DNA of 64,000 nt from an uncultured Granulosicoccaceae bacterium (lineage in GTDB: Bacteria; Pseudomonadota; Gammaproteobacteria; Granulosicoccales; Granulosicoccaceae): positions 62,001 to 126,000 of the forward strand of contig CALFCF010000036.1 in assembly GCA_937951345.1 (NCBI GenBank), written 5' to 3'. Under the pieces are notes generated by a model. The model had not been told where the DNA came from and searched no databases. It worked only from the letters and a program-made list of their open reading frames with translations. Positions within the stretch are counted from its first letter, which is position 1. Every line of letters starts with the position of its first letter. The position numbers and the translations under genes are program-made. Below, piece by piece: positions 1 to 64,000 of this stretch.

Positions 1-1031
1 GACAGAGCGGGTTCGAATTCGATAACAGCGCCAAACAAGCGCATTTTTGTTGTTGAGTCATCATTCTCAACATGCATTATACGATCGTGTCGAACCTGAA
101 AATGAGTGGCAAGCTCGATGCCCTGTCCGTCAAACATTTTGGATATGTTGGGCAAGGTGTCCAGCGCTATTCTGTCACGGATTTTATCGAGCGCATGGTG
201 TAAGTGGTCGGCATTGAAGCAACGACCAAATAATGTGTGAATCGACTCATACCTATCAGGGCTTTGATCATGTCCCGTCCACAGCAACTGCGGTATCGCC
301 TGTCGCAGTTGGTGGTCGTTTTCACTCGCGATATCGATCAATTCATGCAGTAGATCCCGATTTAGGATCGGGTATACACCAAGTGTTATATGTAACGATG
401 GGTGATTGGAATCTGCTACTGCGTCGTGAACGATGCCTCTGGGTATATAAAGCAGGTCGCCGGGTGATAGGCTGATAGTTTCTGTCTCGCGTCCTACTGC
501 GTGAACCTCTTTATTAAACTGATGATGCGTCGTAGGAAAAAGAGTGCGCTCCGAGTAGAAACGAAAACATTTCTTCCCACTAACTTGTAGTATGAATACA
601 TCGTGAGTGTCGTAGTGAGGGTTGAATCCTTGCTTGCCGGCGGGCGAATAATAGATATTTGTTTGGCACGGCATAAACAGAAGCTTTTGCATGCGACGGC
701 ATAAATCCAGCAATGGCGGGTGTAGGTGCTGGGCGTGAGATAAGATTATCGTAGCGCCGTCGTTGTAGTAGTCTGCGATACGCGCCGGGGCAATTACACC
801 GTTTTCATCGGTATAGAGGTTTGATGGCAGTGACGATCCGGTTTTGCTGAGTTGTACCTGTGGATATTGAAGTGGGTGTGTGGATAGTATGTTTTGTAGT
901 GCCTCCGCACTTATGCAGTGTACGTATGGGTTTGTGGTTTTTCGATTAATATGAAGTGGGCTTTTCTCCCAGTACTCAGAGAAAAATTCGTCCAGGCTTA
1001 AAGGGCTAAGTTCATGTTCTGTGGAGTCCAT
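1..1031 (-). CDS. JmjC/cupin-4 family oxygenase, partial (C-terminus outside window)
   Basis: This is the first 343 codons of an open frame that runs off the left edge; reading the minus strand from the ATG at 1031 gives no stop. The protein looks like a cupin-4/JmjC Fe(II) and 2-oxoglutarate oxygenase of the ribosomal-oxygenase type. A His139-Tyr-Asp141 pair sits in an HYDTHDVF motif, followed by LQVSGKK, and a distal His202 lies in IPRGIVHD. These match the expected HxD...H iron triad. Family knowledge suggests hydroxylation of a protein such as a ribosomal protein, but the substrate cannot be read here. The upstream side holds a MITE-like repeat (1120-1233). The protein is Cys- and His-rich towards the catalytic core, and no signal peptide is seen, so it is probably cytoplasmic. 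Confidence 0.8.
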   Translation of the reverse strand, partial: MDSTEHELSPLSLDEFFSEYWEKSPLHINRKTTNPYVHCISAEALQNILSTHPLQYPQVQLSKTGSSLPSNLYTDENGVIAPARIADYYNDGATIILSHAQHLHPPLLDLCRRMQKLLFMPCQTNIYYSPAGKQGFNPHYDTHDVFILQVSGKKCFRFYSERTLFPTTHHQFNKEVHAVGRETETISLSPGDLLYIPRGIVHDAVADSNHPSLHITLGVYPILNRDLLHELIDIASENDHQLRQAIPQLLWTGHDQSPDRYESIHTLFGRCFNADHLHHALDKIRDRIALDTLPNISKMFDGQGIELATHFQVRHDRIMHVENDDSTTKMRLFGAVIEFEPAL

Positions 1032-1119
1032 ACCCTGTTCGATATTGTATTTTAACGGATAATGTTCAGGCGGTTATTTTAACGGTGAATTTAAGGCTGG
1101 TTTTTAATGCTGACTACTT

Positions 1120-1233
1120 GGAAGCCAATCTTAAAATCGGTCCTGCCCGCTGATCCTGCGTTGTGTGCCGTTCTGCGCTGCTCGAGCGCCAGAGGCCCTG
1201 CCTGAGCGCACAATCTCAATCTTGAGCAGGCTA
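1120..1233 (+). repeat. MITE-like element, copy 1 (114 bp, internally deleted)
   Basis: This is one of four related intergenic repeats in the window (others at 14286-14442, 46454-46582, 60141-60257). It begins GGAAGCCAATCTTAAAATCG and ends with the degenerate inverse, TCTCAATCTTGAGCAGGCTA. Compared with the other copies it lacks about 26 bp after the left end. The core CTGCGTTGTGTGCCGTTCTG is shared with copy 2, and nearly with copy 3. Its right end overlaps the stop codon of the DUF3108 gene. No open frame or transposase is present. Confidence 0.75.
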
Positions 1234-2061
1234 GTTAACAAGGCGTGTAATTGTCAGGCGTGCTACCAGTGTGCCATCTTTATGTTGTTCTATTTTAACG
1301 GGTATGTAGTCGAGATCAGGGGCAAACCAGGTTGTTGTTGCGCGACGTTTCGAGCCACCTTCATGCAGACTTTTTATTCGGATGGTTTCTGTCTCGCCCA
1401 GTTTGGTAGATAAGGTTTCAGCACCTTCATTATTGAATACCATGGACTTAATGCGACCGGTATCAAACACGGCCATCGCTAGTTGATCGAATCCTAAGCG
1501 CAGTTGTTCCCGTACCGCCAGCGTAACAGACAAGCGATCGAGTATGGGGCTGGTTAAGTCTTCTACTCCATCAGTGCCACGGCTGGTGTACTTGAGTTGT
1601 TTTTCTTCCCAGTCAAACCATGCATCTACGTTGCGACTGGTTTCTGCGTCCTGCCGATAGCTGTAGCGCTGTGGCTTCAGATTATCGTCGTCCATTAGCA
1701 GCACGCTGATTTCTTCTATCTTGCCTTTACCTGCCAATTTGAAAATGCCGGTAGGCAGAGTCGTCAGGCGATAAATCCATACCGCACCTTCTTTTTTTAG
1801 TGAGAGGTTCGCGTTGCCTGCGGTCACATAGTTGTTTCCAACGCTGTATTCAACCTCGAACGTGGAATACGGACTATCAGATTGTACATAACCGATGCCT
1901 GTCAACAAGTTGCATAGTGCAATTAGCATCAATGCAGTCAAACGATTGTTGCGAAAACGTTTTGTGTCATCAACCGAATATCGATGTAATTGTTTTATAC
2001 GTAGTGCGCATGACAATTTTTCATGCATGCGTTGAATATTCAGATGTTCAGGTATATTCAT
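1231..2061 (-). CDS. DUF3108 domain protein, secreted or membrane-anchored
   Basis: This 276-residue protein has a hydrophobic segment at about residues 42-58 (LTALMLIALCNLLTGIGYVQ) that would act as a signal peptide or anchor, preceded by a basic, unusually long N-terminus. The following body (FEVEYSVGNN, then many beta-strand-like stretches and a YIPVKIEQ near the end) matches the DUF3108 family, whose function is not established; a beta-rich periplasmic fold is expected. In other gammaproteobacteria a DUF3108 gene follows purN, as here (207 bp gap). The start is uncertain: ATG 2061 lacks a good ribosome site and Met12 (2028) is an alternative. The TAG stop (1231-1233) is formed by the edge of a MITE-like repeat, so the original C-terminus may have been altered. 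Confidence 0.75.
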   Translation of the reverse strand: MNIPEHLNIQRMHEKLSCALRIKQLHRYSVDDTKRFRNNRLTALMLIALCNLLTGIGYVQSDSPYSTFEVEYSVGNNYVTAGNANLSLKKEGAVWIYRLTTLPTGIFKLAGKGKIEEISVLLMDDDNLKPQRYSYRQDAETSRNVDAWFDWEEKQLKYTSRGTDGVEDLTSPILDRLSVTLAVREQLRLGFDQLAMAVFDTGRIKSMVFNNEGAETLSTKLGETETIRIKSLHEGGSKRRATTTWFAPDLDYIPVKIEQHKDGTLVARLTITRLVN

Positions 2062-2268
2062 AAAGAGTTACATAGTGTATTTATCAAGCCAGAGTTCCTG
2101 GTTACTTCCCTGTTCAATTCGTGTTGTCGTGCTCGTTCGTCCTGTTCGCTCGGCTTTTAGTTAGTCTGAATATGCCCGATCATTGTTCCGTTAACACTCT
2201 GTTATCTATCAGAAACGCTGCCTATTATCGCGTTAATTATTTGCCTGTGTTGCGTTTTATTCGAGTTA

Positions 2269-2967
2269 TCACGGTTGAAGATTTTGAGGAAATTCATTAT
2301 TTAGCACATTGTCCAACTGTAATGGCTCGGTTAGTCGTTGATCGTGAAACAAGCAAAAGTGGGTGCCGTCCGTTGCCTCATCCAGCTGAATCGTCCCATC
2401 CAGAAGCCAGCGTAACGCCATTGGGTAAATGATATGCTCTTTATCAAGCACACGAACTGCCAAGGTTGTTGAGTCATCTCCTTGTTGTACGGGAACCTGT
2501 GCTTGAATGATGACCGGCCCTGCATCGAGCGCCGGGATGACAAAATGTACACTGGCGCCGGCATTGCTGTCATGCGCGTTTATTGCACGTTGATGTGTGT
2601 CCAGACCAGGATAGGCTGGTAACAGTGAAGGGTGAATATTTAAGAGTCGCCCTTTGTATCGCTCTACAAAAAGTTTGCTCAGAATCCGCATATATCCAGC
2701 CAGCAAAACGATATCTGCATTTGAATCAATAATATCGATTAACGCTTGTTCGTGAGCTTCTCGCTCCGGAAATTTTCGATGATCTACAGCATGAGTGGCG
2801 ATCCCTGCAGATTCGGCGAAAGCCAGCCCTGCAGCGTCAGGTTCGTTGCTGATAACTACGGAAACGCAGGCACCCTTGTAGGTATTGTTAAAGTCCGTTG
2901 CCACTGCACGGACCAGGCTTTGCATATTGCTGCCACGCCCGGAAATAAGAATAGCAATGCGGTTCAT
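2269..2967 (-). CDS. purN: Phosphoribosylglycinamide formyltransferase 1 (PurN)
   Basis: PurN transfers a formyl group from 10-formyltetrahydrofolate to GAR, the third step of purine synthesis. The N-terminal ISGRGSNMQSL loop (phosphate binding) and the NIHPSLLPAYPG signature with the catalytic Asn and His are both present, followed by GASVHFV and the downstream Asp-containing segment (DAGPVIIQ). At 232 residues it is about 20 longer than the E. coli enzyme because of an extended C-terminus. It lies 102 bp downstream of purM on the same strand, the common purMN arrangement, so the two are likely co-transcribed. Confidence 0.97.
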   Translation of the reverse strand: MNRIAILISGRGSNMQSLVRAVATDFNNTYKGACVSVVISNEPDAAGLAFAESAGIATHAVDHRKFPEREAHEQALIDIIDSNADIVLLAGYMRILSKLFVERYKGRLLNIHPSLLPAYPGLDTHQRAINAHDSNAGASVHFVIPALDAGPVIIQAQVPVQQGDDSTTLAVRVLDKEHIIYPMALRWLLDGTIQLDEATDGTHFCLFHDQRLTEPLQLDNVLNNEFPQNLQP

Positions 2968-3069
2968 CGTTTGATCAGACCGGAGGATCGTTTTAAAGGT
3001 CGAAACAGTAACCGTAAAATCCTTATTGGGCGTACTGAGCCCGGCTACCAGAAGCTCTGGACAGTCGTC

Positions 3070-4122
3070 TCAAAACGCGTCCAGATGGTGAAGTACCACG
3101 CGGGCTGTATCTGCTTCGTTTTCGGGGTGCGCGACTATGTCTCCAATGTGTCTGGCCGTCTCATCTCTTTCGTTAAGTAACGTTAGCAGTGCATTGACAT
3201 CTTGCTGGTCGACTACCATTACCATGCCGATACCACAGTTGAACACCCGGTACATCTCAGCGGGTGAGACGTTTCCTGTGGTCTGTATCCACTGGAATTC
3301 CGGCGAGCGCTGCCATTGTGTCGTGTCAATACTGGCTGCCAAATGCGCAGGTAGGATGCGGGGCACATTCTCTGGTAGCCCGCCGCCGGTGATGTGGGCA
3401 ATGCCTTTGATATCAAGGCTGGCAGTGGCTGCCAGTACCGAACGCGTGTAGATTCGCGTCGGCTTCAATAGCCCTTTCGTTATGTCTTCAGGTACGCGCT
3501 TGTTTTCTATCGCGAGGTCATCGCGAATACGATTAATCAGCGAGAATCCGTTTGAGTGCACGCCGTCGGATGCCAGTCCCACAATTGCATCTCCGGCCCG
3601 GATAGCAGAGCCATCGATTACAGCATCCTTTTCGACGATACCAACAGCAAATCCGGCAAGATCGAAGTCGCCGGGCTTGTACAGCCCGGGCATTTCAGCT
3701 GTTTCGCCACCGCTTAGCGAGCAGTCGGCAAGTTTGCAACCCTCAGCAATGCCGCGTATCACGCGCGTTGCTGAATCAACATCCAGCGAGGAAGTAGCGT
3801 AATAGTCCAGGAAAAATAATACCTCCGCACCTGTTACGGCGATGTCGTTGACACACATAGCAACAAGGTCAATGCCGAGCCCGTCCAGCTCGTCGTGTTC
3901 AATGGCAAATCGTAATTTGGTGCCGACACCGTCCGTTCCGGACACCAGCAAGGGATTACGATAACGATCCAGGGGCAGCTCGAAAAGCGCACCAAATCCG
4001 CCCAGAGTCCCCAAAGCACCCTTTCCCTGCGTTGCAGCGGCCAGCGGTTTGATATTTTCTACCAGTGCATTACCGGCATCGATATCGACACCACTATCGC
4101 GGTAGGTGAGGTTTTGGGTCAA
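3070..4122 (-). CDS. purM: Phosphoribosylformylglycinamidine cyclo-ligase (PurM)
   Basis: PurM makes AIR from FGAM with ATP, the step after PurL. The 350-residue length is standard. Family signatures visible are YRDSGVDIDAGNALV at the N-terminus, GGFGALFEL, the DGVGTKLR segment, GGETAEMPG and the glycine-rich ITGGGLPENVPR. The start is a TTG at 4122: the nearby ATG (4127) is out of frame and stops at once, and a GGAG ribosome site lies 7 bases before the TTG. It is divergent from the DUF2066 gene (195 bp between), and purN follows. Confidence 0.97.
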   Translation of the reverse strand: MTQNLTYRDSGVDIDAGNALVENIKPLAAATQGKGALGTLGGFGALFELPLDRYRNPLLVSGTDGVGTKLRFAIEHDELDGLGIDLVAMCVNDIAVTGAEVLFFLDYYATSSLDVDSATRVIRGIAEGCKLADCSLSGGETAEMPGLYKPGDFDLAGFAVGIVEKDAVIDGSAIRAGDAIVGLASDGVHSNGFSLINRIRDDLAIENKRVPEDITKGLLKPTRIYTRSVLAATASLDIKGIAHITGGGLPENVPRILPAHLAASIDTTQWQRSPEFQWIQTTGNVSPAEMYRVFNCGIGMVMVVDQQDVNALLTLLNERDETARHIGDIVAHPENEADTARVVLHHLDAF

Positions 4123-4335
4123 TGCATGTCTCCAGTAACGCTGCGGACCCGATGGCAGGTTGGCTGCCTCCGATACACAGTTGCATAATCCGCGACAGCA
4201 GGTGTTCGGGAGCTGTCAGAGCAGCCACTGTCACGTTAAACTATCGTTTGCTACGGGCGTGTCTGAGGTTCAGGCCTGCATATACGGCTGCACGCTCGCC
4301 GCGCTCGCTATTGACAGATGATACTTGAGATCCAC

Positions 4336-5718
4336 ATGCAGAGCGATATGGTCACAGAAAACTTTTGCAGCGGGGCACGATTTCCTGCACTGCTCTCTGT
4401 GCTCGTGGTTTTCTTACTATTTTTGTCTATCGCGCATGCCCAAAACGATGGTTCGTCTGTCAGATTTCGTGGTGGTGGTGAAATCCAGGTTGTCGTAAAC
4501 GGTCAAGGTGAAGCCGAACGTGCTGACGCTTATCGTATCGGTTTACGCTGGCTGTTGCAGGACTACGCGATTTCAGCTGGCGAACGGCAAATTATTAACC
4601 ACGAGGCAACCCGGCAAGCCCTGTCGGAACCTGAAAAATTTGTTGACGCGTTTGAATACACTCGAATACCCGAAGGGCAACCAATCGGTTCTCTGCCAAT
4701 GAGTCCCTCGGTCCGGGACAGTGGTGCTGCTACCCATTGGATTACGTTGCAATACTCCGTGCCAGCACTAAATCAGCTGGTCGCAGCTGCAAATGAAGAG
4801 CCGTCTGACGCAGACGATACACCGGCCACGGCCGACAATCAGACTGGCCGACAAGCGGTATCGTCCCGCCAGGCGCTGTTGTGGTTGCTGATAGAGGATC
4901 AGAATTTACAGTTATGGGTTGCGCCTGACACCGCGGCAAATGTTGTCGCTCGCCTTACCGAGCTCGCTGGCAGTCACGGCTATCGCCTGGAATTCCCTTT
5001 GTTTGACGTCACAGAACTGGCTCTTGTTGGTCCGGAAACCCTGGATAATCCCGGTGTTGAGGAAGAGACCAGGTTGAGGGAGTCAGCGACCCGTTACCGT
5101 TTTAATCAACTGATAGCCGGTACGATAAAGAGTAAGACCGCGGGTGGTTGGCAGGTAGATCTTCTTCGTTTGTTTATTGGCCTTGAGGATCAGGTGACTC
5201 AAAAATTTAAAACAGATGCCGCCACACTCGACGCGGCTTTGCAGGCAGTTGTTGGCTGGCTGGCCGGGTCGCTTGATCAAAATGGCCGCTTGTTGCCGTC
5301 ATCCACACCTGATCAATCTCAGTCGCAAAGTTTTGCTGTAACTTCGGGCAATTCAGCTCGAATCTGGATCGGTGGTTCAATAGACAGCACCGCGATCACG
5401 CGATTGAAGCAATACTTTTCACAAAATGAAGCAGTTGAACACGCAAGCCTTTCTGAAATTCGCGCTAATGGCGTGTTGTACCAAATAGCCCCACGTAGCA
5501 GTCTCGCGTCGGTCAGTAGTGACCTTCAGGCGCAAACCTGGTTAGAGCTTGGGTCTCGTGAAGACGGTGGGTTTACCGATATTGAACCTCCCGCCAGTGA
5601 CCAAAACTCAACCGGACCCACCATTGCAGATGCCAGCAATACCGGAGGTGCTGTAACAACACCGGTACCGGAACCTCGCTCACCTCAGGCGGATCTGTAT
5701 CTACGCTATGTATTCTGA
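4336..5718 (+). CDS. DUF2066 domain protein with signal peptide
   Basis: The product is about 460 residues long with a hydrophobic signal (ALLSVLVVFLLFLSIAHA) ending in an AxA-like cleavage site, so it should be exported. The body, with QVVVNGQGEAERADAYRIGL early on and a Thr/Pro-rich C-terminus, matches the DUF2066 family of unknown function, typically found between purM and hda. I placed the start at the second in-frame ATG (4336), although ATG 4318 is possible. The hda gene begins about 23 bp after the stop, suggesting one transcript. A periplasmic role is inferred from the signal peptide; no catalytic motif is evident. Confidence 0.85.
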   Translation: MQSDMVTENFCSGARFPALLSVLVVFLLFLSIAHAQNDGSSVRFRGGGEIQVVVNGQGEAERADAYRIGLRWLLQDYAISAGERQIINHEATRQALSEPEKFVDAFEYTRIPEGQPIGSLPMSPSVRDSGAATHWITLQYSVPALNQLVAAANEEPSDADDTPATADNQTGRQAVSSRQALLWLLIEDQNLQLWVAPDTAANVVARLTELAGSHGYRLEFPLFDVTELALVGPETLDNPGVEEETRLRESATRYRFNQLIAGTIKSKTAGGWQVDLLRLFIGLEDQVTQKFKTDAATLDAALQAVVGWLAGSLDQNGRLLPSSTPDQSQSQSFAVTSGNSARIWIGGSIDSTAITRLKQYFSQNEAVEHASLSEIRANGVLYQIAPRSSLASVSSDLQAQTWLELGSREDGGFTDIEPPASDQNSTGPTIADASNTGGAVTTPVPEPRSPQADLYLRYVF

Positions 5719-5741
5719 ATCGCTTCAGGTTGATTCATAAA

Positions 5742-6458
5742 ATGCACCCGCAACTGCCGCTGACCTTCGAACATTCGGATTCAAAGACATTCGAGACGTT
5801 CTTTGTCGGCAAAAATTCGCTGTTGCTGGATCGACTGCAGCTGTTCGCTAATGATGCCGATCACGATCAGCAATTGATGGTGTGGGGTTCGCAGCGCGCA
5901 GGTAAAACACACTTACTTAATGCGTGTTGTCACGCGGCCGCGGGCGTTGGTTTTCGAGTTGCTTTTCTGCCTGCTGAATTCATCAACTCGCCACAGGTGT
6001 TCGACGGTCTCGAGGGTTGCAATATGGTTTGCGTTGACGATGTTGATCGTATTCCGCGTAGTCGCGAATTGGAAATTGGTCTTTTTAGCCTGATTAACGC
6101 GATGCGGCAAAATGGCCAGCGCTTGATATTTTCGTCGGGCTGTGGACCAACGGATCTGACTACGTTGTTACCTGATTTGCGCACACGTCTGGGTTGGGGT
6201 GCAACCTATAGTGTACAACCACTGGATGTTTCCGAAGTACGCGCAGCTTTAGATGCAGCAGCTACCCGTGCGGGGTTGTCGATCGATGATACGGTGATTG
6301 ACTATCTACTAAATAATTTCGCACGTGATGTCGAAACGCAGCTTGATAATCTGAAAAAGCTGGATACTGCCAGCATGCAAACACAAAGGCGAATCACCAT
6401 TCCGTTAGTACGTGATGTATTGCTTACGCCAACGACACAATCGGTAGAATCTGTTTAG
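5742..6458 (+). CDS. hda: DnaA regulatory inactivator Hda
   Basis: Hda works with the DNA-loaded sliding clamp to stimulate hydrolysis of DnaA-bound ATP and so limit re-initiation. The N-terminus HPQLPLTFE carries the clamp-binding type motif. An AAA+ Walker A (GSQRAGKT) and Walker B-like VCVDDVDRI follow, then the lid region ending near QRRITIPLVRDVL. The Walker A here is canonical, whereas from memory the E. coli one is degenerate. I chose ATG 5742 over 5730 because it places the clamp motif at the very N-terminus. Length (238 residues) is normal. It follows DUF2066 closely and is followed by a hairpin terminator. Confidence 0.93.
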   Translation: MHPQLPLTFEHSDSKTFETFFVGKNSLLLDRLQLFANDADHDQQLMVWGSQRAGKTHLLNACCHAAAGVGFRVAFLPAEFINSPQVFDGLEGCNMVCVDDVDRIPRSRELEIGLFSLINAMRQNGQRLIFSSGCGPTDLTTLLPDLRTRLGWGATYSVQPLDVSEVRAALDAAATRAGLSIDDTVIDYLLNNFARDVETQLDNLKKLDTASMQTQRRITIPLVRDVLLTPTTQSVESV

Positions 6459-6496
6459 AAAAACGCTGTCACTGTAGTGGTGAGTGTTTCTTTCTA
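6458..6496. terminator. Probable bidirectional terminator between hda and the DUF2069 gene
   Basis: AAACGCT and AGTGTTT (with one G-U pair), plus an inner CAC/GTG, form a stem around TGTA. The plus side is followed by CTTTCTATTTC and the minus side by TTTTTCT. Both flanking genes point towards it. Confidence 0.55.
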
Positions 6497-6507
6497 TTTC
6501 CGGGTAC

Positions 6508-6924
6508 TCAATTTCCCGCTTTATGAGTTTGTTGTTCGTGGTTTTGTTTTGCGCGAATTTGTTTTTTCTGCAGATAGTTATGGGTTACTGTACCCGCAAA
6601 CAGCATAAGGCTGAAGCCTGTAAGTGCTAAGCCTAACAAGCGTAAATCAGTTCTGTTGAACGCTACGTCCACACCAATTGCAAAATAAAGAAGGCTAAGC
6701 AGACTGACCCATGCATGCGTATACATACGGCCGTCCAGAATGCCACGTACAGCGAACATTAGCGGTACAACCAGCACTATCATAGGCAACGCACGTGGTA
6801 CGTTTTTCGGTGGTGCAATCCAGCTAAACCAATTGAGCAATAAAGCCAGCAGGCAAAAAAAACCTCCGAGTGTCATAACTCGTGCGATGACTGGCAACTT
6901 GCCGAACGAATTGTATATTGTCAT
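6508..6924 (-). CDS. DUF2069 family inner membrane protein
   Basis: This 138-residue protein has four predicted membrane segments (about residues 15-35, 46-62, 72-86 and 95-112), with a basic, Gln-rich tail that would sit in the cytoplasm. The pattern and the location next to wrbA match the DUF2069 family of small integral membrane proteins. The function is unknown. It lies 60 bp downstream of wrbA on the same strand, so co-transcription is likely. The ATG at 6924 starts MTIYNSFGK. Confidence 0.75.
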   Translation of the reverse strand: MTIYNSFGKLPVIARVMTLGGFFCLLALLLNWFSWIAPPKNVPRALPMIVLVVPLMFAVRGILDGRMYTHAWVSLLSLLYFAIGVDVAFNRTDLRLLGLALTGFSLMLFAGTVTHNYLQKKQIRAKQNHEQQTHKAGN

Positions 6925-6984
6925 TGATTATCAGTTGTTGCGCGGATAGTTCGCTTTTCGAGTTGCGTCCGAACAATTATAAAA

Positions 6985-7644
<660 letters not shown>

Positions 7645-7719
7645 TTAAGCGTGGCCGCATTCGGTACATTCAAAAACAATAATCACTATAGGCTCTACGA
7701 CGATCGCACGTTAAGTTTT

Positions 7720-7869
7720 TTATTCATCTTCTTGTTTCGCCTTGCCCTGCCCAAGCTCGGCCTGCGCAGGTTTCTGCCATAGCAGTTTTGCCAGATGAAA
7801 GGCAGATTGTTCCACTTGAGCACACAAAACACCACTCAGGCTTGCAAATTGGTTGGTGGGTAGCTGCAT
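7720..7869 (-). CDS. Candidate small protein, 49 aa
   Basis: This short frame was read by hand on the minus strand between wrbA and the carbonic anhydrase gene. It starts MQLPTNQFASLSGV and ends with a charged Gln/Lys/Glu tail (KAKQEDE). A possible AGGGA ribosome site lies about 3 bases before the ATG. The middle segment (AQVEQSAFHLAKLLWQK) looks amphipathic. I recognise no family. It lies 129 bp upstream of wrbA in the same direction, which would allow co-transcription. It may be chance. Confidence 0.3.
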   Translation of the reverse strand: MQLPTNQFASLSGVLCAQVEQSAFHLAKLLWQKPAQAELGQGKAKQEDE

Positions 7870-8003
7870 AATCCCTGGTTGGAAGAAAAATATCCCACTG
7901 AGTTGATTCGGAATACCAGTTTTTCAGTGACTAACGTTTTTAACAGGTGGGTTATTGTGGATTGCCGGGCGTTGGCTGTCGGTTGCATGTGAGTTTCAGT
8001 GCA

Positions 8004-8037
8004 TAAAAAAACCTCTGCTGGCTATGGCCGGCAGAGG
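8004..8037 (-). terminator. Rho-independent terminator of the carbonic anhydrase gene
   Basis: On the minus strand CCTCTGCCGGC and GCCAGCAGAGG form an 11 bp stem with one G-U pair around a short loop, followed directly by seven T. It lies 90 bp past the stop of the gene ending at 8127. Confidence 0.85.
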
Positions 8038-8126
8038 CTTCGTGAAAAACGATTTGATTCAGGGTTTGTATCGCCGGGCTGCATCGTCGGAGCGATGCAG
8101 CCGGGTTTCCACCCGGAAACGTTCTG

Positions 8127-8972
8127 TTAGTTAATTTTTGACAGCAGCGCAGGGTTTACAACCAGATTACGGACTGCGTGTGCTTTTTTCTCGTCAAAAA
8201 TATTGTCGTTAAACCAGGCGGCAACACTGTCTATGCTCACTTTGGCAACCTTTGGTCGCACACTCCATGTCACCTGGAAAGGCGAGCCTGTCTCGTTATA
8301 GCTGGGCCCTGTGGTTGATCCTGCGTACGTAATCGGGCTACCGGTGTCCGAGGGTATGTTGGGTGCCTGGTGATAGCCGTTAACTTCACTGACTTCAGTG
8401 TATTTCACAAAGTCGGCTGCACTATCGTCGTTTACCAATACATAAACCTGGGTTTCAACACGTAGCTGAGGGTTTTTAATCGCCTCGCTGAGACATGCCC
8501 CGAGTGTGGGTCCGGGTGTTATTTGTGCAGTGGTGTGTACGTAGTGAACCTCTATCGTGTCGCCCGGTTTCAAGCCACCGGCTTTCGCATCAGATGCCGC
8601 CAGTTCTGCATCGGTTAACTTGCCGGAATACAAAAAACCTGTGTTGTAGCCTTTGCCATCACCATTGCCAGCGTACGTGGAGAAATCACCACCCTTGTGC
8701 TCAGCGCCGGCATGAAAATGTATGTTGCAGAGGTTCATCGCAGTATGTGCTGGCGCAGCCTGGAATGCCCTCGTGTTGGTGCCAGTGGCGGAATCTATGT
8801 CTCGAGGTGCCTGGGGTCCAAAACCGGCGCCTTTAGTATTGCTTGCCAGTGCAGCACGTTGTTCCGCTATCACGCTATCGTCGACAGATACTTTGCTTGC
8901 ACCTGCATAGGCCATTCCGCCGATAACAGCGATCGATGCAAGGCCTGCAACTGAACGGTACATCTTTTTCAT
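8127..8972 (-). CDS. Periplasmic delta-class (alpha-like) carbonic anhydrase
   Basis: The 281-residue protein has a clear signal peptide (MKKMYRSVAGLASIAVIGGM, cleavage near AYA-GA). NIHFHAGAEHKGG (His85, His87) and IEVHYVHT (His143) parallel the HFHWG and ELHLVH zinc ligands of alpha-carbonic anhydrases. Cys82 and Cys160 could form a disulphide. These features, with the GFGPQAPRDID and GTNT segments, match the proteins I know as delta-class carbonic anhydrases or 'CA_like'. It would interconvert CO2 and bicarbonate in the periplasm. GGAG stands 6 bases before the ATG. It is monocistronic: own terminator and a 0.9 kb upstream gap. Confidence 0.85.
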   Translation of the reverse strand: MKKMYRSVAGLASIAVIGGMAYAGASKVSVDDSVIAEQRAALASNTKGAGFGPQAPRDIDSATGTNTRAFQAAPAHTAMNLCNIHFHAGAEHKGGDFSTYAGNGDGKGYNTGFLYSGKLTDAELAASDAKAGGLKPGDTIEVHYVHTTAQITPGPTLGACLSEAIKNPQLRVETQVYVLVNDDSAADFVKYTEVSEVNGYHQAPNIPSDTGSPITYAGSTTGPSYNETGSPFQVTWSVRPKVAKVSIDSVAAWFNDNIFDEKKAHAVRNLVVNPALLSKIN

Positions 8973-9895
8973 AATTTCTCCATCACTATAAGATTGTAAA
9001 AATCACTGGCTGATTCAGCGAATCTAATACCTTGCTAAACAACCAAATAAATACTTGATCCGGTATTCCTCTGAATCAAGCGGCACTGAAAATTTTGCCC
9101 AATAGTCGTCAGAAGACTTCGGGATGCGTTTTAAGTTCAGTACATGAATGTCCAGTATATGAAATTTCAGTGCATGTATTGCAGCTGAGGAAAACACGTT
9201 CGGGCCGCATGCTTACTCATTGAATTTCAGAGTTTGCCCGCTAAATTACGCAATTTATCATGTGATGGATGATGATCAATACGTCGTCTTTTGTCCTCAT
9301 TGATACCGTTATGTTTTATTTAACGAGTCATACGAATTGGTGCCCGACACTTGATCCGTTAAAGGGTGTTCTGAAGTAATCTGATACAGCAACCGGCCGG
9401 GCAAATCGTGGCTGGGTCTATTGATCTTGGTTTGCAGCCACACCCTGCTGGCGTCGTTGGCGCTTGATGTGGTGATACGGTCCATGGGCACCGTAAGCAG
9501 CGACAAACAGCAAAGTGACTGCATAGACTGTTGCATTTACTCTATTAATACATTGATTTAACTGGAAAGGGCGAGTTTGCGCTCAGGCAGCCGCTTGAGT
9601 TGATCAGATTTCAGGTAAAGACTGGCATTCTGTAGAGGGATTCCATCGCCGTCGCAAACGCGGTGCAACAGTCTATGCACCCACTTTGGAGACATAGAGG
9701 CAATCGAGAAATGCCACGGGTATCACGTTTGTCTGTGAAATCGGTGATGCGTCTCACGCTTTCAAGTCTGATGCGAAACCAGGATGGGGTGGTTTTGCTG
9801 CACGAAGCTTGTTTTAAGCATTTTTGTGCAGGTCGTGATTAAAACTGCCGATAGGAAATGTGTCCCGACAATAATAATAATAAGTGGATACCTAA
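8973..9895. other. 923 bp region without a convincing gene
   Basis: This AT-richer spacer separates the carbonic anhydrase gene (minus) from the secretion ATPase gene (plus) and should hold both promoters. A CTTGAT...ATCAAG inverted repeat lies at 9054-9080, 80-110 bp before the carbonic anhydrase start. The stretch 9130-9178 contains diverged copies of a CAGTA/GTGCATGAA-like unit. Two short minus-strand frames (9558-9695, 45 aa, starting MSPKWVHRLLHR; and 9309-9536, 75 aa) are open but resemble nothing I know. An AAT trinucleotide run (9869-9883) precedes the ATPase start. Confidence 0.5.
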
Positions 9896-11695
9896 GTGCT
9901 GACAGATAATCCCGGCCGGTTTGCAGATGAGTCAACCGGTAAGCTCAAACTTGAATACGTGCTCGACGGACTGCTTTCTGATGGTCTGGTAGAGCAGGTT
10001 AACGCCGATCTGCTGATGTCGCTATCAGCGGGCAAATCTACTTCAAAAAGCGCTCTACAGCGCATAGCCGAGAGTGGCTGGGTAACCGCCAAGGCACCGG
10101 AGCGAGCAATCGATCTGGATTTTCTGTCCCGTTGGCTTGCCGAAAAGATCGATAAAGAATGGTTGCATATCGATCCGCTAAACATTGACGTACCGGAAGT
10201 CACATCTGTTACATCGCTCGCCTACTCACAGCGTTTCAATATTATTTGTGTTGAAGTCGGCCCCGACTTCGTTGTGTTCGGCACAGCTGAGCCATTTTTT
10301 GACGAATGGCAGCGTGAGATGGAGCAGATGCTCAAGAAAGAGATTCGGCTGGTCATTTGTAACCCGGCTGATATAGAGCGTTATCTGGCTGAGTTCTATT
10401 CGCTTTCCAAATCCGTTCTGGGTGCGAAGAAAGACAAAGCTGTGCAGGGACAGGGCAGCGCTGTTCAGAATCTTGAACAGATGATGGAACTGGGTCGTAA
10501 TGGCAAACTCGATGCCAATGACTCTCACGTGGTATCGATTGTTGACTGGTTATTGCAATACGCTTATGAGCAGCGTGCCAGTGATATTCATCTCGAGCCC
10601 AGGCGCACTGATGGCATTGTTCGTTTTCGTATTGATGGTGTTATGCAGCAGGTCTACGAAATGCCGGCAGCTGTAATGACGGCTGTCACCAGTCGATTGA
10701 AAATTGTTGGTCGCATGGATGTTGCCGAGAAGCGCCGTCCGCAGGATGGTCGTTTAAAAACGCGTAATGCTGAGGGCAAAGAAGTCGAACTGCGTATGTC
10801 TACTATGCCAATCGCCTTTGGTGAGAAGATGGTTATGCGTATCTTTAATCCTGATGTGCTGGTTAAAGATCAAAAAGCACTTGGCTTTGACCAGCGGGAG
10901 GCTGATATCTGGAACGGCATGATTCGCCAGCCGAACGGTATCATTCTGGTAACCGGCCCAACCGGATCCGGTAAAACAACCACGTTGTACAGTTCATTGC
11001 AGATGCTTGCTACCCCGGATGTCAACGTTTGTACGATCGAGGACCCTATTGAGCTGGTGGTGCCGGCTTTCAATCAGATGCAGGTTCAGCACAACATCGA
11101 TCTTGATTTCGCATCGGGCGTACGCACGTTGCTCAGGCAGGATCCGGACATCATTATGATTGGTGAGATTCGTGATACTGAAACTGCGCAGATGGCTGTG
11201 CAGGCTGCATTAACTGGTCATCTGGTGTTGTCGACATTGCATACCAACGACGCGCCTTCAGCGGTAAGTCGTCTGCTGGAGTTGGGTATTCCTTATTATC
11301 TTATTCGCTCTACGCTGATTGGTGTAATTGCGCAGCGCCTGATCCGAACATTTTGCCCTCAATGCTCAGTCGACGCTGATATCGATCAGGAAAGATGGTC
11401 TGATCTGATAAAGCCCTGGAAATCTGAAGCACCCGGAAAAATTAAGGAGGCTGTTGGATGCCTGCATTGCCGCGACTCCGGATTCTACGGCCGCGCGGGT
11501 ATCTATGAGTTATTACAGGCAACGCCGGCGTTCAAGCAGAAAATTGTTGCCAATGCTGACGTCGAAGAACTGAAAAAGCAGGCCTATCTCGACGGTATGC
11601 GACCACTGCGGGTGAGTGGATTAAAAAAGGTTGCCCAGGGTTTGACAGATTTCGAAGAAATACTGAAAGTATCTCCTTCCCCACTAGCTGACTGA
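9896..11695 (+). CDS. GspE/PilB-family assembly ATPase (orphan)
   Basis: This 599-residue protein belongs to the type II secretion/type IV pilus hexameric ATPases. It has an N-terminal GspE-N/MshEN-like region (to about 190), then SDIHLEP, a Walker A GPTGSGKTT near residue 353, the Asp box, a Walker B-like DPDIIMIGEIRD near 416, the His box (LVLSTLHTND) and a CxxC...CxxC zinc knuckle (FCPQC, CLHC). All catalytic parts are intact. No pilin, GspF/PilC or secretin gene is nearby, so its partner system is not in the window; MshE-like or PilB-like roles are possible. The start is GTG 9896; the GTG at 9883 hits a stop after three codons. A strong terminator follows. Confidence 0.92.
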   Translation: MLTDNPGRFADESTGKLKLEYVLDGLLSDGLVEQVNADLLMSLSAGKSTSKSALQRIAESGWVTAKAPERAIDLDFLSRWLAEKIDKEWLHIDPLNIDVPEVTSVTSLAYSQRFNIICVEVGPDFVVFGTAEPFFDEWQREMEQMLKKEIRLVICNPADIERYLAEFYSLSKSVLGAKKDKAVQGQGSAVQNLEQMMELGRNGKLDANDSHVVSIVDWLLQYAYEQRASDIHLEPRRTDGIVRFRIDGVMQQVYEMPAAVMTAVTSRLKIVGRMDVAEKRRPQDGRLKTRNAEGKEVELRMSTMPIAFGEKMVMRIFNPDVLVKDQKALGFDQREADIWNGMIRQPNGIILVTGPTGSGKTTTLYSSLQMLATPDVNVCTIEDPIELVVPAFNQMQVQHNIDLDFASGVRTLLRQDPDIIMIGEIRDTETAQMAVQAALTGHLVLSTLHTNDAPSAVSRLLELGIPYYLIRSTLIGVIAQRLIRTFCPQCSVDADIDQERWSDLIKPWKSEAPGKIKEAVGCLHCRDSGFYGRAGIYELLQATPAFKQKIVANADVEELKKQAYLDGMRPLRVSGLKKVAQGLTDFEEILKVSPSPLAD

Positions 11696-11724
11696 TTAAC
11701 AGCTGATCGACAAGCTGATTAGTC

Positions 11725-11760
11725 TGAAAAACGCCGATTTACGATCGGCGTTTTTCTTTT
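11725..11760 (+). terminator. Rho-independent terminator after the GspE-like gene
   Basis: AAAAACGCCGAT and ATCGGCGTTTTT form a long stem with a TTAC-type loop and continue into TTTTTCTTTT. It lies about 30 bp after the stop codon. Confidence 0.9.
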
Positions 11761-12025
11761 GTTCAGGACCATTTGTTTCGGTTCTTAACCTCGCATCAGC
11801 TGCTTCACGCACCCTGACTGCTATATTCCTAAGAACAAGGATTCTCATCTGGTTATACCTGGCTGAGCGGCAGTCTCTGCTTTGTTTGCCTGTATTGCCT
11901 GTATTGCCTTATTAGGCAGGGGCTTAGCTTGTCCAATATTTTGTGAAGTTTGATCCGGCCGGACTGAATCTTGCGAAATATATGCAGGATACCCGGCTAC
12001 CAACCACTCAATCTGTTACCTGATC
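11761..12025. other. Intergenic leader of the patatin gene
   Basis: I see no gene here. The segment holds a short tandem (TGTATTGCC twice, 11890-11910) and a GCCTTATTAGGC palindrome directly after it. No promoter is convincing. Confidence 0.4.
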
Positions 12026-14281
12026 GTGAACGTCCAACTTCAGTTTATGTTGTTGTTCAGAGCCTGCTTGCTGGTCATTCTGACAGTTGTTGCGTCGACT
12101 GTTATAACACCCGAGGCACTGGCTCAGACGGACAGCGAGCGTAAAAAAATCGGCCTGGTTTTAAGTGGTGGCGGTGCGCGCGGTGCGGCTCACGTAGGCG
12201 TCATAAAATTGCTTGAGGAGCTGGAAATACCCGTTGACTATATCGTCGGTACCAGTTTGGGCTCTGTTGTCGGTGCGCTTTACTCGTTGGGTAAATCGCC
12301 GATTGAATTGGAATCGACACTCGCGACACTGGATTGGAACCGGGGGTTTATTGATGATCTACCCCGCACCAGTCTGCCCATGCGTCGTAAGGATGAGGAA
12401 GATCAATTTCTGATTAATTTTGAACTGGGTGTTAGCGGTAGGTCACTGACGTTGCCAGTCGGTGTGATCCAGGGTCACAGTCTGCATCTCCTGCTTAAAA
12501 ATCTGATCGGTGGTGCTGCCCTTGAGCGCGACTTTAATCGTTTTCCTATTCCCTTTCGCGCTGTAACAACAGATATTGAAACTGCGGAAACGGTAGTGCT
12601 GGACTCTGGTGATCTCGCCAAAGCGCTACAGGCCAGCATGGCGATACCCGCCATATTTGCACCGGTGGAAATTGGTGGGAGATTATTGGTAGACGGTGGT
12701 GTATCCAACAATCTGGCGATAGACGTTGTTCGGGAGATGGGAGCGGATATCGTTATTGCTGTAGATATCAGTACACCACTTTCGGAGCGTAATCAGCTCA
12801 ATTCCATTATTCGTATCGTTGATCAACTCACTAATTTACTTACGCGTGGAAATGTTGAGCAGCAGATACAAACCCTGAAAGGTGCGGATATCTATATACA
12901 ACCGGACTTGGGCTCTTTTACATCCGCTGATTTTGGTTTTGTTACCGATATTTCCAGGCTTGGAGAAAAAGCAGCCCGAGCACAGGCAACTGAGCTTGCG
13001 TCCCTGTCCGTATCAAGTGCAGCATATACCCGTTATAAGCAAGAGCTAAATAGAAATCGACCGGGTGGATTGCCTAATCGCATCGGTGATATTTCGTTTA
13101 CTAATAATTCATCTCTTGATACGAAACGTCTGATGCAACGTTCGTCGCTAAAAGAGAATACGACGTTTCTAACGACTGAATTACACGATGCGATTGATCT
13201 CATCTACTCAACTGATGTTTTCGAGCACGTTGACTATGAATTACAACCCAGTCCTGATACACCAGCGACCGCAGATCTTTTTATCAATGCGAAGCGAAAG
13301 TCCTGGGGTACGGATACCATCAAGTTTGGTTTTCAATTGGAAGATAATTTCGAAGGGGACAATAATTTTAATCTGTCAGCGGGCTATACACGTCGAACGT
13401 TAAATCGGTTTGGCGGGGATTTGCGTGTGATAGGGCAGCTTGGTGAATTGCCGCGTGTGTTGGTTGAATACTTTCAACCGTTTGATACACGAAGCAACTT
13501 TTTTACATTGATGCAGTTGGATCATCAGCAGTTTTCTCGTGGCACGTTTAGTGAGAATGTGCAAACTGAATCGTTTCGTCTGCGACGGAATCAGCTGGGG
13601 GTCTTCGCTGGTTGGCAGGATCGTGACAGAATCGATTTCAGGTTAGGTGTTGTTACCGGTAGTGGGCTGATACGGCGAATAATTGGAGATGACACTGTTT
13701 CCGTAAACGATGCTTTCAGAGAGGGTTCATTGCAGATTAGTGCCCGATACGATTCACTCAATAGCATTACATTTCCATCGGGTGGTCAACGGCTATCCTT
13801 TTTTTACGAGCAGGCATTTGATGCGCTGAATGCAGATACCGAATTTGAGGCGCTTTCGCTTAATGCAGCCATCGCGCGCAAAAGCGGTAGAAACCGCTGG
13901 CTGCTTTCGGGGCAGCTCAGCAGTAGTCTTAAAGGTACTGTCCCTCCGCAGAGTCGCTTTGAACGTGGAAGCATATTGTCCACAGCGGGGTTACGAGGAA
14001 ACACAGAAGTGGGCGAGCGCGCTGGACGACTTGGATTGCTTGGTTACAGGCCTTTGACTGCAGAGCGGGTAGAAGCACTTGAATATCCGTTCTTTATTGG
14101 AGCTTCCATTGAAGCCAGTCAGGTTGTTCAGGAGGACGAGCAATTCAGTGTCGATGAATTTCAATTCGGTGGTAGCCTGTTCGCTGCAGCAGATACACCG
14201 GTTGGTCCGCTGTTTCTTGGTTTGGGTTGGGTGCAGGGCGAGGCGGTATCGGCATTGTTATCATTAGGGCTGACATTTTAA
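12026..14281 (+). CDS. Patatin-like phospholipase with POTRA and beta-barrel (PlpD-like, type Vd)
   Basis: The 751-residue protein has a signal peptide (hydrophobic to about residue 34, ending ALAQ), then a patatin domain: oxyanion GGGARG (48-53), nucleophile Ser77 in GTSLG, and the catalytic Asp in VDGG (about 223). A POTRA-like part (about 345-405) and a C-terminal Omp85/surface-antigen barrel with many alternating strands follow, ending in LGLTF with a terminal Phe as in outer membrane barrels. This architecture is that of PlpD, a lipolytic type Vd autotransporter. The enzyme should hydrolyse phospholipid acyl esters at or beyond the outer membrane. The GTG start is chosen because it precedes the signal peptide. 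A MITE-like repeat begins 5 bp after the stop. Confidence 0.92.
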   Translation: MNVQLQFMLLFRACLLVILTVVASTVITPEALAQTDSERKKIGLVLSGGGARGAAHVGVIKLLEELEIPVDYIVGTSLGSVVGALYSLGKSPIELESTLATLDWNRGFIDDLPRTSLPMRRKDEEDQFLINFELGVSGRSLTLPVGVIQGHSLHLLLKNLIGGAALERDFNRFPIPFRAVTTDIETAETVVLDSGDLAKALQASMAIPAIFAPVEIGGRLLVDGGVSNNLAIDVVREMGADIVIAVDISTPLSERNQLNSIIRIVDQLTNLLTRGNVEQQIQTLKGADIYIQPDLGSFTSADFGFVTDISRLGEKAARAQATELASLSVSSAAYTRYKQELNRNRPGGLPNRIGDISFTNNSSLDTKRLMQRSSLKENTTFLTTELHDAIDLIYSTDVFEHVDYELQPSPDTPATADLFINAKRKSWGTDTIKFGFQLEDNFEGDNNFNLSAGYTRRTLNRFGGDLRVIGQLGELPRVLVEYFQPFDTRSNFFTLMQLDHQQFSRGTFSENVQTESFRLRRNQLGVFAGWQDRDRIDFRLGVVTGSGLIRRIIGDDTVSVNDAFREGSLQISARYDSLNSITFPSGGQRLSFFYEQAFDALNADTEFEALSLNAAIARKSGRNRWLLSGQLSSSLKGTVPPQSRFERGSILSTAGLRGNTEVGERAGRLGLLGYRPLTAERVEALEYPFFIGASIEASQVVQEDEQFSVDEFQFGGSLFAAADTPVGPLFLGLGWVQGEAVSALLSLGLTF

Positions 14282-14285
14282 ACCT

Positions 14286-14442
14286 GGAAGCCATCTCAAA
14301 ATCGATCGGGGATGCTGAGTCCTGCGCGCTGATGCTTTGTTGTGTGCCGTTCTGTGCTGCTCATTAACTGCGCGTGTAAACTGCCTGCTCGAGCGTCAGA
14401 CACCTTGCCTACTCGCATAATCTCAATTTTGAGATAGCTTCT
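14286..14442 (+). repeat. MITE-like element, copy 2 (157 bp)
   Basis: Its ends GGAAGCCATCTCAAAATCGA and TCTCAATTTTGAGATAGCTTCT are near-perfect inverted repeats. It contains about 28 bp more than copy 4 in the middle, beginning CATTAACTGCGCG. It sits between convergent genes, 5 bp after the patatin stop codon. It has no coding capacity. Confidence 0.8.
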
Positions 14443-14552
14443 AATAAAAAAATGATGGTCTTGTAGACGAGCTTGTTATAGTTTGTTGGTTAAGTTCAGG
14501 GCGGAATTGAACCTGAGCATTAACAATACTAAAACTATTTCTACGTATCTCA

Positions 14553-14587
14553 ACCTGCTACCTGCTACCTGCTACCTGCTACCTGCA
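14553..14587 (+). repeat. Tandem repeat, 7 bp unit ACCTGCT, about 5 copies
   Basis: Four exact ACCTGCT units and a fifth ACCTGCA run in tandem. They lie between the MITE-like copy 2 and the proS stop, and were read directly. Confidence 0.95.
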
Positions 14588-14604
14588 ATGGGTTTTTCAG
14601 TTGG

Positions 14605-16320
14605 CTATAAACTGAGCGCCAGTCGTCCCTTGATGAATTCCAGAGCTTCGTTGCACCCAATCATCTGTGACGACTCATCGGTGCGTCCTTTGTATTCAAA
14701 TTTTTGATCTTTTAACCCTTTCTCGCTGACTACCAGTCGATGCGGTATTCCCAGTAATTCCATTTCTGCAAACATGACACCCGGGCGTGCCACTCTGTTG
14801 TCGAAGAGAACGTCGATGCCGGCGTCGAGCAAAGATTCATAGAGTTCAGTGGCAGCTTTCTCTACAAGCTCGCTCTTGTGCATGTGTATCGGTGCTATTA
14901 CCACTTCAAATGGCGCTAACGAAAGTGGCCAGATGATGCCATTGTCATCATGATTTTGTTCAATCGCCGCAGCCACTATTCGCGTTATTCCGATCCCGTA
15001 GCAACCCATGTGCATCGCATTGTTGCTGCCTTGTTCATCGAGAATGTTAGCCTGCATGGGTTCGCTGTAAGTGGTTCCAAGCTGAAAAATATGTCCGACT
15101 TCTATGCCGCGCTGAATCTGTAACGTTCCCTCGCCACCTGGATCCGGATCACCATCTACCACGTTTCGAATATCGGCTAGTTGCTCGGGTTCGGGCAGAT
15201 CGCGTCCCCAGTTAACACCAATGTAGTGGAACCCGTCCTCGTTCGCACCGGATGAAAAATCTGACAATGCGGCAGCCGCGTGGTCGACAATCGCAGGAAT
15301 TTTTAATTCAACCGGCCCAATCGAACCAGGCCCACAGCCGATTGCCTGACGAATAGATGCTTCATCAGCAAATTCCAATGGCGCTTGTACTCCATCGAGT
15401 TTTTCTGCTTTTATTGCGTTGAGTTCATGGTCACCACGCAGCACCAATGCAATCACCGGGTGCTTGTCGCTTTTGACTACTAGCGTCTTGACCCCTTCAC
15501 AGGTTTTCATGCCGAGAAGATCAGAAATTTCCTTCATTGTGTGAACATTGGGTGTGGCGACTTTCTCAAGCGCTTTGGCTGCTGCTTTACGTGTCTCGTT
15601 GCAGACTGCGGTGGCTTTTTCAACGTTAGCTGCATAAGTGCCAGTGGTTGAGAAAGCAATGGCATCTTCACCGCTGTCGGCCATAACCATAAATTCTCGT
15701 GATCTTGCACCACCGATACTGCCTGAGTCCGCCTCTACCGGTCGGTATTGCAGGCCAATACGGTCGAAAATCCTGCAGTAGGTGTTGTGCATGTGCTCAA
15801 ACATCTCGACCAGTGAGGCCTCATCGAGATGAAAAGAGTAAGCATCCTTCATGATAAATTCCCGCGCACGCATAACGCCGAATCGAGGTCTGATCTCATC
15901 ACGGAATTTGGTCTGGATCTGGTAGAAGTTAACCGGTAGCTGGCGATAGCTGCGTAGTTCTTTTCGAGCGATGTCAGTGATGACCTCTTCGTGGGTTGGT
16001 CCCACACAAAACGGTCGTTCGTGTCTGTCGGATAAGCGCAACAGCTCCGGTCCATACTTTTCCCAACGTCCTGATTCCTGCCACAGTTCCGCCGGTTGAA
16101 TAGCAGGCATCAGCAGCTCCACTGCGCCTGAACGATCCATTTCCTCCCGCACGATACGCTCAACTTTTCGTGCTACACGCAGCCCGACTGGCATCCAGTT
16201 GTATAAGCCGGAGGCAAGGCGCCGGATCAGGCCGGCTCGAAGCATCAGCTGATGACTGATGACTTCTGCGTCTGATGGGGTTTCCTTACTGGTCGATATG
16301 TGAAAGTTGGTTGCTCGCAT
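14605..16320 (-). CDS. proS: Prolyl-tRNA synthetase, bacterial type
   Basis: ProS charges tRNA-Pro. The protein (571 residues) is the bacterial form with an editing (INS) domain inserted between class II motifs 2 and 3. Motif 1 region: [22 protein letters not shown]; motif 2 around [26 protein letters not shown]; the INS domain spans about 230-390; motif 3 [13 protein letters not shown]; and the anticodon-binding domain is at the C-terminus ([11 protein letters not shown]...). Length and all motifs are normal. ATG at 16320 begins [10 protein letters not shown]. It stands alone, with a LysR gene divergent upstream. Confidence 0.97.
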
Positions 16321-16578
16321 TCGATTAATTAATTAGTTTGTTGCACGTGTCCGTTGCGTAAGTTTGCCTTAACATAAAGAAAAAATGTAAGGTTTCCACT
16401 CAGGCTGGCTCCTGAAACATCGCCTGAGGCATCGAATCGGTGGAAAATCCCGTAAAAAAATACGTCGGTAAGCAGCCAGAACGAACAAGCAAACTTCCCG
16501 CGATACCATTCGATTGTGATTCACAGTACAGCGCATAATTACTTGAATTTTTCTTTAACTGTCCAAGGAGCATTCTGA

Positions 16579-17484
16579 ATGTCTGATCGCCGATTACAGG
16601 TGTTTCACACAGTTGCCGGAGTATTGAGCTTCACTAAAGCTGCTGAAATCTTGAATATGACGCAGCCAGCTGTAACATTTCAGGTGCGTCAGCTGGAAGA
16701 AGATTTCAACACCCGCCTTTTTGATCGATCGCATAACCGTATCAGCCTGACTCAGGCCGGAGAGTTAGTGCTTGGTTATGCGAACCAGATCGTCGAGTTA
16801 TACGGCGAGATGCACGAATCAGTAAAAGTCATGACCGGTAATAATAGCGGTTTGATTACGTTGGGTGCGAGTACGACGATTGCCGAATACATGCTGCCCG
16901 GACTTCTGGGTGATTTTCGTCGGAAGTTTCCGGAAATTATGGTGCGTCTCAGGGTAGCGAATACTGATGCAGTCGTGGCCTGGGTTGAAGACAATACGAT
17001 AGATTTAGGAGTGGTTGAAGGCGAAGTGAGCAACCAGTTGTTGCGAGTTGAAAATTGCCTGGTGGATGAACTCGTTGCGATTGTGGGCCCTGATCATGAG
17101 CTTGTTGGCAAAGCAGCTCTTTCACCTGATGAACTGCTCGACTATCCGTTTATTTGCAGGGAGGATGGTTCGGGAACGCGTAGCGTTATTGCTGATTACC
17201 TGAAACGTCAGGGTGTCGAGGAAAGCCAGTTGAATGTAGCCTTTGAGCTGGGAAGTACTGAAGCGATAAAGGGTGCTGTTGAGGCTGGTATGGGAATCTC
17301 GGTTGTCTCCGAGGCGACTCTGGCAAAGGAGCGCAGATTGGAAACGTTGACACCGATAGCCCTGAATCCGCCTATCCACCGACAGCTCTATTTCGTCAGG
17401 CAAAGACAGAAATTTCGCACGCATCTGATGGAGGAGCTTTACCAATTTTCGCGCCAATATTGCGACGCGCGCTCCCGCTCCTGA
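16579..17484 (+). CDS. LysR-type transcriptional regulator
   Basis: The 301-residue protein has an N-terminal winged helix-turn-helix (residues 1-60, FTKAAEILNMTQPAVTFQVR and LFDRSHNRISLTQAG) and a type 2 periplasmic-binding-like effector domain. Its recognition-helix region resembles the CysL/CbbR-like branch, but the ligand cannot be called. GGAG lies 8 bases before the ATG. Its neighbour in the opposite direction is proS, 258 bp away. It does not sit beside an obvious metabolic target: the next gene is perM. The 281 bp downstream gap holds the symmetrical ATTACCGGTAAC near 17687. Confidence 0.92.
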   Translation: MSDRRLQVFHTVAGVLSFTKAAEILNMTQPAVTFQVRQLEEDFNTRLFDRSHNRISLTQAGELVLGYANQIVELYGEMHESVKVMTGNNSGLITLGASTTIAEYMLPGLLGDFRRKFPEIMVRLRVANTDAVVAWVEDNTIDLGVVEGEVSNQLLRVENCLVDELVAIVGPDHELVGKAALSPDELLDYPFICREDGSGTRSVIADYLKRQGVEESQLNVAFELGSTEAIKGAVEAGMGISVVSEATLAKERRLETLTPIALNPPIHRQLYFVRQRQKFRTHLMEELYQFSRQYCDARSRS

Positions 17485-17765
17485 CACGGAATTGGCACTC
17501 GTCAACCTAGGCTTGAGGGTTTGTCAGTGTTTACCTGCGGTAGCTATCCATTGCAGACCCGGATTAAGATATTTAATGCAATCTGCGACGAGCCACCCGA
17601 TTGTATAAACGGGTCCAAACATTGCCGCATGTTAAGTGACAAAGCGGTCTCTCAATTACAAGTACAATGTGGGTTGAGATAAATGGTTATTACCGGTAAC
17701 CGTTACGCTCCGCAGACATAGATAAACCTAAAATCCGGATATCTTCCAACTAGTGCCCATCAATC

Positions 17766-18854
17766 ATGTTAGATGTAATTAAAGATTGGTACAGGCGAAA
17801 CTTCACCGATCCGCAGGCCGTAATTCTGGCACTACTGCTACTCGGTATGTTCGGCTTGATCTGGTTGCTGGGCGACGTCCTTGCGCCTGTTCTTGTTGCG
17901 CTGGTGCTGGCCTATCTGCTGGAAGGTGTTGTCGGTACTCTGGTTAAACTCGGTGTTAACCGGACGCTTGGTGCAGTATTCGTACTGGTTGTATTTCTTG
18001 CGCTTTCATTCATCGTGTTTTTTGTCCTGGTACCGATTCTGTCCAAACAGGTGACCGAGGTTGTGCGCGCATTGCCGGAAATGATCGCTGCTGGGCAAGA
18101 GCAAATGTTGCAGTTACCTGAGCTGTATCCGGACGTATTCACGCAAGAACAGATTGATACACTGATCGCAAATGTTCGCTCTGAGGTTGGTCAGGCGGGA
18201 CAGAAAATACTGTCGTTCTCCATTGCGCGGGTTAAAACGTTTATTACAATCGTAATATACGCAGTACTGGTTCCATTAATTGTTTTTTTCGTACTCAAGG
18301 ACAAGCAACAGCTACTCGATTGGGCGGGCAAGTTTATGCCGCGCCGCAGTGAGCTATCGGTAAGAGTATGGAAGGAAGTAGATCAAAAGATCGCCAATTA
18401 CATACGTGGCAAGTTCGTCGAAATATCCATCGTCTGGGTGGTAACTTATGTGATTTTCGAGCTGATGGGGCTGAATTTCGCGTTGTTGCTTAGTTTTATG
18501 GTTGGTCTGTCAGTACTCATACCGTACGTGGGTGCTCTGGTTGCCACTATTCCAATAGCGGTGATCGCTTATTTTCAATGGGGCTTATCGGCTAACTTCT
18601 GGTGGGTGCTTGTCATTTATCAGGTTATTCAGTTGCTTGACGGCAACGTACTGGTGCCGCTGTTGTTTTCCGAGATGGTCAATCTGCATCCGCTGGCAAT
18701 CATTGTGGCTGTCGTGTTTTTCGGCGGTATATGGGGTCTGTGGGGCGTATTTTTCGCGATACCACTGGCAACGCTGGTTCATGCAGTACTCAATGCCTGG
18801 CCGAAAGCCAAGAGTGACCTGGAGCTCCAAGAGACCGCTACTGAGGGTAGTTAA
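17766..18854 (+). CDS. perM: AI-2E family transporter, PerM-like
   Basis: This 362-residue polytopic membrane protein has about eight hydrophobic segments: a pair at residues 18-65, one near 68-90, a long soluble stretch, then a cluster from about 155 to 350 ending with the PLATLVHAVLNAW segment. This is the AI-2E transporter (PerM/YhhQ-like, formerly UPF0118) pattern. The substrate is unknown; AI-2 export applies to one member only. The N-terminus (DVIKDWYRRNFTDPQAV) matches PerM-type proteins. It precedes bamC by about 115 bp on the same strand, with a GTGAC/GTCAC hairpin-like stretch between them. Confidence 0.9.
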   Translation: MLDVIKDWYRRNFTDPQAVILALLLLGMFGLIWLLGDVLAPVLVALVLAYLLEGVVGTLVKLGVNRTLGAVFVLVVFLALSFIVFFVLVPILSKQVTEVVRALPEMIAAGQEQMLQLPELYPDVFTQEQIDTLIANVRSEVGQAGQKILSFSIARVKTFITIVIYAVLVPLIVFFVLKDKQQLLDWAGKFMPRRSELSVRVWKEVDQKIANYIRGKFVEISIVWVVTYVIFELMGLNFALLLSFMVGLSVLIPYVGALVATIPIAVIAYFQWGLSANFWWVLVIYQVIQLLDGNVLVPLLFSEMVNLHPLAIIVAVVFFGGIWGLWGVFFAIPLATLVHAVLNAWPKAKSDLELQETATEGS

Positions 18855-18980
18855 TGTCCGGTCTGTCAGCCGGTGACGCCGGTCACGTTGCCGGAATACA
18901 GTAGTATTGGTTTTATGGGTTGCCGGTAATGCTCGCAACGTTCAACATTGTGCTAAAAGCAGACTAAAATGTTTAGCACG

Positions 18981-20000
18981 ATGAATATTTATCTCCTTTC
19001 AAGACCATTGTCCCGATTATCCTTACTGCCTGTGTGTCTGCTGTTGGGTGCCTGCCAGTCTTTGGCATTTGGACCCCGTCCGCATTCCCCTGACGTGGTG
19101 TACACCAGTAACGTCGCTGAATCGCGCAAGATACAAGTTCCCCCTGATCTGACCAGCCTGGCGTCGGGAGAGCAGTTCGTTGTCCCCGGGGATCGCGGTG
19201 GCACGATATCACGCGATACATTGCTGCCTGTTGCCGAGACTGCGCGCCTTGAACGCGAAGGCGGCCTGGCCTGGTTGGCAGTGGACGCGCCTCCCGAGCA
19301 ACTGTGGCCGAAATTGCTGTCGTTTGTACGCGAAGAAGGTTTTGAGATCAGCAGTACGCTACCTCCTGTTGGACAAATCGCCACCCAGTGGCGCGGTCGC
19401 AGCGGATCGTCGGGTTCCTTTGCCTCGGGTTCAGGAACTGCGCAGGTCAGAATCGGCCTGAGACTGGAGCGGGTCAGCGACAGTGGCACGCGCGTTTTTG
19501 CGCGCTTGCAGTCCAGCAGCAGTCGTAGTAACGACGATCAGGTCGATTGGGATCAACCAGCCGCGAACCCCGAAAGAAGCAGTATCGTACTGCAGCGCCT
19601 GCTGGTATTTCTGGGGCTTGACGAGCAGCGTGCACGTGGCCTGATCGGTCAGCAGGCGGGCACCGATATCTTCAAGCCAAGTCAGGTTACAGACAGTGGC
19701 GGCAGCTCAACGCTGGTTATTCATCAGGCTTTAACGCCCAGCATCCGTGTCGTCTCCGGTGCACTACAGCAGTTGGGTGTACCGGTTAATCGTCGTCGCT
19801 CTACACGCACTTCGCTTGCAGTCCGCAATACCGATGGAGCGCTTGGCACGGATGATTCATCCGCGCAGTATGTGTTGCTGTTTAATTCAACCCACGAGAG
19901 CCGGGTTAGTGTCAGCGTTGCCAACCCCCAGGGCGCACGCATAGAACAAGATGCTGAGCGCACGATACTAACAACACTGCAGCAGGCGCTAACGGGTTAG
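18981..20000 (+). CDS. bamC: Outer membrane assembly lipoprotein BamC-like
   Basis: This lipoprotein carries a signal with the lipobox LLGAC (lipidated Cys near residue 25). It is followed by an unstructured leader with IQVPPDLTSL, the conserved BamC N-terminal motif that contacts BamD, and two compact domains (about 95-195 and 235-335). BamC is the accessory outer-membrane component of the BAM machine. I place the start at the second ATG (18981); 18969 is equally possible. The next gene encodes an MBL-fold protein, an adjacency I remember from Pseudomonas, where dapA and purC flank it; those two are missing here. Confidence 0.82.
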   Translation: MNIYLLSRPLSRLSLLPVCLLLGACQSLAFGPRPHSPDVVYTSNVAESRKIQVPPDLTSLASGEQFVVPGDRGGTISRDTLLPVAETARLEREGGLAWLAVDAPPEQLWPKLLSFVREEGFEISSTLPPVGQIATQWRGRSGSSGSFASGSGTAQVRIGLRLERVSDSGTRVFARLQSSSSRSNDDQVDWDQPAANPERSSIVLQRLLVFLGLDEQRARGLIGQQAGTDIFKPSQVTDSGGSSTLVIHQALTPSIRVVSGALQQLGVPVNRRRSTRTSLAVRNTDGALGTDDSSAQYVLLFNSTHESRVSVSVANPQGARIEQDAERTILTTLQQALTG

Positions 20001-20176
20001 AACGCGCTGAAAATCTACCGGGTATTTGCAGTGCACTACCTCCCCGCAAAGAGCTGCATTGTGATAGTGTGAAGCGCTTCGAAAGTGTGGATATTCGAGC
20101 AATTTTCTTCGGAAAAAAACTGTTAATCATCTGATCCTGATTACCTGCGACAAAGCCATTCATCGTCATCTCCCCA

Positions 20177-21007
20177 ATGAAAAATACCGGGCTCAAGATC
20201 GCTTCCCTCGGTAGCGGAAGTTCAGGCAATGCGACGTTAATCAGTTCCGGTAAAACACTGTTATTACTGGATTGCGGATTTGCGCTCAAGGAAATCGTCG
20301 CCCGTTGTGCCGAGCTCAGTGTGTCGCTGCAACGGCTGGATGGTGTACTTGTGACGCACGAACACAGTGATCATGTGCGCGGCCTGGGGCCGTTAGTAAG
20401 AAAGTATGCGATACCGCTCTGGATAACCCACGGTACTTACAGATCATTGCGCGACAGCAAAATCGGCCCGGTCAATTTGATCAATGCGCATGAGTCGTTT
20501 GATATCGGCGATATACACATTGTTCCATTCCCGACACCTCATGATGCAGCCGAATCATGCCAGTTTGTTTTTAGTACACCCAATGCAAGATTTGCCTGTG
20601 TTACGGACCTTGGTGTACCTACGGCGCACATAACGTCGACAATTGCCGACTGCGATGCGCTGTTGGTCGAAAGCAACTACGATGAAAAAATGTTGCGTCA
20701 GGGGCCCTATCCACCATCTTTGCAGGCGCGCATTCGTTCTGATTTCGGGCATCTTGGCAATGAACAGGCTGGCGATCTGGTGCGAAGAGTCGATAGCAGC
20801 AGGCTTGAAACTGTCCTGCTTGGGCATCTAAGCGAAAAAAACAATGCGCCTGATGTGGCTCGAGATACTGTTGCCCGTTACATCGAGAGGTCGGAGCGTT
20901 TAACCGTCCTTGAGCAACATAGCGTGAGCGAATGGTTTAGCGTGTCGCGTGATGATCGGTTGCACGTTCCTGATACAGATCATGAATCGCTGATCACCAC
21001 CGCGTAA
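20177..21007 (+). CDS. MBL-fold metallo-hydrolase, YycJ/PhnP-like
   Basis: The 276-residue protein starts with SLGSGSSGNATLI and has the HxHxDH metal motif HEHSDH at 61-66, plus later ligands in PTPHDA (about 120), VTDLG and GHLS (about 215). This is the metallo-beta-lactamase fold group related to VicX/YycJ and PhnP phosphodiesterases. In several gammaproteobacteria it lies between bamC and purC. Its substrate is unknown: a nucleic-acid or phosphodiester substrate is likely by family. The stop codon region overlaps the 3' end of folE2 (convergent) by 28 bp. Confidence 0.9.
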   Translation: MKNTGLKIASLGSGSSGNATLISSGKTLLLLDCGFALKEIVARCAELSVSLQRLDGVLVTHEHSDHVRGLGPLVRKYAIPLWITHGTYRSLRDSKIGPVNLINAHESFDIGDIHIVPFPTPHDAAESCQFVFSTPNARFACVTDLGVPTAHITSTIADCDALLVESNYDEKMLRQGPYPPSLQARIRSDFGHLGNEQAGDLVRRVDSSRLETVLLGHLSEKNNAPDVARDTVARYIERSERLTVLEQHSVSEWFSVSRDDRLHVPDTDHESLITTA

Positions 21008-21786
21008 GCCGAATGATTATGAATGGACTCAAAGTTTTCAACTTCTAGCCGGTACCGTTCAATACGGGTTTCCTTGTTCAGCCTGATAGCAATGTCTCTT
21101 ATCAGGTCTTCGACAAACTTCGGATTATCGTAAGCCCTTTCTGTCACATGCTTCTCGTCGCTACGCTTTAACTGACTGTAAAGTTCGCTTGATGCTTCTG
21201 CTTCGGCAATGTCTATCAATTCTTCCCAGAGTAAATCTGACCCGGGTACGACTGTCGCTTCTATCGTAACGTGCGATCGTTGGTTGTGTGCACCGTACGC
21301 AGAGATTTCTTTAGAGCATGGGCATAGAGTTGTAACAGGGACAACCACGGTGACAGTGCTTGAGATATCAGACTCATCTGTAATTTCAGAGCAAAGCGTT
21401 ACGCTGTAGTCGAGCTTACCCGGAACAGAACTTACCGGTGCGAGTTTGTCAACGAACCAGCTGAACGAGACTGACAAAGTACCTGCACTGCTGTCAAGAA
21501 TCTGAATCATCTCAGAACATAAGTTGTGGAAGTTACTCAGCGAAAAAACAGTGCTCTGACTGTCTGTTAGTAACTGTGTAAAGCGAGACATGTGGGTGCC
21601 TTTCTGTTGCGCTGGCAATGCAACTGTCATCAGCCAGGTGCCCACAGTGTGTTGCGGATTTCCACCGCGATCGCTGACTGAAACGGGGTGTCTGATGTCT
21701 CTGATACCCACACGGTGAATCGGCGTGTCACGCCGATCACGGTAGGACTGAACATCCGGTATGTCGTGGTTTTTATCGGCTGTCAT
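20980..21786 (-). CDS. folE2: GTP cyclohydrolase I type 2 (FolE2)
   Basis: FolE2 makes 7,8-dihydroneopterin triphosphate from GTP, the first step of folate synthesis, and replaces the zinc-dependent FolE1. The hallmark segments are VSVSFSWFVDKLAPVSSVPG, VPVTTLCPCSKEIS and YGAHNQRSHV. Length (268) is normal. From the family literature, folE2 genes are often zinc-repressed; I see no clear Zur site in the 75 bp before it, though the start of the probable transcript may be further upstream (corC-radA-ispA-folE2, all minus). The last codons overlap the MBL gene on the other strand. Confidence 0.95.
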   Translation of the reverse strand: MTADKNHDIPDVQSYRDRRDTPIHRVGIRDIRHPVSVSDRGGNPQHTVGTWLMTVALPAQQKGTHMSRFTQLLTDSQSTVFSLSNFHNLCSEMIQILDSSAGTLSVSFSWFVDKLAPVSSVPGKLDYSVTLCSEITDESDISSTVTVVVPVTTLCPCSKEISAYGAHNQRSHVTIEATVVPGSDLLWEELIDIAEAEASSELYSQLKRSDEKHVTERAYDNPKFVEDLIRDIAIRLNKETRIERYRLEVENFESIHNHSAYAVVISDS

Positions 21787-21861
21787 GCCGGTGGTACCTG
21801 AGATTGTATTTTCGGTTGATCGGTTGGCGCGGGAACGGCGCAGTTTACATGACTCTGCTGG

Positions 21862-22773
21862 TTAATACGTCCGTTCGATGATGAAGGTTGATATTTGTCT
21901 CAGTTCGTCAAACTCATGGCCCAGGCCATCCAGGTGCTGCTGCGCTTGCTGGTAGGTTTCGACGGCATGTTTACGTGCACCCGCAAGGCCCAGTAACGCC
22001 GGATAGGTCGGCTTGTTCAGCATGTTATCCGCTCCCTGGGTTTTGCCCAGCGTTTCAGTGTCCGAGATAACATCCAGTATGTCGTCCACGATCTGAAACA
22101 GCAGCCCTATATCGTCGGCAAAGTTGTCAAGCCGTTGAACCAGCTGGCTCTCGATTGTGCGGTCGGCCAGAGTTGCGATTTTGATGCTGGCGCGGATTAG
22201 TTTGCCGGTTTTGTGACGGTGCATATTCTGCAGCTCTTCAAGCGATAGCGCTTTTCCAACTGCCGCAAGGTCTATTGCCTGACCAGCTGCCATCCCGCTG
22301 GCACCGCTGGCAAGGCCCAGCAAGGTGACCATATCGTTACGGGTTTGTGCATCGAGCGTCGGATCCTGATTGTTGGCTAAGGCGGTGAATGAAAGCGCTT
22401 GTAGTGCGTCACCGGCAAGTATCGCTGTCGCTTCACCGTAACGTTTGTGGCAGGTTGGCAGCCCACGTCGTAAATCATCGTCGTCCATGGCGGGCAGGTC
22501 ATCGTGAACCAGCGAATAGGCATGCATGATTTCAATCGCTGCTGCCGGCACATCCAGCGTTTGCTGCGGGATGCCTAAAGCGCGGGCGGTGGCATAGCAC
22601 AATGTTGGTCGCACCCGTTTCCCACCATTGATCACTGCATAACGCATGGCATCATGCAATTCCTGCAGAGTGTGGTCGCTGGAACAGAGATTTTCATCGA
22701 GCACGCGCGCAAGCACCTCATCGGCGCGATGTTTGTAGATAGTCAGAAAATTATTTTGTACGGCGCTGTCCAT
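21862..22773 (-). CDS. ispA: Farnesyl diphosphate synthase (IspA)
   Basis: IspA condenses IPP with DMAPP and GPP to give farnesyl diphosphate for quinones and undecaprenyl phosphate. The first Asp-rich motif DDLPAMDDDDLRRG (about 92-105) and the second, FQIVDDILDV (about 227-236), are intact, with GGKRVRPTLCY near the N-terminus. The 303-residue length is normal. In many relatives ispA sits between xseB and dxs; neither is here. Instead it follows radA by 70 bp and precedes folE2 by 75 bp. Confidence 0.96.
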   Translation of the reverse strand: MDSAVQNNFLTIYKHRADEVLARVLDENLCSSDHTLQELHDAMRYAVINGGKRVRPTLCYATARALGIPQQTLDVPAAAIEIMHAYSLVHDDLPAMDDDDLRRGLPTCHKRYGEATAILAGDALQALSFTALANNQDPTLDAQTRNDMVTLLGLASGASGMAAGQAIDLAAVGKALSLEELQNMHRHKTGKLIRASIKIATLADRTIESQLVQRLDNFADDIGLLFQIVDDILDVISDTETLGKTQGADNMLNKPTYPALLGLAGARKHAVETYQQAQQHLDGLGHEFDELRQISTFIIERTY

Positions 22774-22843
22774 TGGATGTTGGATTGGACTGGTGGGGGT
22801 ACTTCAGGTCTCTCAAAACGCAGCTTGCTGCGCTGAACAACGA

Positions 22844-24217
22844 TCAGTGTATCAAATCAAGTGCCTGCGGTAGCCGATCAATACCGTGTACCACAAAATC
22901 TTTTATTGGTTTTCTCGGGACATTCGATGCGGGCACAATGGCTTGCTTGAAACCCTGCTTTGCGGCGGCCAGCAGGCGCTCTTCTCCATTGGAAACCGGT
23001 CGGACTTCTCCAGCAAGTCCAACCTCACCGAACACCACTAGATCGACCGGCAACGGTTTGTTTCGAAGCGAGGAAATAGCGGCCAGCAAAATGGCCAGAT
23101 CGACAGCAGTTTCGGTAATTCGCACGCCACCGACAACGTTGATGAACACATCCTGATCGAACATCGCAATTCCTGCATGTCGGTGTAGCACAGCAAGCAG
23201 CATCGACAGCCGGTTCTGCTCAAGCCCCAGCGCAATGCGGCGGGGATTTCCGAGCTGGCTTTCGTCAACCAGAGCCTGAGCTTCAATCAATAACGGACGC
23301 GAGCCTTCACGAGTCACCATGATCACGCTGCCGCTGACAGGCTCTGGATGGCGCGATAGAAAAATAGCTGAAGGATTCTTCACAACTTTCAGCCCGCGAT
23401 CACTCATGAAGAACACGCCGATCTCGTTGACCGCACCGAAGCGGTTTTTGACGGCTCGTATCACACGGTAGCGCTCTGATGTGTCACTTTCGAAGTAGAG
23501 TACTGTGTCCACCATGTGTTCAAGCACCCGCGGGCCTGCCAGTGCACCTTCTTTAGTGACGTGACCGACCAAAAAAATCGCTGTGCCGGTTTGTTTTGCG
23601 AAGCGTACAAGACGCGCGGCACTCTCCCTTACCTGTGCTACGGAACCAGGTGCTGAATTCAGCGCATCTGTGAAAATTGTCTGGATCGAATCCACAACAA
23701 CCACGCGCGGACGTTCCCGCTGCAGGGTCTCAATGATGGATTCGACACGTGTTTCGGCATAGAGACGCAGCTTGTCAGTCGGCAAACCAATGCGATGAGC
23801 GCGCATGCTGACCTGTTGCAGCGATTCCTCACCGGTCGCGTAGAGCGTTGCTTTATCACCGGGTAATTGTTGTGATAAACAGGCCATGGATTGAATCAAC
23901 AGCGTGGATTTGCCAACGCCGGGATCGCCACCTATCAGTGTGACAGAGCCAGGTACAAGACCCCCGCCAAGCACCCGGTCGAGTTCAGTCAGTCCGCTAT
24001 CAAGGCGTTCCAGTTCACTTTGTTGGACCTCGCTCGCAACAGTGACGGTTGCGTTGCCGGCGTAACCTTCATAGCGTGACTGGTTGGTTGTCGAGGCAGG
24101 TGTGACAACTGATTCTTCGAGTGTGTTCCAGGCTTTGCAGTCGGCACACTGACCGTTCCACTGACCGGACTCTGCGCCACAGGCATTACACTGATAACGT
24201 GTGCGGGTTTTCGCCAT
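22844..24217 (-). CDS. radA: DNA recombination/repair protein RadA
   Basis: RadA is a RecA-like, DnaB-type ring ATPase that drives branch migration. Four Cys (YQCNACG, QCADC) form the zinc finger at the N-terminus. GGDPGVGKSTLL is Walker A, VVVDSIQTIF is Walker B, KNRFG is the family signature, and a Lon-like C-terminal domain (VGGVRITETAVDLAI, FGEVGLAGEVRPV) follows. All domains and the 457-residue length are normal. The gene starts 11 bp after the stop of the CorC-type gene, so they probably share a transcript. Confidence 0.96.
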   Translation of the reverse strand: MAKTRTRYQCNACGAESGQWNGQCADCKAWNTLEESVVTPASTTNQSRYEGYAGNATVTVASEVQQSELERLDSGLTELDRVLGGGLVPGSVTLIGGDPGVGKSTLLIQSMACLSQQLPGDKATLYATGEESLQQVSMRAHRIGLPTDKLRLYAETRVESIIETLQRERPRVVVVDSIQTIFTDALNSAPGSVAQVRESAARLVRFAKQTGTAIFLVGHVTKEGALAGPRVLEHMVDTVLYFESDTSERYRVIRAVKNRFGAVNEIGVFFMSDRGLKVVKNPSAIFLSRHPEPVSGSVIMVTREGSRPLLIEAQALVDESQLGNPRRIALGLEQNRLSMLLAVLHRHAGIAMFDQDVFINVVGGVRITETAVDLAILLAAISSLRNKPLPVDLVVFGEVGLAGEVRPVSNGEERLLAAAKQGFKQAIVPASNVPRKPIKDFVVHGIDRLPQALDLIH

Positions 24218-24228
24218 GAAACCAAACG

Positions 24229-25761
24229 CTAACGGTGATTGCCGAGGCGCCTATGCTCACGCGGGCCCGTCTCGTCGTTAGTGTATTCGCCTTCTTGAGC
24301 TTGTGTTTGGCGGGTTTCGCTGGATGTTTCTTGGTCCTGATTGTTGCGCCCTGAGAGTTGCGCGAGACGATGATCAGGTGATTCCTGTATTCGAGTTTCA
24401 TCGTTGTCTGCACCGGCTTGTTCCAACCTCTTATCCGCAGGAGATTGCGAACCGTGTTCCCCGGTTGCTCCCGATTTACCGGTTTCGATTGACGTTTGGT
24501 CTGATGTCTGTAGCGGTGAAATGCGAACAGTGCTGACTCGATTGTCATCAAGTTCGATGACTTCGATTTGATGTTCGTTGAGACTGAATACCGCGCCTGC
24601 TGACGGAAAATTTTCCAGATGCTCGAGAATTATTCCGTTCAGTGTTTTAGGACCGTCTGCTGAAAGTTCCCAGTTAAGTGAGCGATTCAAATTTCTTATT
24701 TGGGCGCCGCCATCAACGAGAAAACTACCGTCGGGTTGTGGTTGTATTTCCTGAGGCGCCTGCTGTGGGTCATAGTTGAACTCGCCCACTATTTCTTCCA
24801 GAATATCTTCAAGTGTCAGTAGTCCGAGTATGTCGCCGTACTCATCCACTACCAATCCTATGCGCCGTTGCTCGCGCTGAAAGTTCAGCAGTTGCACTGT
24901 CAGGGATGTGCCTTCGGGTATGAAGTAGGCATCGCGGATCCTCTCTTCAAGTGTGTTCCGATTAAAATCACCGGAACGCATCGTATCAAGCATCTTGCGC
25001 AGATAGATGAATCCGATGACGTTGTCGATGTTCTCCCGGTATACAATCATTCGTCCGTGTTCGCTACTGGATATTTGTGCCAGTATCTCGTCCCAGCTGT
25101 CTTCAAGATCAATAGCATCGATGTCATTTCGTGGCACCATGATGTCATCAACAGAGATCTCTTCAAGGTCAAGTATATTGATGAGCATGTCGCGGTGACG
25201 CTTGGGAATCAAACCGGCAGATTCATTTACCACTGTTGCAAGCTCAGCACTGGTTAATTCCTCATGGCTGTTGTTATCCGTTGACACATTAAGTAGAGCC
25301 AGTAATCGCCCGGCGGTCCAGTTAACAACACGAACAACAGGCCATGCCACTTTCAACAGCGGCAAGTATATCGCCGACGCGAAGAACGCGATTTGTTCGG
25401 TTTTTTGTGTGGCAAGTGTCTTGGGTGTAACTTCAGCAAATACAAGAATCACAATGGTTAGCAGGCCGGTTGCCAGTGCGATACCGGGTTCCCCAAACAA
25501 TCGCAGCGCGATAACTGTAGCGATCGCCGAGGCCAGGATATTCACAAAATTATTGCCCAGTAAAATCAGGCTGATTAGACGATCAGGGCGTTGCAGGAGT
25601 TTCGCAGTGCGGATAGCGCCTTTGTGTCCGCCATTAGCAAGGTGACGCAACCGGTAACGATTGAGGGACATAAGTGCTGTTTCGGAGCCGGAAAAAAAAC
25701 CGGACATCAAAATCAGCAGAATCAGCAAGCCGAACAGGATGCTGAGTGAAAATATGTTCAA
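24229..25761 (-). CDS. CNNM/CorC-type membrane protein with CBS pair (YfjD-like)
   Basis: The 510-residue protein has a DUF21/CNNM membrane domain (residues 1-190, with GSETALMSLNRYRL after the first helix), then a CBS pair (about 205-330) and a CorC/HlyC C-terminal domain (about 345-425). It resembles YfjD/YtfL and is usually annotated as a Mg/Co efflux or haemolysin-like protein; transport has been shown only for some relatives. A long charged tail (about 425-510: Glu, Gln, Arg, Thr-rich) is unusual. It faces away from ffh, as the yfjD relative does in other genomes, but the ypjD gene between them is missing. Confidence 0.88.
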   Translation of the reverse strand: MNIFSLSILFGLLILLILMSGFFSGSETALMSLNRYRLRHLANGGHKGAIRTAKLLQRPDRLISLILLGNNFVNILASAIATVIALRLFGEPGIALATGLLTIVILVFAEVTPKTLATQKTEQIAFFASAIYLPLLKVAWPVVRVVNWTAGRLLALLNVSTDNNSHEELTSAELATVVNESAGLIPKRHRDMLINILDLEEISVDDIMVPRNDIDAIDLEDSWDEILAQISSSEHGRMIVYRENIDNVIGFIYLRKMLDTMRSGDFNRNTLEERIRDAYFIPEGTSLTVQLLNFQREQRRIGLVVDEYGDILGLLTLEDILEEIVGEFNYDPQQAPQEIQPQPDGSFLVDGGAQIRNLNRSLNWELSADGPKTLNGIILEHLENFPSAGAVFSLNEHQIEVIELDDNRVSTVRISPLQTSDQTSIETGKSGATGEHGSQSPADKRLEQAGADNDETRIQESPDHRLAQLSGRNNQDQETSSETRQTQAQEGEYTNDETGPREHRRLGNHR

Positions 25762-26075
25762 GAAAGGTCAGGGCCTCGTGTTGCCAGTATGCCACCACTT
25801 AATAGGGAGTCGCCGATGCTGTCAAGCGTTTTTTACCTATCCGTGCGTGCGCTGTGACTGCATCCGAACGGACCGGCCGTTGATGCAGCTCCGGCGCTTG
25901 AAACGACGCCAGCGCCGCGGTTTATATCGCGCGGTTCCCCTCCTATAATGCTGTAGTAGTCAATCGATTCCACGATCCCGGGCGAGGCTTAAAGCTGGCA
26001 TCTATCGCTGATTAATAGATGCAGGCATCAGGCCTGATTCAGTAAAAGCAACGCCAACAAAGGAAACTATTTCGC
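25762..26075. other. Divergent promoter region between CorC-type gene and ffh
   Basis: There is no gene here. Besides the TATAAT of the ffh promoter (below) it holds a GC-rich palindromic stretch, CGCCAGCGCCGCGG, around 25908. The ypjD gene often found here in relatives is absent. Confidence 0.45.
25921..25949 (+). promoter_or_regulatory. Candidate sigma-70 promoter of ffh
   Basis: A perfect TATAAT -10 box (25944-25949) has a weak -35 (TTTATA, 25921-25926) with 17 bp spacing. It would give a 5' leader of about 120 nt before the ffh ATG. Confidence 0.4.
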
Positions 26076-27434
26076 ATGTTCAACTCTTTATCTGACCGCC
26101 TCGGCCGCACGATCAAGAACCTCAGCGGTCAAGGTCGCCTGACTGAGAGCAACATCAAGGATACGTTGCGTGAAGTACGCATGGCTCTGCTTGAGGCTGA
26201 TGTGGCTCTACCAGTGGTCAAGCAGTTCACTGACAGTGTGCGTAACAAGGCGCTTGGAAAAGAAGTCATGCAAAGCCTGTCACCCGGACAGGCGCTGGTG
26301 AAAGTTGTGCACGACGAGCTCGTCGTGCTGATGGGTGAGGAAAACAGTGCGCTTGATCTATCGAGTCAGCCCCCTGCGATCGTATTAATGGCGGGTCTCC
26401 AGGGTGCGGGTAAAACCACCACTGTCGGTAAGCTCGCGACATTTCTCAAAGAACGTCACAAGAAAAAAGTCATGGTGGTTAGTTGTGACATCTATCGACC
26501 GGCTGCTATCAAGCAGCTCCAGACTGTTGCTGAAACTGCAGGTGCCGCGTTTCACCCCAGTGACGCGGAACAGCAGCCTGTGAGTATTGCGCGCGAAGCC
26601 GTGCAAGCAGCAAAGCGCGAATTTGCAGATGTGTTACTGGTCGATACCGCTGGCCGGCTCGCCGTAGACGAGCAAATGATGGCTGAGATAAAGGAATTGC
26701 ACGATGAACTAAAACCGATAGAGACATTATTCGTCGTGGATAGCATGACCGGCCAGGATGCCGCCAACACCGCCAAGGTGTTTGGTGAGGCGCTGCCATT
26801 AACTGGCGTTGTGCTTACCAAGACCGATGGTGATGCGCGCGGTGGCGCTGCTTTGTCGGTACGAATGATCACCGGCAAACCGATTAAGTTCTTGGGTTCC
26901 GGTGAAAAACTCGATGCGCTGGAACCCTTTCATCCAGAGCGTGTTGCATCACGCATTCTTGACATGGGGGATGTGGTCAGCCTGGTCGAAGAAGTCGAGG
27001 CCAAAGTTGACAAGACCAAAGCCGAGCGCCTGGCGAAGAAATTTAAAAAAGGCAAAGCCTTCGACCTCTATGATCTGCGAGATCAACTGGAGCAGGTGGA
27101 AAAAATGGGTGGAATGCAGTCTTTGATGGAAAAAATGCCTGGAGCCGGCAAGATGGCAGATGCCATGAAATCGGGCGCAAACGACAAGGAAATGGCACAC
27201 ATGATTGCAATCATTAACTCCATGACGCCACAGGAGCGGCGTTACCCCGCAATTCTAAAAGGATCACGCAAAAAACGTGTGGCTGCGGGTAGTGGTTTAC
27301 AGGTACAGGATGTCAATCGGCTGCTCAAGCAGCATGCTCAGATGAGCAAGATGATGAAGCGCGCCTCAAAAATGGGTATGAACAAGATGCTGCGCGGTAT
27401 GCAGGGCAAACTCCCACCGGGGATGGGTTTCTAG
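26076..27434 (+). CDS. ffh: Signal recognition particle protein Ffh
   Basis: Ffh is the GTPase of the signal recognition particle; with 4.5S RNA it targets nascent inner-membrane proteins to FtsY. The protein has the N domain, G1 GLQGAGKTTTVGKLA, DTAGRL, TKTDGDARGGAALS, and the Met-rich M domain (Met-heavy from about 350 on, ending GKLPPGMGF). Length 452 is normal. The ribosome site AAAGGA lies upstream of the ATG. The 4.5S RNA gene is not in the window. It precedes the rpsP operon by 500 bp. Confidence 0.98.
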   Translation: MFNSLSDRLGRTIKNLSGQGRLTESNIKDTLREVRMALLEADVALPVVKQFTDSVRNKALGKEVMQSLSPGQALVKVVHDELVVLMGEENSALDLSSQPPAIVLMAGLQGAGKTTTVGKLATFLKERHKKKVMVVSCDIYRPAAIKQLQTVAETAGAAFHPSDAEQQPVSIAREAVQAAKREFADVLLVDTAGRLAVDEQMMAEIKELHDELKPIETLFVVDSMTGQDAANTAKVFGEALPLTGVVLTKTDGDARGGAALSVRMITGKPIKFLGSGEKLDALEPFHPERVASRILDMGDVVSLVEEVEAKVDKTKAERLAKKFKKGKAFDLYDLRDQLEQVEKMGGMQSLMEKMPGAGKMADAMKSGANDKEMAHMIAIINSMTPQERRYPAILKGSRKKRVAAGSGLQVQDVNRLLKQHAQMSKMMKRASKMGMNKMLRGMQGKLPPGMGF

Positions 27435-27933
27435 AGCGCGTTGGGCTGATTTCCAGCTGATTGGCGTTGCAACACAGTCAGCCTTATGTATCACCGGGTA
27501 CAATAGCCGCGATTCAGGCGCACCACGCGCGCTCATGCGAGGACTCGGCTGACTGGCGTAGTCCGGGTGCGTGTGAATACCCTTTGTGTTGCCGTTGTTC
27601 CTTCCGCTCTTTATTTTCCTGATTAATCAGGTACAATTACTGGTTCCCTTGGGTTTAATCCACAGGATATCTGAAAGGGACAGACGCCTGACGGGCGCTG
27701 TATCGTCCGTTCTTGAAGGGCGTACAAGGCGTTCCCGGAATTGACACCCCGCGTTTTTTAATCGAGGTATATGCCACCGAGGCAGATAGAGGGCGGCAGA
27801 CGACGGCGCAAACCGATTACAGAAATTGGCGGCAGCTGGCCCGGAGCCGGATTGGGCGCTGAATATACAAGTACCAATACGTTAATAACTTTCGACTAGT
27901 AAGTCGACGATTACTGAGTAATCCTGAGTACAC
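27435..27933 (+). other. 499 bp leader before rpsP
   Basis: No gene is visible. TACAAT boxes occur at 27499 and 27632 and TTGACA at 27741, none with a good partner at 17 bp. The stretch 27690-27840 has several GC-rich arms (CGCCTGACGGGCG, for example) and could fold into a structured leader for the ribosomal operon. I recognise no known riboswitch or ribosomal-protein leader. Confidence 0.4.
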
Positions 27934-28374
27934 ATGGTCACCATACGATTATCTCGAGGCGGGGCAAAGAAGAAGCCCTACTACCACATTGTTGCCACTG
28001 ATAGCCGGTCACGACGTGATGGGCGGTACATTGAACGGCTGGGGTTTTTCAACCCGGTAGCGCGTAGCAGTGCAGAGCCCGTGCGTATCGACCTCGATAG
28101 AGTCGATTATTGGGTCAGTCACGGTGCGCTGCTGAGCGAACGTGTTGAAAAGCTCGTTAAGAGCTACCGCAAATACGGTAGTGAGCAAGATCCGGCTGAT
28201 GCAAAACGCGACGCGAAAAAAGCGGCACGCAAGGCCAAGCTAAAAGCCGCCAATGCTGCGCCCGTTGAAGAAGCAACTGAAGACGCTGTTGAGGATACTG
28301 CCGCAGAGAGCACGGCGGATGCGGCACCTGCAGAAGAAGCTGCAGACAATGCTGAGCAGGGTGCCGAGGAATAA
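27934..28374 (+). CDS. rpsP: Ribosomal protein bS16 with long acidic tail
   Basis: The first 82 or so residues are the standard small-subunit protein bS16 ([45 protein letters not shown]). A Lys/Ala run (about 88-105) and then an Ala/Glu/Asp-rich tail to residue 146 follow. The family is normally 80-90 residues in gammaproteobacteria, so the tail is an extension of about 60. The frame is continuous and codon use shows no break. It heads the rpsP-rimM-trmD-rplS cluster; rimM begins 17 bp after its stop. Confidence 0.95.
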
Positions 28375-28391
28375 CCTGTTCGTCACCCGGA

Positions 28392-28934
28392 GTGTCGGCA
28401 AATCAACATAATCAATTTGTACTGCTCGGTAGAATAAATGCTGCGTTCGGCCTGAAAGGCTGGGTAAAGGTGTTCTCGGATTCACGGCCGCGGGAAAGCA
28501 TATTCGATTACCGGCAATGGTGGCTGGATCATCGTAATACCGACAAAGCTGGCTCAGGCCGACCCCACGAACTTGAAAAAGGGCAGCGAAGCGGGAAACA
28601 TCTGGTTGCCAAACTAGCGGGTATTGATGACATCGATGCGGCCGAACAATTGATCGGCTGCACGATCAGCGTCGCTCAGTCAGAGTTGCCTGCATTGCCG
28701 AAGGATGAATTTTACTGGCGCGATTTAATCGGCAAAAGTGTTGTCAATCGAACGGGTGAGCAGTTCGGCGAGATAGACAGAATTATTGAAACCGGTGCAC
28801 ATGATGTGCTGGCCGTCAGGGACGGTTCCGGTAACGAGACGTTAATCCCTTGGGTTATGCGACACTATGTTCAGAGTGTTGATATGGACAGGGGTCTCAT
28901 CGTTGTCGACTGGGAAGTTGATTGGAACGACTGA
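28392..28934 (+). CDS. rimM: Ribosome maturation factor RimM
   Basis: RimM helps assemble the head of the 30S subunit and binds uS19. An N-terminal beta-barrel (LLGRINAAFGLKGWVKVFS) and the C-terminal PRC-barrel (DEFYWRDLIGKSVVN, GEIDRII, LIPWV) are both present. The start is a GTG: no ATG lies upstream of the essential GRI segment. Its likely ribosome site (CCCGGAG) is very close to the GTG, so the actual start is slightly uncertain. The 3' end leads directly into trmD. Length 180 is normal. Confidence 0.95.
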   Translation: MSANQHNQFVLLGRINAAFGLKGWVKVFSDSRPRESIFDYRQWWLDHRNTDKAGSGRPHELEKGQRSGKHLVAKLAGIDDIDAAEQLIGCTISVAQSELPALPKDEFYWRDLIGKSVVNRTGEQFGEIDRIIETGAHDVLAVRDGSGNETLIPWVMRHYVQSVDMDRGLIVVDWEVDWND

Positions 28935-29002
28935 CAAACAAGCACGCGGAAGATCGCGCAAGAGCAACAGGGCAGAATAGAAAAAACTGGAATACCGGGA
29001 CG

Positions 29003-29815
29003 ATGCACATAGCTATAGTGACATTGTTTCCAGAGATGATTGATGGATTTATCAATCATGGCGTGCTCTCTCGAGCAATTGCGGATGGATTACTCGACGT
29101 TTCACTGCATAACCCGCGTGACTTCGCCGCCGATCGACACCGTCGCGTTGACGATCGACCCTACGGGGGTGGTCCAGGCATGGTGATGCGACCGGAGCCC
29201 CTGGTGAAAGCAATACACGCGGCCAGGCAGGCTGCGGTAAGTCCGCCGATCGTTGATACCGGCAAGCCGGCAACAGACGAATCGTTGGGGCAGTGTGAAG
29301 CCGGTGCGTTGACTGTGTTCCTCACGCCGCAAGGACAGCCATTCGAACAGCAAACTGCTGTGCAATGGGCAACTGAATTACGCCCGCTTGTATTGGTGGC
29401 TGGTCGCTATGAAGGTGTTGATCAGCGCGTGATAGACAGCGTGATTGATTGTGAATTGTCACTGGGTGATTTTGTACTCAGTGGCGGTGAGGTGTGTGCC
29501 ATGGCGATAGTAGATACTGTCGCCCGCTTGTTGCCCGGGACATTGGGTAATGATCAATCGGCGAAGACAGATTCGTTCGGTGATGATGGATTGTTGGAAC
29601 ACCCGCAATACACGCGACCGGAAGTCTTTGATGGCAGAGCAGTTCCATCAGTGTTGATGCAGGGTGATCACGAACAGATAGCAGCGTGGCGACGCCGGCA
29701 ATCGCTTCTGAGTACTGCTCAAAAGCGCCCGGACCTGATTCAAAGCGCGTCTAAGCGCGGTGAAATCAGCGCAGCTGAAGTCGAACAGCTACAGGCGCAA
29801 ATCAGAAGGAATTGA
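29003..29815 (+). CDS. trmD: tRNA (guanine37-N1)-methyltransferase TrmD
   Basis: TrmD puts the m1G37 methyl group on tRNAs that read CNN codons and so prevents +1 frameshifting. The start at ATG 29003 begins MHIAIVTLFPEM, as in the family; the open frame extends 27 codons upstream but those residues are not conserved. The trefoil-knot AdoMet site is visible in VAGRYEGVDQRV and LGDFVLSGGE, and GGGPGMVM precedes it. At 270 residues it is slightly long: about 20 residues around PIVDTGKPATDES appear inserted before the knot. It lies between rimM and rplS, as usual. Confidence 0.95.
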   Translation: MHIAIVTLFPEMIDGFINHGVLSRAIADGLLDVSLHNPRDFAADRHRRVDDRPYGGGPGMVMRPEPLVKAIHAARQAAVSPPIVDTGKPATDESLGQCEAGALTVFLTPQGQPFEQQTAVQWATELRPLVLVAGRYEGVDQRVIDSVIDCELSLGDFVLSGGEVCAMAIVDTVARLLPGTLGNDQSAKTDSFGDDGLLEHPQYTRPEVFDGRAVPSVLMQGDHEQIAAWRRRQSLLSTAQKRPDLIQSASKRGEISAAEVEQLQAQIRRN

Positions 29816-29974
29816 ACGGCAACAATTGAACCGTAGGGTCGATAGGGTTCACAGGAGCGATAGGATTGCGATCGCTGTCAAACGACAGCATCGAACACGA
29901 CGTACAGATAATTTTTGAACCTGCAGAATAATTGATTACACACCGGCTGGTGCCGGTTAAGAACGGCGACGAGA

Positions 29975-30322
29975 ATGAACAAGTTAATAGAAGAAATAAA
30001 CGCTGAACAAATGAACAAGGATGTACCTGATTTTGCTCCCGGGGATTCGGTAGTTGTGCAGGTACGGGTCAAGGAAGGAAACCGCGAGCGTCTTCAGGCA
30101 TTTGAAGGCGTCGTTATCGCGAAACGAAACCGAGGCATGAACTCAGCCTTCACGGTGCGTAAAATTTCGCATGGCGAAGGTGTTGAGCGTGTATTTCTAA
30201 CTTACAGCCCGACGGTTTCCTCGATAGAGGTCAAACGTAAAGGTGATGTTCGGCGGGCTAAATTGTATTACCTGCGTGGACTCACAGGTCGCGCTGCAAG
30301 AATCAAAGAAAAGCTTTCTTGA
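29975..30322 (+). CDS. rplS: Ribosomal protein bL19
   Basis: The 115-residue protein is the large-subunit protein bL19. It contains [27 protein letters not shown], then [17 protein letters not shown] and the C-terminal [23 protein letters not shown]. It is the last gene of the rpsP cluster, with a 160 bp gap after trmD that holds no gene. An imperfect hairpin at the stop codon is probably its terminator. Confidence 0.98.
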
Positions 30323-30330
30323 TTCTGTTT
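30299..30330 (+). terminator. Candidate terminator overlapping the rplS stop
   Basis: AGAATCAAAGAAA and TTTCTTGATTCT form a stem with a short AGC loop, one base bulged. A weak T run (TGTTT) follows. The left arm lies within the last rplS codons. Confidence 0.5.
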
Positions 30331-30513
30331 GCTGAGGCTTGTCAGAACTATCTGCCAGCCTGATTACGACGGACGTAAGAGCGTGTTCTATCGTGCATGC
30401 GCGTTGTAATAGTCACAGAATCACCGATGTTGAAACAAGCGGTATTCAACCAGCCGCAAGCGCCTGTTGCTGCCGATAGCGGTGCTGAATCGATAGCTGC
30501 ACGAAGTTGCTTT

Positions 30514-30540
30514 CGTACTTTTCGTACTTTCCGTGCTTTT
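30514..30540 (+). repeat. Tandem repeat, 9 bp unit CGTACTTTT, 3 copies
   Basis: The units CGTACTTTT, CGTACTTTC and CGTGCTTTT were read directly. Confidence 0.85.
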
Positions 30541-30554
30541 CATGCGGCCCGGCT

Positions 30555-30594
30555 GAAGGCACTCGAAGGCACTCGAAGGTATCTGAAGGTACTC
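30555..30594 (+). repeat. Tandem repeat, 10 bp unit GAAGGCACTC, 4 copies
   Basis: The first two units are exact. The third (GAAGGTATCT) and fourth (GAAGGTACTC) are diverged. Confidence 0.9.
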
Positions 30595-30695
30595 AACGGG
30601 CCTTCCCGCAATCAAAATCTGACAGCTACTGATCTGCTCGGGTTCGTTTGTCCCTGTAAAAATCGCGTGAACCCGTACCTTTGCATCTGAACAAG

Positions 30696-30723
30696 CTTGT
30701 ATTTTCGCTCTGAGTCCTCATTT
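30696..30723 (+). promoter_or_regulatory. Candidate heat-shock (sigma-32) promoter of htpG
   Basis: CTTGTA and CCTCATTT are separated by 14 bp, each with one mismatch to the sigma-32 consensus CTTGAA/CCCCATNT. It lies about 190 bp before htpG, a known heat-shock gene in E. coli. Confidence 0.4.
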
Positions 30724-30909
30724 ACTAAAAAGGTTTGCCACAGTGGACTCACACGAAACGCTGTCCCTGAACAGCAGAGAGCTATCAGCCGGGGTTCAAC
30801 GTCTCATTGGAGCTGTAGGGTGTGTGGCACGTACCGCTTTCGATTTAAATATTTTACGCGTTAAACGTCTTAGCGATCCAGGGCGCGGGACTGATATCCG
30901 GGGAATTAA

Positions 30910-32832
30910 ATGAGTACTGTAAGTCAGACAGAAAACAGAGTGTTCGAAGCCGAAGTCAATCAGCTGTTACAGCTGATGATTCATTCGCTTTACTCCAATC
31001 AGGAAATATTCCTGCGTGAATTGATCAGCAATGCGTCTGACGCTTGCGACAAATTGCGTTTTGCTGCCCTGTCAGACGATAGCCTGCAGGCGCAACAAGG
31101 TGCATTGCAAATATCCGTTTCAGTGGACGAAGAAGCCGGTACTGTGACCGTATCCGATAACGGAATCGGTATGAGTAAGGATGAAGTGGTTACCAATATC
31201 GGTACTATCGCGAAAAGCGGTACGCGGCAGTTTCTGGAATCTTTAACAGGTGATCAGCAGACTGATGCGCGCATGATTGGTCAGTTTGGCGTGGGTTTTT
31301 ATTCTGCATTTGTTGTCGCTGACAAAGTGACTTTGCGCACGCGGCGTGCCGGAGATGCTGTGGGCGATGGTGTGCAATGGGAATCCGATGGCAGTAGTGG
31401 CTACACACTGGATGCGATGGACCGAAGCGAGCCCGGTACTGAAGTTATCTTAACGCTCAAGGACGAGAGCAAGGAATTTTTAAGTGCCTGGCGTTTGCGT
31501 TCGATCATAAAGAAATACTCTGATCACATCACGTTCCCGATAATGATGCTCGAAGAAGTATCGCCACCAGCTGAGGGGGAAGAGGCGAACACCCCCGAGC
31601 TGGAGCAGGTCAACGACGCATCAGCGCTCTGGACCCGGTCGAAGTCTGAGGTGAGTGAAGAAGACTATAAGGAGTTTTATAAGCAGGTCTGTCAAGACTA
31701 TGAAGATCCGCTTGCCTGGACTCACAATCGCGTTGAGGGAAAGCAGGAATATACAACCTTGTTGTACATTCCGAAGAAAGCACCGTTTGATTTGTACGAC
31801 GCTCAGCAGCAACGAAATGGTATTAAACTTTTCGTGCAGCGTGTTTTTATCATGGATGAAGCTGAGAAACTCATGCCACGATATCTTCGGTTCATCAAAG
31901 GCATCGTCGATTCCAATGATTTGCCGCTGAATGTTTCCAGAGAAATTTTACAGAACAACAAACTCATCGATGGTATTCGTTCAGGATCTGTTAAAAAAAT
32001 TCTGTCTTTGCTCGAGTCGATAGCTGAGAAAGAGCCGGAAAAATACGAAGAATTCTGGAATGAGTTTGGTCGCTGCCTGAAAGAAGCGCCTGCGGAAGAT
32101 TTTGCCAACAAAGAGCAGGTGGCCAAGTTGTATCGTTTTGACTCAACCCTGGGTGCGAAGCAGGGCGAGCTAGTGAGTCTCGATACGTATATTGAGCGGA
32201 TGCAGCCGGGTCAGGAGAAAATCTACTACATTACCGCCGATAGTTATCAAGCTGCCGGTAACAGCCCCCATCTGGAAGTTTTCAGGGACAAGTCCATTGA
32301 GGTGCTGCTAATGCACGACAGAGTGGATGAATGGATGATGGGCTATTTGATGGAATATGACGGCAAGAGTTTCGTATCAATCGCCAAAGGGGAGCTCGAC
32401 CTGGATGGTGTTGGTATAGAAAAGGACTCTGACAAAAAGTCTGATGAGGACAACCCTGCAGAAGAAGAAACAGAAGGGTTGATCAAACGACTCAAAGAGG
32501 TCCTTGAAAACAAGACCAGCGATGTTCGGGTATCCAAGCGCCTGACCACATCGCCAGCCTGCGTCGTCCTTGGTGAACAGGATATGGCCCTGCATATGCA
32601 ACAGCTGATGAAACAGGTAGGTCATGAAATCCCGGATACGCGTCCGGTTCTGGAAATCAACCCGTCGCATCCAATTTTACGTCTGCTGGACAAGGAGCCG
32701 GATGACGAACGGTTTGCAAACTGGTCAGAACTGCTGCTGGACCAGGCACTGCTGGCAGATGGTGGTCAGCTTGAGGATGGTGCCGGTTTTGTTAAACGCA
32801 TGAATGAAATGTTTCTGGCGTTGAACAGCTGA
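30910..32832 (+). CDS. htpG: Chaperone HtpG (Hsp90 family)
   Basis: HtpG is the bacterial Hsp90, an ATP-driven dimeric chaperone that remodels client proteins with DnaK. The N-terminal GHKL ATPase has LRELISNASDACDKLR, DNGIGMSKDEV and GQFGVGFYSAF. The middle domain contains the catalytic-loop LPLNVSRE segment, and the C-terminal dimerisation domain ends around LFLALN. Length 640 is normal. GGGGA stands 6 bases before the ATG. It is a single-gene unit: a cytochrome c gene follows 230 bp later. Confidence 0.98.
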   Translation: MSTVSQTENRVFEAEVNQLLQLMIHSLYSNQEIFLRELISNASDACDKLRFAALSDDSLQAQQGALQISVSVDEEAGTVTVSDNGIGMSKDEVVTNIGTIAKSGTRQFLESLTGDQQTDARMIGQFGVGFYSAFVVADKVTLRTRRAGDAVGDGVQWESDGSSGYTLDAMDRSEPGTEVILTLKDESKEFLSAWRLRSIIKKYSDHITFPIMMLEEVSPPAEGEEANTPELEQVNDASALWTRSKSEVSEEDYKEFYKQVCQDYEDPLAWTHNRVEGKQEYTTLLYIPKKAPFDLYDAQQQRNGIKLFVQRVFIMDEAEKLMPRYLRFIKGIVDSNDLPLNVSREILQNNKLIDGIRSGSVKKILSLLESIAEKEPEKYEEFWNEFGRCLKEAPAEDFANKEQVAKLYRFDSTLGAKQGELVSLDTYIERMQPGQEKIYYITADSYQAAGNSPHLEVFRDKSIEVLLMHDRVDEWMMGYLMEYDGKSFVSIAKGELDLDGVGIEKDSDKKSDEDNPAEEETEGLIKRLKEVLENKTSDVRVSKRLTTSPACVVLGEQDMALHMQQLMKQVGHEIPDTRPVLEINPSHPILRLLDKEPDDERFANWSELLLDQALLADGGQLEDGAGFVKRMNEMFLALNS

Positions 32833-33063
32833 CACTGTCGCTGGTGGATACCGGTACGGATCTGAACGGTAGCACTGCTCGGCAGACGCCTTGCCTGGTT
32901 TAAAGCCAGTGCTCCAATTGTTCGTTCTCAGGGGTGTCGTTTCTACCTGCAACCGACTAAACTATGGTGATTAAAGTACAAACTGCCGGCGACGGTCAGA
33001 TCGTACGGGTCTGATCGTAACGGTCAGAATTAGAACTTCGGATTCACATTTAGATTCGCATTT

Positions 33064-33687
33064 ATGAGCCTCTCAAAACCATTTCCTACCACTGCCGGGC
33101 TCAGGGCCCTTGCACTGGTAATGACAGCGCTGTTTGCACCGTTGCCGGCAAATGCAGCGGGAGATGCCGAAGCGGGTGCCAAGAAGGCCTACACCTGCCT
33201 TGGCTGCCACGGCGTCAAGCATTACGTCAACACCTACCCCACTTACCATGTGCCGAAGATCGCCGGACAGCATGAAGCGTATTTGATTTCAGCTCTTCAG
33301 GCGTACCGCAGCAAACAGCGATCTCACCAATCAATGCAGGCCAACGCGGGTTTGCTGAGCGATCAGGATATTGAGGACATTGCGGCTTATTTCGCCAGCG
33401 TCGGTGGCAAAGCGCCTGCTGATGCGTCAGCCGATGCAGGCATTGACCTGGCGCAGACTTGCGCGGCTTGCCATGGAGGTGACGGCAACTCGGTTACACC
33501 CACCAACCCGATACTTGCCGGCCAATATAAAAGCTATATCAAGCAGGCACTGCGTGCCTATCGTTCCGGTGAGCGCAAGAATGCCATAATGGCAGGTTTT
33601 GCATCAGGGTTGTCTGATGACGACATCAACAAACTCGCGGAGTATTTTTCAGACGCGAACGGAGCGATCAGAACAGCTCCGCGTTGA
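33064..33687 (+). CDS. Dihaem cytochrome c (c4/c553-like)
   Basis: This 207-residue exported protein has a signal peptide ending PANA-AG (around residue 32) and two haem sites: CLGCH (Cys45, Cys48, His49) and CAACH (Cys133, Cys136, His137). Candidate axial Met ligands are Met91 (HQSMQA) and the Met in NAIMAGF. The two halves are similar (IAGQHEAYLISALQAYRS against LAGQYKSYIKQALRAYRS), so it is a two-domain cytochrome of the c4 type and probably shuttles electrons from the bc1 complex to terminal oxidases. No c-type partner gene lies beside it. Confidence 0.95.
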   Translation: MSLSKPFPTTAGLRALALVMTALFAPLPANAAGDAEAGAKKAYTCLGCHGVKHYVNTYPTYHVPKIAGQHEAYLISALQAYRSKQRSHQSMQANAGLLSDQDIEDIAAYFASVGGKAPADASADAGIDLAQTCAACHGGDGNSVTPTNPILAGQYKSYIKQALRAYRSGERKNAIMAGFASGLSDDDINKLAEYFSDANGAIRTAPR

Positions 33688-33858
33688 TCCCGTCCTGCGC
33701 TAAATTCAGTGCGAGACACGGCCACCGGATCAAGGGTCGTAACCACCAACGTCAGCAGGTTGCTGAAGCTCAGCTCAGCGCAAACGCAGATTGGAGGGAG
33801 AATTGCCGAATCTCAACAACCGAAGGTGGGTAGCATGAGTCGCGTACAGCCGGTTTCG

Positions 33859-34158
33859 TCAATCTCTGTCATTTTTGACGCTTGCCGTACTTGTGACTTG
33901 ATCCGCGGCTTGCTGTAGCTGTTCTTCAATATCCTTTGGCATCTGCACGTGAAAGCCATGTTTCTCGAGGTTTTCAAGAACGTTGGCAGTATTTTCCTGG
34001 CCCAACTTTCGATCTTTTGTCAGCTCTATCTCCATGGCAAATTCTGTCGTACCGAGCTGCTGGATAACCGGTGCCGGCAGCTGTTCTAAACGCTCGCGGC
34101 TGTCGAGATAGATATACATCCCCTCGCGCCGGCTACCCCGATATATATATACTTTCAT
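33859..34158 (-). CDS. ycgL: YcgL domain protein
   Basis: This 99-residue protein begins MKVYIYRGSRREGMYIYL and contains LPAPVIQQLG and LGQENTANVLENLEKHGFHVQMP, which match the YcgL domain (formerly DUF709). The fold is known from structural work, but the role is not settled. In the neighbourhood it is convergent with the cytochrome c gene and divergent from hslR. It is an orphan gene here, not beside rnd as in several relatives. Confidence 0.85.
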   Translation of the reverse strand: MKVYIYRGSRREGMYIYLDSRERLEQLPAPVIQQLGTTEFAMEIELTKDRKLGQENTANVLENLEKHGFHVQMPKDIEEQLQQAADQVTSTASVKNDRD

Positions 34159-34249
34159 ACTGAGTGTGCCTTGCCTGATGTCTTACGCTGAGACTGGACA
34201 CCAAGGGTATCGCTCAACGGATAAGCCAATATAGCGCGTGCTTCGTTTC

Positions 34250-34669
34250 ATGTGTGAAGATTCACAGCGACAGAGACTGGATAAATGGCTTTGGGCCGCG
34301 CGGTTTTTCAAAACCCGCAGCCTGGCGGCTACTCAAATCCAGAAAGGGCGGGTGCGCGTCAACGGGCAGCGTGGCAAACCGTCTCGACTGATTACAACCG
34401 GTGATACGGTGGTGATAGAAAAACTGCCGGTTTCATTCGAGGTGGTTGTCGCCGGGCTGAATGAGCAACGCCGTCCGGCGACTGAGGCTCAACATTTGTA
34501 CGACGAAACACCGCAAAGCCGGCAGAATCGTGCCGAAGCACTGGCCCATCGTCGTGACGATCGAAGTATCGCTGAGGGGCTCAGGGGGGAGGGTCGCCCG
34601 AGTAAACGACAGCGTCGTCAGATTATCCGCTTCAGGAACCAGCGTGACGATGCGTCCGGTGATTCCTGA
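34250..34669 (+). CDS. hslR: Heat-shock protein 15 homologue (S4 domain)
   Basis: Hsp15 binds 50S subunits that still carry a nascent chain and helps recycle them. The S4 RNA-binding domain is complete (QRLDKWLWAARFFKTRSLAATQIQ, VRVNGQRGKPSRLITTGDTV) and the basic, disordered C-terminus ends RRQIIRFRNQRD. I chose ATG 34250 rather than 34238 because family members start right before the S4 domain. Length about 139 is normal. It is the same size as the E. coli protein and sits alone; no hslO gene is beside it. Confidence 0.9.
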   Translation: MCEDSQRQRLDKWLWAARFFKTRSLAATQIQKGRVRVNGQRGKPSRLITTGDTVVIEKLPVSFEVVVAGLNEQRRPATEAQHLYDETPQSRQNRAEALAHRRDDRSIAEGLRGEGRPSKRQRRQIIRFRNQRDDASGDS

Positions 34670-34818
34670 TGCGAATTAGAGATTAGCTCGGGTCTATGGG
34701 TCAATCGCGGGTAGTGTTCATATCTGCCGGATTTACTGCATAATGACTTCGAGCTCATTCAGCGAGCAATTTAAGATTACCGGGTTGATATTGTTCCAAT
34801 CGATCCACTGCGGAGTAG

Positions 34819-35166
<348 letters not shown>

Positions 35167-35245
35167 CAACTAGACTTTGTATCGCCATAAATTAATTCGA
35201 GAGTAGTTCGTCATTCCTGACATTATCCCGTCTTCCGAACACGGC

Positions 35246-36550
35246 ATGACTCGTGATTCGATCAGCAAAAATGCGCTCAAGGTACTTGATCGCCTGCATC
35301 AGAGTGGCTATGCCAGCTATCTGGTGGGCGGTGGTGTCAGAGATGCGTTGCTGGATAAGAATCCCAAGGATTTCGACGTTGCGACTGACGCAAGTCCGGA
35401 CGAAGTCAGATCGTTATTCCGAAACTCGCGAATTATTGGAAGAAGATTCCGGCTGGTGCATGTCGTGTTTGGCAGAGATATCGTTGAAGTAGCCACTTTT
35501 AGAGCGGATCACGACAGTGGAACAGGTGGTGAAGTTGGTCGTGATGGTCGGATATTGCGCGATAACGTTTTCGGCAGCATCGAAGATGATGCACGTCGGC
35601 GTGACTTCACAGTCAACGCCCTCTACTACAACATTGAAGACAACTCAGTCGTAGATTTTGTTTCAGGTATTGCTGATCTCGAGAGCGGAATTTTTCGTCT
35701 GCTGGGTGATCCCGTGCAACGTTGTGAAGAAGATCCGGTCAGAGTGTTACGAGCTGCGAGACTTTCGGCGAAGCTGAATTTTACGGTTGAAGCGGAAACG
35801 CACAGTGCGATGTTAAATACTGCCCCGTTGCTTTCGTTAACCCCACCAGCGCGAATGTTTGAAGAAATGCTTAAACTTTTTCAGGGTGGGTACGCAGTCG
35901 CGAGTTATAAAAAACTTGTTGAGTATGACTTACTGCGTTACATCTTCCCTCAAACAGCTGAGCGTCTTACGGCGAAACTGACGGACGAATCAGAAAGTCA
36001 GACAAGTAAGGAAGAAGAATTCATACTGGCCGGCTTGACTAATACTGACGCCCGTGTGCAGAACGAACAGCCAATTACGCCAGCATACTTGCTGGCCTTT
36101 ATGATTTGGGAAGGTGTCTACCGCAACGCACTTGAGCGTGTAGAGCGTTCGGAGCAACCTGTCGAGGCATTGATTAACGCAGCTGATCAGCTTTTGCCCG
36201 TGCAACAAAAATCAACCGCCGTTCCCAAACGGTTTTCCATCCCCATGCGTGAAATATGGACAATGCAGCCTCGGCTTGAGCAAATGTCCGGTACGCGTGC
36301 ACTTAGTTTAATGGAGAATCGGCGCTTTCGAGCTGCTTATGATTTCCTTTGTTTGCGTGCTGAATTTGACGAAGCGCTTGTTGATTGCGCTAGCTGGTGG
36401 ACTGAGGTTCAGGAGCTCGCCCATGACGAGCAAATAGAATTTGTATCATCAAAGCCTGTCGTCGTCGCGAATTGGGGAGAAGTGCAGAAGAAAAAACGTC
36501 GTGGTCGGAAGTTTTCCCGTCATCGACGAGGCAAGCCTCAAAACAGTTGA
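35246..36550 (+). CDS. pcnB: Poly(A) polymerase I
   Basis: PcnB adds 3' poly(A) tails to RNAs and promotes decay. It is a class II nucleotidyltransferase: LVGGGVRDALLDKNPKDFDVAT carries the catalytic Asp-x-Asp, followed by RRDFTVNALYYN and the RFAAR-like CEEDPVRVLRAARLSAKL. The basic C-terminus (KKKRRGRKFSRHRRG) and the following folK gene indicate poly(A) polymerase rather than CCA transferase, though the two families are close. Length 434 is normal. folK starts 14 bp after its stop, suggesting co-transcription. Confidence 0.92.
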   Translation: MTRDSISKNALKVLDRLHQSGYASYLVGGGVRDALLDKNPKDFDVATDASPDEVRSLFRNSRIIGRRFRLVHVVFGRDIVEVATFRADHDSGTGGEVGRDGRILRDNVFGSIEDDARRRDFTVNALYYNIEDNSVVDFVSGIADLESGIFRLLGDPVQRCEEDPVRVLRAARLSAKLNFTVEAETHSAMLNTAPLLSLTPPARMFEEMLKLFQGGYAVASYKKLVEYDLLRYIFPQTAERLTAKLTDESESQTSKEEEFILAGLTNTDARVQNEQPITPAYLLAFMIWEGVYRNALERVERSEQPVEALINAADQLLPVQQKSTAVPKRFSIPMREIWTMQPRLEQMSGTRALSLMENRRFRAAYDFLCLRAEFDEALVDCASWWTEVQELAHDEQIEFVSSKPVVVANWGEVQKKKRRGRKFSRHRRGKPQNS

Positions 36551-36564
36551 TAGATAGTTGCCAC

Positions 36565-37119
36565 ATGCCGGGAAACGTGTTGGCAAGTTCAGTACAAGAG
36601 CACCCTGAGTTCGCTTATGTCGCGCTCGGTTCCAATCTGGATGAACCGCTCAGTCAGGTTGAGCAAGGGCTCGCTCATCTGCATGCAGCAGACCATGTGC
36701 GTGTTATGGTTTGTTCCGGGCTGTATGTGTCAGAACCCATGGGTCCTCAAGATCAGCCTGACTATGTTAATGCTGTTTGTAAAGTTGAAACTACACTCTC
36801 GCCATTACAACTGCTCGATACCCTGCTGGCAACTGAATCAAGCCGTGGCCGTACACGCGAAAATGGTCGCTGGGGTGCACGGGTACTTGATCTTGATTTG
36901 TTGCTGTTCGGTCAACGCAGTATCAACACGCCCCGTTTGAGAGTTCCTCATCCGGGTATGCTTCAGCGATCCTTTGTGTTGTTGCCATTACTTGAGATCG
37001 CACCCGACTGCATCGTGCCGGGAAAGGGCGAGGCTCGCTGTTACCGCGAATCAGTGGTTGACTATGACATTAAGCGCATTCGTGATATTAGCTACCTGTC
37101 TGTGGATCCGGGTGATTGA
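36565..37119 (+). CDS. folK: 6-hydroxymethyl-7,8-dihydropterin pyrophosphokinase (FolK)
   Basis: FolK transfers pyrophosphate from ATP to the pterin in folate synthesis. AYVALGSNLDEPLSQVEQGL is the family start; RTRENGRWGARVLDLDLLLF has the catalytic Arg and the DLDLLL metal-binding Asp pair; and RVPHPGMLQRSFVLLPL follows. The open frame extends upstream into pcnB, but the start at ATG 36565 (MPGNVLASS) places it after pcnB. Length 184 is normal. In many gammaproteobacteria the deoxynucleoside kinase gene and panBC follow; here only the kinase is present. Confidence 0.94.
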   Translation: MPGNVLASSVQEHPEFAYVALGSNLDEPLSQVEQGLAHLHAADHVRVMVCSGLYVSEPMGPQDQPDYVNAVCKVETTLSPLQLLDTLLATESSRGRTRENGRWGARVLDLDLLLFGQRSINTPRLRVPHPGMLQRSFVLLPLLEIAPDCIVPGKGEARCYRESVVDYDIKRIRDISYLSVDPGD

Positions 37120-37215
37120 TTAACACGTTGACTGGCGCAGACGAATGGATTGTCACGTGTAGAGTAGAGGTTACTGGTACACTTGTTTTCGGCGAGATCG
37201 GTCATCGGACTTGTA

Positions 37216-37899
37216 ATGGAAAAAAAGATGTCGGAAATTTCGATCAAACATAAATTTGTTGTTGTGGAAGGCCCTATCGGTGTCGGCAAGTCGACATTGG
37301 CGCTTCGACTAAGCCGCAAGCTGGGTTACCGGTTTCTTGCAGATACAGATGCCGCCAACCCGTACCTTGAGAAGTTCTACCGCAATCCTCGACAATATGC
37401 ATTGCACACGCAACTGCATTTTATGTTGTCACGGATCGATGCGTTAACTTCCGGTGTTGGTGCAGACGAGCGTCATTTGTCGCTCGCTGACGATGGTCTT
37501 GTATCGGATTTTTTTCTCGACAAAGATGGCTTGTTCGCTGCTGAAACGCTCGATGAACAGGAATTTGCGCTTTACCAGCGTTTGTTGCAACGCATGGGAG
37601 GTGCTTTACCCTATCCGGATCTAGTTATTTATTTGCAGGCACCTGTGGAAATTCTGATCGAGCGTATCGAAAAACGCGGACATAAATTCGAACAGCGCAT
37701 GGACAGCAGCTATTTGCGCAGGATAGTGGATCGCTACGAGAGTTATTTCCACCAATACGACCAGTCGCCGCTGTTGGTAGTCAATGCGTCAGAGATCAAT
37801 CTGGCTGATAACCGCCAGGATTTTGCTAATTTGTTGCAAAATATCGCAGAAATTACCGCAGGGCGTCACTACTTGAATCCCATCGCTGAAGTGTCCTAG
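37216..37899 (+). CDS. Deoxynucleoside kinase family protein
   Basis: This roughly 227-residue enzyme has the P-loop GPIGVGKST, then SDFFLDKDGLFA (the family's DYxxxKD-like stretch), LPYPDLVIYLQAPVEILIERI, and the lid region RGHKFEQRMDSSYLRRI. It belongs to the deoxyadenosine/deoxycytidine/deoxyguanosine kinase family and would salvage deoxynucleosides; the base specificity cannot be read. It follows folK by about 96 bp, as in many gammaproteobacteria. The start at ATG 37216 is taken over the upstream ATG (37183) because a GGA lies close before it. Confidence 0.88.
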   Translation: MEKKMSEISIKHKFVVVEGPIGVGKSTLALRLSRKLGYRFLADTDAANPYLEKFYRNPRQYALHTQLHFMLSRIDALTSGVGADERHLSLADDGLVSDFFLDKDGLFAAETLDEQEFALYQRLLQRMGGALPYPDLVIYLQAPVEILIERIEKRGHKFEQRMDSSYLRRIVDRYESYFHQYDQSPLLVVNASEINLADNRQDFANLLQNIAEITAGRHYLNPIAEVS

Positions 37900-38179
37900 T
37901 ACCCTGTCTCTGTACATAGGAAACTACTGAATGTCGCGTTTAAGTCATTGAAATTCGATATAAATTAGGTTTTTTGCACAAAAAAGCGCATTCTACGGCA
38001 ATTCACTCAGAGAATACTTGGCCGAGGGCGCGCGTTTGTTAAAATAGCGGATTGTCGCCAGATGGATGCAGTGTTCGTCGCGCATACCGCGCTCGTTTCC
38101 GCATCACATACTGTGTAACGTACCATCTGGATTCACTTGTAACATCGCCTGCAGGCCTCACCTGGAGCCTTAATACACT

Positions 38180-38881
38180 ATGCCTGAATTTCAAACGCTA
38201 AGAATTGCGTTGCTCGAAGACGACGAGGAGCAATCTGCGCGCGTATCTTCCTGGATTATTGACAAGAATTATCAGTGCAGTGTTTTTGGTGCCGCTGACG
38301 AATTTCAGCGAGCGTTCCGCAAGACCAGTTTTGATATTGTAATCCTTGACTGGACACTTGAGACCGGTAGTTCCGGGCTTGAAGTTTTGCAGTGGATTCG
38401 CAAAACGCTGTCCAGTGATATTCCGATAATCTTCGTCACTGCGCGAAAGGCTGAAGCGGATATCGTCACTGCCTTGCAGGCAGGTGCGGATGACTATCTG
38501 GGTAAACCGGTTCGTCAACATGAGTTGCTGGCCAGACTTCAGGCTTTGGCGCGTCGCGCCCAGCCTGAGACCGAGACATTGGAGTGCCCGCCCTACACAT
38601 TTGACACGGCTAATCGACAAGTATTATTGGATGGCGAGCCAGTTCGACTCACTGAGAAAGAATACGAGCTGGCAGTTTTCCTGTTTCGCAATCGTGGCCG
38701 CGTTCTTTCGCGTCAACATCTACTGACTTCAGTCTGGGGTACCTCTGCGGAATTAAACACGCGCACGGTCGACACCCATGCTAGCCGCCTGCGCAAAAAG
38801 CTCAAGCTTCTTGCTTCTGAGCGCTGGAAACTGACATCAATTTATCAGCACGGTTACAGGCTTGAGGAACACACTGCGTAA
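38180..38881 (+). CDS. OmpR-family response regulator
   Basis: This 233-residue regulator has a receiver domain with acidic pocket (LLEDDEE), phospho-acceptor Asp57 (DIVILDWTLE), Thr87 and Lys109 (DYLGKPV), then a winged helix DNA-binding domain (TEKEYELAVFLFRNRGRVLS, WGTSAELNTRTVDTHASRLRKKL). All phosphotransfer residues are present. The likely kinase is the CHASE2 histidine kinase 2.4 kb downstream on the same strand, since no other kinase gene is in the window, but the pairing is inferred. The 280 bp upstream contain an 8 bp inverted repeat (CCAGATGG at 38058, CCATCTGG at 38123). Confidence 0.92.
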   Translation: MPEFQTLRIALLEDDEEQSARVSSWIIDKNYQCSVFGAADEFQRAFRKTSFDIVILDWTLETGSSGLEVLQWIRKTLSSDIPIIFVTARKAEADIVTALQAGADDYLGKPVRQHELLARLQALARRAQPETETLECPPYTFDTANRQVLLDGEPVRLTEKEYELAVFLFRNRGRVLSRQHLLTSVWGTSAELNTRTVDTHASRLRKKLKLLASERWKLTSIYQHGYRLEEHTA

Positions 38882-39663
38882 TTGATAAAGAATACGTTTT
38901 CCCCGACGCGCAATTAATCATGCTCGGGGTTGTTTGCGAACTACCTTGATCTGCATGAAGTCTTGGTGAGCGTTGCAATATAGTTGCGTCAGCGCAGATC
39001 AGTCACCTATTTGACTTTACGGTAGAGAGCCGGTTGAGAGCATAACTGCTGTGTGATGCAATAAAATTCGAAGCTGTAGTTTCCGCAGTTCTTCGGCAGT
39101 TCAGTTCTTCGGCAGTTCAGTTGTTCGGCAGTTCAATGGGGTTAACTAATGTGTCTGTGCTCGCCAGGGTGCACAAAACCGGTTAAGACTGGTGCTTGGC
39201 ATGCCGCTCCCTTGTTGACAAGTAACTGCTTGGCCTACTCGATTCGGGCTACCGTGATTCTCCGAGTATGTATCTTGGTGCATTTTATCTAGCGGTTTCC
39301 GGCACTTCGCAGCACTTACACAATGAATTTGCCGAGTATCGCGAGGTAGGGTAGCGCCCGTTAGCTACACTTGTTCATTATGCTGGTTGCACGCACACAG
39401 TAAAATATTGCAGGTATCGGCGAGAGCTACACTAACGTGTAACTGGTACACCAATCGATAGTTGTAATAAAGTTCATTGGTCATGAACTTCTTTAGCATC
39501 AATAATCGTGTCCATTGCGATGATGTGACCGGGTTTAGGCCGAGCCTGGAACAAGGTACAGGTTGTGCAGATCACGACTTGGTATACAGAAGGCTATATA
39601 CGTATGCAAATAACTATTTCCCGGAAATGTTCAAGGTCAGCTCAGTGTGAGGTAGTTGAAACT
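38882..39663. other. 782 bp intergenic region between regulator and LysM-FecR gene
   Basis: No open frame here looks like a protein. A weak hairpin (CCCCGA...TCGGGG, 38902-38930) may terminate the regulator transcript. A 16 bp tandem repeat lies at 39088-39135. The region is unusually long for this gene-dense window and could hold regulatory sites or a small RNA. Confidence 0.45.
39088..39135 (+). repeat. Tandem repeat, 16 bp unit GTTCTTCGGCAGTTCA, 3 copies
   Basis: The first two units are exact. The third has one change (GTTGTTCGGCAGTTCA). Confidence 0.95.
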
Positions 39664-41001
39664 ATGGATGTGTCTTTTTTAACCAGGCGATTCTGCCGAC
39701 TGCTATTCGCAGTCGCGATTTTGTCTTTCACTGCCAGTGGCCAGGCAAATGATTCCAGTGGTGAACGTTTTGTTGATTCGAGCATCGAGCGAATTTTGGT
39801 GACAGGTGAGGGAGACACATTCCCAACACTTGGTGTCAATGTATTCGGTACGGTCGGGATGGGGCGCTTACTTGCAGAGTACAACAGCATACCGTTTGAT
39901 ACCGTATTTGAAGCAGGGACCGAGATCATCGTTCCCACGCACCTGCAGTCAAAGAAAAACTATGCCACTGTAGCCTATGTAAAAGGCAACTCCGTTGTTC
40001 ATGTTGCTGGTAGTAATGTCGCGGTGATGCCAATCGAGACAGGCCAGCGAATCTACACGACAGACGTTATTGTCACCGACAATGACGGGTTTGTGAGTGT
40101 GACGCTCTCTAATGGTAGCGTTATCAATGTACAACCCGAAAGTCGAGCGGTGCTGGCTGAACTCTCTTGTATGCCACGCGACAGTGAATGTGCCTTTCTT
40201 ATGGACTCGCAGGGAGGTTCTGTATCGGCTGATGTCCAAACTCGAGAAGGCCAGACAAACCGTTTTTTGATCAAAACTCCTTATGCATCTGCTGCAGTGC
40301 GTGGGACTGTCTTTGATTTTGACGCAAGCCCGGATGCGCTCAGTGTTGGAGTCACAGAAGGGCAGGTGGCGGTAACCGCCGGAGAATCCGACCTTTCGCT
40401 CCCAACAGGGTTTGGTTCGCGCACGGAAGCAGGCAAAGCACCGGGTGAGCCCGTCGCGTTGTTGGAGCAAACGGCCTTCCAGACACCTCTTTCCCGGATC
40501 GGTGAGGAGGATAAGATTGCGTGGGATACACTCCCAGGGGCGCGAGTCTATCAACTTGCTGTGAGTGGGGATATTGCCGGCACGCAGGAGATCTATCGTG
40601 AAAATTCAACCACCACCGTGCACAGTTTCCGAAAGCTACCGGTCGGTGAAGCTTACCTGTCAGTTCGGGGTGTAGACCGCAACGATTTAAAGGGTTTTCC
40701 GGCAGTACAAAAAATGAATATAGTTGCGGTTGATGAAACTCTGCCACGTCCTGTATTGAAGCAGAGTGTTGAAGACGGTGTCGTCCATGTCAGCACCGAA
40801 GAACGAACTGACCAGCTGCATGAGTTGCAGTTTTCGCAGAGGGAAGACTTCGCAGCTGCGGTTGCTGTCGATGTGCCTTCGGATGGTGGTGCAAGTCATC
40901 AGCTACAGAACAGTGAGCGCCTGTACGTGCGAGGTCGCGTGATCGTCGACGATTCTACTGTTGGCGCCTATGGGCCAGTAATTCTGGTTGAGGCTGACTG
41001 A
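39664..41001 (+). CDS. Secreted LysM-FecR domain protein
   Basis: The protein (about 446 residues from ATG 39664) has a signal peptide (RRFCRLLFAVAILSFTASGQA), a LysM-like segment (EGDTFPTLGVNVFGT to EIIVPTHL) expected to bind peptidoglycan, and a FecR domain (about 115-240, with GQRIYTTDVIVTDNDGFVSV and TPYASAAVRGTVFDF). C-terminal stretches that look fibronectin III-like follow. The open frame extends 33 codons upstream, but GAGG before 39664 and the signal peptide favour the internal start. FecR-type domains often act in signal transfer in the envelope. It is 335 bp upstream of the CHASE2 kinase gene. Confidence 0.85.
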   Translation: MDVSFLTRRFCRLLFAVAILSFTASGQANDSSGERFVDSSIERILVTGEGDTFPTLGVNVFGTVGMGRLLAEYNSIPFDTVFEAGTEIIVPTHLQSKKNYATVAYVKGNSVVHVAGSNVAVMPIETGQRIYTTDVIVTDNDGFVSVTLSNGSVINVQPESRAVLAELSCMPRDSECAFLMDSQGGSVSADVQTREGQTNRFLIKTPYASAAVRGTVFDFDASPDALSVGVTEGQVAVTAGESDLSLPTGFGSRTEAGKAPGEPVALLEQTAFQTPLSRIGEEDKIAWDTLPGARVYQLAVSGDIAGTQEIYRENSTTTVHSFRKLPVGEAYLSVRGVDRNDLKGFPAVQKMNIVAVDETLPRPVLKQSVEDGVVHVSTEERTDQLHELQFSQREDFAAAVAVDVPSDGGASHQLQNSERLYVRGRVIVDDSTVGAYGPVILVEAD

Positions 41002-41335
41002 GACTGTATGCGGCGTACTTGCTGCATTCTTCAATTCTGGTTGGCGCCGTAAATGCAGTAATAGTAATTTTAGCTCTGACCCGTGCGATATTTTTACTAT
41101 CGGTAAGGTAGGTAAGACAGATACGGAAAAACAGTTACGTTAGACGTTTAAACGCGATTTCGCATTACCCGTATTATTTACAAACTTTATTTTGACTTAA
41201 AACCTTATTTGTAATTTAACAATAGCGCTGGTACGCGCATCAGTGAATAAGGGCATACCGGTTGTTTGGATCGTTAAGTCCAGGTGAGTCGGTCATTTCA
41301 GCTGTCTCTTGATTCACTGCATTCCTAGCGACAAC
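41002..41335. other. 334 bp AT-rich intergenic region before the CHASE2 kinase gene
   Basis: There is no gene. TTGACT at 41192 and TTTAAC at 41215, 17 bp apart, form a weak promoter candidate for the kinase gene. No terminator is obvious after the LysM-FecR gene. Confidence 0.35.
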
Positions 41336-43975
41336 ATGTCGAGAACATCCAATCAGCAACCCGGGGATATCAGTTTTCTTTCGCTGGTTGGGTTTTATCT
41401 TCTGTTACTTTTCATCTCGTATGTTCTCCACTGGAGCGGAGCAACACAAAATGTTGACCGTTTGTTGCATGACAACTGGGTTCGGTTCGAGCAGCGCCCC
41501 GCACCTGATGATATTGTTATTGTCGGTATAGATCATGACAGTCTGTCGCGCATAGGCCGGTGGCCATGGCCTCGGGAATTGCAGGCAGCGTTTCTAAGTC
41601 GGATAAACGATTTCGGTATTCGCGCCGCTGTAATCGACCTTTTATACGCTGAACCGGATAACCTTCCCCAGAATGACGCGGCATTGGTTAGTGCGATCGA
41701 TGCACTGCCGGTTTCGATTTTGCCGGTGCATACTGAGGGTTTGGGTGCACACACACTACAGGGAGAAATTCTCCCTATCCCGGGCATCTCCAGTAGTGTT
41801 ACAGCACTTGGGCATGTGTCAGTTCCACTCGACGCGGATGGAATTGTTCGCCGCATAAATCTTAAAGCTGGATTCAGAAATCCGCATTGGGAGGCGTTGA
41901 GTCTTGCAGCATTTAATGCACTTGGTGGTAACACTGTTGGCGATGACCTACCTGGTAAGCGCCTAAAAGTCGAGGAAAACGGCAACACGTGGGTCGAAGA
42001 TTATCAAGCGTTGATACCCTTTTACGGACCAGCCAGAACGTTCACGCATATTGGATTGCATGAGATTCTCGACGGTACCGTCGAGCTGGAAGTACTGAAA
42101 GACAAAATAGTGTTCATTGGCGCGACGGCGACGGGTCTTCGTGATCATCTCCCTACCGCAGTCACCTCTAAGCAAACGCCAATGCCTGGCATCGAAATTC
42201 ACGCCAATGTATTTGCCGCTCTACGTGATGGATCAATGGTAAGTGTATTGAATCCGGCGTTTAACTTTCTTATTGGTGGTGTGTTGCTACTGTTTCTGTT
42301 GGTATTCTATTCGCGTTTGTCGCCCATCTGGACTCTGGTGGGGGCAGGAGTGGGTGCTGCGGTACCGATCGCTGCGAGTTTTGTGTTGTACAGATTCTTT
42401 GGAATCTGGTTTGCGCCACTTGTCGCCAGTATACCGATACTTGTTAGCTACTTTTTGTGGAGTTGGCACCGATTAGAATTCTTATCAGAATTTTTACGCC
42501 ATGAAACAGATCGGCTTGATGATGAAATTGGAAATATCGACAGTACAAACAACATTCTTTTGGCTGAATTTTTTCAAAGCGCTGAGCAACATTTGCCCAT
42601 AACAGACTGGCGATTTACGGCAAGTGGCGACGACTATTCGAGTGGAGCAGTACCTCCTGCAGTTCCAAGGGATTTGTCTTCAGAGGGCTGGAATCGTTCT
42701 TCTGATCTCTATGCGCGCCGCTATAAAACACCGGGCAATTTACACATTGTTTTCAGAACGGATGATAACGATTTCGCGATGGAGTTCGCTCGTTACGTAG
42801 ACAGCCTTTCGGTGGTACAGGAAAGACAAACACGTCTTACGCTGGGTAGTTCAATTGAACGAATCCAAATGGATACAACGCGACTGAGTACTCAGGTTGA
42901 ACGACTCAGACAATTAAATGGTTTAAGCGAGAGTATCTTTGAAGGAAGTTCTGCCGGTCTGATAGTCTGGAGTGCAGCCGGTGAAGTTGTGCGTGCTAAT
43001 GATCTTGCAGATACCTGCATGCCAAAGATTTCTGTTCAGGATACAACGCTTAAAGATTTCTTGTCAGCAATAGGTCGTGATCCGTTAAATCGGGATCACC
43101 AGCGACTTCAGGATTTGATACTTGGCTCTCGGTCATGGCAAGTGAACCGAGTTGATGGTGACGATGAATTGGTTATTAATTTTAGTGCTCACGGTGAAAC
43201 TCTGGCTGAGCGATTGATCTCTGCAAGTATTGTAGATGTGACGGAAATTCGCCAAAGTGAGCGATCCAAGGCGGAACTGATAGATTTTCTGTCGCATGAT
43301 TTGCGCTCTCCGCTTATTTCCTCTTTGTATATGCTGACGGATGACACGAACACCATTTCATCCAATAACGAAGATGAAGCATCAGGCAGTCCGGTTGAAC
43401 GTATCAAATCAAATATCAATCGCAGTTTAAGTATGATGGATGATTTGCTGACAATCGCCAGAGCGGATAATCTGACATCGGAGCAGTTCTCGGAAGTGCT
43501 GTTCGACAATATCGTGGACAATGCGGTGGATCAATTGATGCCGCAAGCGCGTAGTCGCGGAATAGTCCTTGAGATGGATCAGCAGGAAGATGAGGTTTGG
43601 ATCAACGCAGATGCCGCATTGCTCGAACGGGCCATCGTAAACATAATCAGTAACGCGATTAAATATTCACCTGAAGGTGAGAGCGTTAGCGTAACTTCTA
43701 CACGAAGTAACGATCATATCAAACTTGCAGTCAGGGACAATGGGATAGGTATCGCTCCGGATATGATGGATAATCTGTTCAAGCGATTCAAGCGCGACAC
43801 AAAAGCTGTCGGGAATATAAAAGGTATTGGTTTGGGTCTGGCTCTTGTGTCAAGAGTTGTAACGCAGCATGGCGGTAAAGTGTGGGCATCTGATCCGGGC
43901 AAGGGAACATTGATATCGATGGAACTACCTGTTTCTTCTGCTGATGCGTTAGCCCATGATCTACAGGAAGTTTAA
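41336..43975 (+). CDS. CHASE2-domain sensor histidine kinase
   Basis: The protein (about 879 residues) has an N-terminal membrane helix, a periplasmic CHASE2 domain (about 35-300, GIDHDSLSRIGRWPWPR and FIGATATGLRDHLPT), three closely spaced membrane helices (about 305-375), a coiled-coil/PAS-like linker (about 500-630, SSAGLIVWSAAGEVVRAND), HisKA with His654 in SHDLRSPL, and HATPase_c (NIISNAIKYS, DNGIGIAP, GIGLGLALV). Phosphotransfer motifs are complete. The start is put at ATG 41336, not 41309, because the sequence from there fits the N-terminal helix. Its probable partners are the upstream LysM-FecR protein (periplasm) and the response regulator. Confidence 0.9.
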   Translation: MSRTSNQQPGDISFLSLVGFYLLLLFISYVLHWSGATQNVDRLLHDNWVRFEQRPAPDDIVIVGIDHDSLSRIGRWPWPRELQAAFLSRINDFGIRAAVIDLLYAEPDNLPQNDAALVSAIDALPVSILPVHTEGLGAHTLQGEILPIPGISSSVTALGHVSVPLDADGIVRRINLKAGFRNPHWEALSLAAFNALGGNTVGDDLPGKRLKVEENGNTWVEDYQALIPFYGPARTFTHIGLHEILDGTVELEVLKDKIVFIGATATGLRDHLPTAVTSKQTPMPGIEIHANVFAALRDGSMVSVLNPAFNFLIGGVLLLFLLVFYSRLSPIWTLVGAGVGAAVPIAASFVLYRFFGIWFAPLVASIPILVSYFLWSWHRLEFLSEFLRHETDRLDDEIGNIDSTNNILLAEFFQSAEQHLPITDWRFTASGDDYSSGAVPPAVPRDLSSEGWNRSSDLYARRYKTPGNLHIVFRTDDNDFAMEFARYVDSLSVVQERQTRLTLGSSIERIQMDTTRLSTQVERLRQLNGLSESIFEGSSAGLIVWSAAGEVVRANDLADTCMPKISVQDTTLKDFLSAIGRDPLNRDHQRLQDLILGSRSWQVNRVDGDDELVINFSAHGETLAERLISASIVDVTEIRQSERSKAELIDFLSHDLRSPLISSLYMLTDDTNTISSNNEDEASGSPVERIKSNINRSLSMMDDLLTIARADNLTSEQFSEVLFDNIVDNAVDQLMPQARSRGIVLEMDQQEDEVWINADAALLERAIVNIISNAIKYSPEGESVSVTSTRSNDHIKLAVRDNGIGIAPDMMDNLFKRFKRDTKAVGNIKGIGLGLALVSRVVTQHGGKVWASDPGKGTLISMELPVSSADALAHDLQEV

Positions 43976-44144
43976 TCGATTTGGCTGTCTATATGCCCTG
44001 TCTACCTACGCATGCGGTATAAACTTTATTTGCTTTTGCCTGAGTCATCTTTAAAGATCGCGTTACAAGATCAAGGCGAGGGGCTGTCTTGATTTACTGC
44101 GTTAAAAACGTTCGTGTCTACCCTAAAAAAATTTCAATAGACCG

Positions 44145-44822
44145 CTACACAGTCTCTACTGACACTGTACCGTCTGAATGAGCAACCATTAGAATGTCAG
44201 CTGGCCTTTGAGCAAATAACCCGACCGTAAGTACACCGGGTAACTGATTGAGCTTTGCTTCAACCGTGCAAGGGTCGTATAGATCCATATCTGAAATGTC
44301 CAGTATGTAATTACCGTTGTCGGTGACAAACGACTCGCGTAATTCCGGGTCTCCACCCAGTGCGACGATCTGTCTTGCCACATAGCTTCGCGCCATTGGC
44401 AGAACTTCCACCGGCAACGCAAAAGCGCCTAGTTGTTCAACCTTTTTGCTCTCGTCGACAATGCACACAAAAGTTTCGCTGGCAGCCGCGACGATCTTTT
44501 CACGTGTAAGCGCCCCACCACCACCTTTGATCAACTGAAGTGCTGCGTTGGACTCATCCGCGCCATCGACATACAAAGGCAGGGTGCCGGTCATGTTCAA
44601 ATCCATTACCTCAATTCCAGCCGCCTGCAATCGCTCTTGCGAGGCTTGGGAGCTGGCAACAGCGCCGTCTAAATGGCGCGAAAAGTCTCTCAGGCCATCA
44701 ATAAAATGGTTAGCGGTACTGCCGGTGCCGACGCCGATTACCGCGCCAGACGGCAATTTTCCGACATATTCAAGCGCTGCTTCTGCAGCCCGTTTTTTTT
44801 GCTCTTCAATTGTGATGGACAT
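44145..44822 (-). CDS. rpiA: Ribose-5-phosphate isomerase A
   Basis: RpiA interconverts ribose 5-phosphate and ribulose 5-phosphate in the pentose phosphate pathway. Key segments are [20 protein letters not shown] (catalytic Asp region) and [11 protein letters not shown]. The 225-residue length is standard. It is convergent with the CHASE2 kinase gene and divergent from ilvA (67 bp apart), a pairing I remember from Pseudomonas genomes. Confidence 0.97.
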
Positions 44823-44889
44823 GGTATGGTCTGTGGTCGCAAAACCGGTTACGGCGCTTTAGTTTCCGCTTCAGTTTTGAAAGTATGGT

Positions 44890-46422
44890 ATGTCAGTCTG
44901 CGAACATTATGTAAAAAAAATTCTTGATGCCCGGGTCTACGATGTTGCCTGTCAGACGCGCCTCCATGAGGCGAAAACACTGTCCGACAAGCTTCAGAAC
45001 CGTATTCTGCTCAAGCGCGAGGACGAACAGGCAATATTTTCGTTCAAATGTCGTGGCGCTTTTAACCGTCTGTATAAATTAACACGGAACCAGAAAGTTT
45101 CCGGTGTAATTGCAGCTTCTGCGGGAAATCATGCGCAAGGAGTGGCTTTGGCCGCCGGTCAGCTGGGGCTGTCTGCAATAATCGTGATGCCGGTGACTAC
45201 GCCGCAGATAAAAGTGGATGCAGTAGTGGCACTCGGTGCTGAGATTGTGCTGCACGGCGATGATTTTAATGCTGCGTTTTTACATGCGACAGATCTAGGA
45301 CAGGAAAAAGGTTTTCCATTCATCCATCCGTTTGATGACCCGGATACGATAGCCGGGCAGGGTACGGTAGGCATCGAGATCTGCCAGCAACACCCTGATG
45401 ACCTTGACTATGTTTTTCTCCCGATTGGCGGTGGTGGATTGGCAGCTGGTGTTTCTGCATACATGAAGTACCTGAAACCCGATACCCGGATAATTGGTGT
45501 AGAGCCGGTAGACGCAGCTTGCATGCATGCCGCGTTGAAAGCAGGTCGACCTGTGGAGCTCGATCAGGTTGGATTGTTTGCAGATGGTGTTGCCGTCAGG
45601 CGTGCCGGTGATGAAACTTTTAGAATTTGCTCGGAAACGCTTGATGATGTCGTTTTGGTGTCAGTCGATGAGATGTCTACGGCAATAAAAGATATTTTTA
45701 ATGAAACACGCACATTAACAGAACCGGCCGGGGCGCTAGCTGTTGCCGGGATAAAAAAATATATTCAAGACAATGATCTCCGTGGCAAGAGTTTCGTTGC
45801 GATAAACAGTGGTGCAAATATAAATTTCGATCGTCTGCGGCATGTCGCTGAACGCGCCGAGATTGGAGATAGCAGAGAGTCATTGTTCGCAGTAACGCTG
45901 CCTGAAATTCCCGGTAGCTTCCGTGCGTTTTGTCATACCTTGGGGCGCAGGAGCGTCACGGAATTCAATTACCGTTTTCACCCAGACAGAGACGCAGAGG
46001 TGTTTGTTGGTATTGAATTGCGTGATGGCGACACTGAACGTAAATCCATACAAAAAGATTTATCAGCACACGGCTATAGCTTTTTGGATATGACCGACAA
46101 TGATACGGCCAAGCTCCATATCCGTCATATGATTGGTGGTCGCACTGACTTTTCGTCAGATAAAGTTACTCAGGAACGGTTATTCCGTTTTCGCTTCCCT
46201 GAGCGCCCCGGTGCTTTAATGGATTTTTTAAACAGCATGGACCCTGAATGGAATATTACGCTGTTTCACTACCGAAACCACGGGGCAGCTTATGGTCGTG
46301 TTCTTGTTGGAATGCAAATTCCGGAGACCTCTGAAAGCAGGTTGACAGACTTTTTGGAGCAATTGGGCTTTTTTTATGACGAAGAATCCCAAAATGATGC
46401 TTATTCACGATTTTTACGTTAG
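44890..46422 (+). CDS. ilvA: Threonine ammonia-lyase, biosynthetic (IlvA)
   Basis: IlvA converts threonine to 2-oxobutanoate, the first step to isoleucine. The PLP Lys53 lies in FSFKCRGAFNRLY, the glycine loop is PIGGGGLAAGVS, and two ACT-like regulatory domains (from about 325 on, each starting LFAVTLPEIPGS or LFRFRFPERPGA) allow isoleucine and valine control. Length 510 is normal for the biosynthetic form. A MITE-like repeat starts 31 bp after its stop. No ilv operon is attached. Confidence 0.97.
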   Translation: MSVCEHYVKKILDARVYDVACQTRLHEAKTLSDKLQNRILLKREDEQAIFSFKCRGAFNRLYKLTRNQKVSGVIAASAGNHAQGVALAAGQLGLSAIIVMPVTTPQIKVDAVVALGAEIVLHGDDFNAAFLHATDLGQEKGFPFIHPFDDPDTIAGQGTVGIEICQQHPDDLDYVFLPIGGGGLAAGVSAYMKYLKPDTRIIGVEPVDAACMHAALKAGRPVELDQVGLFADGVAVRRAGDETFRICSETLDDVVLVSVDEMSTAIKDIFNETRTLTEPAGALAVAGIKKYIQDNDLRGKSFVAINSGANINFDRLRHVAERAEIGDSRESLFAVTLPEIPGSFRAFCHTLGRRSVTEFNYRFHPDRDAEVFVGIELRDGDTERKSIQKDLSAHGYSFLDMTDNDTAKLHIRHMIGGRTDFSSDKVTQERLFRFRFPERPGALMDFLNSMDPEWNITLFHYRNHGAAYGRVLVGMQIPETSESRLTDFLEQLGFFYDEESQNDAYSRFLR

Positions 46423-46453
46423 GTGGTCAGGCACTCGTAGTTGTTGTTTTGTT

Positions 46454-46582
46454 AGAAGTCATCTCAAAATTGATCGGGGACGCCGAGTCCTGCATGCTGA
46501 TTCTGCGTTGTGTGCTTTTCTGCGCTGCTTGAGCGCCACGCGCCTTGTCTGAGCCAACAATCTCAATCATGCGACGGCTTCT
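46454..46582 (+). repeat. MITE-like element, copy 3 (129 bp)
   Basis: The left end AGAAGTCATCTCAAAATTGA is nearly the same as copy 4. The right end (CTCAATCATGCGACGGCTTC) is more diverged, but keeps GGCTTCT. It occupies the space between the convergent ilvA and EVE genes, 31 bp and 23 bp from their stops. Confidence 0.8.
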
Positions 46583-46605
46583 AGCCTCCCGGGTATCCAG
46601 TTCGG

Positions 46606-47067
46606 CTAGCTCGCCAGTTTGTTGATGTAATCCCATTCCTTTTTAGTTATTGGCTGTATAGATAAGCGGTTGCCTCTTTTTAGAAGTTGCATGCCTTCCA
46701 GAGGTTTTCGCGTTTTGAGATCTTCAAGCGAAATGATGTTTTTGAATTTCTTTTTTAATTTTACATCGACCATCATCCAGCGCGGATCGTCAGGGTCTGA
46801 TTTCGGATCATAGTACTTGGCCTTTTTTTCGAAGGCAGTGTGGTCAGGGTAACTCTCTCGCACAACGGTGACCACGCCGACGATACCCGGAACGGCGCAA
46901 CTTGAATGATAAAAAAAACCTAGATCTCCCTTTTTCATTTCGTCACGCATCAGATTTCGGGCCTGATAATTTCGAATACCGTCCCAGTGATCCTTTTTGC
47001 CTGACATCGATGCAAGATCATCTATGCTGAATGCATCAGGTTCTGATTTAAATAGCCAATAGTTCAC
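46606..47067 (-). CDS. EVE domain protein
   Basis: This 153-residue protein starts MNYWLFKSEPDAFSIDDL and contains HWDGIRNYQARNLMRDEMK and GIVGVVTVVRESYPD, typical of EVE-domain proteins (relatives of human THYN1 and PUA-like folds). The family is thought to bind modified bases in DNA or RNA. It is 100 bp downstream of the 5-FCL gene on the same strand. The cluster with 5-FCL, 6S RNA and zapA is found in Pseudomonas from memory. Confidence 0.9.
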   Translation of the reverse strand: MNYWLFKSEPDAFSIDDLASMSGKKDHWDGIRNYQARNLMRDEMKKGDLGFFYHSSCAVPGIVGVVTVVRESYPDHTAFEKKAKYYDPKSDPDDPRWMMVDVKLKKKFKNIISLEDLKTRKPLEGMQLLKRGNRLSIQPITKKEWDYINKLAS

Positions 47068-47167
47068 GTCGAGATGTGCCGGGGTTGTAGGTTTACAGTT
47101 GCTTTACATTTTTGGACAGCTGAAGACTTGAGTGAATAGCATCAAATGGTCGGTGACAGCCTGATGG

Positions 47168-47779
47168 TCAATCAAAAGAATAAATATTTCGGTCTGTTGC
47201 TGCCATATGAAGCGGTACGTCCCAAGATTCTGCTGGTACTGTGTTTAATCGTTGAAATTCGTATCCCACACCGATAAATAATGGTGCGCTCTTTGGGTGC
47301 TGATTTTTGTCTTTCAAGTGTGCAAATGTACGGTCGTAATAGCCACCACCCATACCTATGCGATTACCGGAGGAATCGAAGGCTACTAAAGGAACGAGTA
47401 CGACGTCCAGTTCAGTAGCTTCCAATAGTTCTGATTCGTTGAATTCAGGAATCAGAATACCGTATTTGCCTTTGTGAAGTACGGTAGATTCACCCAGTGG
47501 GGCAAAGCGCATCGTGTCCTTTACGATCACCGGTACACAGGTCAAGTTGCCGGAGGTTCGGAGAAATTTCAGGGACTGATCTAATGAAATTTCTCCGTTA
47601 ATCGCTAGATAGCCAGCAACCTTTCGAGGAATTTTCGCCCAATCGTCCCTTATCGCCTGAATATTTTTTGACAGTAATTGTTCTGCTGTCGTGAGTGTTT
47701 CTTGTGAGAGGTTGGCGCGGCGCTCACGCATTTCTTGGCGGATTCCCGTGCGTCGCTCATTGGAGGAATGTTGGTCCAT
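47168..47779 (-). CDS. fau: 5-formyltetrahydrofolate cyclo-ligase
   Basis: This enzyme (also called ygfA) turns 5-formyl-THF into 5,10-methenyl-THF with ATP. It is 203 residues long. The substrate and ATP segments are visible: LSKNIQAIRDDWAKIPRKVAGYLA near the N-terminus, and the C-terminal GNRIGMGGGYYDRTFA motif. The start at ATG 47779 (MDQHSSNERR) is plausible. It lies downstream of zapA and 6S RNA in the same direction, the classic ssrS-ygfA order, with a candidate small ORF between them. Confidence 0.93.
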   Translation of the reverse strand: MDQHSSNERRTGIRQEMRERRANLSQETLTTAEQLLSKNIQAIRDDWAKIPRKVAGYLAINGEISLDQSLKFLRTSGNLTCVPVIVKDTMRFAPLGESTVLHKGKYGILIPEFNESELLEATELDVVLVPLVAFDSSGNRIGMGGGYYDRTFAHLKDKNQHPKSAPLFIGVGYEFQRLNTVPAESWDVPLHMAATDRNIYSFD

Positions 47780-47800
47780 GATTCTGTGCTCAGCGGCTTT

Positions 47801-47956
47801 TTACACAAAATTTTGCCATAGATCTTTCACCACGGGACCCTGTCTCTCATTGCATCTTAGTTTTTCTTCAAAACGATTGACCAGATTAAGTTGATTCGGC
47901 GTGATCTGTTTGTGCGGAGGTAATTTGTAACCGTTGATTTGCGGCGGTTGATTCAA
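47801..47956 (-). CDS. Candidate small protein (51 aa) between 6S RNA and 5-FCL
   Basis: The open frame reads from an ATG at 48022 inside the 6S RNA, but a TTG at 47956 with an AAGGCGAG ribosome-like site 4 bases before it gives a 51-residue protein that fits entirely between the RNA and fau (start 21 bp later). The sequence (for example NGYKLPPHKQITPNQLNLVN and RFEEKLRCNERQGPVVKDLW) has a protein-like composition and hydrophobic spacing. I know no matching family. Confidence 0.4.
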   Translation of the reverse strand: MNQPPQINGYKLPPHKQITPNQLNLVNRFEEKLRCNERQGPVVKDLWQNFV

Positions 47957-47979
47957 AAACTCGCCTTGAAGCAATAGTG

Positions 47980-48157
47980 TATCAACCACGACAGCCGTCT
48001 CTGGTGTGCTACCTTGAACCAATCGGTTCAGGTGGGGATCACCGGGATCATTTCAGGCTTTCCGCACGTAGCGGACGTGCACAACAACAACCACCGACAC
48101 ATCCCCGGGGTGTTGAATTAGGCTCAAGGGATATACCCAACCGGATAACAAACCGCG
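47980..48157 (-). ncRNA. ssrS: 6S RNA
   Basis: On the minus strand the region contains landmarks of gammaproteobacterial 6S RNA in order: TCCCTTGAGCC, GGGGATGTGTCGG, a GTCCGCTACGTGCGG hairpin with AAGCCTGAAATG, and CACCTGAACCGATTGGTTCA with AAGG (E. coli has CACCTTGAACCAAGGGTTCA). 6S RNA mimics an open promoter and sequesters sigma-70 RNA polymerase in stationary phase. It lies between zapA and 5-FCL as expected. Ends are estimated from the promoter and from the E. coli length; the closing terminal stem was not resolved. Confidence 0.85.
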
Positions 48158-48163
48158 CAGAAG

Positions 48164-48192
48164 ATACAATTGGAAATGTAGCACGAACGCAA
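48164..48192 (-). promoter_or_regulatory. Candidate promoter of 6S RNA
   Basis: On the minus strand TTGCGT (48192-48187) and TTGTAT (48169-48164) are separated by 17 bp. Transcription would begin near 48157, just ahead of the first 6S landmark. Confidence 0.45.
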
Positions 48193-48224
48193 CCGAAAAT
48201 CATGCTGTGTCCTGATTACAGTTT

Positions 48225-48575
48225 TTAGTAGTCTTCTTCGAGTACAGTGTCAATTCGGGCAGAAAGCGACTGCAGCTTCTGTGAAAGCCCATCATTTTCT
48301 GATTCAGGGTTGAGGTTTCCGTTCAACAAATCATTGGCAATGTTTATCGCTGTCACGATGGCAATTTTTTCGACGGACAGTGATTTATTTTTTTTCCGAA
48401 ATGTATTCATTGACTGGTCTACATAGTGCGCTGCACGGTGTAGATTGTCTTCACTGCCTTCGGTGCAGGCCATTTGTAGTTCTTTGCCCAGAATGCTGAC
48501 TTTAACCGGCTTGGATTCTGCTGTTGCGATGCCAGTAGTGATATTGCGTGAGTGTTGTCGTTCGTTGTGATTCAC
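48225..48575 (-). CDS. zapA: Cell division protein ZapA
   Basis: ZapA stabilises the FtsZ ring by cross-linking protofilaments. The 116-residue protein contains PVKVSILGKELQMACTEG and the family coiled coil to about residue 110, with MNTFRKKNKSLSVEKIAIV. The N-terminal ~20 residues are extra relative to the usual start. Its ATG overlaps the stop of the upstream coiled-coil gene by 4 bp (ATGA type), so the two are translationally coupled. 6S RNA follows. Confidence 0.93.
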   Translation of the reverse strand: MNHNERQHSRNITTGIATAESKPVKVSILGKELQMACTEGSEDNLHRAAHYVDQSMNTFRKKNKSLSVEKIAIVTAINIANDLLNGNLNPESENDGLSQKLQSLSARIDTVLEEDY

Positions 48576-48793
48576 TGGGCAACCTCCAGAGATTTCAGCC
48601 GGGTTATCATGGATTCCACTTTACCTCTGGCTAGTTCATTCTTTTCGATCAATTTTGACCGCTCTTCGATCAAATTCTGTTGTTGGTTTTTTAGTGATCG
48701 ATTTTCCTGTTGTAGCCGGGCGCACAATTCGACCAGGTTTGACAATTTTGTATCCAGTTGTTGTAGCTCGGTATGAATCTGTGGATTAGACAT
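48572..48793 (-). CDS. ZapB-like coiled-coil protein (TIGR02449 type)
   Basis: This 73-residue protein is one long coiled coil (LQQLDTKLSNLVELCARLQQ, then LKNQQQNLIEERSKLIEKN). It matches the small family (TIGR02449) encoded immediately upstream of zapA, thought to be the ZapB counterpart that organises the Z-ring. The sequence is too low in complexity for strict proof of homology; the location is the best evidence. It starts a zapA-6S RNA-fau series on the minus strand. Confidence 0.8.
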   Translation of the reverse strand: MSNPQIHTELQQLDTKLSNLVELCARLQQENRSLKNQQQNLIEERSKLIEKNELARGKVESMITRLKSLEVAQ

Positions 48794-49378
48794 TAGGTAG
48801 AATCCCGTTGTTGCTGTTCAGTTTAAATTGCCTTTCTATATGAATCGCCCCGGTTTCCATTGCTACATATCCTGATAGTTATACCAGTTCACTGTCCGTT
48901 AGCTTTCCGGTTAATTGCTGTGCAGCCGTAGATTCGACGGGCTGGTGTGTGAACAAGCTGGTATCAACAGGCTGGTATCTATTGTGTCCACTGTTTTCAA
49001 AGCAGCTCTACCTGTGTCTATCCGGCATCAATCGTATGCCGGCATGGTAAGGGTACAGACCGAAATAATGATTGAGCACCCGTCGATAATCCTCAGCTAT
49101 TGTATACTGCACCCACGTAGCGTTGGAAGTCGGTTCGTCCGCGGATAAACATTTCCAAACACTGTAGACAAGCTTAATTCCGGGTTTTTCCCTTATTTTG
49201 CCTGAACTTCATCGATTCAGTGGTGGTCCCTGTTGCTTAACATATTCGAGCGCCCGGAAGTCATCGCTGTCGGCCGACCAGTACGTTTAGCCGGCATCAT
49301 TTGGGCGATACCTCATATGGGTGGATACCTGGTAGGTTGCGATCTAATCTGACGTTGTAGAACACCTCACATAAAACT
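48794..49378. other. 585 bp divergent region between the ZapB-like gene and ygfB
   Basis: Promoters for both directions should lie here. A GCTGGT(A/G)T-AAC near-tandem (48940-48980) is visible and the 77-residue plus frame 48915-49148 looks spurious. I see no RNA gene or repeat element. Confidence 0.45.
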
Positions 49379-50047
49379 ATGACTTATGCAACAGTGCAGC
49401 AGCAGCTGGATTATCTGGATGTCGAAAGCAGTGCCGCAGAAGTGCACGGCCAGCTTTGCGGTCTTTTGTCAGTCTGTGATGCACCCAATGCCAAATCGTT
49501 GTGGTTTACCACTGTGCTGGCTGCCTTTCAGAAAAACCCGGGCAAGCTAACTGAGAAGGCAGAGGTCAGTTCTGCGGCCCTTGCAGAACTAGATCAATTG
49601 TATACGTCAACGTATGAACAGCTGGAGAGTTCAGACTTGGATTTCTCGTTGTTACTGCAAAGTGAGTCATCACAGACGCTCGAATGTATGCGGAGTCTTG
49701 CCGATTGGTGTGGCGGGTTTGTGTTTGGTTTCGGTATGGGCACAGGTGGTCGCAAAGACGCTGAAAATCTACCTGACGACACTACAGAACTCATAGAAGA
49801 TTTTCAGAAAATATCTCGCTTCGATTGCGATGATGCATCTGCTGATGACAATGATCAGACCGAGGCGGATCTAGTCGAAATAGAAGAATTTGTTCGTGTG
49901 GGTGTATTGTTAATCAGGGAAGAAATGCTGCATAAGAGTAATTTGTCTGCAACCGGTGATTATAAAAAATCCGACTCTGCTCAAATTGATAATTCGGGGC
50001 AGTCGGGTTTGACGATTGAAGATGATTCCGGCCCTACATTACACTGA
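49379..50047 (+). CDS. ygfB: UPF0149 (YgfB-family) protein
   Basis: The 222-residue protein has the UPF0149 pattern: EVHGQLCGLLSV near the N-terminus, LADWCGGFVFGFGMG in the middle and LVEIEEFVRVGVLLIREEM. The function is not firmly established; it is a conserved partner of pepP in gammaproteobacteria. The C-terminus is about 30 residues longer than in E. coli and is acidic and Ser-rich. pepP begins 45 bp later on the same strand, so co-transcription is expected. Confidence 0.87.
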   Translation: MTYATVQQQLDYLDVESSAAEVHGQLCGLLSVCDAPNAKSLWFTTVLAAFQKNPGKLTEKAEVSSAALAELDQLYTSTYEQLESSDLDFSLLLQSESSQTLECMRSLADWCGGFVFGFGMGTGGRKDAENLPDDTTELIEDFQKISRFDCDDASADDNDQTEADLVEIEEFVRVGVLLIREEMLHKSNLSATGDYKKSDSAQIDNSGQSGLTIEDDSGPTLH

Positions 50048-50092
50048 TAACCTGCTAACAGTGAATTCCTTTTGTGTTCGGTTTAGATAAAT

Positions 50093-51421
50093 ATGACTCT
50101 CCATACATTGGAAAATAATTCCCATAACAAGGAGCGGGCAAGGCGTCGCAGAAACCTGATGCGATTGATGGGATCTGATTCCATAGCGATCATACCGTCC
50201 GGGTCGCTAAAAACTCGAAGCCGCGACACTGAGTATCGCTACCGTCAAGATAGTGATTTTTACTATCTCACGGGTTTTGAAGAGCCAGAAGCGTTGCTGG
50301 TTTTAATTCCTGGCAGAACATCTGGTGAATATATTATCTTCTGTCGTGAGCGCGATAAGCATAAGGAAACATGGTATGGCAGGCGGCTGGGTGTGGAACG
50401 AGCGCCTGAAGTGCTCGGTGCAGATGACGCGTTTCCGATCAGCGATATTGACGAAATTTTGCCAGGCTTACTCGAAGGCCGGGAACAAATCTATTATTCG
50501 ATTGGCAAAGACGCGGACTTTGACCAGCAACTCATGGAGTGGCTTAACCGAGTACGTTCGCAAGCCCGGATGGCCGGGAGTGCTCCAAATGCATTTGTTT
50601 CCCTTGACTATCATTTGCACGAAATGAGAGTGCACAAAACACGCTCAGAGCTGTCACTGATGAAACGTGCTGCCCGTATCAGCGCTGATGCGCACCGCAG
50701 TGCTATGCAGGCTTGCCATGCCGGCATGATGGAGCATGAACTTGAAGCTGAATTGATCAGTAGCTACCGACGAAATGGTGCTGTACACGCGTTTTTGCCG
50801 ATTGTCGGTTCAGGTAACAATGCATGTATCCTGCACTACGTCGAGAATAATATGGAAATGCAGGATGGAGATCTTGTGCTTGTTGATTCAGGTGCAGAAT
50901 ATGCAGGCTATGCCGGTGATATTACCCGTACCTATCCTGTTAATGGGGTCTTTAGTGAGCCGCAACGCGACATTTACTCCGTCGTACTGGAGGCTCAGCT
51001 GGCTGCTATCGAGGCAGTGAAACCAGGGGTCAGTTGGAATGCTCCGCATGAGGCGGCCGTTGCGGAGCTGACGCGTGGTCTGATTTCGCTTGGCCTGCTC
51101 AAAGGAACGTTTGCAAAAGAATTAAAGGATGAGGGTTATAAGCGATTTTATATGCACCGCACATCTCACTGGTTAGGACTTGATGTGCATGATGTCGGTG
51201 AATACAAGATCGATGGTGAGTGGCGTGAGCTTGAACCAGGTATGGTGATTACGATAGAACCGGGGCTTTATATCAGCGCAGGGCGGGGTGTGCCGCGTCG
51301 CTATAATAATATCGGTGTCCGTATTGAAGATGATGTCGTTGTGACCCGCGATGGTTGTGATGTCATTACCGGTCAAGTGCCAAAATCCATTGAAGAAATT
51401 GAATCGTTAATGGCTGGATAA
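50093..51421 (+). CDS. pepP: Xaa-Pro aminopeptidase PepP
   Basis: PepP releases N-terminal residues that precede proline. It is a 'pita-bread' metallopeptidase: the dimetal ligands appear as Asp in VDSGAEYAGYAGDITRTY, His in HRTSHWLGLDVHD, Glu in TIEPGLYI and Glu in GVRIEDDVVV. The N-terminal creatinase-like domain is complete (SRDTEYRYRQDSDFYYLTGF). Length 442 is normal. It follows ygfB; the ubiH-ubiI genes that follow in E. coli are not here. Confidence 0.96.
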   Translation: MTLHTLENNSHNKERARRRRNLMRLMGSDSIAIIPSGSLKTRSRDTEYRYRQDSDFYYLTGFEEPEALLVLIPGRTSGEYIIFCRERDKHKETWYGRRLGVERAPEVLGADDAFPISDIDEILPGLLEGREQIYYSIGKDADFDQQLMEWLNRVRSQARMAGSAPNAFVSLDYHLHEMRVHKTRSELSLMKRAARISADAHRSAMQACHAGMMEHELEAELISSYRRNGAVHAFLPIVGSGNNACILHYVENNMEMQDGDLVLVDSGAEYAGYAGDITRTYPVNGVFSEPQRDIYSVVLEAQLAAIEAVKPGVSWNAPHEAAVAELTRGLISLGLLKGTFAKELKDEGYKRFYMHRTSHWLGLDVHDVGEYKIDGEWRELEPGMVITIEPGLYISAGRGVPRRYNNIGVRIEDDVVVTRDGCDVITGQVPKSIEEIESLMAG

Positions 51422-51555
51422 TGCCTGTAAATGAGAAATGGTTAAGCACCTGAAATCGAACTACCTGATCTCGTTGATAGAAAATTTAACAAGAATCCGG
51501 TAATGCAGGAGGTGGTAATCAGGATGCTTCTGAAAACAACCTTGACTGAATAAAG

Positions 51556-53424
51556 GTGATATTGCCAAAAGACAATAACCTGCTGACTACGATCACCACC
51601 CGTCTGATTTTTTTTCTGCTGGCGATGATTATCGGTGTGGTGGTCTCGTTGGCTACCGTTGCCCTGATTGAATCAATAGCGTTGGTGCAACGTGTCGGCT
51701 ATGGCGACGGGTCCGAAGCCCGGTTTGCCAGTATTGCGGCAGCCCAACCCTGGTGGCGCTTACTGTTGGTTCCTTTGCTGGGTGGGTTGATTGTCGGGTT
51801 ATTGATACAAACATTGCCCGGTAGACGTTATCACGGCATCGCGGACGTCATGGAAGCCTGTGCATTCAATAGCGGGCGAATGGGTGTACGCTCCGGTTTG
51901 ACTGCCGCGTTGGCAGCAGCAGTGTCTCTAGGGTCAGGAGCGCCGCTTGGCCGTGAAGGTCCTGCTGTTCATATTGGAGCGTCCCTCAGCGCCTGGTTAG
52001 CTGAACGGTTAGGACTTAATCGTAGTCAGACGCTGGCATTGCTGGGTTGCGGCGCTGCCGCGGCTGTTACCACATCTTTCAACGCGCCTATCGCCGGAGT
52101 AATTTTCGCTCTCGAGGTTGTCGTTGGTTACTACACGCTACGTGTTTTTGCCCCGGTCGTCATTGCATCGCTGTCCGCTGTCGTGGTGCACAGCTACGTG
52201 TACGGATCGCAACCACTGTTTGAGCTTGACACAATCGGTACGCACACGGCGATCGAATTGCCTCTGTTCGCAGTTTTGGGAGTGCTCGCCGCGCTGACAG
52301 TATTGTGTTTCATCCAGGTGCTGGTGGTATTGCGCAAGTGGTGGGAGTTGTCAGGATTACCCTTGTGGATTCGCCCTGCAGTAGCCGGACTGCTGATCGG
52401 ACTGGTTGCTATTAAATTTCCGATGATCCTATCGATAGGCTATGAGCCGACTAAGGCCGCACTCAATGAAGCTATGCTCTTTAACGAGCTGGTTTTGCTG
52501 CTCGTTTTAAAAATTGCCGGTACTGCACTGGCATTGTCAAGTGGATTTGCCGGAGGCGTATTCAGTCCATCTGTATTCATGGGCGCGATGCTCGGTGGTG
52601 TATTCATTCTGGGTTTGCCACATTTGCCATTTATTGAGGCTGACCAGGCACTCTATTCTGTAGCCGGGATGGCAGCGGTTTCGTCAGCGATGCTTGGTGC
52701 GCCCATATCTACAATACTCATCGTGTTCGAAATTACACGCGACTATGGCGTGACGCTCGCCGTAATGACGGCAGCGGCGTTCGCAAGTACAACCATGCAG
52801 ATCGGCAAGCATTCTTCGTTTTTTCGCTGGCAGCTGGCAAACCGTAATATAAATATAACTGCCGGTCGCGATCTGAGTTTGTTGCGTACTGAAACAGTCG
52901 AAAATCTAATGACACAGGTATTTACCCGTGTTCAGGTTGGTGATTTGCTGGACAACGTGGAATCGCAATTGGGTGTTTCCCGAAAACGTATTGCTGTGGT
53001 TCAGGATGCAGATGGCATTTTTGTTGGCAGCGTCGAATTAAAAGATGTAATCGCAGTTGACAACGAAATGTCCCGGCTGCGACAGGTTGCAGTAATCAAA
53101 GGAGAATCAGATGATCAATCTGATGCGGATGGCAATCAGGATAAAAACGACAAAAACCGGACAAGTGACGATACGGTGGAGCCTGAATATATTGAAACCA
53201 TCGAGCAAATGGTCCGTGATGAGAGTGTCAGTGCAACGGTCTCTACCAATCTTGTGACAGCGTTACAGTTGATGGCCGAGAATGAGATCGATTATCTGCC
53301 GGTTATTAGCGAGCAGTATAAAGATCGACGTGAAATACTGGGTGTTATTTTCAAAGCCGATGTGCTGGCGGCTCACTACAACGTATTAAAGCGCGCCCGC
53401 GAAGAAGAGTTTGGTGTTAATTAA
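51556..53424 (+). CDS. CLC-type chloride channel/antiporter with CBS pair
   Basis: The 622-residue protein has the CLC membrane core to about residue 430: SGAPLGREGPAVHIG with gating Glu134, FNAPIAGVIFALEVVVG, and GFAGGVFSPSVFMGAMLG. Two CBS domains (about 450-510 and 555-615) are separated by an acidic disordered linker. The residue matching E. coli CLC Glu203 (proton glutamate) is Val188, and a Phe replaces the ion-coordinating Tyr445. The Val is also found in CLC channels, so a channel or altered exchanger is possible. The start is uncertain: GTG 51556 has GG adjacent; TTG 51562 may be real. A terminator follows. Confidence 0.9.
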   Translation: MILPKDNNLLTTITTRLIFFLLAMIIGVVVSLATVALIESIALVQRVGYGDGSEARFASIAAAQPWWRLLLVPLLGGLIVGLLIQTLPGRRYHGIADVMEACAFNSGRMGVRSGLTAALAAAVSLGSGAPLGREGPAVHIGASLSAWLAERLGLNRSQTLALLGCGAAAAVTTSFNAPIAGVIFALEVVVGYYTLRVFAPVVIASLSAVVVHSYVYGSQPLFELDTIGTHTAIELPLFAVLGVLAALTVLCFIQVLVVLRKWWELSGLPLWIRPAVAGLLIGLVAIKFPMILSIGYEPTKAALNEAMLFNELVLLLVLKIAGTALALSSGFAGGVFSPSVFMGAMLGGVFILGLPHLPFIEADQALYSVAGMAAVSSAMLGAPISTILIVFEITRDYGVTLAVMTAAAFASTTMQIGKHSSFFRWQLANRNINITAGRDLSLLRTETVENLMTQVFTRVQVGDLLDNVESQLGVSRKRIAVVQDADGIFVGSVELKDVIAVDNEMSRLRQVAVIKGESDDQSDADGNQDKNDKNRTSDDTVEPEYIETIEQMVRDESVSATVSTNLVTALQLMAENEIDYLPVISEQYKDRREILGVIFKADVLAAHYNVLKRAREEEFGVN

Positions 53425-53487
53425 GAAAAGAAATCTGCTTAACTGCATCCTGCTGCGTGCAGGCAGAGGACGATGGTAGGGATTGGC

Positions 53488-53534
53488 GAGCTAAAGCTGT
53501 TGCGAGAGAAACGCCAGCTTTAGCTCGAGTTTTT
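53488..53534 (+). terminator. Terminator of the CLC gene
   Basis: GAGCTAAAGCTG and CAGCTTTAGCTC are a perfect 12 bp inverted repeat, with a 15 base loop, followed by GAGTTTTTG. It begins 64 bp after the stop codon. Confidence 0.8.
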
Positions 53535-53814
53535 GGCTCTTAGCATCGCATGATGTGGCGAACGCCGTCATTGCGCGAAGTTGTCGAGTACTAAATGAAG
53601 CCAAACGAAGCTAAATGAAGACCAATCCTACCCGGTTACAGTAAGGGTGGGTCCTTGTAATAACCCGGGCAGCTAACAGACACTGGTCGTGAAGAGCCGC
53701 TTGAGTTTTGACAACGCTAAACGATTGATCCTCAGGCAATCTGCAAGCGATCACCTATTGCCCGTTACCTATTACCCTTTACCTATCACGTATTACCTAT
53801 TGTGATTTGTAGGC
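53535..53814. other. Intergenic region after the CLC gene
   Basis: There is no gene. It holds two sets of short degenerate repeats: CTAAATGAAG/CCAAACGAAG-type units at 53591-53620 and a 14 bp-class ACCTATT repeat at 53753-53803, the latter ending at the 3' end of the dehydrogenase gene. Confidence 0.55.
53753..53803 (+). repeat. Degenerate tandem repeat, about 14 bp unit, 4 copies
   Basis: The units read CACCTATTGCCCGT, TACCTATTACCCTT, TACCTATCACGTAT and TACCTATTGTG. The core ACCTAT is constant. Confidence 0.75.
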
Positions 53815-55125
53815 TTACTCCGCAGGAATCGCCGCATAGTTGCCATCGGTTGTCAGGTACTGATCGTTTTGATAGAAGTGACTGTGCCCCGCGTTATGCA
53901 AAGTCTCTAGCATCTTCGGAATTTTACGGCCTTCTGATTTTAATTTTTCGACAAATCGTTCCGTACCGACTGCATCGAGTATTTCAAAGGGGCCTTTTTG
54001 CCAGTTGAAACCCCAGCGCATGGCTCGATCCACGTTGACGATATCATCGGCAATCTCAGGCACAAGGTCAGCCGCGTACGCCAGCGCATTGCTCATGATG
54101 TGCCACGCAAATTGCCCTTCAGCCGTATCGGCAAAGAGAAGTTTGTCAGCAGTGGCGTGCTGTTCGTCAAGTTCGTCCGCTGCAACCATCGGGCGCCACG
54201 TCTGGGTGGGTAAGTTAAACACTTCCATAGACTTGTTGCCATCTGCATCCTTGTTCATTTTGTAATACCCGCCGCCTGTCTTTCGACCCAATTGTCCGGA
54301 TGCCAGCATGGCCTGTTCAGCTTCCGGCATATCAAGGTAACGCAGACAATCATCTCCAGCGGGTAAATTTTCACGTAAATTTCTGGCAACGTGTTGCATG
54401 ATATCCAGCCCGATCAGATCGACCAGGCCATAAAGTCCGGTTGGTGGAAGTCCAACAGGTTTGGACATGAGTGCGTCAATCGTCTCAAGTGATAATCCCT
54501 TTTCCTGCGCCTTTATCCCCTCGCTGAGACCACACAACATCCAGTAGCAGCCGATACGATTGCCAATAAAATTAACCGTATCTTTGGCGTAAACCACGCC
54601 TTTGTTCAGTGTTCCACCAAGATAACTGACCAGACTATCGATAACTTCCTGCTTGGTCTCTTCACCTGGTACCAGCTCTAGCAAGCGCATGATATGTACC
54701 GGGTTAAAAAAATGCGTTACTGCTACATCCTGTTTAAAGCGCGCCGGCATCCCAGCATAGATATCACGCAGTGGTATTCCGGACGTGTTGCTGGTGACTA
54801 TTGAGCCGTCTTTGCGGTGCGGCTCCAGCTTGGTGAACAATTGCTGTTTCGCTGCCAGATCTTCGATGATGACTTCGCAAACCCAGTCACATTGACCGAT
54901 AGCTTCGAGACTGCCATCGACATCGCAAGCGGATATCAATTCAGCCTGCCCAGCGGTCAATACTGGTCGCTTGCCGCCTGTGAGTCGTTCGATCGCTTTT
55001 TCGGCTGTCGCTTGCTCGACGTCGGCCAGCAATACTTTAGAGCCGGCAGCTGCGCACACCCCGGCGATACCGGCTCCCATTGTGCCGGAACCAATTACGG
55101 CCACGGTGCTAATCTGTCTGGTCAT
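53815..55125 (-). CDS. 3-hydroxyacyl-CoA dehydrogenase
   Basis: This NAD-dependent enzyme oxidises 3-hydroxyacyl-CoA in fatty acid beta-oxidation. The product from ATG 55125 (about 436 residues) starts with a Rossmann motif (VAVIGSGTMGAGIAG) and has the catalytic His in VTHFFNPVHIMRLLELV, then KDTVNFIGNRIG. A second 3HCDH C-terminal domain follows (about 300-420, LADTAEGQFAWHIMSNALAYA). It lacks the hydratase half of FadB, so it is a stand-alone dehydrogenase. Frames upstream of 55125 were ignored as not conserved. It is divergent from the sulfhydrylase gene. Confidence 0.94.
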   Translation of the reverse strand: MTRQISTVAVIGSGTMGAGIAGVCAAAGSKVLLADVEQATAEKAIERLTGGKRPVLTAGQAELISACDVDGSLEAIGQCDWVCEVIIEDLAAKQQLFTKLEPHRKDGSIVTSNTSGIPLRDIYAGMPARFKQDVAVTHFFNPVHIMRLLELVPGEETKQEVIDSLVSYLGGTLNKGVVYAKDTVNFIGNRIGCYWMLCGLSEGIKAQEKGLSLETIDALMSKPVGLPPTGLYGLVDLIGLDIMQHVARNLRENLPAGDDCLRYLDMPEAEQAMLASGQLGRKTGGGYYKMNKDADGNKSMEVFNLPTQTWRPMVAADELDEQHATADKLLFADTAEGQFAWHIMSNALAYAADLVPEIADDIVNVDRAMRWGFNWQKGPFEILDAVGTERFVEKLKSEGRKIPKMLETLHNAGHSHFYQNDQYLTTDGNYAAIPAE

Positions 55126-55330
55126 AAAGATTAATCTCTGGATTTTCGATTTGCCTGTGCCATTCAACTAGGCTTCCCGCCAGCGCTCGCGGGTTTCTTT
55201 CGCGGCTTGCGGGATTGGCAGTTAGCAGCCTGCAGCTTGGCTTTTAAGGCGTTAGCAAGTATGGTTCTTCGGCGTAAGCACAGCAGTATAAAATCTGCAG
55301 GTTGAAGCTTCAACGACCAAAGAGAATCTC

Positions 55331-56671
55331 ATGACGAAACAGGATAAACCAGCCCACAGAGCGCCACCGCATGTCGGTTTTGACACATTAAGTCTGCATG
55401 CCGGTCAGCGTCCGGATGCGGAAACCGGCGCACGTGCAGCTCCCATCTATCAATCCACATCGTTCGTTTTCAGAGACTCAACACACGCAAAATCGCTGTT
55501 CGATGTTGGCCGATCAGGGCATGTTTATTCGCGCATATCGAACCCGACGGTCGGTGTGCTGGAAGAACGTGTCGCAGCCCTTGAAGGTGGGGTGGGTGCA
55601 GTCTGTACCGCCAGTGGTATGGCAGCGATCCATCTGGGTATTGCTACTCTTGCTGGTGCCGGCTCGCATATCGTCGCCTCGCGATCATTGTACGGCGGGA
55701 CGCATAATTTGTTGAGCTATACCTTGCCACGTTTTGGTGTCGAGACAACTTTTGTAGATCCTCGCGATGTTGACGCATTTGCAGCCGCCATCCGACCCGA
55801 AACACGATTGATATTCGCAGAGACAGTATCGAATCCGGGCATGGAAGTACTGGACATCCCGGCCGTTGCAGCGGTTGCACATAATCACGGGTTGCCGCTG
55901 TTAGTCGATGCAACCCTGACGACACCTTGTCTGATGACACCTTTTGATCTTGGTGCGGATGTTGTCATGCACTCGCTAACCAAGTTTATGGGTGGGCACG
56001 GTGTTGCAGTCGGCGGTGCGCTTGTTGATTCCGGCAATTTTGACTGGGAGGGGTCTGGTAAATTTCCGCAACTTTCGGAACCTTATGATGGTTTTCACGG
56101 TATGGATTTCGTCGAAGAATTTGGCCCGTATGCGTATATTATGCGGGCGCGAAAGGAGGGGTTACGGGATTTCGGCGCAAGCATGTCTCCCGGTAACGCT
56201 TTCCAGTTGTTGCAGGGGTTGGAGACATTATCCATACGGGTAGAGAAGCATGTCGCCAATACCGAAACCATTGTCGATTTTCTGGCCGAACATGAACAGG
56301 TGGAAACTGTTCTCCATCCTCGGCTCGCAGATCATCCGGATCACGAGCTTGCAAAACAACTCCTCCCAAATGGGTGCGGTGCGGTGTTCAGCTTTGAGTT
56401 GAAAGGTGGCCGTGAAGCCGGTCGTTGTTTTATTGATGCATTGCAGTTGTTTTCTCATCTGGCTAACGTTGGCGATGCAAAATCATTGGTTATTCATCCG
56501 GCCAGCACCACACATTCTCGTATGGATGCGGCGGCGCTTGAGGCATCGGGCATATCTGAAGGCCTGGTGCGACTGTCGATCGGGATTGAATCGGTTAACG
56601 ATTTGATTGCTGACCTTAAGCTGGGTCTGCGCGCTGCGGGCAAAGCCACTCGATCCGGAGGACGTAACTAG
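55331..56671 (+). CDS. metY: O-acetylhomoserine sulfhydrylase-like enzyme (MetY type)
   Basis: This 446-residue PLP enzyme of the Cys/Met metabolism family has FDTLSLHAGQ with QSTSFVF, YSRISNPT and the PLP Lys218 in MHSLTKFMGGHG. The MetY-type insertion (EPYDGFHGMDFVEEF) is characteristic of O-acetylhomoserine (thiol)-lyase, which makes homocysteine from O-acetylhomoserine and sulfide. Other members of this family, such as gamma-lyases, cannot be excluded. The TAG stop shares its G with the GTG start of the next gene, so the two are coupled. No SAM riboswitch is seen upstream. Confidence 0.92.
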   Translation: MTKQDKPAHRAPPHVGFDTLSLHAGQRPDAETGARAAPIYQSTSFVFRDSTHAKSLFDVGRSGHVYSRISNPTVGVLEERVAALEGGVGAVCTASGMAAIHLGIATLAGAGSHIVASRSLYGGTHNLLSYTLPRFGVETTFVDPRDVDAFAAAIRPETRLIFAETVSNPGMEVLDIPAVAAVAHNHGLPLLVDATLTTPCLMTPFDLGADVVMHSLTKFMGGHGVAVGGALVDSGNFDWEGSGKFPQLSEPYDGFHGMDFVEEFGPYAYIMRARKEGLRDFGASMSPGNAFQLLQGLETLSIRVEKHVANTETIVDFLAEHEQVETVLHPRLADHPDHELAKQLLPNGCGAVFSFELKGGREAGRCFIDALQLFSHLANVGDAKSLVIHPASTTHSRMDAAALEASGISEGLVRLSIGIESVNDLIADLKLGLRAAGKATRSGGRN

Positions 56672-57462
56672 TGGAAATCGAACTGGATTCTCAGGCGGTT
56701 TATGTCAACACCGGCGGTATGCAGTGGCAGGATGGTCAACCCTGGTTGTGTCTGGTGCATGGTGCGTCGCTGAATCATACTGTATGGGTGTTGTACTCGC
56801 GATTTTTTGCACGTAACGGCTACAACGTGATTACACCGGATCTGCCTGGTCATGGTCGTTCTGGCGGACAGGTGCCCGAAACAATCGATGCTATGGCTGA
56901 ATGGCTGGCAGCGCTGATTGAAAAAGTCGGTGTTGACGGAAAACTGGCTCTTGCCGGTCATAGCATGGGTTCGTTGGTTGCCCTGCGCGCTGCTTCGCTT
57001 GACAGGTTGTCGGTTGATCGACTACTTCTCCTTGGTACTGCGACACCGATGCCTGTTGGCGATGCGCTACTCAATGCGGCAAAAGATAACGATATGGCAT
57101 CGATTGACATGGTGTCTATATTTGGCCATGCATTGCAGTCGCGTTTGGGAGGAAATCCGGTTGCCGGCATTAACATGTTGCAGTCGGGAATAAGGTTAAT
57201 GCAGCAGGCAAAACCGGGCGTAATGCATCGCGGACTTTCTGCATGTAACCGCTATCTGAGCGGTCACGAGGATGCGGTAAAAGTGTCTGCGAAGACGACC
57301 TTGATTCTCGGCGATCAGGATATGATGACGCAGCCCGCTGGTGCTACTGAACTGGGTCGAATAATGGGTGCTGAAACAGTGTTGCTGGAGCGCTGCGGAC
57401 ACATGATGCTTGCGGAACAACCAGAGCAAACATTGCAAGCGATGTTGCACGCACTAAGTTGA
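56671..57462 (+). CDS. Alpha/beta hydrolase, translationally coupled to metY
   Basis: The 263-residue protein is a classic alpha/beta hydrolase: HGASLNHTVW after strand 3, nucleophile Ser98 in GHSMG, the acid Asp in ILGDQDMM, and the His in CGHMM. The substrate is unknown. The GTG start overlaps the metY stop by one base, which suggests co-translation; in related genomes a hydrolase often pairs with metX/metY (my recollection), but a metX-type activity is not supported because the family's acetyltransferase features are missing. It is probably cytoplasmic. Confidence 0.88.
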   Translation: MEIELDSQAVYVNTGGMQWQDGQPWLCLVHGASLNHTVWVLYSRFFARNGYNVITPDLPGHGRSGGQVPETIDAMAEWLAALIEKVGVDGKLALAGHSMGSLVALRAASLDRLSVDRLLLLGTATPMPVGDALLNAAKDNDMASIDMVSIFGHALQSRLGGNPVAGINMLQSGIRLMQQAKPGVMHRGLSACNRYLSGHEDAVKVSAKTTLILGDQDMMTQPAGATELGRIMGAETVLLERCGHMMLAEQPEQTLQAMLHALS

Positions 57463-57546
57463 CATCATCCGGTTTGCCGCGCTCTTGTTGGGAAGGCTAA
57501 TGACTCATGGACCGAAAGCTATTGGAAAAGTTATTGCAGCTGCCTG

Positions 57547-58206
57547 CTAGGCCGAATCCAGTGCCTCGGCAATAGAGTGACTAATCGCTTCGACATCACC
57601 TTTGCCCTGAACCGCAATGTACTTCGGGGCTGCCGGGTCACCTGACGTTGACCATTTTGAGTAGTAGTCAATCAACGGTGCGGTTTGTTCCTGGTAAACC
57701 TGCAGGCGCTTGCGGACGGTGGTCTCGCTGTCATCGACACGTTGTATCAATTGCTCACCACTTATGTCATCGACTCCGGCAACTTTGGGTGGATTGAAGT
57801 CCACATGGTAGGTCCGTCCTGACGCTTCATGAATCCGGCGCCCGCTTATGCGTCGCACGATTTCATCGTGAGGCACATGAATTTCGACAACTGCATTCAG
57901 TTTGAAATCAAGATCTCTAAGCGCATTGGCCTGAGGCACGGTGCGGGGAAATCCGTCGAGAAGAAAACCTCGTGCGGTATCGTTTTTTGCCAGGCGCTGC
58001 TTCACCAATTCGATGATGATGCTGTCTGATACCAGCTTGCCGGCATCGATTACCTGTTTTGCTTCGCGTCCTACAGCGCTGCCACTGGCGATAGCACTTC
58101 GCAGCATATCGCCTGTGGAGATCTGGACGATACCGTATTTTTCACACAGGAAGCGGGATTGTGTACCTTTCCCGGCACCCGGTGCACCGAGGATAATCAG
58201 ACGCAT
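57547..58206 (-). CDS. adk: Adenylate kinase
   Basis: Adk converts AMP and ATP to 2 [17 protein letters not shown] is the P-loop, [10 protein letters not shown] is the AMP-binding signature, and the long LID ([19 protein letters not shown] onward) is complete and of the non-zinc type. Length is 219. It is convergent with the hydrolase gene, with a gap of 84 bp, and is a single-gene unit. Confidence 0.98.
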
Positions 58207-58549
58207 GGAGCAGGCTTATTGTTGTTGTCCAAAGTGGCGGGGTGGTGTGTTGTCTGACACATGTTAAACAGTTTAAGTAATCTAGGCGAGCGATAGGGGC
58301 AAGTAATTCGTATCAGTAATTCAGATAGTCAAAATGTTCCGCCAATTTCGAAATTCCGAATTTCCGAATTTCCGAATTTCCAATAGGGTGTCTGGTGTCC
58401 AGCTGATAGAGCAACTATCAGAGGTGCCCGTAGGGAACTGAAATTGGCAATTGTCTGGTTAACCGATAACCACTTTATCAATTCGCTATGATTTACTCAT
58501 TCGATATTAAGCTTTTTGCGTCACGCGCATCTTATTCAGGAGCAAAGAT
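58207..58549. other. Divergent region between adk and the methyltransferase
   Basis: There is no gene here. It contains a tandem repeat at 58354-58384 and, presumably, promoters on both strands. Confidence 0.45.
58354..58384 (+). repeat. Tandem repeat, 8 bp unit TTCCGAAT, about 3.9 copies
   Basis: Three exact TTCCGAAT units and a last incomplete TTCCAAT were read directly. Confidence 0.9.
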
Positions 58550-59173
58550 TTGGCCGGATATACTAAATCACAGCTTGAAAATCTCAGAAACGATATTGTA
58601 TTCGACTGCTCGCTGTTGGGCTACCCGTTCCGGCTGCATTCCACCTGGGGGGTATTTTCGCCCCGGGAGGTCGATCGCGGCACTTTGCTGCTTCTCGATC
58701 ATCTGGACATTGCGTCAACGGATGATTGTCTCGATATCGGCTGCGGTTACGGCCCGCTGGGACTGGCGATGGCCAGGCAGGCCTGTGACGGGGTGACACA
58801 CCTGCTGGACAAGGATTTCGTGGCCGTTGACTACGCAAGCAAAAACGCGGTCATCAACAAAATTGACAATGTAGAAATATATCTCAGCAACGGTTTATCT
58901 GCTGTTGCGGCCGAGGCCCGGTTTGATGTAATTGTCTCGAATCTGCCAGCCAAAGCGGGAAAGGAGCTGTTTTATCTGTATTTTCATGACGCTCGGGCAA
59001 GAATGCGCCCGGGTGCGCGTATATACGTGGTGACTATTAACGGCTTGCGCCAGTTCATCAAACGCTCGTTTAGCGAAATTTTCGGCAACTATAAAAAGAT
59101 CAAACAGGGCGCCGACTACACAGTTTCTGTGGCGGAATTTGATCCTGAATTCAAACCAACCGGCTGGGATTGA
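58550..59173 (+). CDS. Class I methyltransferase, RsmC/RlmG-like small domain
   Basis: The 207-residue protein holds the AdoMet motif DCLDIGCGYGPLGLA and the post-motif VIVSNLPAKAGKELFY. In RsmC-like and related guanine methyltransferases this is NPP(F/I)-type; here it reads NLPA. The rest (VVTINGLRQFIKRSFSEIFG) also fits the 'methyltransferase small' family, with RNA the likely target. The start is a TTG at 58550, chosen because AGGAG stands 7 bases before it and no better start lies nearby. A signal peptide is absent. Confidence 0.85.
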   Translation: MAGYTKSQLENLRNDIVFDCSLLGYPFRLHSTWGVFSPREVDRGTLLLLDHLDIASTDDCLDIGCGYGPLGLAMARQACDGVTHLLDKDFVAVDYASKNAVINKIDNVEIYLSNGLSAVAAEARFDVIVSNLPAKAGKELFYLYFHDARARMRPGARIYVVTINGLRQFIKRSFSEIFGNYKKIKQGADYTVSVAEFDPEFKPTGWD

Positions 59174-59181
59174 GCTGTGGC

Positions 59182-60090
59182 TCAGATGTGTGGATTTGTC
59201 CGTAAACCTATATCGCTACCCACGCAGGCAGGGCAGTGCTGGTCTGCTAAATAGTCCGGTGCTTGTTGGTGCCGGACACTGACTGCTTTGTGGCACCGCC
59301 TGCAGATAACTGCGCCTGTCTCGGCTAGCTGAGGTGTGATTTCAACTCGATCGTCGAACACAAAGCAGTCACCCTGCCAGTGAGCATCTCCGCATTGTTC
59401 AAAGTAACGCAGGATGCCGCCATCCACCTGATAGACCTCTTTGAATCCACGGTTTGACATCCAGGGAGCAGCTTTTTCGCATCGGACGCCGCCAGTGCAG
59501 AAAGCCACCACTGGTTTGTCCGGGTCGAGTTTGCCGCAAGCAACTGCTTGCTCAACTGCATCCGGCAAATCACGGAAGTTCTCAATATCCAGTGTCATGG
59601 CAGTATCAAAAGTGCCTGAATCAATTTCGTAAGTGTTACGAGTGTCCAGCAACTGGAAGTCACGATTTTCATCCAGCCATTGTTTAAGCTCTTGTGCAGA
59701 CAAGCTGGCAGCTTTCTCGGTAATTGGATTCACGTCGGATTGGGCGAATGTGATGATCTCCGGGCGAACTTTGATCTTTAATTTTGAAAACGGCGAAAAT
59801 GTGGAAACGCTGAGTTTGAAGTCGATGCTCGCGAACATTTCACTGCTAGTGAAATGTTCTTGCGCTTGTTTGATATCTGCCTCGGAACCAACCAGTGCTA
59901 CATTTAATCCTTCATTTGCAACCAGTATCGTGCCGAGCACGCGCAGCGGTAATAACGATGCCCTGAGTGAATCGCGTACAGCTTCCGGCTCGCTAATCGA
60001 GACAAAACAGTAACCGGATATATTGTGATACACCTGTTGCCGATCACTGCTATCGGGTTTCATCGGTTGATTCTGTTGCTGCTCGTTCAT
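59182..60090 (-). CDS. trhO: tRNA uridine(34) hydroxylase TrhO (YceA)
   Basis: TrhO uses O2 to make 5-hydroxyuridine at tRNA position 34. The protein (302 residues) has an N-terminal YceA domain (residues to about 120), a rhodanese domain with the active-site Cys in AFCTGGVRCEKAAPW, and a C-terminal Cys-rich zinc site (CRRCH, CPACVG). It is a little shorter than the E. coli enzyme. The 3' end is convergent with the methyltransferase gene, only 8 bp apart. A MITE-like repeat lies 50 bp before its start. Confidence 0.9.
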   Translation of the reverse strand: MNEQQQNQPMKPDSSDRQQVYHNISGYCFVSISEPEAVRDSLRASLLPLRVLGTILVANEGLNVALVGSEADIKQAQEHFTSSEMFASIDFKLSVSTFSPFSKLKIKVRPEIITFAQSDVNPITEKAASLSAQELKQWLDENRDFQLLDTRNTYEIDSGTFDTAMTLDIENFRDLPDAVEQAVACGKLDPDKPVVAFCTGGVRCEKAAPWMSNRGFKEVYQVDGGILRYFEQCGDAHWQGDCFVFDDRVEITPQLAETGAVICRRCHKAVSVRHQQAPDYLADQHCPACVGSDIGLRTNPHI

Positions 60091-60575
60091 AACCTGATAG
60101 ATATTCTGGTTGATCTGCCTGCGGTTACTATGTGTTATTTAGAAGCTATCTCAAAATTGATCGGGGACGCCGAGTCCTGCACGCTGATGCTGCGTGCCGT
60201 GCTGCTCGAGTGCCACACCTTGCCTGAGTGCACAATTTCAATTTTGAGATGGTTTCTGGTTCATTTTAACTTGCCGGAATTAACCAGTGATGTTCAATCG
60301 GACCTGTTGCAGGTAGTTTGACGACTTGCTGATCGTCAGCTGTTGCCAATGCAATTGAAGGTTGTATTTCTTTGCTCTCGCCTATGTTTGAAACGGCGCT
60401 TGAAACTGCTGTTAGCTCGGGTAAACTACGGGAGATAACTAAACAGGAACTAAACGGTACTTTTGGGTGAAAGTATAACCAAACCGAACGGTATCCTGTA
60501 ATGACTTTGTAGCGATATTTAAGAATCTGTCGCTATGAATTTCGAGTTCGTACAACCACTTTTGGGGTTGATTGG
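60091..60575. other. Divergent region between trhO and slt
   Basis: It contains MITE-like copy 4 (60141-60257). In the other 300 bases I see no gene or firm promoter. Confidence 0.5.
60141..60257 (+). repeat. MITE-like element, copy 4 (117 bp)
   Basis: This is the cleanest copy. The left end AGAAGCTATCTCAAAATTGA and the inverse of the right end (AGAAACCATCTCAAAATTGA) agree at 17 of 20 positions. It lies in the 5' region shared by trhO and slt, so it could affect their promoters. No clear target-site duplication was found. Confidence 0.85.
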
Positions 60576-62849
60576 GTGAGCAAGTTTCTGCAGTACTGGC
60601 ATCCAGTACCTGGTGTGCCCGGACATCGCGCGAACACAGTTTTGCAAATTCCGCTTTTGCAAGTTCCATTACGAGTGGTTGTTGTAATATGCCAACTGGC
60701 TGCATTGGCATTATTTGCGACCACTGTAACTGCCAGCGATATCTCCACTGACTTTAACCATTCAGTCCATACGTGGTCACTCCAAAAAGCGCACTCCACC
60801 CCGTTGCCGTCTCTGGTCAATAGTGATTTGTCATCACCGGGAATAGCTATCGGCCTTCAACGCGCTCAGTTTAAACACGCGCTTAAACTGATTGACACTA
60901 ACGGAGAAAACCAGAATCTCGGATATTTACTGCGTACCCTGGTTGACTATCCGCTGCTGCCTTACCTTCATTACAGACAGGTGCGCAAGCAGCTCTCGAC
61001 GTCACCTGATGTACAACCATTAGAACGCATCGCTGCTTTTCGTGACCAGTTTCAGGATGAGTATCTGGCACGGATTCTCACCAGGCATCTGCAATCTCAG
61101 TTGCTGGACAATCAGGATTGGCGCTTGTATTTGCAAGTATCTCAGTTACCTGAAGCCGCAAACCAGGACTGTGCAGGCGCGCGCGCGCGTTTTGAGACAG
61201 ATCAATCTGTAGATTGGACACCGGCATTGGTTGATGTCTGGACAAAGGGTAGTCAGATGCCAGAGCTCTGTCGTGATGTTTTGAATGCGTTGGGTGCCGA
61301 GAAACTGCCTGGGATTAAAGCGTTGTGGGAGCGTATTTACAGCGCGATAAAGGATGGTCGACATGCTGATGCTAAAGAAATGGCAGTGCTTTTGACACAG
61401 AATGATAAAGCACGAGTTCTTCAATGGCTTGAAGCTATAGCCAACCCGTCTGCATTATTGCAAAGCGATTCCCTTCACGAAGACGATCTGCTCAATCGGC
61501 GCATACTGCTCGATTTGTTGCGTCGCTGGTCACGTGAAGATCCGCCAGAGGCTGTTGCTTACTGGCTTGAGGTCAGGCACGACTACGGTTTTTCCACAGA
61601 CACGCTCTATGATACCGATAGAGAGATGGCATTACGGGGTGCCTGGCTGAGGTTACCGCAGGCGTATGAATGGTTGCATACCTTTGATGTCAGGGAAGAT
61701 GATCTTGAAGTCATGGAATGGCGCGTGCGTAGTGCCTTGTTTGCCGGTGACTGGAAATTAATGCTCGATAGCCTCCTCGCATTACCCGCCGGGGAGCTCG
61801 CCGAAGATCACTGGTCCTATTGGCATGCCCGTGCATTGGAACAATTAGGAGAGTCACAAGAGGCGCAGGATGTTTATAGCCGTGTTGCGCGTTTGCCGAC
61901 CTATTACGGTTTTCTGTCTGCAGACAAACTGGGGCAACCCTATCAGATCAAAGATGTAGCCATCAACGTGGATGCAACACAGTTGCGTGAGTTACGAAGC
62001 CACCCCGATTTGGTTCGTGCACGCGAGTATCTGCACACCGGTGTGCTTTGGGAGGGTCGCAGAATATGGAACGAGGTGCTTGGTGATTTAAACGCTGAAC
62101 AGAAAGCTACCGCTGCCCGACTTGCTATAGAGTGGGACTTGCCTGATCGAGCTATAGCCAGTGCAAATGCTGCAAAACGCAAAGATGCGTTGACCTACCG
62201 CTTTCCCTTTGCTTTTGACGAAACAATTGAACATGCAGCTGCGCGCTATGATCTTGAACACGAATTCATTCTGGCGATCGCGCGCCGTGAAAGTGCCTAT
62301 ATGGCGGATATCAAATCGCCGGCTGGTGCGGTAGGTCTCATGCAATTAATGCCGGCCACAGCCAGCGATGTTATGCGTCGACAAACCAATGACGATCGCT
62401 GGGATTTAAAAGGCCGCAATATCAGTTTAACTAACGTCAGTATGAATATTGATATGGGGAGCTACTATCTCGCCAGTGTCGGGCGTCGGTTCAATGGCCA
62501 CCTGGCCTTGATGGCGGCGTCCTACAATGCCGGGCCACATCGCACGCAAATCTGGTTACCGGAACAGGGCAGTGTGGAAGCGGACCGGTGGATAGATACC
62601 ATTCCATTCTCCGAAACCCGGCGATACGTACGCGCTGTTATGGCCTACATGACGATCTTTCAATGGCGCCGTGAACAGCTGCAGCGTCAACAATCGGGTG
62701 AGCCCGCCGCGGCGCTTGCATCTGTCGATAGAGTTAGCCGCGATCAACAGTCCGGTGATCACAAAAACCCTATGAGGCGAATGTCTGATTATCTGGCACC
62801 CGTCAGCTCAAGTGCTGATTCAACGTTACAGAGTGCTGACAATAGTTGA
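60576..62849 (+). CDS. slt: Soluble lytic murein transglycosylase (Slt)
   Basis: Slt cleaves peptidoglycan glycan strands between MurNAc and GlcNAc to leave 1,6-anhydro ends. The protein (757 residues) has a signal peptide (ICQLAALALFATTVTAS), a long alpha-superhelical U-shaped region (to about 540) and the SLT catalytic domain with Glu572 in AIARRESAYMADIK and the GLMQLMPATA signature, then NIDMGSYYL and ASYNAGPHR. The start is the GTG at 60576, preceded by GGGG 8 bases earlier. The C-terminus has a Ser/Asp-rich tail of about 45 residues. The bolA gene is convergent, 73 bp away. Confidence 0.95.
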   Translation: MSKFLQYWHPVPGVPGHRANTVLQIPLLQVPLRVVVVICQLAALALFATTVTASDISTDFNHSVHTWSLQKAHSTPLPSLVNSDLSSPGIAIGLQRAQFKHALKLIDTNGENQNLGYLLRTLVDYPLLPYLHYRQVRKQLSTSPDVQPLERIAAFRDQFQDEYLARILTRHLQSQLLDNQDWRLYLQVSQLPEAANQDCAGARARFETDQSVDWTPALVDVWTKGSQMPELCRDVLNALGAEKLPGIKALWERIYSAIKDGRHADAKEMAVLLTQNDKARVLQWLEAIANPSALLQSDSLHEDDLLNRRILLDLLRRWSREDPPEAVAYWLEVRHDYGFSTDTLYDTDREMALRGAWLRLPQAYEWLHTFDVREDDLEVMEWRVRSALFAGDWKLMLDSLLALPAGELAEDHWSYWHARALEQLGESQEAQDVYSRVARLPTYYGFLSADKLGQPYQIKDVAINVDATQLRELRSHPDLVRAREYLHTGVLWEGRRIWNEVLGDLNAEQKATAARLAIEWDLPDRAIASANAAKRKDALTYRFPFAFDETIEHAAARYDLEHEFILAIARRESAYMADIKSPAGAVGLMQLMPATASDVMRRQTNDDRWDLKGRNISLTNVSMNIDMGSYYLASVGRRFNGHLALMAASYNAGPHRTQIWLPEQGSVEADRWIDTIPFSETRRYVRAVMAYMTIFQWRREQLQRQQSGEPAAALASVDRVSRDQQSGDHKNPMRRMSDYLAPVSSSADSTLQSADNS

Positions 62850-62922
62850 TAGTGTAAAAACGTCAGTCGAAGAAGGGTGATGAAACAAGCACTCAACGCT
62901 GTTGGTTGTATTGAAGGTTACA

Positions 62923-63252
62923 TTATTTTCCTGCTCTTCCGTCGCCTCCCTTGCAATCCGGGGAGTCAGGTATCCCACCTTGCTTTTGTCTTTCGACCCA
63001 TTCATCTGAGGTCATGGTATGCAACGCGAGCGCATGAACACCACCGGATAATTGCTCAGCCAGCAGTTTGTTAATACTACGGTGGCGATTGACAAGGGAC
63101 TGTTCATTGAAACTATCACTGACAACAATAACTTTGAAATGAGTCTCAGAGTTTGCGGGTACATTGTGTCGATGACTTTCATTAACGACATCAAGGTGTA
63201 CTGGTTGCAACGCATCTCGAATTTTGTTTTCGATAATTTCTGCAGTTGTCAT
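62923..63252 (-). CDS. BolA family protein
   Basis: This 109-residue protein contains the BolA core: TAEIIENKIRDALQPVHLDV, NESHRHNVPANSETHFKVIV (His-containing loop) and RSINKLLAEQLSGGVHALAL. The family binds 2Fe-2S clusters with monothiol glutaredoxins and affects morphology or iron handling. The C-terminal ~20 residues (SPDCKGGDGRAGK) are Gly-rich. It could be BolA or IbaG; the sequence is nearer BolA. It stands alone between slt and the porin gene. Confidence 0.88.
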   Translation of the reverse strand: MTTAEIIENKIRDALQPVHLDVVNESHRHNVPANSETHFKVIVVSDSFNEQSLVNRHRSINKLLAEQLSGGVHALALHTMTSDEWVERQKQGGIPDSPDCKGGDGRAGK

Positions 63253-63330
63253 AATAGAGGTTTTTTATCCGTAAGCTCTGATTTACAAGTCTTTTAAAAT
63301 TCGCCAATGTTTACTGAAAATGTCTTCGCT

Positions 63331-63366
63331 AATAACACCGCAAACCTGAAAGCTAATTTGCGGTTT
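63331..63366 (-). terminator. Candidate terminator of the porin gene
   Basis: CCGCAAA and TTTGCGG pair around a 12 base loop. The minus-strand exit reads TGTTATT, a weak T run. It starts about 50 bp after the porin stop. Confidence 0.45.
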
Positions 63367-63417
63367 TACCAGAATATATCTCAACACAGGATGTAATCTG
63401 CGGCCCCGTAAAAATAC

Positions 63418-64000
63418 TCAAAAAGTTTTTCCAACCTGTAAGCGGTAGCTGAGTAAATCGTTCTCCGGATTACTGTCGTCGAGGAACTGATTCACTCTGC
63501 CACTGATCAATACCCCGCCGTTGAGAAAATACCCGATATCGAGGCGTAACGCCTGATCACCAGCCAGGTCATTTGTTCCCACTTCCTGCTCATAAGACAC
63601 CGTTAACGAGATCCCTGATATGGCATAGCCAACTCTGGCGCCGGCTGTGTGGCGCCCGTTATCAAAGTCTTTGGCGGACAATGCATAGGATATCCCCAAA
63701 TGTGCGAATGATAGTCCGGCAGTCGCTTCGATAGTATTTCCTTCTCTGCTGCCTTGTTGTGCTACACCAGCACCGATTGCCAGGCCCCGGTATGTCAGTC
63801 GCGCGCCGATAGCTCGCCTGTCGGTGTTGTTAACAGGTGAGAAATTAGCGCCGACGTTCAATGGACCAAAAAAACCACGATAGGAAATTCCTGCGTCCTC
63901 TCCCCCGACAAATGATGAAGGTAGTGTGTCCCCTGTTAGTTGACCAAACTGCGATGCATCCGGTACTTCACCTATGCGCACATCTCCAAATCTGCCACGA
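63418..64000 (-). CDS. Outer membrane porin, C-terminal part (N-terminus outside window)
   Basis: The frame is open to the right edge (RGRFGDVRIGEVPDAS at the top of the visible part), so it is partial. Alternating beta strands (SYRGFFGPLNVGANFS, RAIGARLTYRGLAIGAG, HTAGARVGYAISGISL, ALRLDIGYFLNGG), and the C-terminal RLQVGKTF with a terminal Phe, are the pattern of a 16-stranded general porin. The ion selectivity and trimer contacts are not readable. It would form passive pores in the outer membrane. Nothing downstream joins it in an operon. Confidence 0.85.
   Translation of the reverse strand, partial: RGRFGDVRIGEVPDASQFGQLTGDTLPSSFVGGEDAGISYRGFFGPLNVGANFSPVNNTDRRAIGARLTYRGLAIGAGVAQQGSREGNTIEATAGLSFAHLGISYALSAKDFDNGRHTAGARVGYAISGISLTVSYEQEVGTNDLAGDQALRLDIGYFLNGGVLISGRVNQFLDDSNPENDLLSYRLQVGKTF

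Follow-up and report, generated by a model that had tools for sequence, protein, structure and literature searches.

Does a run of three plus-strand genes that encodes, in order, an OmpR/PhoB-type response regulator (RR), an exported FecR-domain protein and a CHASE2 histidine kinase form one sensing unit, and what part would the FecR protein play in it? The genes, all intact, lie in the window (the whole stretch of DNA analysed here, 64,000 nucleotides corresponding to bases 62001-126000 of contig 36 in a draft genome of 4.49 Mb) and are flanked there by pcnB, folK, dgk, rpiA and ilvA. The dgk assignment is our own reading of the sequence of this putative gene, for which an NCBIfam search gave no match. 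Coordinates of the trio and its domains are those of the window, on the plus strand.

The first gene (38180..38881) encodes a 233-aa RR with Pfam Response_reg (E 2.8e-21) and Trans_reg_C (E 6.1e-21) domains, and the motifs of its phosphorylation site are intact (the acidic patch, the phospho-acceptor D57, T87 and K109). The third gene (41336..43975) encodes a CHASE2 histidine kinase of 879 aa when read from its ATG; the longest open reading frame starts at a TTG at 41309. Its CHASE2 domain (41414..42292; Pfam E 3.4e-48) was the sole one found in a search of the whole genome, and a PDB sequence search with this region gave no match. The transmembrane layout consists of a single segment at residues 18-45 and a multi-pass stretch at residues 309-386. 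These are followed by a PAS-like region (approximately 42914..43243), where Pfam matches to PAS occur in relatives only and are not significant in the window protein. The phospho-acceptor H663 (43295..43297) lies in the motif SHDLRSP and is invariant in seven aligned kinases, the N, G1 and G2 boxes are intact, and the HATPase_c catalytic domain (43610..43933) has a Pfam E-value of 4.5e-28; the HisKA match is weak (E 3.1e-3) and under its cut-off. The locus thus holds what an orthodox two-component system requires, namely an acceptor His (H663), an acceptor Asp (D57) and an ATPase domain with N and G boxes, which bears out the intact trio, the complete RR phosphorylation residues and the kinase His claimed in a preliminary description of this DNA. 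When the genome contigs were queried with only the kinase, a single locus came back; it had the kinase part alone in common and was set aside.

The middle gene (39664..41001) encodes a protein of 445 aa, predicted to be exported, when read from the ATG at 39664 that precedes the signal peptide; the longest open reading frame starts at a GTG at 39565. The signal peptide (39664..39747, end approximate) was read from the sequence MDVSFLTRRFCRLLFAVAILSFTASGQA without a signal-peptide predictor. Behind it lie a degenerate LysM-like segment (39796..39936, limits approximate, placed by alignment to the LysM of relatives), a FecR domain (PF04773, 40063..40368; Pfam E 1.8e-12) and an FN3/Ig-like C-terminal region (40500..40998, limits approximate) marked by weak matches of the family profile and of relatives. 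The protein had been called a LysM-FecR protein, and the FecR half of that name holds; Pfam LysM is undetected in the window copy even at E 0.1. The aligned segment nonetheless matches Pfam LysM in 20 of 31 relatives, and the profile of the FecR-protein family matches solved LysM structures, so we read the N-terminal segment as a diverged LysM-like segment. Because this segment is degenerate in the window copy, the peptidoglycan-related signal that had been suggested is doubtful. A single-sequence AlphaFold model of the protein was unusable (pLDDT 36).

The FecR Pfam domain is shared with the FecR-type anti-sigma regulators of cell-surface signalling, in which, as in FecIRA, it is periplasmic, and the window protein could on that ground be taken for one of them. 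However, its N-terminus consists of a signal peptide followed by a LysM-like segment, it has neither an anti-sigma region nor a visible inner-membrane anchor (no TM-like segment lay above the threshold used), and its gene adjoins neither a FecA nor an ECF sigma gene; none of its neighbours (the RR, the kinase, pcnB, folK, dgk, rpiA and ilvA) is a sigma-factor gene. We find an anti-sigma role hardly credible here.

In relatives, the trio occupies one syntenic site, 3' of pcnB-folK-dgk and 5' of rpiA-ilvA. The same order of RR, FecR protein and CHASE2 kinase was found outside the window's family in several families of the phylum and in Cupriavidus metallidurans (Burkholderiaceae), whose trio is homologous to all three window proteins; several families of the window's own class, Gammaproteobacteria, have it as well. 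The preliminary description had tied the idea of a module to co-occurrence of the genes in other genomes, and this conservation across several families provides it. Rates of change differ within the trio: the RR is 93% identical to that of congeners, for which the neighbouring housekeeping genes give far lower values (57-71%), and the FecR protein has the lowest identity of the three (38-50%). A conserved RR with a divergent FecR protein is consistent with an output that stays fixed and an input that changes fast.

The spacers were earlier reported as 782 and 334 bp, and these lengths are exact when counted to the ATG starts at 39664 and 41336 (38882..39663 between RR and FecR genes, 41002..41335 between FecR and kinase genes). 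The corresponding spacers of congeners measure 391/75 and 161/48 bp, and other trio loci mostly show overlaps or gaps of at most ~150 bp, a few being near 200-270 bp. The earlier statement that the genes are not an operon therefore fits the relatives badly; in the window itself, where the three genes may or may not still be co-transcribed, the wide spacers look as if an originally tight unit had expanded locally. The first spacer contains a 16-bp unit, CAGTTCTTCGGCAGTT, repeated 3.1 times in tandem at 39086-39135; it yielded no gene, its coding similarity being confined to the 5' extension of the FecR gene, and no second copy in the genome. The window and congener spacers have no common sequence, the second window spacer likewise lacks coding similarity, Rfam gave no match over 37800-41500, and promoter and terminator scans stayed near chance level. 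A candidate terminator hairpin 3' of the RR gene was not significant (z -1.05), and a search 5' of the RR gene for an RR-binding motif found none. A conserved block in that upstream region seems to be where the coding sequence of dgk, the gene upstream, ends. Spacers this wide, and not conserved with congeners, are what chance neighbours from separate pathways might show, but order, strand and site are conserved in relatives and in other families, with gaps that are mostly short, which makes a chance arrangement very improbable. The RR, FecR protein and CHASE2 kinase are a real, conserved sensing unit.

This arrangement is not new. Its closest known counterparts are BiofilmReg and PA4035/PA4036 of Pseudomonas aeruginosa. 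The BiofilmReg operon was described in 2016 from Burkholderia contaminans and other Burkholderiales, and comprises an RR, a LysM/FecR protein and a CHASE2 kinase, to which a DUF4136 protein is added in Burkholderia (Voronina et al. 2016, PMC5192318). B. contaminans no longer formed biofilm when its RR gene carried an insertion, few Gammaproteobacteria were reported with the arrangement, and both envelope proteins were already proposed to sense signals relayed to the RR, a proposal that comes near to the idea in the preliminary description; the same study gives the ligands of CHASE2 as unknown (PMC5192318). The window trio matches BiofilmReg in its three components, their order on one strand and their domain types. 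Its middle protein has the FecR domain (1.8e-12) and a LysM that is homologous but degenerate and below detection; its kinase has CHASE2, transmembrane segments and HATPase, with a weak HisKA and a PAS that is below detection and seen only in relatives. Unlike BiofilmReg, where the genes are separated by an overlap and 10 bp, the window has wide spacers, and it lacks the fourth gene for DUF4136, rpiA following the kinase on the other strand. Spacing is variable among members, and we treat close spacing as non-essential. The window trio is thus a further case of the arrangement published for Burkholderia.

We consider it probable that the trio works as an envelope-sensing two-component system with a third component, of the kind seen in BiofilmReg. 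In the periplasm, the exported LysM-like/FecR/FN3-like protein would meet the CHASE2 domain of the kinase, and the input would be an altered bound or bridged state of the FecR protein, or another signal read by CHASE2. This signal would cross the membrane via the transmembrane bundle and the PAS-like region and switch autophosphorylation at H663. We infer that the phosphate then passes from H663 to D57 of the adjacent RR, which would control transcription of its target genes; by analogy with BiofilmReg, these may be biofilm or matrix genes.

Comparison with two sister genera separates the FecR protein from the other two components. In genera g4 (15 genomes with the CHASE2 kinase) and g2 (together L171-L186), the RR and kinase genes are neighbours at the same site with no FecR gene between them. 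Because FecR is missing there while RR and kinase stay adjacent, the RR-kinase pair is the core of the module, and this persistent adjacency supports the view that the two are cognate. It also follows that FecR-kinase pairing at the gene level is not obligatory. CHASE2 constraint is not relaxed in genomes without an adjacent FecR gene (entropy 1.17 vs 1.14), and just three candidate CHASE2 sites were lost along with FecR, so no FecR-CHASE2 interface can be inferred from these data. The RR and kinase might accordingly be self-sufficient, with CHASE2 sensing a ligand of its own and the FecR protein being a co-regulated output or an envelope structural protein; besides the FecR-less sites and the equal constraint on CHASE2, the rank of the FecR protein as the fastest-changing member of the trio speaks for this. 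However, g4 and g2 genomes retain a LysM-FecR paralogue at another locus, beside pyruvate kinase in g2 and nearly always so in g4. The FecR and kinase trees agree with a duplication after which g2/g4 lost the operonic copy, and agree equally with a loss in the ancestor of g2/g4 and re-insertion in g1.

A survey of the phylum argues further against a self-sufficient RR and kinase. Among 80 CHASE2-centred regions fetched, with 72 classifiable CHASE2 genes, a FecR gene lay directly upstream on the same strand in 11 of 12 CHASE2 kinases, against 2 FecR genes among 199 gene slots at a distance of three or four genes (Fisher p ~1e-15, a value that is indicative only, as the sample was partly chosen by CHASE2 score and includes a few close relatives). 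FecR genes also adjoin CHASE2 cyclases, more rarely (10 of 46), and such pairs turn up repeatedly, whether the CHASE2 protein is a kinase, a hybrid kinase or a cyclase. To the published BiofilmReg picture we thus add both this association with cyclases and the absence of FecR in two sister genera.

One of the cyclase loci (L155) leads to a system with a described function. Its upstream gene encodes a 1256-aa FecR-TPR protein that is 55.6% identical to a pSymB protein of Sinorhizobium meliloti 1021; in a second S. meliloti record, a homologue bears the annotation nsrA. Besides TPRs, the pSymB protein contains a FecR domain (2.3e-15). The stop of its gene is overlapped by the start of the following gene, which encodes a CHASE2 cyclase. 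This cyclase gene is probably cyaK. NsrA, an outer-membrane receptor, and the cyclase CyaK are required for plant-signal perception (PMC7529298; PMC13001267). As in the window, the gene directly upstream of that for the CHASE2 receptor encodes a FecR-domain envelope protein; unlike the window protein, NsrA sits in the outer membrane as a TPR/beta-barrel protein of ~1200 aa, and the output of its CHASE2 partner is a cyclase rather than a kinase. NsrA with its CHASE2 cyclase is the best precedent for a transfer of signal from FecR to CHASE2. That CHASE2-cyclase signalling has a genetic requirement for NsrA (PMC7529298) also weighs against a self-sufficient RR-kinase pair, which we regard as rather unlikely, though a serious contender.

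Because of the NsrA precedent, we favour, short of proof, a role for the window FecR protein as the periplasmic input partner of CHASE2. The idea of such a partnership, put forward in the preliminary description, gains from NsrA and from the adjacency in 11 of 12 kinases; an obligatory link between the two is weakened by the sister genera. Against the three-component reading stand g4 and g2, with no adjacent FecR and an unrelaxed CHASE2, the undetectable LysM of the window copy, the wide spacers, which make co-transcription in the window less than certain, and SMc02177, another S. meliloti FecR protein, which is dispensable for perception (PMC5498481).

Taken alone, the window locus is an ordinary member of its kind, and whether FecR is a common partner of CHASE2 is the more interesting question. 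We tentatively suggest, as a possibility somewhat short of even, that CHASE2 receptors with any type of output (histidine kinase, hybrid kinase or cyclase) generally have FecR-domain envelope proteins as their periplasmic partners, with FecR as the conserved coupling part, varied front ends, and use of a paralogue in genera without an operonic FecR. LysM-like/FN3-like front ends would then serve wall or matrix sensing, and NsrA-like TPR-barrel front ends outer-membrane sensing. If FecR is the usual signal route to CHASE2, the window two-component system and rhizobial NsrA-CyaK have one input mechanism, and CHASE2, an orphan sensor domain of kinases and cyclases, gains a concrete candidate for its binding partner.

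The window genome itself has three proteins of the LysM-FecR family, one operonic, one linked to pyruvate kinase and one linked to a single-domain receiver. The two extra copies (G000:C95:16890-18197, L042; G000:C26:15461-16702, L041) have no CHASE2 gene beside them; one adjoins pyruvate kinase and an RpiR/SIS-type regulator, the other the single-domain receiver. In genus g3 (L047-L060), a separate clade of FecR paralogues is found at other sites; a major facilitator transporter is a frequent neighbour there, and one copy lies close to a GGDEF-EAL protein. At three loci (L150:516-4286, L155:5473-9243 and L158:3-3506), CHASE2 genes adjoin genes for large proteins (~1170-1256 aa) whose FecR domain is N-terminal, and TPRs were found in the L155 protein, the one scanned of the three.
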